Source: an uncultured Demequina sp.
GTDB lineage: Bacteria; Actinomycetota; Actinomycetes; Actinomycetales; Demequinaceae
NCBI RefSeq assembly: GCF_913055775.1
Contig: NZ_CAJXJX010000013.1
Location: 1 to 33,554 of the forward strand
DNA: 33,554 bases
Direction: 5' to 3'
The stretch's first letter is position 1. Each line of letters starts with the position of its first letter. This document shows, in pieces, positions 1 to 33,554 of the stretch. The position numbers and the translations under genes were made by a program. The notes under the pieces were generated by a model, which did no database searches, had not been told where the DNA came from, and saw only the letters and a list, made by a program, of their open reading frames with translations.

Positions 1-2322
1 GGCGACATCGTGCTGCTCGAAGCGGGCGACCTCGTTCCCGCCGACGGCCGCATCCTCACCTCGGCATCGTTCGAGGCCCAGGAGGCGGCGCTCACCGGCG
101 AGTCCGCGGCCATCGAGAAGCGGGCCGATGCGGTGGCTGAGGACGCGGTGCTCGGGGACCGGCGGTCGATGCTCTATCAGAACACCTCGGTGACGCGGGG
201 AACGGGCACGGCCGTGGTGGTCGCCACGGGCATGGGCACGGAGATGGGCGCGATCGCGACAATGCTTGCGGGAGTGGAGCGCGTGGTGTCGCCTCTCCAG
301 AAGGAGCTCAACGGGCTCACTCGGGCCATCGGCGCGGTCGCCTGGGGAGCAGTGGTGGTGATCATCGGCATGGGCCTCGCACGCGGGCAGTCGTTCGCGG
401 ACCTCATGTTCCTGGGCACGGCGGTCGCGATCTCCGCGATCCCGACGGGCCTGCCCACGTTCGTGCAGCGCATGCTGGCGTGGGGCGCGAACAGGCTCAC
501 CGAGGCCAAGGCGATCGTGACGTCGCTCAACGACGTCGAGACGCTCGGCTCGACCAGCGCGATCTGCTCGGACAAGACCGGCACGCTCACCATGAACGAG
601 ATGATGGCGCGCGAGGCATGGTTCGGGGGACACCACTACAGCATCGCGGGCCACGGCTACTCGTTCGACGGCCAGATCAGGGCCGAGGCCGGGGAGGTGG
701 TCGAGGGCACGCCGGAGATCGCCTTCGCGCTCGCACTGCCCAACGACGCCACCGTGAGCGAGGACGGCGACGTGGTGGGCGACCCCACCGAGGCGGCATT
801 CGTCGTGCTCGCCGAGAAGCTCGGCGTCGACGTCCCGGCGACCCTCCGTCGCTACCCGCGCGTCGCGGAGGTGCCGTTCGACTCGGACTACAAGTTCATG
901 GCGACCTTCCACCGCATCGAGTGGGAGGGGCAGGACCGTCTCGTGATCGTCGTCAAGGGTGCTCCTGACGTGGTGCTCGGGCGGTCGACGCGCTTCGTCG
1001 AGCATGATCGCTCGCTGTCGCCCATGGAGGGCCGTGCTGCTGACGTCGAGTCGGAGATCGAGCGCATGAGCGAGCAGGGACTGCGCACGCTGTCGCTCGC
1101 GATGCGCACCGTGGAGCCTGAGGACGAGGAGCGGGCGATCGCCGACCCCATGGCCGCCGTGGCGGACCTCGCCTTCGTGGGCGTCGTCGGGATCGTCGAC
1201 CCGCTGCGACCGGCCGCCAAGATCGCCGTCGAGCAGGCGCGCGCGGCGGGGATCGAGGTGCGGATGATCACCGGAGACCACGTGGTGACTGCCCGCGCGA
1301 TCGGCCGTGAGCTCGGTCTGGAGGGCGAGGCGCTGACCGGAACGGAGTTCGCGGCTCTGAGCGACGAGGAGATCGACGCGCGAGTGGACGGGATGTCGGT
1401 GTTCGGGAGGGTGACCCCGCAGGACAAGCTGCGACTCGTGCGCCGCCTCCAGGCGAGGGGCGACGTGGTGGCGATGACCGGCGACGCCGTCAACGATGCG
1501 GCGGCGATCAAGCAGGCGCAGATCGGCGTCGCCATGGGCTCCGGGTCGGAGGTGACCAAGCAGGCGGCCAAGCTGGTGCTCACCGACGACAACTTTGCGA
1601 CCCTCGTCAACGCCGTGAGGCTCGGTCGCGTCGTCTACCAGAAGATCATCAACTACGTGACGTTCCAGATGTCGCAGCTGATCGCGCTCGTCGCGCTGTT
1701 CCTGGCGGCAAGCGTGTTCAACATCAATCAAGGCGTGGCGCTCACGCCGATCATGGCGCTCGCGCTCAACTTCGCCATCGTGCTGTTCTGCGTCGTCACC
1801 ATCATCGCGGATCCCGCGCCAGACGGTCTCATGAAGAGGCCTCCCCGGGACACCTCCCAGGGGATCTCGAGCGGCGCCAGCGTGTGGCGGTGGGCTCTGT
1901 ACGGGCTGCCTCTGTTCCTCGCCGCTCTCGTGCCGCAGGTCGTTTTCGGGGACGACCTGAACCCCGACGGCGCATCGGAGCCCATGACCATGACCTTCGT
2001 GATCATGTCTTTGGGCACCGTCGTCACCGGCCTCGCGTTGCGCCGTGATCCCGAGAGCGGGCTGCGCGGGCCGTGGGGCAAGGCGCCGCAGCTCTTGGTG
2101 TGGCCGGTGGTGCTGACGATCGCGGCGACCGAGCTGGGCTTCCTTCAGACCTGGCTCGACACGACCCCGCTGTCGGGTCCCCAGTGGCTCATGTGCCTGG
2201 GGCTCACCGCAGTGGTGCTGGCTGTCGTCGAAGGCCACAAGGCCGTGATGCGGCGACGCCTGCACCAGCCGGCCGCCGCGCTCGACGTGAACGAGGCCGT
2301 GGCGCCCGCGCGCGCACGCTGA
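1..2322 (+). CDS. P-type cation-transporting ATPase, 3' part (5' end outside window)
   Basis: Membrane pump that uses ATP through a phospho-aspartate intermediate. The reading frame is open from base 1 (GDIVLLEAGD), so the N-terminus is missing, perhaps 100-150 residues. Visible in order: actuator-domain TGES near residue 35, TM4 with IPTGLP near 147-151, phosphorylation motif CSDKTGTLT with the Asp codon at 571-573, the nucleotide-binding domain, hinge TGDAVNDAAAI near 494, then C-terminal membrane helices. Three motifs depart from the Ca2+/heavy-cation norm: IPTGLP instead of IPEGLP, TGDAVNDAA instead of TGDGVNDAP, and a TM6 stretch (NFAIVLFCVV) without the usual N-L-x-T-D pattern. The P-type fold is certain. 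The transported ion is not: Ca2+, Mg2+, Mn2+ or monovalent ions are all open. No linked regulator is visible downstream. Confidence 0.93.
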   Translation, partial: GDIVLLEAGDLVPADGRILTSASFEAQEAALTGESAAIEKRADAVAEDAVLGDRRSMLYQNTSVTRGTGTAVVVATGMGTEMGAIATMLAGVERVVSPLQKELNGLTRAIGAVAWGAVVVIIGMGLARGQSFADLMFLGTAVAISAIPTGLPTFVQRMLAWGANRLTEAKAIVTSLNDVETLGSTSAICSDKTGTLTMNEMMAREAWFGGHHYSIAGHGYSFDGQIRAEAGEVVEGTPEIAFALALPNDATVSEDGDVVGDPTEAAFVVLAEKLGVDVPATLRRYPRVAEVPFDSDYKFMATFHRIEWEGQDRLVIVVKGAPDVVLGRSTRFVEHDRSLSPMEGRAADVESEIERMSEQGLRTLSLAMRTVEPEDEERAIADPMAAVADLAFVGVVGIVDPLRPAAKIAVEQARAAGIEVRMITGDHVVTARAIGRELGLEGEALTGTEFAALSDEEIDARVDGMSVFGRVTPQDKLRLVRRLQARGDVVAMTGDAVNDAAAIKQAQIGVAMGSGSEVTKQAAKLVLTDDNFATLVNAVRLGRVVYQKIINYVTFQMSQLIALVALFLAASVFNINQGVALTPIMALALNFAIVLFCVVTIIADPAPDGLMKRPPRDTSQGISSGASVWRWALYGLPLFLAALVPQVVFGDDLNPDGASEPMTMTFVIMSLGTVVTGLALRRDPESGLRGPWGKAPQLLVWPVVLTIAATELGFLQTWLDTTPLSGPQWLMCLGLTAVVLAVVEGHKAVMRRRLHQPAAALDVNEAVAPARAR

Positions 2323-2439
2323 TTCCGGGGAGGGCCGGGGGAGTAGCCGCGCACTGAGCGGCGGTGCGGCGCGAGCCCGTAGCGCGCCTTCGACGCCTCC
2401 TGCTCGAAGCCTTTCGTTCGACTGAATCGTTCCATGTTC

Positions 2440-2465
2440 GATTTGTTGGACTTTGTTACAAAATC
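2440..2465. promoter_or_regulatory. AT-rich operator-like site upstream of sugar ABC operon
   Basis: In an otherwise GC-rich region there is an AT-rich island with TTTGTT at 2442-2447 and again at 2452-2457, one helical turn apart. It is framed by an imperfect inverted repeat (GATTTGT ... ACAAAATC). ROK-family sugar repressors often bind AT-rich sites of this look, so a xylose-type repressor is a reasonable guess. The regulator is not in the window. Confidence 0.35.
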
Positions 2466-2524
2466 GTGATGTTCGCGTGCTGAAACGGACACTCTGACCC
2501 GGCGCGGCCGCCTGTGTTCCTCGC

Positions 2525-2557
2525 TACTGTGACAAAGGCCACTCGACGAAGAGTGGC
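2525..2557 (+). promoter_or_regulatory. Possible -10 (TACTGT) and 5'-leader hairpin of sugar ABC operon
   Basis: TACTGT at 2525-2530 fits an actinobacterial -10; no good -35 is seen. About 8 nt further a 7-bp perfect stem (GCCACTC/GAGTGGC, loop gacgaa) spans 2538-2557 and would lie at the start of the mRNA leader. It could stabilise the transcript. No known riboswitch is recognised. Confidence 0.35.
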
Positions 2558-2572
2558 GCGGAGAGATCCTCC

Positions 2573-2596
2573 ATGACACAGAGAGGTGTGATGTGA
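2573..2596 (+). CDS. Putative 7-codon leader ORF overlapping the binding-protein start
   Basis: ATG at 2573 opens a short frame, MTQRGVM, ending at TGA 2594-2596. That stop overlaps the GTG start of the binding-protein gene (2593-2595) by 4 bp, the same coupling seen between real genes here. GGAGAG at 2560-2565 is well placed as its Shine-Dalgarno. It may be a translation-coupling leader peptide. At seven codons it could equally be chance. Confidence 0.3.
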   Translation: MTQRGVM

Positions 2597-3648
2597 AGAA
2601 GAACTCATGGGCAAGCCTGGCGGCCACCGCCAGCGTGGCCGCGATAGCGCTCACCGCGTGCTCAAGCGACAGTGGCGGCGGCGACGCCGACGGTCGTGCG
2701 TGTGTGATCCTGCCGGATGCGGCGTCCTCGCCGCGATGGGAGAACGGCGACCGTCCGGCGCTTGACGAGGCCATTACGGCCGCCGGATTCTCGGTCGACA
2801 TTCAGAACGCCGAAGGCGACACCGGTCAGTACGCGACCATCGCCGAGCAGCAGCTCACTCAGGGCTGCGACGTGATGCTCCTCGTCGATCTCCAGGGCGC
2901 CGCTGTCTCCGTCATGGAGAACGCTCAGGCGGAGGGCATCCCCGTGATCGCGTACGACCGTCCGATCGCCGGCGCCGACTACTACGTGTCGTTCGACAAC
3001 GTGCGTGTGGGTGAGCTCGAGGGCCAGGCGGTGCTCGACGGACTCGACGCCAACGGAATCGACCCGGCGGACGCGGTCGTCGTCTACATCGGCGGAGACC
3101 CTGCTGACGGCAACGCCGCGATGTTCTACGAGGGCGCGACGTCGGTGATGGAGGGTGCAGGCATCACTGCCGCTGCAGAGCCCCCGGGCCTGTGGGACGG
3201 TGAGCACTCCGCCACGGTCTTCGAGCAGGCGCTCACCGACTTGGGCGGTGAGGTCGACGCCGTGTGGGCGGCGAACGACACCAACGCCGCGGGCGTCATC
3301 ACGATCCTGGACAAGAACGGTCTGACCGTTCCGGTGTCGGGCCAGGACGCCTCGGTCGCTGGACTGCAGAACGTCCTCCTGGGCAAGCAGACCGCCACGG
3401 TCTACAAGCCGTTCCAGGTTGAGGCCGAGGCCGCATCCGAGCTCGCGATCGCGCTCCTGAACGGAGAGACGCCCGAGGCCGACATGGCGCTCGAGGACGG
3501 CACTCCGTTCATCGCGGTCGACCCGATCCTGGTCGGGCCGAGCGAGGTCCAGCAGGTCATCGACGACGGCAACGCCGACTATGACGAGATCTGCGCGGGC
3601 GATGTCGCGTCCGCGTGCGACGAGGTGGGGCTCGAGGCAGCAGCCTAG
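2593..3648 (+). CDS. Sugar ABC transporter substrate-binding lipoprotein (xylose-type, XylF-like)
   Basis: Periplasmic-binding-fold protein, 351 aa, that captures a monosaccharide outside the membrane and delivers it to the permease two genes downstream. The N-terminus is a lipoprotein signal: KKN, hydrophobic stretch, lipobox LTAC with the Cys near residue 23, then a Ser/Gly linker. The segment PVIAYDRPI..ADYYVSFDN near residues 115-140 is characteristic of the D-xylose-binding branch of the type I binding proteins. The GTG start at 2593 is chosen because it gives the complete signal peptide, with GAGAGG just upstream. First gene of a binding protein, ATPase, permease set; a strong hairpin separates it from the ATPase gene. 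Xylose is the best guess, but arabinose, galactose or another sugar is possible. Confidence 0.9.
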   Translation: MKKNSWASLAATASVAAIALTACSSDSGGGDADGRACVILPDAASSPRWENGDRPALDEAITAAGFSVDIQNAEGDTGQYATIAEQQLTQGCDVMLLVDLQGAAVSVMENAQAEGIPVIAYDRPIAGADYYVSFDNVRVGELEGQAVLDGLDANGIDPADAVVVYIGGDPADGNAAMFYEGATSVMEGAGITAAAEPPGLWDGEHSATVFEQALTDLGGEVDAVWAANDTNAAGVITILDKNGLTVPVSGQDASVAGLQNVLLGKQTATVYKPFQVEAEAASELAIALLNGETPEADMALEDGTPFIAVDPILVGPSEVQQVIDDGNADYDEICAGDVASACDEVGLEAAA

Positions 3649-3667
3649 GCCGCTCGAGGCGCACGAG

Positions 3668-3703
3668 GGGGGTTCCGCATCGCATCCGCGATGCGGAACC
3701 CCC
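3668..3703 (+). terminator. Perfect 16-bp intercistronic hairpin
   Basis: GGGGGTTCCGCATCGC pairs perfectly with GCGATGCGGAACCCCC across the 4-nt loop ATCC. It lies 20 bp after the binding-protein stop and 50 bp before the ATPase start. There is no T-tract, so it is more likely a 3'-end stabiliser or partial terminator giving more binding protein than ATPase and permease, an arrangement common in ABC operons. Confidence 0.75.
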
Positions 3704-3752
3704 GGTCTGTCAGACTCGACCCACCACCGATCACGTCAAAGGAGACACAGCG

Positions 3753-4502
3753 GTGAATCAGCCGATCATCGAACTCAAGCAGGTCACCAAGAGCTTCGGC
3801 CCGGTCGACGTGCTCAAGGGCATCGACTTCGAGGCCCGCGCCGGGCGCGTGACCGCGCTCGTCGGCGACAACGGAGCCGGAAAGTCCACGCTCATCAAGG
3901 GTCTCGCCGGTGTGCAGCCCTACGACGGTGGAGAGGTCCTGTTCGACGGGTCACCTGTTCACCTGCACCACCCGCGAGAGTCGGCACGGCACGGCATCGA
4001 GGTGGTGTACCAGGACCTCGCGCTGTGCGACAACCTCGACATCGTGCAGAACATGTTTCTGGGCCGCGAGGAGATGGCGGGGGGCACCTTTGACGAGGGC
4101 CGCATGGAGGTCGAGGCGGCGGCCGCTCTGCAGGCGCTGTCCGTGAAGACCATGACGTCCCTGCGACAGAAGGTCGCCTCGCTGTCCGGTGGACAGCGCC
4201 AGACCGTTGCCATCGCGCGCTCGGTGGTCAAGCAGGCCAAGGTGGTGATCCTCGACGAGCCCACGGCTGCACTTGGAGTCGCGCAGACCGCTCAGGTGCT
4301 GAGCCTCGTCCGCCGGCTCGCCGACAGCGGCGTCGCCGTCATCATCATCTCGCATAACCTCCAGGACGTCTTCGAGGTCGCGGATGACATCGCGGTGCTG
4401 TACCTCGGCACGATGACCGCACGCCTCACAGCCCGGGAGACGAACCCCGACGAAGTCGTCGGGTACATCACGGGCACCAAGACGCAGGAGGCGGCGGCAT
4501 GA
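3753..4502 (+). CDS. Sugar ABC transporter ATP-binding protein (single-domain)
   Basis: Cytoplasmic ATPase, 249 aa, powering the sugar transporter. Walker A GDNGAGKST near residue 39, ABC signature LSGGQRQ near 145, Walker B VVILDEPT near 165 and the switch histidine in IIISHN near 200 are all present. It has one nucleotide-binding domain, unlike enterobacterial XylG or RbsA, which carry two in about 500 aa, so the working unit should be a homodimer as in FrcA-type systems. GTG at 3753 is chosen over the upstream ATG at 3615 because AAAGGAGA sits just before it and the earlier frame runs through the binding-protein gene and hairpin. The TGA overlaps the permease ATG by 4 bp. Confidence 0.93.
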   Translation: MNQPIIELKQVTKSFGPVDVLKGIDFEARAGRVTALVGDNGAGKSTLIKGLAGVQPYDGGEVLFDGSPVHLHHPRESARHGIEVVYQDLALCDNLDIVQNMFLGREEMAGGTFDEGRMEVEAAAALQALSVKTMTSLRQKVASLSGGQRQTVAIARSVVKQAKVVILDEPTAALGVAQTAQVLSLVRRLADSGVAVIIISHNLQDVFEVADDIAVLYLGTMTARLTARETNPDEVVGYITGTKTQEAAA

Positions 4503-5785
4503 CCACCGAGACCCAGGGCCCCGTGGTCGAGCCCTCAGACGCGAGCCCGGCAGCCCAGAGCCTGCTCGGCCGCGGCGTCGAGCAGGGCGTCTTCGAGCAC
4601 GGCCGTTCGTACCTGCGGCGCCTGCGCGGCGGCGAGATGGGGGCGCTGCCAGCGATCGGCGGGCTGCTGGTGCTGTTCATCATCTTCGGCTCCGCGCACA
4701 GTGCGTTCCTGACCCCGCGCAACATGGCCAACCTGATCACGCAGGCGGCTCCGCTCGTGGTGCTCGGCATGGCGCTCGTGTTCGTGCTGCTGCTCGGGGA
4801 GATCGACCTGTCGGCTGGCGTCACCTTCGGTGTCGCGATGGCGGTCTTCGTGAAGTACACGCAGCCGGACGGGCTGGCGTGGCCGGTGGGCCTCGCTCTG
4901 GCGATGGGCATCGGCTTCGCCGTGGGCGCCACGATCGGATTCTTCGTCGCCAAGATAGGCGTGCCGTCCTTCGTGGTCACGCTGGGTCTGTTCCTCGGGC
5001 TCCAGGGCGTGATCCTCATGGTGATCGGCGCGGGTGGCACGTACCGACTCATTCCTGAGCCCATCAAGGCCATCCAGAACTCGAATATGCCCGTCTGGGC
5101 GGGTTGGGCCATGCTCGCCGCGCTCGTGGGCCTGCTCGTGCTGGTGGCCATGTGGGATCGGTGGCGCCGTGCACGTTCGGGCGCCCCGAACCCGGCGCTG
5201 TCGATCGTGCTGCTCAAGCTGGGCACCATCGTGGTGCTCGGCGCGGCATTCGTGACGTTCATGAACCTGGACCGTGGCCGTGCCGCCCAGGCGATCATGG
5301 GCGTGCCGATCGTGGTGCCGGTGGTGCTGCTGATCGGGCTCATCGGCACTTTCGTGCTCGATCGCACCCGGTTCGGCCGGTACATCTACGCCATCGGCGG
5401 CAACCGCGAGGCGGCTCGACGGTCCGGCGTCAACGTCACGGCGGTCAAGTGGTCCGCGTTCGTCGTGTGTTCGTCCCTCGCGGTGCTCGCCGGTGTGCTG
5501 TACGTGTCGAGAGTGGGCTCGGCGGATGCGTCGACGGGGCGCGAGATCGTGCTCTCCGGCGTCGCAGCGGCCGTGGTGGGCGGGGTCAGCCTCTTCGGCG
5601 GGCGGGGTCGACTCATGCACGCCGCGGTGGGCGCTTTCGTGATCGCGACCATCGAGAACGGCCTGGGTCTGCTGGGCTTCTCGGCCGGCGCGACGCTCGC
5701 CGTCTCCGGCGGCGTGCTGATCCTCGCCGCGACCGTCGACGCCCTGGCGCGACGGCGCTCTGGCGGCGGCTCGACGAACTCCTGA
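4499..5785 (+). CDS. Sugar ABC transporter permease (XylH/RbsC family)
   Basis: Integral membrane channel subunit, 428 aa, of the sugar importer. About 60 hydrophilic N-terminal residues are followed by many hydrophobic helices. The family motif GEIDLSAG near residue 100, the segment [15 protein letters not shown] near 157, and [13 protein letters not shown] near 300 (the cytoplasmic loop contacting the ATPase) are clear. The protein is longer than RbsC (about 320 aa), with extra sequence before and in the middle of the helices, matching the longer XylH-type permeases. Its ATG overlaps the ATPase stop (ATGA). A 17-bp hairpin begins 2 bp after its stop codon and closes the operon. Confidence 0.92.
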
Positions 5786-5786
5786 C

Positions 5787-5823
5787 CGTGCGTGCCCCGA
5801 CCGTCACGGTCGGGGCACGCACG
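5787..5823 (+). terminator. 17-bp hairpin terminator of the sugar ABC operon
   Basis: CGTGCGTGCCCCGACCG pairs perfectly with its complement across the loop TCA. It starts right after the permease stop and ends 13 bp before the proA -10 hexamer. No T-tract follows, typical of high-GC actinobacterial terminators. Confidence 0.75.
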
Positions 5824-5836
5824 CTGGTGCCCCGCG

Positions 5837-5842
5837 TAGACT
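5837..5842 (+). promoter_or_regulatory. -10 hexamer TAGACT of proA (leaderless start)
   Basis: TAGACT ends 7 nt before the proA ATG, so the predicted transcript starts at or next to the start codon. No Shine-Dalgarno is present. Confidence 0.6.
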
Positions 5843-5849
5843 CGCACTC

Positions 5850-7136
5850 ATGACCGACACCGTCCCCAGCACCGACGTCGAGAGTGCCGTCCTGGAGGCG
5901 TGCCGACGTGCCAAGGTCGCGTCGCGCGCTCTCGCGACTGCCACCCGAGCCGACAAGGACGCGGCCCTCCATGCGATGGCGGACGCGCTCGTCGCCCAGT
6001 CAGCGCGCATCGTCGCGGCGAACGCCGCCGACCTGGAGCGGGGTCGCGCGAGCGACATGTCGCCGGGGCTCCTCGACCGGCTCGAACTCACTGACGCCCG
6101 CATCGGCGCCATCGCCGACGCCCTGCGCTATCTGGCGGGGCTTCCCGACCCGGTGGGCGAGGTCAAGCGCGGCTCGACCCTGCCGAACGGCCTGCGACTG
6201 GTGCAGAAGGCGACGCCGATGGGCGTGGTCGGGATGATCTACGAGGCCCGTCCGAATGTCACGGTCGACGCTGCGGGGCTCGCCCTGAAGTCGGGAAATG
6301 CCGCGGTGCTGCGCGGCGGTTCGGCGGCGGCGAACTCCAACGAGGTCATCGTGGCCGTCCTGCAGGACGCGCTCGAGGCGGCGGGCCTGCCGCGCGACGC
6401 CGTGCAGTCCATCGATGCCTACGGGCGCGAGGGCGCCCGCGTGCTGATGAACGCGCGGGGGCTGGTCGACGTGCTCGTGCCCCGTGGCGGGCGCGAACTG
6501 ATCCAAGCCGTGGTCCGCGACTCGACCGTGCCCGCCATCGAGACCGGCGAGGGCAACTGCCACGTCTACCTCGACGCCTCCGCTCCGGTCGAACGTTCCG
6601 TCGAGATCGTGCTGAACTCCAAGGCGCAGCGCGTGGGCGTCTGCAACGCCGCCGAGACGTTGCTGGTGCACCGTGACGCGGCCCAGACGCTGCTGCCCGC
6701 AGTGGCGGCCGCGCTTGGCGAGGCGGGCGTCACCCTCCACGCTGACGCCGCAGCGGCCGAGCGCATCGGCTCTGCCGCGACGGTGGTTCCGGCGACCGAG
6801 GCAGACTGGGCCACCGAGTACCTCAGCCTGGATCTCGCGGTGCGCGTGGTCGACACGATCGACGAGGCGATCGCGCACATCCAGCGCTACAGCACCGGCC
6901 ACACCGAAGCGATCGTGACCGAGTCGCTCGCCGCGGCGGAGCAGTTTACGAGAGAGCTCGACACCGCCGCGGTGCTGGTCAATGCGTCGACGCGGTTCAC
7001 GGACGGAGCGCAGTTCGGGCTGGGCGCGGAGATCGGAATCTCCACGCAGAAGCTCCACGCGCGTGGGCCCATGGGGCTGGCGGAGCTGACGACCACCAAG
7101 TGGATCGTGTTCGGCGATGGGCACATTCGCGACTAG
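5850..7136 (+). CDS. proA: Glutamate-5-semialdehyde dehydrogenase (gamma-glutamyl phosphate reductase)
   Basis: Second step of proline synthesis: NADPH-dependent reduction of gamma-glutamyl phosphate to glutamate semialdehyde in the cytoplasm. The 428-aa length matches the family. Visible motifs: substrate/NADP region [17 protein letters not shown] near residue 125, PRGGRELI near 210, and the catalytic Cys in [11 protein letters not shown] near residue 262. The ATG at 5850 is fixed by a TAGACT -10 box 7 nt upstream. In many actinobacteria proA follows obg and proB; here the gene upstream is a sugar permease, so proB is elsewhere or the locus has been rearranged. It is followed by a small membrane-protein gene and nadD. 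Confidence 0.97.
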
Positions 7137-7143
7137 CGGGCGC

Positions 7144-7158
7144 GGCGCGACGTGCGCC
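7144..7158 (+). terminator. Weak hairpin after proA
   Basis: GGCGC-GACGT-GCGCC followed by TT, 8 nt after the proA stop. A 5-bp stem is weak, so partial readthrough into the next genes is likely. Confidence 0.3.
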
Positions 7159-7171
7159 TTGCCGCTCATGG

Positions 7172-7177
7172 AATAAT
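7172..7177 (+). promoter_or_regulatory. Possible -10 (AATAAT) for the small ORF / nadD run
   Basis: AATAAT is an unusually AT-rich hexamer in this context and lies 32 nt before the GTG at 7210. No convincing -35 is seen. GAAGAGGA just upstream of the GTG would act as ribosome binding site. Confidence 0.35.
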
Positions 7178-7209
7178 CGACTACCAGACGACGAGAAGAG
7201 GATCCCCGC

Positions 7210-7356
7210 GTGATCACCGAAGCCGCTGAGACGACGCATCACGTCGTGAACGAGCTCCCCATCCCCGCCGAGGCGTTCGGCCTCATCGCCTTCACGGGCC
7301 TGATGGCGCTGCTGTTCGTGACCTACGCCTTCCGGAGCGTCGGCAGCCGTCACTGA
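7210..7356 (+). CDS. Small single-pass membrane protein, 48 aa, unknown function
   Basis: Not in the supplied ORF track. GTG at 7210, preceded by GAAGAGGA, opens a 48-codon frame ending at TGA 7354-7356, one base before the nadD start. The protein has a polar N-terminus containing THHVVNELP, one hydrophobic helix (about residues 23-41, FGLIAFTGLMALLFV) and a basic C-terminus FRSVGSRH, so it should span the membrane once with the C-terminus inside. I recall similar short HHVVNELP...AFRSVGSRH proteins next to nadD in other Actinobacteria, but could not check this. The tight fit between proA and nadD, the ribosome site and the protein-like composition make it a real gene. Function unknown. Confidence 0.75.
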   Translation: MITEAAETTHHVVNELPIPAEAFGLIAFTGLMALLFVTYAFRSVGSRH

Positions 7357-7357
7357 C

Positions 7358-7946
7358 GTGAGCGCGGCGCTGGCGCGGGTCGGGGTGCTCGGCGGCACCT
7401 TCGACCCCATCCACCACGGACACCTGGCTGCAGCGTCCGAGGTGTGCGCAGCGCTGGGTCTCGACCAGGTGCTCATCGCGCCCACGCATCGCCAACCCTT
7501 CAAGGACGGGTTCGACTCCGCCCCGGCGTCTGAGCGTCTCGAGATGTGCCGCCGCGCGGTCGAGGGCGACGAGCGGTTTGCCGTGACGCCTGTTGACATC
7601 GAGCGCGGCGGGATCACCTACACCGTGGATACCCTCACGGACCTGCGAGATCAGCTTCCCGGCACGAGCCTGTACTTCATCACGGGGGCCGATGCGCTCA
7701 CCAGGTTTGGCGACTGGAAGGACGTCGACAGGCTGCAAACTCTCGCACAGTTCGTGGGAGTGACGCGGCCCGGTCATTCGTTGCCTCAGTTGGATACCCC
7801 ACACCTGTTGGTAGAAGTTCCGGCGATGGCGGTATCCTCGACCGAGATCCGCCGCCGGGTGAGGGCCGGAGCGCCCATCCGCTACCTGGTACCTCGCGCC
7901 GTCGCCGACTACATCGCGCAGCACGATCTGTACGCGGGAGGAATGC

Positions 7947-7954
<8 letters not shown>
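7358..7954 (+). CDS. nadD: Nicotinate-nucleotide adenylyltransferase
   Basis: Makes nicotinate adenine dinucleotide from nicotinate mononucleotide and ATP, the penultimate step of NAD synthesis. The 198-aa length fits. The nucleotidyltransferase signature [12 protein letters not shown] is near residues 11-22, and the second ATP-binding motif SSTEIRRRV is near 163. The GTG at 7358 lies one base after the stop of the small membrane protein, suggesting coupling. Its 3' end overlaps the next gene by 8 bp. The nadD-rsfS linkage, here with one gene between, is widespread in bacteria. Confidence 0.96.
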
Positions 7955-9598
<1,644 letters not shown>

Positions 9599-9602
<4 letters not shown>

Positions 9603-9952
9603 CGGCCGCCCCCCGCGCTGTGGAGATCACCCGACTCGCCGCGCGCGCCGCCGACGACAAGAAGGGCACGGAGATCGTGGCCCTCGACGTCTCGTCGCGC
9701 ATGCCGCTCGCGGATGTGTTCCTGGTGGTGTCGGGCTCGAACGAGCGTCAGGTGATCGCGATCGCCGAGGCGGTCGAGGAGGCACTGCTCGCTGACGGCA
9801 CCAAGGCCGTGCGACGCGAGGGCATCCGCGAGGGCCGCTGGGCGCTGCTCGACTTCAACGATCTCATCGTTCACGTGATGCACCAGGAGGATCGGGCCTA
9901 CTACGAGCTCGAGCGCCTGTGGAAGGATTGTCCCGTCCTGCCCCTCGACTAG
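9599..9952 (+). CDS. rsfS: Ribosomal silencing factor RsfS
   Basis: Small cytoplasmic protein, 117 aa, that binds ribosomal protein L14 and blocks subunit joining when nutrients are scarce. The family core is visible: [12 protein letters not shown] near residue 20, [15 protein letters not shown] near 40, [21 protein letters not shown] near 75, and the closing [10 protein letters not shown]. The GTG at 9599 overlaps the previous gene's TGA by 4 bp; the upstream in-frame ATG at 9311 lies inside the other gene and would add foreign sequence. Next to nadD-linked genes, as in most bacteria. Confidence 0.96.
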
Positions 9953-9960
9953 GAGGTCCG

Positions 9961-10578
9961 ATGCGCGTCTTCGTCGTGCGTCACGGCCAGACCACCTGGA
10001 ACGTCTCTGGGCTGCTGCAGGGTGCCGCCGACATTCCGCTCACTCCTGAGGGACGTCAGCAGGCGGCCGCCACCGCCGCCGTGCTCGGCCGGCTCGTCGG
10101 GCCTGGCGCGACCGTCGCATCGTCCCCTCTGTCGCGAGCCTCCGACACCGCATCGGCCATTGCCACCGAGCTCGGGGTGAAGGCGCACCTGGACGACCGA
10201 CTGCGCGAGCGGGCGTATGGAGTCTGGGAGGGCATCACTCCCGACCAGCGCGAGAGCGGCTGGCCGGACGAGGTGCGGGCGTGGCATGAGCACGGCAACC
10301 CCCCGATCGAAGGGTTCGAAGACCACTTCAGCGTGCGCGACCGCATGGTCGAGGCGATCGAGGAGTGGGCGGAGGACACCACCGGACCGCTCGTGATCGT
10401 GACCCATGGCAGTTCCGGCAGAGTGGGCCTCCAGGGGCTCCTGGGCCTGCCTCTCGATCACCGGACCCTCGGCAACCTCCGCAACGCGGCCTGGTCGCGA
10501 CTGACCCGCCGCGCGCGCGGCGACTGGACGCTCGAGCGCCACAACCTCACCGCCCAGCTCGCGGGAGCGCGGCCGTGA
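9961..10578 (+). CDS. Histidine phosphatase family protein (first of tandem pair)
   Basis: Cytoplasmic phosphatase of the phosphoglycerate-mutase fold, 205 aa. The catalytic motif RHGQTTWN is at residues 7-14, SSPLSRASDTA near 57, the acid-base region RERAYGVWEG near 82, and the second catalytic His in VTHGSSGR near 157. The ATG at 9961 has an ideal AGGAGG 4 nt upstream that overlaps the rsfS stop. In Mycobacterium the gene after the nadD/rsfS pair is gpgP, glucosyl-3-phosphoglycerate phosphatase, so a GpgP-like role is possible by position. Sequence alone does not set the substrate. It overlaps the second phosphatase by 4 bp (GTGA). Confidence 0.88.
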   Translation: MRVFVVRHGQTTWNVSGLLQGAADIPLTPEGRQQAAATAAVLGRLVGPGATVASSPLSRASDTASAIATELGVKAHLDDRLRERAYGVWEGITPDQRESGWPDEVRAWHEHGNPPIEGFEDHFSVRDRMVEAIEEWAEDTTGPLVIVTHGSSGRVGLQGLLGLPLDHRTLGNLRNAAWSRLTRRARGDWTLERHNLTAQLAGARP

Positions 10579-11174
10579 GCGCGATGGTCCTGTGGCGGCA
10601 CGCGCGCACCGAGTACAACGCCGATGGGCGGCTTCAGGGCTCGCTCGACGTCCCGCTCGGCGAGGGCGGTCGCGCTCAGGCCGCGGGAGCCGCGCGCAGG
10701 CTCGTCGATCGCTACGGGTCGGACCTCGTGATCGTGTCCTCGCCGCTGTCGCGCGCGCTCGACACCGCGGACGAGCTGGCCGCGCTCACCGGTGGCGACG
10801 TGGCGGTGGACGAGGGCTTCGCCCAGCGTCCCTACGGGGCCTGGGAAGGGCTGACATGGGCGGACGTACAGGCCCGCTGGCCCGAGCAGTTCGCGGCGCG
10901 CAAGCGGGGGGAGGATCCGGACATCCCTGGGTGGGGAGTGTCCGCGGACGTCGCCGCGCGCGTGGGTGCGGCGCTGCGGGACCACTGGGATCCCGAGGCC
11001 ATCACCGTCGTCGTCAGCCACGGCAGCGCGATCCAGCTCGGTCTGCTCGACGTGCTCGGCCTCGAGCCGCTGTCGCGCGTGTTCGGATCCGTGCCTCACG
11101 CCGCGTGGCACGAGGTCAGGCGCGTCGAGTCCGGCGCATGGCACGTCGACGCCCTGGGGCTGGGAGCGGATTAG
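10575..11174 (+). CDS. Histidine phosphatase family protein (second of tandem pair, RHA variant)
   Basis: 199 aa, same fold as its upstream neighbour, from which it differs enough to be an old duplication. The catalytic motif reads WRHARTEYN, with Ala in place of the usual Gly after the nucleophilic His. RLQGSLDVPL near 20, SSPLSRALDTA near 56, RPYGAWEG near 86 and the second His in VSHGSAIQLG near 147 are intact, so activity is likely retained. The RLQGxLD segment resembles mycobacterial GpgP more than the first copy does. GTG at 10575 is in a GTGA overlap with the preceding stop. It is followed by the tRNA-Ala promoter. Confidence 0.86.
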   Translation: MSAMVLWRHARTEYNADGRLQGSLDVPLGEGGRAQAAGAARRLVDRYGSDLVIVSSPLSRALDTADELAALTGGDVAVDEGFAQRPYGAWEGLTWADVQARWPEQFAARKRGEDPDIPGWGVSADVAARVGAALRDHWDPEAITVVVSHGSAIQLGLLDVLGLEPLSRVFGSVPHAAWHEVRRVESGAWHVDALGLGAD

Positions 11175-11195
11175 CGTCCGCCGCGCCCGTTGGGT

Positions 11196-11201
11196 TACAC
11201 T
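11196..11201 (+). promoter_or_regulatory. -10 hexamer (TACACT) of tRNA-Ala
   Basis: TACACT lies 38 nt before the mature tRNA 5' end, within the weakly conserved spacer after the second phosphatase. The -35 is poor. Confidence 0.45.
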
Positions 11202-11239
11202 GTCATTCGCTCTTCGGGGCACCTGGTTCGAAAGAACAC

Positions 11240-11312
11240 GGGGCTGTGGCGCAGCTGGTAGCGCACCTGCATGGCATGCAGGGGGTCAGGGGTTCGAGTC
11301 CCCTCAGCTCCA
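11240..11312 (+). tRNA. tRNA-Ala (anticodon GGC)
   Basis: 73 nt cloverleaf. Acceptor stem GGGGCTG pairs with CAGCTCC (one G-U). The D-arm has GCGCAGCTGGTAGCGC, the anticodon arm is CCTGC-ATGGCAT-GCAGG with anticodon GGC, and the T-arm is AGGGG-TTCGAGT-CCCCT. CCA is not encoded. It reads GCC and GCU alanine codons. Confidence 0.97.
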
Positions 11313-11334
11313 CGATGTGTTGAGACAGCATCAT

Positions 11335-11362
11335 GAAAGCCGCTCCTTCGGGGGCGGCTTTC
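11335..11362. terminator. Hairpin terminator with TTCG loop between tRNA-Ala and the convergent peroxidase gene
   Basis: GAAAGCCGCTCC pairs with GGGGCGGCTTTC over 12 bp (one G-T) around a stable TTCG tetraloop. T-rich sequence follows on the plus strand. It can serve the tRNA and, read from the other strand, the convergent peroxidase gene. Confidence 0.8.
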
Positions 11363-11390
11363 CTCGTTCCGCGGGGATCAGCGCGCGGGA

Positions 11391-11870
11391 TTACGCGCCG
11401 AGCGCGGCGTGGATGTCGTCCGCGATCTGCTCCGGCTCCGTCGAGGAGCCGTACCGCTTGATCACCCGACCGTCGCGGCCCACGAGGAACTTCGTGAAGT
11501 TCCACTTGATCTTCGAGCCCAGGGATCCTCCGGCCTCGGACTTGAGCCACGTGAACAGCCCGTGCTCGTCCTTGCCGTTCACGTCGATCAACCCGAACAT
11601 CGGGAACGTGACGCCGTAGTTCTTCTGGCAGAAGTCGCTGATCTCGGCGGCGTCCGCGAGCTCCTGCTTGAACTGGTTCGTGGGGAAGCCCAGCACCGTG
11701 AAGCCCTGGTCCTTGAACCGCGCGTAGAGCTTCTCGAGGCCCGCGAACTGCGGGGTGAAGCCGCACTTCGAGGCGGTGTTGACCACGAGCACCACCTGGC
11801 CGGCGAAGTCCGCGAGCTCACGCTCCTCGCCGTCGAGGGAGGTGGCGGAGAAGTCGGTCAGCGTCGTCAT
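11391..11870 (-). CDS. Glutathione peroxidase family protein, 2-Cys thioredoxin-dependent type
   Basis: Cytoplasmic peroxidase, 159 aa, reducing hydrogen peroxide and organic hydroperoxides. The peroxidatic residue is Cys36 in NTASKCGFTPQ (Cys, not selenocysteine). The catalytic Gln is in FPTNQF near 66 and Trp in KWNFTKF near 126. A second Cys at 81 in DFCQKNYGVTFP sits where the resolving Cys lies in yeast Gpx3-type enzymes, so electrons should come from thioredoxin rather than glutathione, which fits actinobacteria that mostly use mycothiol. The ATG at 11870 gives a standard N-terminus; the much longer open frame upstream is a shadow of the plus-strand genes. It is divergent from an NAD(P)-binding gene, 42 bp apart. 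Confidence 0.95.
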   Translation of the reverse strand: MTTLTDFSATSLDGEERELADFAGQVVLVVNTASKCGFTPQFAGLEKLYARFKDQGFTVLGFPTNQFKQELADAAEISDFCQKNYGVTFPMFGLIDVNGKDEHGLFTWLKSEAGGSLGSKIKWNFTKFLVGRDGRVIKRYGSSTEPEQIADDIHAALGA

Positions 11871-11912
11871 GGCTCCATGGTCGCACGGCGCCCGCTGCGG
11901 CACCATGGGTCC

Positions 11913-12668
11913 ATGACGCGCACCCTGGTGATCGGCGCGACCGGCAGTGTGGGACGCGTGGTCGTGCCCGCTCTGGCGGACGCACGCCTCGACCCGGTCG
12001 CCTTCGTACGGGACCCTGCACGCGCATCGGCCCTCCTGGGGGACGTGTCCGTCGCGGAGGGTGCGCTCGAGGACCACGTCGCTCTCGCGGCGGCACTGCA
12101 CGGGGCCGATGCGGTGGTCATGGTCCACGGCGCGTCCGGTTCCGCACGGGCCGAGGACGTCGACTACGGCGCGGTGCCCGCGGTGCTGAGGGCTCTCGGC
12201 GGGGCGCGGCCGCACGTGGTGCTGATGACGTCCATGGCCGTCACGCACGCGACCGGCAGCTGGCGCGAGGCGATGCACTGGAAGCGGAGGGGAGAGCGGC
12301 TGCTGCGGGCGAGCGGTCTGCCTCTCACGGTCATCCGACCCGGGTGGTTCGATCTGCAGCCTTCGGGCTGGGACTGCGTCGCGATCGAGCAGGGGGACGT
12401 GACGCCGGTCGACTCGCGTCGCCCCGTTGCTCGGTCCCACATCGCCGATGCGGTGGTCGCTTCGCTGCAGTGTCCCGCTGCGGTGGGGGTTACCTGTGAG
12501 CTGTTCGCCGCACCGGGAGCGCGCGAGACGAACTGGTGCTCGCGGCTCGAGGCGCTGCGGCGGGACGTGCCGGGCGCGCTCGATGCGGCGATGGATCCCG
12601 AGGGGCCGGCGATCGAGGACGAACCGGCGCGGCTGCGTGCTGACCTCGCCGCATTGCGTCCCAGGTGA
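11913..12668 (+). CDS. NAD(P)-binding Rossmann-fold protein, NmrA / atypical SDR type
   Basis: 251 aa. The N-terminal dinucleotide-binding motif GATGSVGRVV starts at residue 7, followed by FVRDP at the end of the second strand. SMAVTH near 105 and RPGWFD near 145 are typical of NmrA-like or epimerase-like atypical short-chain dehydrogenases. The YxxxK catalytic pair is not obvious (HWKRRGERLLRAS instead), so a sensor or NADPH-quinone-reductase-like role is as likely as a dehydrogenase. The start ATG at 11913 has neither a Shine-Dalgarno nor a clear -10. The ATG at 11905 is out of frame and stops at once. An 8-bp hairpin follows the gene. Confidence 0.8.
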   Translation: MTRTLVIGATGSVGRVVVPALADARLDPVAFVRDPARASALLGDVSVAEGALEDHVALAAALHGADAVVMVHGASGSARAEDVDYGAVPAVLRALGGARPHVVLMTSMAVTHATGSWREAMHWKRRGERLLRASGLPLTVIRPGWFDLQPSGWDCVAIEQGDVTPVDSRRPVARSHIADAVVASLQCPAAVGVTCELFAAPGARETNWCSRLEALRRDVPGALDAAMDPEGPAIEDEPARLRADLAALRPR

Positions 12669-12690
12669 CGGTGCCGGAGCCTGCACCGTC
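12667..12690 (+). terminator. Hairpin after the NAD(P)-binding protein gene
   Basis: GACGGTGC pairs perfectly with GCACCGTC around an 8-nt loop, overlapping the stop codon of the upstream gene. It ends 4 bp before the -10 box of the next gene, so terminator and promoter are superimposed. Confidence 0.55.
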
Positions 12691-12694
12691 GGAC

Positions 12695-12700
12695 TAGGCT
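12695..12700 (+). promoter_or_regulatory. -10 hexamer TAGGCT of the SGNH hydrolase gene (leaderless start)
   Basis: TAGGCT ends 7 nt before the ATG at 12708, with no Shine-Dalgarno. Confidence 0.6.
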
Positions 12701-12707
12701 CGCTTCC

Positions 12708-13493
12708 ATGCGGTTCGCGGCGATCGGAGACAGCTTCACCGAGGGCGTGGGAGACGACCTCCCCGACGGCGGCGTGCGAGGCTGGGCGGACCTCGTGGCC
12801 GCGGGGCTTGCCGCCGGGCTCGACGAGCCCGTCGACTACGTCAATCTCGCGATCCGCGGGCGCCTCATCGAGCCGATCGTGCGCGACCAGCTCGAGGCGG
12901 CCCTCGCGCTGGACCCGCTGCCCACGGTGATCAGCTTCAATGGCGGCGGCAACGACATGATGCGTCCGGGCTTCGCGCTCGAGCGGATCGTCGAGCTGAT
13001 CGAGCATGCCATCGCGCGGTGCCGCGAGGCCGGCGTGGAGCTGCTGATGCTGTCGGGTGGGGACCCGACCATGAGGCTCCCTCGAGGAGCCACCATGTCC
13101 GAGCGCGGGCGCATCTATCTCGAGGCCGTCGACGGCATTCTCCAGCGCCATCCTGAGCAGGCGTTCGTCGACAACTGGTCCGATCAGGAGCTCAGGCGCG
13201 CACCCTATTGGTCGCCGGATCGGCTCCACTTGGGTCCCTTGGGCCACGAGCGCGTCGCGGCACGGGTGCTAACCGCGCTGGGCGTGGAGACGGAGCTCCC
13301 CACGTCCGAGGACACGAGCGCGGAGACCCGGAGGGCCCTGGACGAGGCACGCTACTACGGCCGCTACGTGCTGCCGTGGATCGGGAGGCGTCTCACCCGG
13401 CGCTCCTCGGGCGATGGTCGCGTGGCCAAGCATCCCGACTGGGTGCGCATCGATCCCAGTGCCGTCCGCGAGTCGGCGCCACCCACTCGCTAG
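12708..13493 (+). CDS. SGNH/GDSL-family hydrolase
   Basis: 261-aa esterase/lipase-fold enzyme. The four blocks are visible: GDSFTEG at residues 7-13 (nucleophile Ser), a Gly in block II (NLAIRGRLIE near 45), NGGGNDMM near 80 (oxyanion Asn), and PDRLHLGPLGH near 170 giving the Asp/His pair. There is no signal peptide, so it should act in the cytoplasm on an unknown ester. The C-terminus adds about 80 residues rich in Arg after the catalytic domain. The start is supported by a leaderless-type -10. Its TAG stop forms the first three bases of the -10 box of the next gene. Confidence 0.88.
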   Translation: MRFAAIGDSFTEGVGDDLPDGGVRGWADLVAAGLAAGLDEPVDYVNLAIRGRLIEPIVRDQLEAALALDPLPTVISFNGGGNDMMRPGFALERIVELIEHAIARCREAGVELLMLSGGDPTMRLPRGATMSERGRIYLEAVDGILQRHPEQAFVDNWSDQELRRAPYWSPDRLHLGPLGHERVAARVLTALGVETELPTSEDTSAETRRALDEARYYGRYVLPWIGRRLTRRSSGDGRVAKHPDWVRIDPSAVRESAPPTR

Positions 13494-13496
13494 CCT
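13491..13496 (+). promoter_or_regulatory. -10 hexamer TAGCCT of the Nudix gene, built on the upstream stop codon
   Basis: TAGCCT ends 6 nt before the ATG at 13503. Its TAG is the stop codon of the SGNH gene. Confidence 0.55.
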
Positions 13497-13502
13497 GGGC
13501 GC

Positions 13503-13982
13503 ATGCCCACCCCTGACTTCGTCCTGAAGCTGCGCGAGCGCATCGGCCACGATCTGCTGTGGATGCCGGGTGTCACGGCTGTGATCCTCCGCGAGACCTC
13601 GGGCGGCACCGAGGTGCTGCTGGTGAAGCGCGCGGACAACGGCGCCTGGACACCCGTGACGGGCATCATCGACCCGGGGGAGGAGCCCGCGGGCGCAGGT
13701 GCGCGCGAGGCGCTCGAGGAGGCCGACGTGGTGGCCGTGCCGGAGGCGCTGGTGCGGGTGCGGGCGCTCGAGCCCCTCACCTACGACAACGGCGACCGGT
13801 CGCAGTACCTGGACCTCACGTACCGCTTCCGTTGGGTCAGCGGTGAGCCGCACCCCGCGGACGGCGAGAACACCGAGGCGCGATGGTTCCCCACCACAGC
13901 GCTGCCGGACATGAGCACGGAGATGGGCGACCGCATCGGCGCCGCGCTGCGAGGCGACGACATCGCGGACTTCCTGCCCTGA
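13503..13982 (+). CDS. Nudix hydrolase
   Basis: 159-aa pyrophosphohydrolase acting on a nucleoside diphosphate linked to X. The Nudix box GIIDPGEEPAGAGAREALEEAD lies near residues 54-75; the REXXEE core is intact, but the usual final Gly is Asp (EEAD), a minor departure. Sequence after the box (DLTYRFRWVSGEPHPADGENTEARWF) matches the Nudix fold. The substrate cannot be inferred. The start is supported by a -10 box 6 nt upstream. Convergent with the MFS gene across a repeat-containing 95-bp gap. Confidence 0.92.
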   Translation: MPTPDFVLKLRERIGHDLLWMPGVTAVILRETSGGTEVLLVKRADNGAWTPVTGIIDPGEEPAGAGAREALEEADVVAVPEALVRVRALEPLTYDNGDRSQYLDLTYRFRWVSGEPHPADGENTEARWFPTTALPDMSTEMGDRIGAALRGDDIADFLP

Positions 13983-14003
13983 TCCCACCCACCCCCCGCG
14001 CCC

Positions 14004-14063
14004 GCGAAGTGGATCCCTTTCGCTTGCCCAAGCGCTAAGACAAGCGAAAAGGATCCCTTTCGC
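14004..14063. repeat. Intergenic repeat: two near-identical 20-bp palindromes 40 bp apart
   Basis: GCGAAGTGGATCCCTTTCGC at 14004-14023 and GCGAAAAGGATCCCTTTCGC at 14044-14063 differ at two positions, and each is itself nearly palindromic around GGATCC. The copies also form a longer inverted repeat (GGATCCCTTTCGCTTG with CAAGCGAAAAGGATCC). It lies between convergent genes, so it may act as a bidirectional terminator, or be a dispersed extragenic palindrome. Confidence 0.75.
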
Positions 14064-14077
14064 GGAAAGGGGCGGGG

Positions 14078-15571
14078 CTAGTGCGCCGCTATCGGGGCTT
14101 CGCCCTCGACCTTCTCCGGGCGTCGGATCAGGGTCGCCAGGCCGATGCCGAGCGTCGCGAGGATCGCGCCCACCAGGAACGCCGTCCGGATGCCCGCCGC
14201 CTCGGCGGTGGCCTCGGACGCGCCCCCGTCGATCTGCGTGATCGCGACGGCCGTCATGGTCGACACGAACAGCGCTGTGCCGGCCGCGGCCGCCACCTGC
14301 TGCAGCGTCGAGATGGTCGCTGAGCCGTGCGAGTACAGGTGCTGGGGCAGCGACCCCAGGCTCGCGGTGAACAGCGGCGTGAAGATGAGTGCCAGACCCG
14401 CGCTCAGGGTGACGTGGCACGCGAGCACCATCCACGGCTGAGTGGCGGTGGACAGCGTGAGCGCGAGCATCCACAGCGCGGTCGCGACGAGCGCGGTGCC
14501 AGGGATGAGCAGGGGGCGGGGGCCGATGCGGTCGTAGAGCCGGCCCACCGGTCGCGCCATCACGCCCATCAGCAGGCCGCCCGGCAGCAGCATGAGACCG
14601 GTCTGGAGGACGCTCAGGCCCAGCACGCCCTGGGTGAACAGCGGCACCAGGATGATGGTGCCGAACAGGGCCATCATCGCGACCACGAACATCGCCGTCG
14701 CGACGGAGAAGGTGCGCTCGCGGAACACGCGCAGGTCCAGCAGCGGGGCGTCACGCTTCTGGAGAACGATCTGGCGCCACGCGAACACGCCGGTCACCAC
14801 CACGCCGATGACCGCGAAGGCGATCGCAACCAACACATTGCCCTCCGCGGACTCGCCGATCTGCGACAGCCCGAACACGAGAGAGCCGAAGCCCACGGCG
14901 GCTAGCAGCACCGACGGCAGGTCGAGCGGCGCCGGGCGAGTCTCGTTAGTTGAGCGCATCTTGAGGAAGCCGAACACCAGCACCGTGATCGCCACGGGCA
15001 GCACGAACACGAACAGGAAGCGCCACGGCAGGAACTGCAGGATGACGCCCGAGATGGTCGGGCCCAGCGCCGGCGCCACCGAGATCACGAGGCCGATGGT
15101 GCCCATGCGCTTGCCGCGCTCGTGCTCGGGCACCAGGGAGATGACCGTGGTCATGAGCAGCGGCAGCATCACCGCCGTGCCGGTGGCCTGGATGACGCGC
15201 GCGCCGAGCAGCACCTCGAAGCCCGGAGCGACGGCGGCCAGCGCGGTGCCCGCGACGAACGTCGACATCGCCGCGAGGTACAGCGGGCGGGTGGGGAAGC
15301 GCTGCAGCAGCCAGCCGGTGATGGGGATCACCACGGCCATGGTCAGCAGGAATGCGGCGGTCAGCCACTGCGCGTCCACCGCGGTGATGTCGAGGTCCGC
15401 CATGAGGTGGGGGATCGCGACGCCCATGATCGTCTCGTTCAGGATCACCGTGAAAGCGGACACGATGAGCACCATGATCACGAGGTTGTCGCGACGGCTC
15501 GTGGTCGCGGCGGCGTCAGGAGTGGTGGTGGTGCGGGCGTTGCTGGTGGCGGGCGCGGTCGTCTCGGCCAT
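14078..15571 (-). CDS. MFS drug efflux transporter, DHA2 (EmrB/QacA) type
   Basis: Proton-driven multidrug exporter, 497 aa, about 14 membrane helices. The N-terminal polar Ala/Thr-rich tail is followed by NETIMGVAIPHLMADLDI, QWLTAAFLL, motif A region GWLLQRFPTRPLY near 95 and motif C APALGPTISG near 175, all typical of DHA2 exporters. The ATG at 15571 has GGAG 5 nt upstream. The further open frame upstream has no membrane or family sequence and is left out. It stands alone, after a HAD gene on the same strand (146-bp gap). No regulator is adjacent. Substrate unknown. Confidence 0.92.
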   Translation of the reverse strand: MAETTAPATSNARTTTTPDAAATTSRRDNLVIMVLIVSAFTVILNETIMGVAIPHLMADLDITAVDAQWLTAAFLLTMAVVIPITGWLLQRFPTRPLYLAAMSTFVAGTALAAVAPGFEVLLGARVIQATGTAVMLPLLMTTVISLVPEHERGKRMGTIGLVISVAPALGPTISGVILQFLPWRFLFVFVLPVAITVLVFGFLKMRSTNETRPAPLDLPSVLLAAVGFGSLVFGLSQIGESAEGNVLVAIAFAVIGVVVTGVFAWRQIVLQKRDAPLLDLRVFRERTFSVATAMFVVAMMALFGTIILVPLFTQGVLGLSVLQTGLMLLPGGLLMGVMARPVGRLYDRIGPRPLLIPGTALVATALWMLALTLSTATQPWMVLACHVTLSAGLALIFTPLFTASLGSLPQHLYSHGSATISTLQQVAAAAGTALFVSTMTAVAITQIDGGASEATAEAAGIRTAFLVGAILATLGIGLATLIRRPEKVEGEAPIAAH

Positions 15572-15717
15572 GGAATCTCCGATCGTGCACGCCAGGCGAT
15601 CAGCTTCCCAGCGGCGGGGCGGCACAAGGCACACGCGGGGACGGACCATTGTCGCACCTCGCGGCGGGTCCGGGAAGGGCAACCCTTCGGCAGGCCAGGA
15701 GATTCCCTACCGGTCGG

Positions 15718-16536
15718 TCAGATCAGTCCCAGCCTGCTGAAGCCCTCGACCAGCCCGCCGTCCTGCGGCCCCGGCACCACCGCATCGGCGCTCTCCAGGA
15801 CGTCAGGGTGACCACCCTCGATGCCGATAGCCGTGCCTGCGTAGCGGATCATCTCGACGTCGTTGGGGCCGTCGCCGGCGGCGACCACGTCCGCGGCCGT
15901 CAGGCCCAGGTGGTCCACGACGGTGCGCATCCCGACCTCCTTGGTGATGTGTGCCAGGTACAGCTCGCCCGCACCGCGGCCGAGGTCGCGGATCGACGTG
16001 TCGACCGCGGCGACCTCGGGGCCGATCTCCGCGGCGATCTGCGAGAGCGGCACGTCCGCGCTGAGGGTCACGACCTTGCAGAACGCGAGCCCGTCGAAGC
16101 TGTCGACCACGCGGCGCCCGTCGAGCAGGTCGCGCCAGACCTCTTCCTGGCTCGATCCTGAGCCCGGAGCGCGGGCATCCATGGCGTCGCGGCCCTCGGC
16201 GCGCACGTACATGGCTTCGGTCGCCTCGACCAGGCTCACGGCATGGTGACGGTCGAGCGCCGCGATGGACCGGGCGGCGACGGCTGCGGGGAAGGTCTCG
16301 TCGCGCAGTACCGCGCCTTCGAGTTCGGCGTACGCGCCGGCGCCTGCGACGACGCCGTCGAAGCCCGCCGCGAGCAGGCGCTCCGAGACCGTGGCGCGCG
16401 GCCGGCCCGTGCACAGCAGCACCCGGTGGCCGTTGGCACGCACCGCTCGCACCGCGTCGACGTGGGCGGGCGGCACCCATCCGTGGAACGCGTAGGTGCC
16501 GTCGATGTCGAGGAAGACGATGCGGGGGCCGGGCAT
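15718..16536 (-). CDS. HAD-superfamily hydrolase, Cof/IIB type
   Basis: 272-aa Mg2+-dependent phosphatase, probably acting on a sugar phosphate or similar small metabolite. Motif I DIDGT at residues 10-14 (with FLDIDGTYAF), motif II LLCTGRPR near 40, Lys of motif III in AHITKEVGM near 195, and motif IV AGDGPNDVEMI near 217 are present, with an alpha/beta cap inserted between. The first Asp pair (DID) is as expected. ATG at 16536 is chosen because a TAGGCT -10 box lies 7 nt upstream; the longer open frame has no family sequence. Divergent from the F420-reductase-like gene. Confidence 0.92.
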   Translation of the reverse strand: MPGPRIVFLDIDGTYAFHGWVPPAHVDAVRAVRANGHRVLLCTGRPRATVSERLLAAGFDGVVAGAGAYAELEGAVLRDETFPAAVAARSIAALDRHHAVSLVEATEAMYVRAEGRDAMDARAPGSGSSQEEVWRDLLDGRRVVDSFDGLAFCKVVTLSADVPLSQIAAEIGPEVAAVDTSIRDLGRGAGELYLAHITKEVGMRTVVDHLGLTAADVVAAGDGPNDVEMIRYAGTAIGIEGGHPDVLESADAVVPGPQDGGLVEGFSRLGLI

Positions 16537-16543
16537 GGCTCCC

Positions 16544-16549
16544 AGCCTA
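16544..16549 (-). promoter_or_regulatory. -10 hexamer TAGGCT of the HAD gene (leaderless start)
   Basis: On the minus strand TAGGCT ends 7 nt before the ATG at 16536. A GGGAG in the spacer is too close to be a clear Shine-Dalgarno. Confidence 0.55.
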
Positions 16550-16622
16550 GGAGGGATCACAGAGGGCCGATGCCGTGGCGAGGTCCCGCGCGAACGGTTG
16601 CCGGGGGGATGGTCGCCTGGCG

Positions 16623-16628
16623 TACGGT
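16623..16628 (+). promoter_or_regulatory. -10 hexamer TACGGT of the F420-reductase-like gene (leaderless start)
   Basis: TACGGT ends 6 nt before the GTG at 16635. TTGCCG lies 19 nt upstream as a possible -35. Confidence 0.5.
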
Positions 16629-16634
16629 ACGGGC

Positions 16635-17336
16635 GTGGACCCGATCGCGCCGCCCTTCCCCCGAGACCTCGGGGTCGTGGGCGCGGGGCGGGTGGGGCTG
16701 GCCCTCGCCGCGCTCGCCGAGCACGCGGGCATCGACGTCCAGGTGGCGGCGTCTCGGGAACCGGAGCGCATTCGCGCTCAGGTTCACGCCGCGGCGCCCG
16801 GGGCACACGCCGCGACGGTCGAGCAGGTCGCACGCTCGCAGGTGGTGGTGCTGGCGCTGCCCCTCGGTAAGGTCCGCACGCTCGACGCCGCGATGTTCAA
16901 CGGCGTGCTCGTGGTGGATGCGACCAACTACTGGTGGGAGCTCGACGGTCACCTGCCGCAGTTCGAGGACCTCGCGACGTCCTCTTCGGAGCAGGTCCAG
17001 TTGCTGCTGCCGGGTGCTCGGGTGGTCAAGAGCCTCAACCACCTCAGCGCCTACGCGCTCGAGGAGCTCGCGCGGCCTCGAGGTGTGGCTGACCGACTGG
17101 CGGTCGCGGTCGCGGGGGACCACGAAGCGGATCTGCGCGCGGTGAGCGCCCTCGTGGACCGGCTGGGCTTCGATCCCATCGCAGCAGGTCCGCTCGCCGA
17201 GGGCATGCGCTTCGAGCCTCAGACGGAGCTGTTCGGTGCGGATGCCGACGCGCAGGAGGCGCGAGAGATTCTCGACCGGTTCTGGGACTCGCAGCGTGGT
17301 CGCGTCGTCGGTCGCGCGCGCTCGCGCGAGGGGTGA
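16635..17336 (+). CDS. NAD(P)-binding oxidoreductase, NADPH-dependent F420 reductase-like
   Basis: 233 aa. The N-terminal Rossmann motif is VVGAGRVGLALA near residue 13, with SREPERIRA at the end of the second strand. VVLALPLGKV near 75, VVDATNYWW near 96 and VKSLNHLSAYALEE near 135 match the fold shared by F420:NADP oxidoreductase and STEAP-type reductases. Whether it uses F420 is uncertain, since related proteins of unknown cofactor are common. GTG at 16635 is preferred over the tracked ATG at 16575 because a -10 box sits 6 nt before it and the extra 20 residues are not protein-like. It ends 14 bp before the convergent pirin gene. Confidence 0.82.
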   Translation: MDPIAPPFPRDLGVVGAGRVGLALAALAEHAGIDVQVAASREPERIRAQVHAAAPGAHAATVEQVARSQVVVLALPLGKVRTLDAAMFNGVLVVDATNYWWELDGHLPQFEDLATSSSEQVQLLLPGARVVKSLNHLSAYALEELARPRGVADRLAVAVAGDHEADLRAVSALVDRLGFDPIAAGPLAEGMRFEPQTELFGADADAQEAREILDRFWDSQRGRVVGRARSREG

Positions 17337-17340
17337 CGGG

Positions 17341-17361
17341 GCAGGCGCGACTAGAGCCTGC
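17341..17361. terminator. Short hairpin between convergent genes
   Basis: GCAGGC and GCCTGC pair around a 9-nt loop that contains the pirin stop codon. A weak shared terminator for the F420-reductase-like and pirin genes. Confidence 0.35.
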
Positions 17362-18289
17362 GCCGTCGGGGGGTGAGCCGGACGGCAGGCAACGGGGGAG
17401 CGGGGATCCTCACCGCGTTCGCCTCCGGCACCGTCCCGAAGCGGGCGTCGTGCGCCTCCCAGGCCTCCCGCGCATCGGCGATCTCCTGGTGACTGCGGCC
17501 CACGAAGTTCCACCACATGAGTAGGTCATCCGGAAAGGGCTCGCCGCCCAGGAGGAAGACGCGGGCGTCGGAGGGTGCACGGAGGGTCACGGACCTGCGG
17601 TCCGTGCCGAGGTACAGGATCGCGCTGTCGCGAGGTGCACCCAGGGCGCCGCCGTCGGTGTCCAGCACCTCGACGTCACCGGTCACCTGCAGGACCCCGT
17701 GCTCCCAGTGCGGCTCGAGCGGCACCGGCACGGTGGCGCCCGCGGGCAGGTCGATCTGCACGCCCACGAGCGGCGTGTGCACGGTCGCGGGTGACCGCAC
17801 GCCCGCGAGCTCGCCCATCACCACGGTGGCGCGGGCGCCTCCGCCCAGGTCGACCTCGGGCAGCGAGGCGTGGGTCTCGAATGCGGCATCCCCGTCCCGG
17901 GTCTCCTCGGGCAGCGCGACCCAGAACTGGATGGCGTCGAGCATCGTCTGGGGCGTCACCGAGTGCTCGGTGTGGGCGATGCCGTGTCCGGCGGTCATGA
18001 GGTTGAGCGCTCCGGGCCGCAGCACCACGTGCGAGCCGAGCGAGTCGCGGTGGCGCGCCTCACCGGTGAGCGGCCAGGTGACTGTCTGGAGCCCGGTGTG
18101 CGGGTGGGCGTCGACGGTCATCGTGGTGACCTGCGGGCCGAACCGGTCCACGAAGCACCAGGCGCCGATCGTGGGCAGCGCGCGCTGCGGAAGCGCGCGG
18201 CGCACTGTCATCGCGCGCAGTCCGCCCAGGGGAACGTCGCGGGCCTCGAGCATGATCGCGCGCGGACCCGGACGCTCGTGCATGGTCAC
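17351..18289 (-). CDS. Pirin family protein (bicupin)
   Basis: 312 aa. Metal-site residues are intact: HPHTGLQTVTW near 60-70, HRDSLGSH near 80 and GHGIAHTEHS near 105, giving the three His and one Glu of pirins. Bacterial pirins such as YhhW degrade quercetin or act as redox-linked partners; the real substrate is often unknown. Start choice: GTG at 18289 overlaps the GNAT stop by 4 bp and has GAGGA upstream, matching the overlaps of the other genes in the operon; the ATG at 18283 two codons later is the alternative. Last gene of a five-gene operon with a flavin monooxygenase, which supports a role in oxidation or detoxification of aromatic or electrophilic compounds. Confidence 0.9.
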   Translation of the reverse strand: MTMHERPGPRAIMLEARDVPLGGLRAMTVRRALPQRALPTIGAWCFVDRFGPQVTTMTVDAHPHTGLQTVTWPLTGEARHRDSLGSHVVLRPGALNLMTAGHGIAHTEHSVTPQTMLDAIQFWVALPEETRDGDAAFETHASLPEVDLGGGARATVVMGELAGVRSPATVHTPLVGVQIDLPAGATVPVPLEPHWEHGVLQVTGDVEVLDTDGGALGAPRDSAILYLGTDRRSVTLRAPSDARVFLLGGEPFPDDLLMWWNFVGRSHQEIADAREAWEAHDARFGTVPEANAVRIPAPPLPAVRLTPRRRRL

Positions 18290-18573
18290 TGACCGACGAT
18301 CCTCAGCCCGGGAGTGTCGTGGCGGTCGACGTAGCGCGCGACCGCCGGGCACAGTGGAGCGACGGCGAGTTCCTGGCGGACGGCGTCCTCGAGAGCTGCC
18401 TCGATCAGCGGCTTCGACAGGCCGCGACCCCGGAAGTCCTCGAGGACCTCGGTGTGGGTCATGACGAGGATCCCGTCGCCCGAACGCGTGTCGATCCAGC
18501 CCACGAGCGTGCCGTCGACTCGCAGTTCGTAGCGCGCGGCGTCCGCGTTCCAGGTGGTCTCCGTCACGGTCAT
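18286..18573 (-). CDS. Small GNAT-fold N-acetyltransferase (YjdJ-like)
   Basis: 95 aa, matching the short acetyltransferase subfamily of about 90-110 residues. The CoA-binding motif is RGRGLSKPLIEAAL near residues 48-61, and the closing segment APLCPAVARYVDRH near 77-90 is the subfamily signature (usually CPFVxxYI..H). The protein or small-molecule substrate is unknown. Its ATG overlaps the stop of the FMN reductase (ATGA) and its stop overlaps the pirin GTG, so it is translationally coupled on both sides. Confidence 0.88.
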   Translation of the reverse strand: MTVTETTWNADAARYELRVDGTLVGWIDTRSGDGILVMTHTEVLEDFRGRGLSKPLIEAALEDAVRQELAVAPLCPAVARYVDRHDTPGLRIVGQ

Positions 18574-19277
18574 CCCTCGGTCAGGTCGAAGGGCTCGCGG
18601 CGGCCGTCCCGCAGCGAGCCACCGGTCGCGAGCCGCATCATGTCGGAGTCGAGGTCGATGCCCAGTTCGGTCCCGCCGGCGGAGCCGAAGGTGTGCTGGT
18701 AGCGCGACCACGAGTCGTCGCGAACCTTCCGGGCAAAGCCGGACTCGACGAGGATCGCCAGCTCGGTCGCCGCGCGATCGATGCGGGTGCCGAGCGCCTT
18801 GTCGGTCCAATCCTCGGTGGAGGCGAACAGCCCGGTGGGCACCGGCAGCGCGCGAAGATAAGCAAAGAGTGCGCGCATCTCCTCGTCGACCACCAGCGCG
18901 TGTCGGGCGGTACCCGCGGTCGCGGCGAGAATCACGGGCTTGCCAATGAGCAGGTCGTTGTCGAGCACCTGGAAGAAGCTCGAGAAGAGGCCCGAGGCCC
19001 CAGCCTTGTAGACCGGCGCGGCGGCGATGATGCCGTCTGCGGCCTGGAGTGCCTCGATGGCCCTCGTGAACTTGGGGCCCATCAGCTGGCTCGAGAGCGC
19101 CTGCGGGAGCTCGGGCAGGAGCTCGCGCAGGTCGATGGTGGTGGCGGTGACCGTGTGGCCGCGGTCCTCGAGGATCGCGACCGCGCGCTGCGTGGCGCGA
19201 TCCGCGAGCAGGCGCGTCGACGACGGGTCGGAGACGCCCGCGCTGACGGTGACGAGGCGGTAGTTCTGAGTGGTCAT
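18570..19277 (-). CDS. LLM-partner NADPH-dependent FMN reductase (CE1759-like)
   Basis: 235-aa flavodoxin-fold reductase that should supply reduced FMN to the luciferase-like monooxygenase of the same operon. RLVTVSAGVSDPSSTRLLAD at the N-terminus forms the phosphate-binding loop, and AAPVYKAGASGLFSSFFQVLD near 95-115 the flavin-contacting loop. A family of actinobacterial FMN reductases named after Corynebacterium CE1759 is known to sit beside CE1758-type monooxygenases, and this pair matches that arrangement. ATG at 19277 overlaps the MarR stop by 4 bp with GGAGGAG just upstream. The C-terminal 40 residues (RYQHTFGSAGGTELGIDLDSDMMRL) extend beyond the core fold. Confidence 0.88.
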   Translation of the reverse strand: MTTQNYRLVTVSAGVSDPSSTRLLADRATQRAVAILEDRGHTVTATTIDLRELLPELPQALSSQLMGPKFTRAIEALQAADGIIAAAPVYKAGASGLFSSFFQVLDNDLLIGKPVILAATAGTARHALVVDEEMRALFAYLRALPVPTGLFASTEDWTDKALGTRIDRAATELAILVESGFARKVRDDSWSRYQHTFGSAGGTELGIDLDSDMMRLATGGSLRDGRREPFDLTEG

Positions 19278-19738
19278 GACTCCTCCGGAGCGAGCTTGCG
19301 AGAGAGTGTCTCGAGGAGCACGAGCTCCTGGTCGGTCAGTGCGGCGGTCATCGCGGTCGCGACCTCGCGGCCGTGCGCGCGGCCGATGCTGCGCTGCATC
19401 TCGCGTCCCGCGTCGGTGAGCGAGATGTGAGCCGCGCGTGCATCGTCCGGATCCGCGCATCGGCCCAGCAGACCGCGCTCGACGAGGCGATCCACCAGGC
19501 GCGACAGCGCGGGCTGACTCAGCAGCACGTGCTTGCCGAGCTCGCCGATCCGCTGCGGACCGTCGCACTTGGACAGCGTGTACAGGACGTCGTACTCGCG
19601 CATCGACAGGCCGTGCCACACGTCCTGCGCCGCGAAGCGGCGCATGAGCGCCGCGTGCGCGGCCATCGTCGCCTCCCACGCGTGATTGGCGAGGACGGTG
19701 CGGGACCTGACCCGCGCATCGGCTTCCGTAGTGGTCAT
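19274..19738 (-). CDS. MarR family transcriptional regulator
   Basis: 154-aa winged-helix repressor. The recognition helix region GKHVLLSQPALSRLVDRLVERGLLGR near residues 67-92 and the wing CADPDDARAAHISLTDAGR near 95-113 are classical MarR. Members sense phenolics, quinones, peroxides or antibiotics. It lies inside the operon it probably controls, 7 bp after the monooxygenase stop and overlapping the FMN-reductase start, which is less common than a divergent placement. The palindrome over the operon promoter is its likely operator. No Cys near the N-terminus was seen that would mark it as an OhrR-type peroxide sensor. Confidence 0.92.
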   Translation of the reverse strand: MTTTEADARVRSRTVLANHAWEATMAAHAALMRRFAAQDVWHGLSMREYDVLYTLSKCDGPQRIGELGKHVLLSQPALSRLVDRLVERGLLGRCADPDDARAAHISLTDAGREMQRSIGRAHGREVATAMTAALTDQELVLLETLSRKLAPEES

Positions 19739-19745
19739 GGCCGTG

Positions 19746-20930
19746 TCACATGCTCGGGTACGCCGCGACGGACTGCTCGGAGTCCTGGTACGGCGAGCCG
19801 CCGGTGACGTTGTCGCCGCGGTTGGCGTTGGGGCGGGGCTGGCGCGGCTCCTCGTCGCCGTACTTGGCCGTCACCCGGGCGGCGTGCGTGGGGGCCTCTG
19901 CCGTGCCGGGCTCGCGCTTGGCGTCGAGCTCCTTGCGCAGGACCGGGACCACCTCGCCGCCCAGCAAGTCGAGCTGCTCCAGGACGGTCTTCAGCGGCAG
20001 ACCCGCGTGATCGACCAGGAACAGCTGGCGCTGGTAGTCGCCGAACGCGTCGCGGAAGGTCAGCGTCTTGTCGATGACCTCCTGCGGGCTGCCCACGGAC
20101 AGCGGCGTCATCTCCTCGAAGTCCTCCATCTTGGGACCGTTGCCGTACACCGGTGCCTCGTTGAAGTAGGGGCGGAACTGGTCGTGCGCGTCCTGGCTGT
20201 TCTTCGCGATGAAGGCCTGGCCGCCCAGGCCCACGATGGCCTCCTTCTGGGTGCCGTGGCCGTGCGCCTCGAATCGGCGGCGGTAGAAGTCGATGAGGCG
20301 CTGGTAGTGCTCCTTGGGCCAGAAGATGTTGTTCGCGAAGTAGCCGTTGCCGTAGTACGCCGCCTGCTCGGCGATCTCGGGGGTGCGGATCGAGCCGTGC
20401 CACACGAACGGCGGGACGTCGTCCAGCGGGCGGGGCGTGGACGTGAAGCCCTGGAGCGGACCACGGAAGTTGCCCTCCCAGTCCACGACGTCCTCGCGCC
20501 ACAGGCGGTGCAGCAGGTTGTAGTTCTCGAGCGCAAGCGGCAGGCCCTGGCGGATGTCCTGGCCGAACCACGGGTAGACCGGCGCGGTGTTGCCGCGACC
20601 CAGCATGAGGTCCATGCGGCCCTTCGACAGGTGCTGGAGCATCGCGTACTCCTCGGCGATGCGCACCGGGTCGTTGGTGGTGATCAGCGTGGTGCTCGTC
20701 GTGAGGATGAGCCGCTCGGTGAGGGCCGCAATGTGGGCGAGCAGCGTCGTGGGGGAACTGGAGAAGAACGGCGGGTTGTGGTGCTCGCCGATCGCGAAGA
20801 CGTCGAGACCCACCTCCTCCGCGTGGACGGCGATGCGGGTGACCGCATCGATGCGCTCCGCCTCGGACGGCGTGTAGCCGGTGACGGGGTCGCGGGTGAT
20901 GTCCGAGACGGACATGATGCCGAACTGCAT
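19746..20930 (-). CDS. Luciferase-like flavin-dependent monooxygenase (CE1758-like)
   Basis: 394-aa TIM-barrel monooxygenase using FMNH2 from a separate reductase. MQFGIMSVSDITRDPVTG starts the protein, followed by FAIGEHHNPPF near 48, LTTSTTLITTNDPVRIAEEYAML near 78-100, and MLGRGN near 111, all typical of bacterial luciferase-like oxidoreductases; the opening segment fits the CE1758 subfamily. ATG at 20930 has AGGAG 7 nt upstream, so the longer tracked start at 20993, which would sit inside the promoter, is rejected. First gene of the operon. Substrate unknown. Confidence 0.92.
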   Translation of the reverse strand: MQFGIMSVSDITRDPVTGYTPSEAERIDAVTRIAVHAEEVGLDVFAIGEHHNPPFFSSSPTTLLAHIAALTERLILTTSTTLITTNDPVRIAEEYAMLQHLSKGRMDLMLGRGNTAPVYPWFGQDIRQGLPLALENYNLLHRLWREDVVDWEGNFRGPLQGFTSTPRPLDDVPPFVWHGSIRTPEIAEQAAYYGNGYFANNIFWPKEHYQRLIDFYRRRFEAHGHGTQKEAIVGLGGQAFIAKNSQDAHDQFRPYFNEAPVYGNGPKMEDFEEMTPLSVGSPQEVIDKTLTFRDAFGDYQRQLFLVDHAGLPLKTVLEQLDLLGGEVVPVLRKELDAKREPGTAEAPTHAARVTAKYGDEEPRQPRPNANRGDNVTGGSPYQDSEQSVAAYPSM

Positions 20931-20976
20931 GGGGGTGCTCCTTGATGGGCGGGTCGTCTGGCGTGGCCTGGCGACA

Positions 20977-20997
20977 ATTATATGCGTTTGCATCTAA
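20977..20997 (-). promoter_or_regulatory. TATAAT promoter overlapped by a MarR-like palindrome
   Basis: On the minus strand TTAGATGC-AAAC-GCATATAA (20978-20997) is a palindrome with 7 of 8 arm positions paired. Its last bases form a consensus TATAAT -10 (20977-20982), the best in the window. The start point would be about 40 nt before the monooxygenase ATG. Binding here would block RNA polymerase, so autoregulation by the operon MarR is the natural reading. Confidence 0.7.
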
Positions 20998-21075
20998 TAA
21001 CGCGAGCGGCCTGGATTCATTCCCGCAACTCACTCACGACTGTCAACGTCGCTGACTCCGCGAGCACCCGGCCGC

Positions 21076-21147
21076 GCCTCAAACGAGGCAACCCAGGATC
21101 ACGGGTCTCGGGCTCACAGCCTCACGAGGCAACTCAGGATCACGGGT
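21076..21147. repeat. Two-copy intergenic repeat, each led by a GCCTC/GAGGC hairpin
   Basis: ACGAGGCAACCCAGGATCACGGGT (21083-21106) and its copy at 21124-21147 match at 23 of 24 bases with a 41-bp period. Each begins inside a small hairpin: GCCTC-AAAC-GAGGC at 21076-21089 and GCCTC-AC-GAGGC at 21119-21130. The element fills the gap after the fructosamine-kinase-family gene. No coding potential is seen in the 155-bp gap. Confidence 0.75.
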
Positions 21148-21155
21148 GCGGCAGG

Positions 21156-21935
21156 TCAGGACGCGTCCTGGCCCTCGGCCATCGCCAAGGTCGCTCGCGC
21201 CGCGCGCGCAAGCTCGACACCATAGGCGCGCCCATGGCCTGCGGCGTGGACCGCGAGCGGGTGCAGTTGGTGCACCGGCAGCCGAGCTCGCCAGCCGTCG
21301 CGAAGCTCCCCGACCTCCCGGTAGCCCTCGATGATCTGGTCCAGGTGCGGTGCCCCGAACAGGGCCAGCATGGCCAGGTCCGTCTCGGGATGTCCACCGT
21401 GTGCCGCGGGGTCGATGACGATCGCACCGTGGGCGTCGAACAGCAGATTCCCGGCCCACAGGTCCCCGTGGATGCGCGCGGGAGCCGCGCCGTCATCGAA
21501 GGCTCCGTCGACGATTGCCGCGCATGCGTCGAGGACGGTCGCCGCCTCGCTTGCGGTGAGGTGACCTGCCTGGCGAGCAGGCTCGAGGAACGGCTCCACT
21601 CGGGCCCCGGCGTAGAACTGTCCCCACGAGTCCGCAGTCGAGCGCGGCATCTCTCGGCGTCCGATGAACAGCGGCCCGTCCCAGCCTGCGGGCGGAGCGC
21701 CGAAAGCCTCGGCGCCTGCGACATGTGTCCTCGCGAGGTCGCCGCCGAAGGTGCGTGCAGCGCGGGACGTCGGCGCCGTGGTGACGATGCGGTCGAGCGT
21801 GATCGACGCCGAGGTGACGCGGCGCACGCCGACGGCGCGGGCGCCTCCTGCCTCCGCGAGCCAGCGCAGCCCAGCCGCCTCGGCCTCGAAGAATCCGGGT
21901 GGCGCGTCGTTCCTCGTTTTGGTGAACGGTTCCAT
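21156..21935 (-). CDS. Fructosamine kinase family protein
   Basis: 259-aa kinase of the fructosamine/ketosamine-3-kinase family, which phosphorylates sugars attached to amines and so helps remove glycation damage. The catalytic loop HGDLWAGNLLFD lies near residues 165-176, and the metal-binding Asp is in VIDPAAHGGHPETDLAML near 181. The N-terminal GFFEAEAAGLRWLAEAGG is typical. It is slightly shorter than the usual 285-300 aa, the N-terminal lobe being trimmed. The ATG at 21935 lacks a strong ribosome site and no clear -10 is seen. It stands alone between two operons on the same strand. Confidence 0.9.
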   Translation of the reverse strand: MEPFTKTRNDAPPGFFEAEAAGLRWLAEAGGARAVGVRRVTSASITLDRIVTTAPTSRAARTFGGDLARTHVAGAEAFGAPPAGWDGPLFIGRREMPRSTADSWGQFYAGARVEPFLEPARQAGHLTASEAATVLDACAAIVDGAFDDGAAPARIHGDLWAGNLLFDAHGAIVIDPAAHGGHPETDLAMLALFGAPHLDQIIEGYREVGELRDGWRARLPVHQLHPLAVHAAGHGRAYGVELARAARATLAMAEGQDAS

Positions 21936-22039
21936 GGAAGTCCAGGCTCTCGCGGATCTCGATGGACCGGGAACAGCCGTTCGTGCCCGTCACGTGCCTC
22001 GTCAGGGCTGATCGGCCGGCTACTGAGTACGTGGCTTGC

Positions 22040-23290
22040 CTAGTTCTCGGTGGGGAGCGGGGGCGAGGCGGGGGCTCGGTGCGGGATTCTGCGCGGGGCC
22101 ATCACGCCCGCGAGCAGCACCACCACGAGGCCCATGAGCGGCATGATCATCAGTCCGGCGCGCAGGCTCCACGTGTCGGCGATCGCGCCCACCACCGGTG
22201 GGGAGATGAGGAACGCGAGGCGCAGTGTCCACCCCACCACGGTCAGTCCGGTTCCGGACTTGAGGCCGCGCATCTCGTCGGCCGCGTGGAACGCGCCCGG
22301 GATCAGCGTTGCGATGCCGACGCCCGCGGCGGCGAAGCCCGCGATCGTTCCCCACACGCTGGGGAAGGCCAGTGCGAGGCCCATGCCCACGAACACCAGG
22401 GCACCGCCCGCGCGCGCCACCGCGCGCTGGCCGAACCGGTCCACCATCCGGTCGCCGGTGATGCGCCCGATGAACTGGAATCCCTGCAGGGCGATGAAGC
22501 CGAACGCGGCAACGGATGCGGCGGCACCCAACTCGTCGCGCAGGTACGAGGCCGCCCAGGTCGACGCGGCGTCCTCCGCCCACGCGCCGGCGATCGCGAT
22601 CATCGACAGCGCCAGCAGGAGGCCCCACATGCGGCCGGGGATGCGGCGCGGGCGGTGGCCGTGCGGCATCCCCGCCTCGTCCTCGCCGGACTCGATCACT
22701 GACTGCGGCTCGGGCCCCCGGAGCAGCATGGGGTAGCTGACCACGTTCAACGCGACCACGACGACCGCCATGATGACGAAGTGCCAGGTCACGGGAAGGC
22801 CGAGGCCCGTCGCGGCCGCGCCCATCAGACCGCCGATCACGGCGCCGATCGACCACATGGCGTGGAACGCGTTGTTGATCGAGCGCTTGTAGAGCCGTTG
22901 CACCCGCAGGCCGTGGGAGTTCTGGGCGACGTCGACCCAGGCGTCGGTGGCGCCGACGAAGAACAGCGCCGCGCCGAACACCCACACCGACGGCGCGAAG
23001 CCCGCGACCAGCATCGCGACGGTGCAGCCGAGCATGCCGAGCACGGCGACGCGCGACGATCGGAAGCGCCGGATCATCGCGCCGGCGAGGAGCCCCAGGC
23101 CCAGCGAGCCGATGGGCCACATCGCCATCGCGATGCCGAGAGTGCCGTACGAAATCTCGAGGCCGTCGCGCAGCTCGGGCAGTCGCGGCGCGAGGTTGCC
23201 CAGCAGGATGCCGTTGGTCATGAAGACCAGGGACACTCCCAGGCGCGCCCGGCGAAGCTCGGGCGCCACGGTGGGGCGGGCGGCGGTCAT
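22040..23290 (-). CDS. MFS transporter (sugar-permease-like), coupled to a GH3 glycosidase
   Basis: 416 aa with about 12 hydrophobic helices. FMTNGILLGNLAPRLPELRD near residue 25 and MLRGPEPQSVIESGEDEAG in the central loop resemble the fucose-permease/YbjJ-like branch of the major facilitator family. Its ATG overlaps the stop of the glycosidase gene by 4 bp, so the two are co-translated. The likely pairing is import of a glycoside or oligosaccharide followed by cytoplasmic hydrolysis, though export is not excluded. Helices at the C-terminus are complete. Confidence 0.88.
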   Translation of the reverse strand: MTAARPTVAPELRRARLGVSLVFMTNGILLGNLAPRLPELRDGLEISYGTLGIAMAMWPIGSLGLGLLAGAMIRRFRSSRVAVLGMLGCTVAMLVAGFAPSVWVFGAALFFVGATDAWVDVAQNSHGLRVQRLYKRSINNAFHAMWSIGAVIGGLMGAAATGLGLPVTWHFVIMAVVVVALNVVSYPMLLRGPEPQSVIESGEDEAGMPHGHRPRRIPGRMWGLLLALSMIAIAGAWAEDAASTWAASYLRDELGAAASVAAFGFIALQGFQFIGRITGDRMVDRFGQRAVARAGGALVFVGMGLALAFPSVWGTIAGFAAAGVGIATLIPGAFHAADEMRGLKSGTGLTVVGWTLRLAFLISPPVVGAIADTWSLRAGLMIMPLMGLVVVLLAGVMAPRRIPHRAPASPPLPTEN

Positions 23291-25539
23291 TCACCCTCGC
23301 CAATGCGGAAGCGAGTGGTGAGCAGGTCCTCGACCCGCGAGCTCGGCCCCACCAGCAACGTGAAGTCGCCCGGCTCGATCACGCGCTCGCCGGCGGCATT
23401 GACGATGCTGCACGCCGCCAGGTGCACGGCGACCTCGACCTCGCGCGATTGTCCGGGCTCGAGCGTGACCTGTCGGTGGCCCTTGAGCTCGCGATCGGCC
23501 CACGTGGCGGACGTGACCTCGTCGCGTACGTAGACCTGCACGGTCTCGAGAGCGGCGCGCTCGCCGGTGTTCGTCAGGGTGACCTGCGCGCGCACCACGG
23601 GCTCGTCGCCCGGGGGCAGCAGGCGCAGATCCCCGTACTCGACCGTGGTGTACGAGCGGCCCTCGCCGAAGACCCAGCGCGGACGCTGGGTCAGGTCCGC
23701 GTAGCGGGTGCCGTGCTGTGCGTCGATCTGGTTGTAGAAGACCGGCTGCTGGCCCGCGTGGCGCGGCCAGCTGAGCGGCAGGCGCCCGCTGGGCTCGATC
23801 GCGCCCAGCAGCAGCTCGGCGACCGCCTGGCCGCCGTGCATGCCGGGGTTGGCGGCCCAGATGACGGCCGATGCGCGCTCGGCCGAGGGAGGAAGGACGT
23901 GCGGCTTGGAGGCGAGGACGACGAGAATCACCGGGGTGCCGGTCTCGACGAGCGCGTCCAGGAGCACGACCTGGCCGCCCTGGAGCTCCAGCGTCGCGGT
24001 CGAGCGGCCCTCGCCGATCAGCTCGATGCGGTCGCCGAGCACGGCGACGGCGACGTCCGCGGCGCGCGCGGCCTCGACGGCCGCGTCCAGCTCGGCCTGA
24101 TCCACGGGAGCGGAGTGCGCCACGCGCGGACGCGGCTGGCCGTCGGCGAAGAACTCGCCGTCGGGGTCCGGGCCGGATTCGACGATGGACGCGCCGCGCT
24201 CATAGGTGACGGTCCAGCCCTCGGGGATCTGCTCGCGCAGGCCGTCGACGACGGTCAGGATCATGTCGCGCGGCTGGCCGTGCGCGAGCCAGTCCGCCTG
24301 GCCCGAGCTGCCCGCCCAGTCGCCCAGTTGGGTCTGGGCGTCGTGGGCGTTGGGTCCCACGACCGCGATGCTCCGTGCGGGTGCGTCGCCTCCCGTCCCC
24401 AGCGGCAGGAGTCCGTCGTTCTCGAGCAGCACCAGAGAGCGGCGCGACGCCTCGAGTCCGAGCTCGCGGTGCTCCGCGCGAGCGACGTCACGGTCGATGC
24501 GCTCGGCGTCCGGCATGCGCGGATCCTCGAACAGGCCCAGGTCGAACTTGAGCGTCAGGATGCGAGCGACCGCCTCGTCGATGCGCGCCTCCTCGAGCAA
24601 CCCCTGCGCGACCGCGTCCTGAGCGCCCTGGAAGAAGGCCGGAGTGGTCATGATCATGTCGTTGCCGGCGTTGACAGCGGCGGCGGCTGCCTGGGCGTAG
24701 TCCGGGAACATGCGCTGCTCGCGCACGAGGTTGCCGACGTTGTCCCAGTCGGTGATGAGCGTGCCCGTGTAGCCCCACTCGCCGCGCAGCACGTCGTTCA
24801 GCAGCCAGTCGTTCACGGTGATGGGCGTGCCGTCGATGGACTGGTAGCCCAGCATGAAGGTGCGGCAGCCCTCGCGCGCGACGCGCTCGAACGGCGGCAG
24901 GAACCACGATCGCAGCTTGCGGCGCGACACGTCCGCCTCGGAGGCGTCCCGACCGCCCTGGGTCTCGGAATACGCGGCGAAGTGCTTGGCGGTGGCGAGC
25001 ACAGCCGTCGGGTCGCCGAGCCCGTCACCCTGATAGCCGGCGACCATCGCGGAGGCGAGCTCGCCGATGAGGTGCGGGTCCTCGCCGAAGGTCTCGGAGA
25101 CGCGGCCCCAGCGCAGGTCCCGCGTGATGCACAGGACGGGGGAGAAGGTCCAGTGGATGCCGGTCGCGGAGGCCTCGACGGCCGTCGCGCGTGCGACGCG
25201 CTGCACGAGGTCGCGATCCCATGTCGCGGCGAGCCCCAGCTGGGTGGGGAAGATCTCGGCGCCGTCCCAGAACGAGTGGCCGTGAATGCAGTCCTCGCCG
25301 ATGAGCAGGGGGATCTGGAGCCGTGTGGCCTCGACGAGCTCTCGCGCCGCGATGACGTTCTCGGGTGAGGTGTGCAGGATCGAGCCGACGTGGAAGTTCT
25401 CGATGATCGCGCGCACGCCCGTCGGGGCGCTCAGCTGCATCATCTGTCCGACCTTCTCGGGGAGAGTCATGCGCGCGATGAGGTCCGCGACGCGGTCGGC
25501 GGTGCTGAGGCTCGTGTCGAGATAGGCGGCGGTGTCCAC
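23287..25539 (-). CDS. Glycoside hydrolase family 3 beta-glucosidase-like enzyme
   Basis: 750 aa, full-length GH3: TIM-barrel domain, alpha/beta sandwich and a C-terminal fibronectin-III-like domain (TLTNTGERAALETVQVYV near 690). AKHFAAY near 180 and the nucleophile Asp in LITDWDNVG near 262 are as expected; FGEDPHLIGELASAMVAGYQG near 150 is the substrate-loop signature. There is no signal peptide, so it acts inside the cell. GTG at 25539 with AAAGGA 8 nt upstream replaces the tracked start at 25677, which would run through the promoter. Beta-glucosidase or beta-xylosidase activity is likely. Controlled by the divergent TetR. Confidence 0.92.
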   Translation of the reverse strand: MDTAAYLDTSLSTADRVADLIARMTLPEKVGQMMQLSAPTGVRAIIENFHVGSILHTSPENVIAARELVEATRLQIPLLIGEDCIHGHSFWDGAEIFPTQLGLAATWDRDLVQRVARATAVEASATGIHWTFSPVLCITRDLRWGRVSETFGEDPHLIGELASAMVAGYQGDGLGDPTAVLATAKHFAAYSETQGGRDASEADVSRRKLRSWFLPPFERVAREGCRTFMLGYQSIDGTPITVNDWLLNDVLRGEWGYTGTLITDWDNVGNLVREQRMFPDYAQAAAAAVNAGNDMIMTTPAFFQGAQDAVAQGLLEEARIDEAVARILTLKFDLGLFEDPRMPDAERIDRDVARAEHRELGLEASRRSLVLLENDGLLPLGTGGDAPARSIAVVGPNAHDAQTQLGDWAGSSGQADWLAHGQPRDMILTVVDGLREQIPEGWTVTYERGASIVESGPDPDGEFFADGQPRPRVAHSAPVDQAELDAAVEAARAADVAVAVLGDRIELIGEGRSTATLELQGGQVVLLDALVETGTPVILVVLASKPHVLPPSAERASAVIWAANPGMHGGQAVAELLLGAIEPSGRLPLSWPRHAGQQPVFYNQIDAQHGTRYADLTQRPRWVFGEGRSYTTVEYGDLRLLPPGDEPVVRAQVTLTNTGERAALETVQVYVRDEVTSATWADRELKGHRQVTLEPGQSREVEVAVHLAACSIVNAAGERVIEPGDFTLLVGPSSRVEDLLTTRFRIGEGE

Positions 25540-25579
25540 TCGGGATCCTTTCGGGGTGGCGGCGCTCCGGGGCGCACCG

Positions 25580-25613
25580 ATCGTATCAACTTTCCTACCG
25601 CATGGTAAGTTGA
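25580..25613. promoter_or_regulatory. Divergent TetR operator and GH3 promoter
   Basis: TACC-GCAT-GGTA (25596-25607) is a perfect palindrome, with outer TCAACTT / AAGTTGA arms at 25586-25592 and 25607-25613. On the minus strand TTACCA (25603-25608) and TACGAT (25580-25585) form a -35/-10 pair with exactly 17 bp between them. The plus-strand -10 of tetR, TAAGTT at 25606-25611, lies in the same site. Binding would therefore repress both genes. Confidence 0.65.
25606..25611 (+). promoter_or_regulatory. -10 hexamer TAAGTT of the tetR gene (leaderless start)
   Basis: TAAGTT ends 6 nt before the ATG at 25618 and overlaps the operator palindrome. No Shine-Dalgarno is present. Confidence 0.5.
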
Positions 25614-25617
25614 ACGG

Positions 25618-26175
25618 ATGGTGGAGGACGATCGGCTCGACGGGCGCCAGAGGCGCGGCCGCGACACGCGCGCGCACATCATCTCCGCCGCGATGGAGCA
25701 GTTCTGCGAGTCAGGCTACCGGGCGAGCTCGCTGCGCGACATCGCCGCGCGCGCGGACATCACGCATCCGGGCGTGCTCTATCACTTCCCGACCAAGGAG
25801 GCCCTGCTCATGGCGGTGCTTCAGCGGCGCGACGAGCAGGGCCGCGAGACGCGACCTGTGGTGGGGGAGATGGGCAGGGCCGCGCTCGCGAGCATGGCTG
25901 CCGCTGCGGCGCACAACGAGACTCAGCGCGCCATGGTCGAGTTGTACGCCGTGCTGTCGGCAGAGGCGACGGGGCCTGACCACCCCGCGCACGCGTACTT
26001 TACGGAGCGCTACGAGCGCCTGCACGCCAACGTCCTCGAGGCCTATACGGTCGCTCGCGACGCTGGCGACCTGGTCGACGACGTGGAGCCGCGGGTGGCC
26101 GCGCCGCAGCTGATCGCGCGCATCATCACGGCGCACCTGAACACTCAGCTGCGCGTGCCGCTCGACGCCTTCTAG
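25618..26175 (+). CDS. TetR family regulator, probable repressor of the GH3-MFS operon
   Basis: 185 aa. The N-terminal helix-turn-helix is complete: AAMEQFCESGYRASSLRDIAARADITHPGVLYHFPTKEALL at residues 24-64. The C-terminal ligand domain is ordinary. It is divergent from the glycosidase gene with a 78-bp shared region containing a palindrome over both promoters, so it should sense a sugar or glycoside and de-repress uptake and hydrolysis. Its TAG stop and the stop of the convergent peptidase gene share the sequence CTAG. Confidence 0.92.
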   Translation: MVEDDRLDGRQRRGRDTRAHIISAAMEQFCESGYRASSLRDIAARADITHPGVLYHFPTKEALLMAVLQRRDEQGRETRPVVGEMGRAALASMAAAAAHNETQRAMVELYAVLSAEATGPDHPAHAYFTERYERLHANVLEAYTVARDAGDLVDDVEPRVAAPQLIARIITAHLNTQLRVPLDAF

Positions 26176-28121
26176 GCGTTCGTGGAGCCCGCGCCCGTCG
26201 TGTCCAGCTCCGCCAGCCAAGCGCGGTAGGCCTCGGTGCTGAAAGGCCGGCCCAGGAAGGTCTCGACAAGGGCCCCTGCGGGCTGCGAGCCTCCGGGCAC
26301 CAGCACCGCATCGCGGTAGCGGTGAGCGGCGGCGGCGTCGAGCAGGTCCGCGGGGTTGAACCCCGTGAAGAGGTCGCGCGCGATCGCGAGGCTCCACTGA
26401 TACGTGTAGTAGCAGGCCGAATACCCCGTGAGGTGACCGAAGCTCGCGTACTGGTGCGTGTCGTCGAGCCGCTCGCGCACGTCGTGGCGTTCCTCGATCG
26501 CGGCCGCGAACGCGGCGATGTCCTCGGGAACGTCGCGGTGCAGCTGGTAGGAGAGCTGCGCGTAGACCAGTTGCCGGCACGTGAGCAGGCCGCGTGCGAG
26601 GTGCCGGCTCGCGCGTAGGCTGTCGACGAGTGACTCCGGAATAGGCGTGCCATCCTCGTCGACCGCGAAGCGGGCGAGCACGGCGTGGTCCCAGGCCCAC
26701 TCCTCGAGCAGCTGGGACGGCGCCTCGACGAAGTCCCACTCGCCCTTCTCGGACAGCCCGGCCAGGCGCATCCACTGGCCACCGCCGGACAGGATCGCGT
26801 GCATCAGGTGGCCGAACTCGTGCAGGAAGGTCTCGAGGTCGTCGAACGTCATCGACCCGCGAGGGAAGTTGCACACCAGCGCACTCACCGGCAGGTGGCG
26901 ACCGGCGATGCCGGTCACGACGGGGAAGCACGCCATGTGCCCGTACTTCCCGGCACGTGGGTGCATGTCGAGCAGGATGCGGCCGATGCGGTGGCCACCT
27001 GACAGGACGTCGTACGCCTCGACGTCCTCGTGCCACCGCGGCGCATCGGCCACCGGCTCGAACGACAGATCGAAGAGGTCGCCGGCGAGGGCGAGGATGC
27101 CGTCGCGCACCCGTCCGTAGTCCAGGTACCGGCGCACCTGGTGAGGGTCCACGCCAAAGCGCTCGGCCTTGAGGGTCTCGATGTAGTAGCGCGAGTCCGC
27201 GACGGTGACCGCGGTCGCATCTGGGTGGTCCTCGCGCATGCGCTCGAGCAGCATCGCGGCGTCAGCCTCGCCCGCAGGCCGTGCCGCGGAGTCGAGGTCC
27301 GCGAGGAACGACTCGATGCCCGCGCCGTCGGGCATCATCATCCGCGCTGTCGCGTAGTCGGGCCAGCCCTCGAAGCCGAGCAGGCTGGCCTTCTGGTCGC
27401 GCAGGCGCAGCAGGCGATCGAGCACCTCATCGTTGACGGGGTGTGCGCGCTCGTAGTCGGCGCGGACCAGCGCCTCGCGCGCCGACCTGTCGCTGGCCAT
27501 CGCGAGGAAGGGACCGGAATCCGGGTAGTCGGTCGTGATCTCGACCAGGCCGTCGTCGCCCGCAGGGTGCGCGGCGACATAGTCCTCGGGGAGTCCCGCG
27601 AGCACCTCCGGCGTCACGCGGATGCGACCCACGTCCTCGCGAATGTTCTCCGAGAACTCGGTCTCTGCCGCTGAGAGCTTGCGGTCGATGTCCGCGAGGC
27701 GCTGACGCGTCTCGGCGTCGAGGTGCGCGCCCTGCAGCCGGAAGTCCCGGAGCACCAGGGTGCGCAGGTACGGAGCCTCGTCCCCGGGGGGCACGGGCGC
27801 CCCCTCGAGCGCGGCGAAGAGCTCGGGATCGCCGTCTCGAGCCGTGCGGAAGGCCGCGACCTCGTGCACGAGGTCGACGCATGCGTGACGCACCTGCGCA
27901 TCCGGGTGGACCTCGGCGATCGACTCGACCAGCTGATGCGCGTGCGCCACGGCGACGTCCGCGTCGTTCCACGCGTCCCAGGCGTCGCCGCTCGGTCCGG
28001 AACGCACGCCATCGAGTGCCTCGCGCGCCGCCGACAGGCGCTCGTGAACATAGGCGGCGACGAACTCGCCCCACGGCTCGCTTGGCATCGGCAGGGTGGT
28101 GAGAGTGGCCTCGCTGGTCAT
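26172..28121 (-). CDS. M3 family zinc metallopeptidase (oligopeptidase / dipeptidyl carboxypeptidase type)
   Basis: 649-aa cytoplasmic peptidase that degrades short peptides. The zinc motif HEFGHLMH (HEXXH) is near residues 432-439 in TFLHEFGHLMHAIL, followed by the third-ligand helix ending in SQLLEEWAWD near 465. Upstream, FPRGSMTFDDLETFLHEF is typical of thimet/Dcp enzymes, and the all-helical N-terminal half is complete. The ATG at 28121 is supported by TACCCT 6 nt upstream as -10; the 53 extra codons of the track are not family-like. No signal peptide. Divergent from the DoxX-family gene and tail-to-tail with tetR. Confidence 0.93.
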   Translation of the reverse strand: MTSEATLTTLPMPSEPWGEFVAAYVHERLSAAREALDGVRSGPSGDAWDAWNDADVAVAHAHQLVESIAEVHPDAQVRHACVDLVHEVAAFRTARDGDPELFAALEGAPVPPGDEAPYLRTLVLRDFRLQGAHLDAETRQRLADIDRKLSAAETEFSENIREDVGRIRVTPEVLAGLPEDYVAAHPAGDDGLVEITTDYPDSGPFLAMASDRSAREALVRADYERAHPVNDEVLDRLLRLRDQKASLLGFEGWPDYATARMMMPDGAGIESFLADLDSAARPAGEADAAMLLERMREDHPDATAVTVADSRYYIETLKAERFGVDPHQVRRYLDYGRVRDGILALAGDLFDLSFEPVADAPRWHEDVEAYDVLSGGHRIGRILLDMHPRAGKYGHMACFPVVTGIAGRHLPVSALVCNFPRGSMTFDDLETFLHEFGHLMHAILSGGGQWMRLAGLSEKGEWDFVEAPSQLLEEWAWDHAVLARFAVDEDGTPIPESLVDSLRASRHLARGLLTCRQLVYAQLSYQLHRDVPEDIAAFAAAIEERHDVRERLDDTHQYASFGHLTGYSACYYTYQWSLAIARDLFTGFNPADLLDAAAAHRYRDAVLVPGGSQPAGALVETFLGRPFSTEAYRAWLAELDTTGAGSTNA

Positions 28122-28127
28122 CTCGCC

Positions 28128-28133
28128 AGGGTA
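28128..28133 (-). promoter_or_regulatory. -10 hexamer TACCCT of the M3 peptidase gene (leaderless start)
   Basis: On the minus strand TACCCT is followed by 6 nt and then the ATG at 28121. No Shine-Dalgarno is seen. Confidence 0.5.
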
Positions 28134-28273
28134 TCCGCGCGCATGTGGTGCCCGGGTCACCAGCGCTCGGACCAGCGCTTTCACCGTGCACGTGTGCGGC
28201 AACGGGAGTAGCGTGCAAGGAGGGCGGTGGCACGCCCCACGTCGCGCGCGCGGCGGAGACAAAGGAGCAGGCA

Positions 28274-28861
28274 ATGGCAATGAACGACACGTCCACCACC
28301 ACTGTCGAAGGGCCCGTGGGTTCGCGGGCCGGATGGGTGATGCTCAGCATCACCCGCATCGTTATCGGGTTCTACTTCCTGTGGGCATTCATCGACAAGG
28401 CGTTTGGCCTGGGCTTTTCCACCTGCCGCAACTCTGCGGAGGACGGATCGTTCACGGTGGATGTCTTCTGTGACAGCGCGTGGTTCAACGGATTCCCGCG
28501 CATCACCGAGGGCTACCTGGTGTTCGGCGGGAATCCCCAGAGTCCTTTCAACGACTTCTACGTCGATTTGGGAGGACAGGCGTGGACCGACTGGCCGTTC
28601 ATGATCGGCCTGCTCGGCATCGGACTCGCGCTCATGCTCGGCATCGGCACGCGGATTGGAGCCATCTCCGCAACCCTCATGCTGCTCATGATGTACACCA
28701 CGCAGATCCCGCTCTCCACGAACCCGTTCCTTGACGACCACATCATCATGATCGTCGCCGTCATCGCGGCGGTCTTGCTCGAGGCCAGGTATCAAGCCGT
28801 CGGGTTCGGCCAAGCGTGGAAGCGCATGGGAGTCGTCGAGAAGAACCGCTGGCTCATCTAG
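28274..28861 (+). CDS. DoxX-family integral membrane protein
   Basis: 195 aa with four predicted membrane helices: ITRIVIGFYFLWAFIDKAFG near 29, PFMIGLLGIGLALMLGIG near 117, ATLMLLMMYTTQI near 138 and HIIMIVAVIAAVLLEARY near 158. The FYFLWAFIDK segment and overall pattern fit the DoxX / TQO small-subunit fold. A longer extracytoplasmic loop between the first two helices holds two Cys (STCRNS and VFCDS) that could form a disulfide. The ATG at 28274 has AAAGGAG 7 nt upstream. Members take part in thiol-oxidation or redox homeostasis in some actinobacteria; here the role is unknown. Confidence 0.85.
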   Translation: MAMNDTSTTTVEGPVGSRAGWVMLSITRIVIGFYFLWAFIDKAFGLGFSTCRNSAEDGSFTVDVFCDSAWFNGFPRITEGYLVFGGNPQSPFNDFYVDLGGQAWTDWPFMIGLLGIGLALMLGIGTRIGAISATLMLLMMYTTQIPLSTNPFLDDHIIMIVAVIAAVLLEARYQAVGFGQAWKRMGVVEKNRWLI

Positions 28862-28873
28862 CCGCGTTCTTCG

Positions 28874-28904
28874 GGCGGGGCTGCGCACTCGGCGCGGCCC
28901 CGCC
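28874..28904 (+). terminator. Strong intrinsic terminator after the DoxX-family gene
   Basis: A 13-bp stem (GGCGGGGC with GCCCCGCC, one T-G, then GCGC with GCGC) around a 5-nt loop, followed directly by TTT on the plus strand. Confidence 0.85.
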
Positions 28905-28944
28905 TTTCCGCGTGCGTCACCCTGGCAGAGGGCCGATGCGGGGC

Positions 28945-29583
28945 TCAGTCCCGCGATTCGAGCCACGCGGCGACCACGTCGCCGATCATGGATCGGTGAT
29001 GGTCGCGCAGGTTCGGGTCCAGCATGTCGCGGCCGAACAGGAAGCCGAACGTGTGGCGGTTGGCGACCTGGAAGAAGCAATACGCGCTGATGACGATGTG
29101 GACATCGAGAGCGTCCACCTCGCGACGGAAGCTGCCGTCGGCCTGGCCTCGCGACAGGATGTCATCGAGGACGCCCAGCGCATTCTGGTTGAGTTCGCGT
29201 AGGCCGTCGATGCCCTGGATGAACTCCCCGCGGTGGATGTTCTCGATGGCCACGAGCCGAATGAACGAGCTGTGGTCCAGGTGGTGGTCGTACGTGCGTT
29301 CGGCGATCCGACGCAGTGCCTCGCGAGGCGGCAGGTCTCCCACGTGCACGGACTGCTCGGCCTCACGGATGCCGCGATAGGCCGCCTCGAGCACCGCGAC
29401 GTACAGATCCTTCTTGCTGCCGAAGTAGTAGTAGATGCCGCGCTTGGTCATCTTCGTGCGACGCGCGATCTCGTCGACGCCCGTGCCTGAGTAGCCGGAC
29501 TCAGCGAAGGCCTCGGTGGCGACCGTGAGCAGTTCGGCGCGCGTGCGCGCGGCGTCACGCTTGCGCCCGGGTGCGGTCGTCAC
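28945..29583 (-). CDS. TetR family regulator at the end of the TRAP cluster
   Basis: 212 aa. The helix-turn-helix is at residues 14-63, with VATEAFAESGYSGTGVDEIARR and MTKRGIYYYFGSKKDLYVAVL. The C-terminal half (ENIHRGEFIQGIDGLRELN, near 115) resembles TetR regulators linked to aromatic or hydroxyacid catabolism, but that is only an impression. The start is GTG at 29583, 9 bp after the phosphotriesterase-family gene's stop. A TAGAGT -10 box, which uses that stop codon, lies 6 nt upstream, so the gene has its own promoter as well as possible readthrough. It probably controls the TRAP/dehydrogenase operon. Confidence 0.92.
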   Translation of the reverse strand: MTTAPGRKRDAARTRAELLTVATEAFAESGYSGTGVDEIARRTKMTKRGIYYYFGSKKDLYVAVLEAAYRGIREAEQSVHVGDLPPREALRRIAERTYDHHLDHSSFIRLVAIENIHRGEFIQGIDGLRELNQNALGVLDDILSRGQADGSFRREVDALDVHIVISAYCFFQVANRHTFGFLFGRDMLDPNLRDHHRSMIGDVVAAWLESRD

Positions 29584-29589
29584 GGTGTC

Positions 29590-29595
29590 ACTCTA
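29590..29595 (-). promoter_or_regulatory. -10 hexamer TAGAGT of the tetR gene, built on the upstream stop codon
   Basis: TAGAGT on the minus strand is followed by 6 nt and the GTG start at 29583. Its TAG is the stop codon of the phosphotriesterase-family gene. Confidence 0.5.
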
Positions 29596-30615
29596 CTGAG
29601 GAGGCAGGCCGGTCCGCAGGTGCGGTGCCGCGACGCGCGGCGCCTCGGAGAGCAAACGTCGCGGAGTGTCGACCAGCATGGTCTCGATCTCCCGGTCGCT
29701 GACGCCAGCCGCGGTGAAACGGGGCAGGACGGTCTCGAACAGGTGCTCCATGTGCCACAGCGGCGCGTGGACCGTCCTCCACGCGGGCGGTGTCACTCGG
29801 CTGAAGACCGCGGCGTCGTGGGAGAGAACCACCTGCTCCACCAGACCGGCGTCGAGGACGGCGAGAAGCATGCGGATGCGCGCGTCATCGGGCAGCACAT
29901 GTTCCATACCAAAGCGGTCGAAGCCCAGGTACGCGCCTCGCGCGGCAAGGGTGAGGAGGTAATCGAGGTCAGTCGAGTCGCCCGCGTGTCCCACGACGAC
30001 CCGGTCAGGGGCGACCTCGAGCTCATCGAGCAGCTCGAGTTGAGCAATCCCCCCTCGGGAGCCCGCGTGCGAGTGCGTCATGATCGCCGCGCCGGTGCGA
30101 CGATGGGCGTGCGCGGCTGCCGCGAACACTCGGCGCACGTCTGGTGTGATGCCGCCGAGGTCCGAGGCGACCTTGATGACCCCTGCTCGGACCTCAGTGC
30201 CTGCAATGCCCTGTTCGAGGTCACGCACCATCAGCTCGACGAGCGGATCCGTCCCGCCGACGAGGGTGCCGGGGCCGTGCATGCGCACAGCGGGCGGGAG
30301 GTCGCCCACGCTGTACCAACCGGTGGCGGCGACGATGCGCACGGGACTTGCGGCGGCGACCCGCGCCACAAGAGAGGCGTTGCGACCGATCCCGGGGACG
30401 GTGAGATCGACGACCGTGCGGACTCCGCGCTCATGCAGGCGGTGCATGGTCTCGACGGCGGAGTCGACCGCGCCCTGCTCATCCCATGAGGGATGAGGCA
30501 GGGCGCGGTCGAGCTCCAGGTCGCCGACGAAGACGTGCTCGTGCATCAGCGTGAGGCCGAGCGCGTCCGGTTCCACGAGGCCCGTGTAGGTCGGGACTCG
30601 AGCGTCGGCTGACAT
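29593..30615 (-). CDS. Phosphotriesterase-family amidohydrolase / lactonase
   Basis: 340-aa TIM-barrel metallohydrolase. Binuclear metal residues are visible: H25 and H27 in LMHEHVF, the bridging Lys in VIKVASDLGG near 146, His in IMTHSHAGS near 180, His in VVGHAGDSTD near 208, and Asp in LSHDAAVF near 264. Family members hydrolyse lactones, phosphotriesters or amides. In an operon with a TRAP importer and a hydroxyacid dehydrogenase, a lactone of the imported acid is the most sensible substrate; that is inference. It starts 14 bp after the binding-protein stop. The ribosome site is weak, so coupling to upstream translation is likely. Confidence 0.9.
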   Translation of the reverse strand: MSADARVPTYTGLVEPDALGLTLMHEHVFVGDLELDRALPHPSWDEQGAVDSAVETMHRLHERGVRTVVDLTVPGIGRNASLVARVAAASPVRIVAATGWYSVGDLPPAVRMHGPGTLVGGTDPLVELMVRDLEQGIAGTEVRAGVIKVASDLGGITPDVRRVFAAAAHAHRRTGAAIMTHSHAGSRGGIAQLELLDELEVAPDRVVVGHAGDSTDLDYLLTLAARGAYLGFDRFGMEHVLPDDARIRMLLAVLDAGLVEQVVLSHDAAVFSRVTPPAWRTVHAPLWHMEHLFETVLPRFTAAGVSDREIETMLVDTPRRLLSEAPRVAAPHLRTGLPPQ

Positions 30616-30629
30616 GACGTCAGCTCGGG

Positions 30630-31697
30630 TCAGGGAGCCGTGGCGCGGATGGCGTTGAACACTTCGAGCGACTCGCCCGTGAACGTGTTCTCGAGGAAGG
30701 CGACCGCCATCTCGGAGAACGCGTCACGGTCGACGTCGTCGACGATCTCCCACTCGCCCTCGGCGCGCCAGGCGTCCAGGGTCTCCGTCTCGCCCTGGGC
30801 GATGCACTCGGTCACCGAGTCCACTGCGGTGATGGTCGCTGCGGACAGCGCCTCCTGCTGCTCGGCGCTGAGCTCGTCCCAGATGGGGCTGACGATCACC
30901 AGGTTGGTGTTGAGCTGGTGAGCCGAGAGGCTCAGGTAGTCCTGGACCTCCTTGAGGTTCGATGCGTCGATGTTCGTGACCGGGTTCTCCTGTCCGTCGA
31001 CGGTGCCGTTCTGGAGCGCGAGGTAGAGCTCCTCGTAGGCGACCTCGGTAGCCGTCGCGCCGAGCGCCTCGGCGTTCATGAGGTACTGCGGCGATCCCGG
31101 GAAGCGCATCCGCAGTCCATCGAGGTCCTCAGGAGTGCGAATGGGGTCGTTGGCGGTGAAGTGACGTGCGCCAGCGGACCACACGCCGAGCGTCTGCACG
31201 CCGGTCTCGGTGTAGAAGCCCTCGATCAGCACGGCGGACTCGTCGCTGGCCATGAATGCGGCGAGGTGAGCTTCGTCGTCGAAGGCGAACGCGGAGTCCA
31301 GCACGCTGATGGGCTCGTACACTGCTCCCAGCGCGGAGGCGCCCTGGATGTCGATGTCGATGTCTCCCGAGACCACCGACGCGATGCGGTCCGCATCGCC
31401 GCCGAGCTGGCTCGACGGGAAGATCTCGATGGTGAGGCCGACGTCTGCGGCGGCCACTTCATCGGCGATGACCTGGGCGCCGCACGCGTGCTGGGGCTGG
31501 TCCTCGGTGTAACTGTGGGCGAGGGTGAGTTCGATCGCCTCGGCCATCGAGTCGTCGGGCTCACTGGTCTCTTCTGCGGTCGTTTCCTCTGAGGTGGGCT
31601 CGTCCTCGGCGTCCGAGGAGGAGCACGCGGTGAGCAGGACCGCCGGGACCGCGGCAGCGGCGATCCAGCGGGTCAGGCGGGGACGTGGTGACTTCAT
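30630..31697 (-). CDS. TRAP transporter substrate-binding lipoprotein (DctP family)
   Basis: 355 aa. A lipoprotein signal (RWIAAAAVPAVLLTAC, Cys near 25) is followed by a 25-residue acidic Glu/Thr/Ser linker, then the DctP fold: LTLAHSYTEDQPQH near 57, FPSSQLGGDADRI near 93, and RMRFPGSPQYLMNAEALGAT near 190, whose first Arg normally pairs with the ligand carboxylate. TEVAYEELYLALQNGTVDGQENPVTNI closes the ligand site. It captures a carboxylic acid for the TRAP permease. ATG at 31697 overlaps the dehydrogenase stop (ATGA) with AGGA upstream; the 694-aa tracked ORF is only an upstream extension of this frame. Confidence 0.94.
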   Translation of the reverse strand: MKSPRPRLTRWIAAAAVPAVLLTACSSSDAEDEPTSEETTAEETSEPDDSMAEAIELTLAHSYTEDQPQHACGAQVIADEVAAADVGLTIEIFPSSQLGGDADRIASVVSGDIDIDIQGASALGAVYEPISVLDSAFAFDDEAHLAAFMASDESAVLIEGFYTETGVQTLGVWSAGARHFTANDPIRTPEDLDGLRMRFPGSPQYLMNAEALGATATEVAYEELYLALQNGTVDGQENPVTNIDASNLKEVQDYLSLSAHQLNTNLVIVSPIWDELSAEQQEALSAATITAVDSVTECIAQGETETLDAWRAEGEWEIVDDVDRDAFSEMAVAFLENTFTGESLEVFNAIRATAP

Positions 31698-32605
31698 CGT
31701 TCCTGTCCTTTCAGTGGTGCCACGTGGGCGGGATTCCTTGTCGCCTCCGCGGCGACCAGGTCTGTGAGGTCGGCAAGCATCGCGGCACGGTCGGCCGGCT
31801 CGCCGGTGAAGATCTCGAAGGCGTCTGCGGCCTGGTTCATGGCCATGCCGAGCCCCGTGACGACCGAGCATCCGCGCGAACGGGCGCCGCGCACGAACGC
31901 GGTCTCGACGGGGCGGTACACGATGTCGACCACGAGCGTTCCTGCGCGCAGGAGCGCAGGATCGACGGCACTGCCCGGGTGCGCCGCCATGCCGAGCGGG
32001 GTGGCGTTGATGACGGTGTCCGCCGCAGGGATGAGGTGGGCCAGCTCCTGCGCGCTCGCGCTCTCGGCGCCCGTCGCGGATGCGAGTGCTTCGGCGCGGC
32101 CCGCGTCGAGATCGGCGACCACGAAGCGCGTGGGCTGTCGCTCGGCGATCGCCCGCGCGACGGCCGCGCCGGCTCCTCCCGCGCCCACCAGCACCGTGGT
32201 GCCCAGCACCCGGCCGTCGCGCGCCTCGTCGATCGAGGCGGCGAACGCCGTGACGTCGGTGTTGTGTCCTACCGCTCGATCGCCGGTGAGCACCACGGTG
32301 TTGACGGCCTCGATGGACGCGGCCGATGGTGCGAGCTCGTCGAGAAGCGGCACGATGGCCTGCTTGGCGGGGTGAGTGACGTTGAGGCCGTTGAAGCCCA
32401 GGCGCCGAGCGCTGTCGAGGAGCGCCTGCAGTCGCGCGGGCTCCGCCTCGCCTGGCTCCATGTTGACGGTGCGGTAGACGTAGGACAGCCCGTGGCGCGC
32501 GCCTTCGAGCTCGTGCATCGCGGGGGTCAGCGACGGGCCCACGCCCTCCCCGATGAGGCCGATCAGCACCGAACGGTGCTTCGCAGCGTGTGCGGTCGGC
32601 GTCAT
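31694..32605 (-). CDS. Quinate/shikimate dehydrogenase-like enzyme (QsuD type, NAD-preferring)
   Basis: 303 aa of the AroE fold. The substrate-binding motif is GPSLTPAMHE with Ser25 and Thr27, where biosynthetic AroE normally has two Ser (S-x-S); the Ser/Thr pair is a feature of the Corynebacterium quinate/shikimate dehydrogenase. Lys81 in NVTHPAKQ and Asp117 in GHNTDV form the catalytic dyad, and the glycine loop is GAGGAGAA at 141-148. After the second strand VVADLD gives an acidic residue (Asp165), favouring NAD over NADP. Its place between TRAP genes supports a catabolic rather than a biosynthetic role, oxidising quinate, shikimate or a similar hydroxyacid. It overlaps both neighbours by 4 bp. 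Confidence 0.88.
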   Translation of the reverse strand: MTPTAHAAKHRSVLIGLIGEGVGPSLTPAMHELEGARHGLSYVYRTVNMEPGEAEPARLQALLDSARRLGFNGLNVTHPAKQAIVPLLDELAPSAASIEAVNTVVLTGDRAVGHNTDVTAFAASIDEARDGRVLGTTVLVGAGGAGAAVARAIAERQPTRFVVADLDAGRAEALASATGAESASAQELAHLIPAADTVINATPLGMAAHPGSAVDPALLRAGTLVVDIVYRPVETAFVRGARSRGCSVVTGLGMAMNQAADAFEIFTGEPADRAAMLADLTDLVAAEATRNPAHVAPLKGQER

Positions 32606-33554
32606 AGTCCCAGCACCCCCGGGAGCCACGCGACCGCGTCGGGCCACAGGATGATCGACACCGCGATCGCGGCTGAGGGAATGAGGAACGGCAGTGCTCC
32701 CCGGAACACCTCACCCACCTTGGTGTTCGACACGTGCGCGGTGACGAAGAGCACGGTTCCCACGGGTGGTGTGAGCAGCCCGATCATCAACGAGACGATG
32801 AGGAGGACACCGAGCACGATGGGGTCCACCCCGAACTCCCGGGCAATCGGCAGCAGGATCGGCACCACCAGCACCAGGATCGCAGTCGCGTCGATGACCG
32901 TGCCGAGCACGAGCATCATGAGTGCCGCCAGGGCGAGGAAGACCATAGGGCTGTCGGTGATCGACAGGACCAGCTCGGTCAGCATCTGGGGGAGGCGCTC
33001 GCGCGCGAGGATGTATCCCAGCAGAGACGCGGAGGCGACGATGAGCATGATGCTCGCGGTTGTCGTGACCGCTTCCCTGAGTGCGGCGAGTGCCGCACGC
33101 CACGGCAGTGAGCGTTGCAGCAGGCCCACGATCGCGATCCACGCGACACCCACCGCCGCAGCCTCGGTGGGGGTGAAGAAGCCGCCCAGGATGCCGCCCA
33201 GAATGATGACGGGCGCCACCATCGGCAGCAGGACGCCTGGAACGGACGAGCGCAACTCGCCGGCGTCGAAGGTGCCGGCGGTGATGTTCGGGTCGCGGCG
33301 GACGAGGATGAAGACCACGACGCACAGGCCGAGCGCCATGATGATCGCGGGCGCGACTGAGGCGGCGAACAGCGCTCCGGTCGACACTGCCGCGAGGCCC
33401 GCATAGATGACGGCGGGGATAGACGGCGGCATCACAGGCGCGACCAGCGATGACGCGGATGAGATTCCCGTCGCGAAGCGGCGGCTGTAGCCGGCCCGGA
33501 GCATCGCAGGGATCTGCACCTTGCCCAGTGCTGCCGCATCGGCCACCGCTGACC
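32602..33554 (-). CDS. TRAP transporter large permease subunit (DctM family), 5' end outside window
   Basis: At least 317 codons; the frame stays open through the window edge, and SAVADAAALG at the edge is an internal DctM motif, so the N-terminal part (about 100 residues) is missing. PVMPPSIPAVIYAG near the visible start, PTEAAAVGVAWI, and the closing LLTPPVGTVLFV are DctM hallmarks. About ten helices are visible. It is Na+-coupled in known cases. The small DctQ subunit is not seen and should lie upstream outside the window. Its TGA overlaps the dehydrogenase ATG by 4 bp. Confidence 0.94.
   Translation of the reverse strand, partial: SAVADAAALGKVQIPAMLRAGYSRRFATGISSASSLVAPVMPPSIPAVIYAGLAAVSTGALFAASVAPAIIMALGLCVVVFILVRRDPNITAGTFDAGELRSSVPGVLLPMVAPVIILGGILGGFFTPTEAAAVGVAWIAIVGLLQRSLPWRAALAALREAVTTTASIMLIVASASLLGYILARERLPQMLTELVLSITDSPMVFLALAALMMLVLGTVIDATAILVLVVPILLPIAREFGVDPIVLGVLLIVSLMIGLLTPPVGTVLFVTAHVSNTKVGEVFRGALPFLIPSAAIAVSIILWPDAVAWLPGVLGL

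Follow-up and report, generated by a model that had tools for sequence, protein, structure and literature searches.

The described systems closest to the locus reported here are the qsuABCD genes of C. glutamicum and the quinate-uptake genes of S. meliloti. The former rely on import by an MFS protein and on control by LysR, and are not known to include a TRAP transporter, a TetR protein or a PTE-family hydrolase. In S. meliloti, quinate is taken up through the TRAP operon SMb20034-20036, which is accompanied by the aroE-like SMb20037, and the binding protein, encoded beside aroE, holds D-quinate with a Kd of 5.9 nM (PMC3454389). A TetR gene in this same S. meliloti locus was seen in the present analysis. 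We describe here a locus from an uncultured Demequina sp., found in a stretch of 33,554 nucleotides (hereafter the window) that is the entire contig C13 of its assembly. Its features are the following:

32602..33552, minus strand: DctM, large TRAP permease, covering residues 109-424 and running off the contig end (PF06808, 252 bits)
31694..32605, minus strand: SDH, NAD-type quinate/shikimate dehydrogenase by prediction (PRK12549; Shikimate_dh_N, 75 bits)
30630..31697, minus strand: DctP, solute-binding protein of the TRAP importer, whose N-terminus resembles a lipobox, LLTAC (PF03480, 198 bits)
29593..30615, minus strand: PTE-family, PLL-like metal hydrolase (PF02126, 271 bits)
28945..29583, minus strand: TetR-family regulator (TetR_C_29) that closes the operon (PF17938, 152 bits)
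28874..28904, minus strand: GC-rich hairpin after TetR, a weak candidate for the transcript end (fold of 28846-28944; without a T run)

The Pfam scores of the five proteins are all far above the cut-offs. SDH and DctP each start within a 4-base ATGA overlap, whereas the PTE gene begins after a 14-base gap and TetR after a 9-base gap, a spacing that bears out the coupled cluster proposed in a first-pass annotation: the five genes are one tightly coupled operon. Because the window takes in contig C13 from end to end, the absence of an upstream part reflects a contig break. The genes beyond position 33554, left by that annotation for a later look, were located on contig C102, where the operon goes on with DctQ and the remainder of DctM, next to a divergent dehydratase gene. 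The end of C102 encodes DctM residues 1-109, and a 6-base overlap with C13 restores the frame to give a protein of 424 aa, matching its relatives; the join between both contigs is based on this overlap and on synteny. With DctP and DctM in the window, and DctQ and the DctM start on C102, all three TRAP components are present.

The divergent gene (C102:7369-9141) encodes a putative two-domain 3-dehydroshikimate dehydratase of the QuiC/QsuB type, so that the initial contrast of this cluster with dehydratase-bearing ones was wrong: the enzyme belongs to the unit, but on the neighbouring contig. The protein is 72% identical over 591 aa to that of D. maris, which combines a sugar-isomerase-like N-domain with an HPPD-like C-domain (PF01261, PF14696 and PF00903). 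The published active site of QsuB comprises Arg64, Leu97, Glu134, Leu136, Asp165, His168, Gln191, Ser206, Arg210 and Glu239 (PMC7442255), and all ten residues occur at matching positions in the Demequina dehydratase and in 14 relatives (15 proteins). The best structural match, obtained with a relative's protein as the query, is 5hmq (E 5e-132). Against the NCBIfam QuiC equivalog, the enzyme scores 478 of 1200 bits over its full length, below the cut-off, and it is therefore classed as QuiC/QsuB-like and not as a QuiC equivalog.

Dehydratases of the AsbF type act in petrobactin synthesis (PMC7442255), a precedent for a unit that would supply 3-dehydroshikimate or protocatechuate to another product, such as a catecholate siderophore, instead of serving catabolism. 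We consider this very improbable, as one genome holds an importer, a QsuB-type enzyme with two domains and the genes for protocatechuate ring cleavage, and in a relative the ring-cleavage genes directly adjoin the cluster (complete pca genes follow it in Demequina sp. NBRC 110056). In the genome of the window, contig C97 carries a protocatechuate 4,5-cleavage cluster with LigAB, a LigC-like protein, LigI (matching 4d8l, E 2e-106) and PobA. PcaGH was discarded as this strain's ring-cleavage enzyme, since the sole Dioxygenase_C match resembles a secreted protein.

Regarding the dehydrogenase, the window enzyme reaches 305 bits against the model of the broader subfamily PRK12549 (cut-off 235), and 240 of 515 bits, below the cut-off, against PRK14027, the NCBIfam equivalog for the NAD enzyme of C. 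glutamicum. Its best solved relatives are chains of the C. glutamicum quinate/shikimate dehydrogenase (2nlo/3jyo), whose substrate and catalytic residues Ser17, Lys73, Asn94, Asp110 and Gln258 are identical in SDH and in all aligned members from PTE clusters. Thr19 was dropped as a marker for quinate, given that the cluster enzymes carry either Thr or Ser at this position. The NAD preference suggested at the outset agrees with the residue after strand 2, the NAD-type Asp158, and by predicted activity SDH is a NAD-type quinate/shikimate dehydrogenase. Membership in the shikimate dehydrogenase superfamily would also be compatible with a biosynthetic AroE among unrelated neighbours, a reading to which we give almost no weight: SDH falls into one group with the NAD-type quinate/shikimate enzyme, and it is not taken as the biosynthetic one because a second AroE, adjoining MltG on contig C18 and bearing an Asn-Arg NADP-type motif, exists elsewhere in the genome.

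The gene order is conserved well beyond this strain. Among 18 other genomes, reached through either the PTE or the dehydratase and after removal of duplicate loci, 17 keep the order DctM-SDH-DctP-PTE, which occurs in Demequina, Microbacterium, Salinibacterium, Brevibacterium, Frigoribacterium and Aeromicrobium; this recurrence is far beyond chance. In an order-wide sample of 396 genomes, the dehydratase is present in all those with the DctP type of the window (18/18; hypergeometric 2e-14, a value that ignores phylogeny).

An imperfect palindrome, AATGTACYANNYRGTACATT, precedes both the dehydratase gene and DctQ. It occurs twice per cluster, with a chance expectation near zero, and it moves along with the dehydratase gene when that gene relocates, which is why TetR probably controls both the dehydratase and the DctQ transcripts. 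The palindrome is a predicted TetR operator, with the TetR ligand and the sign of control being inferred. In the gap between TetR and dctQ of S. meliloti, the palindrome was not found at 3 mismatches; since this gap holds only a 4-mismatch version, an operator common to both phyla is merely suggested.

As for the importer, Arg178, Arg198 and Asn238 of DctP are invariant in 16 DctPs and equivalent to the carboxylate-binding Arg127, Arg147 and Asn187 of SiaP in an alignment with SiaP-type proteins, and the best matches of its predicted structure (pLDDT 74) are SiaP-like and point to no particular cargo. The proposed TRAP import of a hydroxyacid is supported in the form of a quinate/shikimate-type importer within one catabolic unit. 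With no more than 29% identity between DctP and the quinate binder of S. meliloti, binding specificity is not transferable from the measured protein and the cargo is not settled; it would be quinate and/or shikimate.

Altogether, a TetR-controlled regulon for the catabolism of quinate and/or shikimate, with the PTE as an accessory hydrolase, is in our opinion highly probable. Gene order, co-conservation, active-site residues, the common palindrome and the downstream pathway genes are the observations behind it. The TRAP transporter (the DctP lipoprotein, DctQ and DctM) would import quinate or shikimate, and the NAD-dependent SDH would convert shikimate into 3-dehydroshikimate, or quinate into 3-dehydroquinate, which a type II dehydroquinase would turn into 3-dehydroshikimate. 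The divergently encoded QuiC/QsuB-type dehydratase would then aromatise 3-dehydroshikimate, yielding protocatechuate, to be cleaved by the LigAB/LigC/LigI pathway of the genome. TetR probably represses both transcripts by way of the palindromes that precede DctQ and the dehydratase gene. The hydrolase, presumably cytoplasmic, probably acts on a lactone or an ester and sets the hydroxyacid free. A 3-dehydroquinate dehydratase is an additional member of the cluster in some relatives, and in the genome of the window AroQ lies on C49.

The nearest structure to the PTE is 4if2 (42% identity, TM 0.92-0.96). The metal ligands of the PTE, His25, His27, Lys148, His181, His210 and Asp267 (HxH, Lys, His, His, Asp), are present, and no signal peptide is apparent by eye. 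Tyr101, which is invariant, and Arg234, which is nearly so, align with Tyr97 and Arg223 of SsoPox, the lactone-holding residues of that enzyme. The PTE members form their own clade with a cluster-specific loop (HDAAxFSRVTPPSWR) after the metal ligand Asp267, where the conserved Ser272, Arg273, Trp279 and Arg280 differ from other PTEs. This lactonase-like subfamily is found, within the sample of 396 genomes, only with an importer of the window's type (11/13 genomes with the closest DctPs, 0/383 others). A literature search for PTEs with quinate, TRAP or quinide lactonase returned no papers.

The PTE probably serves as an accessory hydrolase that acts on lactones or esters. Lactone opening is a plausible guess in the light of the conserved lactonase residues, and quinide is not specifically supported. 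That the subfamily is dedicated to a quinate or shikimate ester or lactone that bears a carboxylate seems to us slightly less probable than an even chance; if true, it would represent a new entry step into the quinate/shikimate pathway and assign a natural substrate to one branch of the PTE family, in which few physiological substrates are known. A role as protocatechuate-pathway lactonase was rejected, with LigI already on C97 and with NBRC 110056 pairing the PTE with a beta-ketoadipate pathway that has its own hydrolase, as was a role as dehydroquinase stand-in, with AroQ beside the PTE clusters of L036, L100 and L102 and on C49 here.

The cargo itself could be a conjugated or lactonised form (acyl-quinate, acyl-shikimate or quinic lactone), with the PTE as the first enzyme and the free acid only an intermediate. 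The restriction of the PTE, within the sample, to genomes with this DctP type would fit this, as would the four loop residues, which would suit an anionic substrate, PTE distances that correlate best with those of the dehydrogenase (r 0.79) and the 4-base overlap between the PTE and dehydratase genes in Aeromicrobium (L044). However, the importer exists without the PTE in S. meliloti and in L105 and L107, the closest such clusters with TRAP, SDH and dehydratase, genes that would handle the acyl half of an ester are absent from the cluster, and a neutral lactone is a poor fit to a carboxylate-binding TRAP protein, which makes this alternative unlikely. Less likely still is a detoxification or housekeeping hydrolase (acting on organophosphates or acyl-homoserine lactones) placed in the operon by chance: the family is named after organophosphate hydrolysis and the SsoPox and VmoLac lactonases are among the nearest solved relatives of the window PTE, but the PTE keeps the same place in relatives of several families and, with its own clade and loop, was not found in the sample away from this importer.

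Under the preferred reading, a regulon for quinate and/or shikimate catabolism, a branch of the PTE family gains a substrate-anchored genomic context and a short list of testable natural substrates. Moreover, a link emerges across Actinomycetota between TetR, the palindrome that it probably recognises and a quinate/shikimate catabolism based on TRAP uptake, and Alphaproteobacteria hold a related operon.

Apart from the PTE hydrolase, each part of this operon has known counterparts in other bacteria. The combination had been regarded as undescribed, which does not hold for TRAP, AroE and TetR for quinate, given the precedent of S. meliloti, and stands for the PTE, which is lacking there. As in the window, TetR, DctQ, DctM, DctP and a shikimate dehydrogenase occur together in S. 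meliloti, with TetR 49% and the dehydrogenase 47% identical to the window genes. In contrast, DctP (29%) and DctM (33%) are more distant, TetR is divergent instead of being the last gene of the operon, and neither a PTE hydrolase nor a dehydratase is annotated within 9 kb (L147). The qsuABCD genes of C. glutamicum share the NAD-type quinate/shikimate dehydrogenase and the two-domain 3-dehydroshikimate dehydratase, and the active-site residues agree. Finally, SsoPox, VmoLac and the M. tuberculosis PHP (4if2) resemble the window PTE in fold, in the binuclear metal ligands including the Lys, and in the positions of Tyr97 and Arg223 (SsoPox numbering), but the window PTE has its cluster-specific loop and a separate clade, and, unlike 4if2 and the PTEs in acyl-CoA contexts of L148 and L149, it accompanies quinate/shikimate genes.

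The five genes of the cluster lie on the minus strand and encode the C-terminal part of DctM, a shikimate dehydrogenase family enzyme (SDH), DctP, a phosphotriesterase-family hydrolase (PTE) and TetR. Their spacing, two ATGA overlaps followed by gaps of 14 and 9 bases, agrees with the coupled cluster described in the first-pass annotation. The window is a complete contig (C13) of a genome in 208 contigs, and its closest relatives are Demequina species. DctM is broken at residue 109, where another contig, C102, ends and C13 starts, and a 6-base overlap between them restores the frame of a 424-residue DctM, with the same layout as in the relatives. Upstream of DctM, C102 carries DctQ and then a divergent gene whose 591-residue product is 72% identical to the two-domain 3-dehydroshikimate dehydratase of D. 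maris. The dehydratase that seemed to be absent from the unit is thus present in it, and its apparent lack was an effect of the contig break. The closest solved structure for the D. maris protein is 5hmq from Pseudomonas, which is QuiC1 (PMC7442255), and 15 proteins from clusters of this type keep all ten of the residues that the same paper assigns to the QsuB active site.

The PTE served as query against a collection covering some 85,000 species, and 17 loci were retrieved, two of which (L046 and L047) hold distant PTEs without the cluster. After the addition of further Demequina genomes, and counting each genome once, a cluster-type PTE occurs in 18 genomes besides the Demequina source genome. 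The order DctM-SDH-DctP-PTE, which the annotation had proposed to seek in other genomes, is kept in 17 of these 18; TetR comes next after the PTE in 16, and the dehydratase is found at the locus in 16, one exception being a short contig (gene calls in relatives come from a simple codon-usage script, and starts there are approximate). The pairwise distances of six proteins correlate (r 0.62-0.88), those of the PTE most strongly with SDH (0.79). In Aeromicrobium (L044) the PTE is followed by the dehydratase with a 4-base overlap, and a type II dehydroquinase is also present at some loci from Microbacterium and Brevibacterium. Locus L042 has no SDH between DctM and DctP, and an SDH and a sugar-isomerase-type protein lie in a nearby operon. 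At this locus (3-5585), the PTE-TRAP operon faces that operon, which holds the aldehyde dehydrogenase, citryl-CoA-lyase-like and TPP enzyme types seen in L144 (described below), the SDH and the isomerase-like protein, which is single-domain; the two-domain dehydratase is absent.

Most loci were found via the PTE, so its constant presence is partly a matter of selection, for which searches based on the dehydratase and DctP correct. Among 396 genomes sampled from the order, the dehydratase occurs in 76, this DctP type in 18, all within those 76, and the PTE clade (at least 49% identity) in 11, all within those 18; the hypergeometric values for the two nestings, 2e-14 and 4e-17, ignore shared ancestry and are a guide only. 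Of the 13 genomes whose DctPs are closest, two (G262 and G282) have TRAP, SDH and dehydratase and lack the PTE, with a LacI gene in the sequence around the cluster.

The dehydratase-DctQ intergenic region contains two copies of an imperfect palindrome, AATGTACYANNYRGTACATT. In the source genome they are:

C102, 9149-9168: palindrome copy, one mismatch to AATGTACYANNYRGTACATT
C102, 9193-9212: palindrome copy, one mismatch to AATGTACYANNYRGTACATT

The background is 0.03 matches per 33.5 kb at three mismatches (mononucleotide shuffles). Where the dehydratase has moved, in Brevibacterium and Microbacterium loci, the palindrome stands once before it and once before DctQ, and in Frigoribacterium (L045) a dehydratase downstream of TetR retains a copy of its own (12503). 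No copy was detected at loci that lack this TetR, for example L042, L044, L105 and L107. This pattern of sites across loci suggests that TetR binds the palindrome. At L103, a locus with an MFS importer, SDH, TetR (64% identical) and dehydratase, it precedes the dehydratase (8717), so the regulator may also work with another importer type. A related cluster type (L142, L143, L144 and L146; DctP 43-44% identical) combines TRAP, SDH, TetR (51-53% identical) and a dehydratase fusion of about 905 residues, with a palindrome variant near SDH at each locus; the neighbours in L144 are an acylating aldehyde dehydrogenase, a citryl-CoA-lyase-like protein, an acetolactate-synthase-like TPP enzyme and a TauE-type exporter.

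SDH keeps the substrate and catalytic residues of the C. glutamicum enzyme and the NAD-type Asp158. The possibility, raised earlier, that it is the only AroE of the genome and acts in biosynthesis is set aside by a second, biosynthetic AroE on contig C18, adjoining MltG, with Asn-Arg at the Asp158 position. Contig C97 encodes a protocatechuate 4,5-dioxygenase (866 bits, cut-off 837) with a LigC-like dehydrogenase, LigI and PobA, as parts of a 4-hydroxybenzoate/protocatechuate 4,5-cleavage cluster of PobA, LysR, LigI, fused LigAB, the LigC-like enzyme, an aldo-keto reductase, GntR and a sulfonate/taurine-type ABC transporter. A type II dehydroquinase lies on contig C49, and the cluster of Demequina sp. 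NBRC 110056 has a complete set of pca genes immediately after it. With these genes and the SDH residues, the route from quinate or shikimate through protocatechuate to central metabolism is complete on paper.

The PTE has every metal ligand plus the Tyr/Arg pair of lactonases, and its predicted fold (pLDDT 89.7) matches 4if2 and SsoPox. Cluster PTEs form a well-supported group of their own, with a common loop, containing Arg273 and Arg280, that is absent from the other PTEs. Hydrolysis of an ester or lactone to yield the pathway acid is most likely its role, in line with the lactone-opening function proposed at first. A substrate with an intact carboxylate would suit these two arginines, and this speaks mildly against quinide itself, the example then given. 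PTEs about 42% identical occur in Roseomonas and Tsukamurella within operons of acyl-CoA type; on a Roseomonas plasmid (L148, 7135-10519) the 42%-identical PTE is flanked by an acetoacetate-decarboxylase-family protein and a thiolase, a context that hints at the function of other PTE branches.

The annotation knew of no described pathway with this combination, but for quinate the pairing of a TRAP importer and an AroE-like enzyme has already been described in S. meliloti, where SMb20036, a TRAP protein beside an aroE-like gene, binds D-quinate with a Kd of 5.9 nM and shikimate at about 0.1 mM (Bourdes et al., PMC3454389). The matching locus in an S. meliloti record, which from its gene content appears to be that of SMb20036, consists of TetR, DctQ, DctM, DctP and SDH, with identities to the proteins of the window of 49% for TetR, 47% for SDH, 33% for DctM and 29% for DctP. 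Given this quinate binding, the shared gene content and these identities, the Demequina unit is a variant of the described combination.
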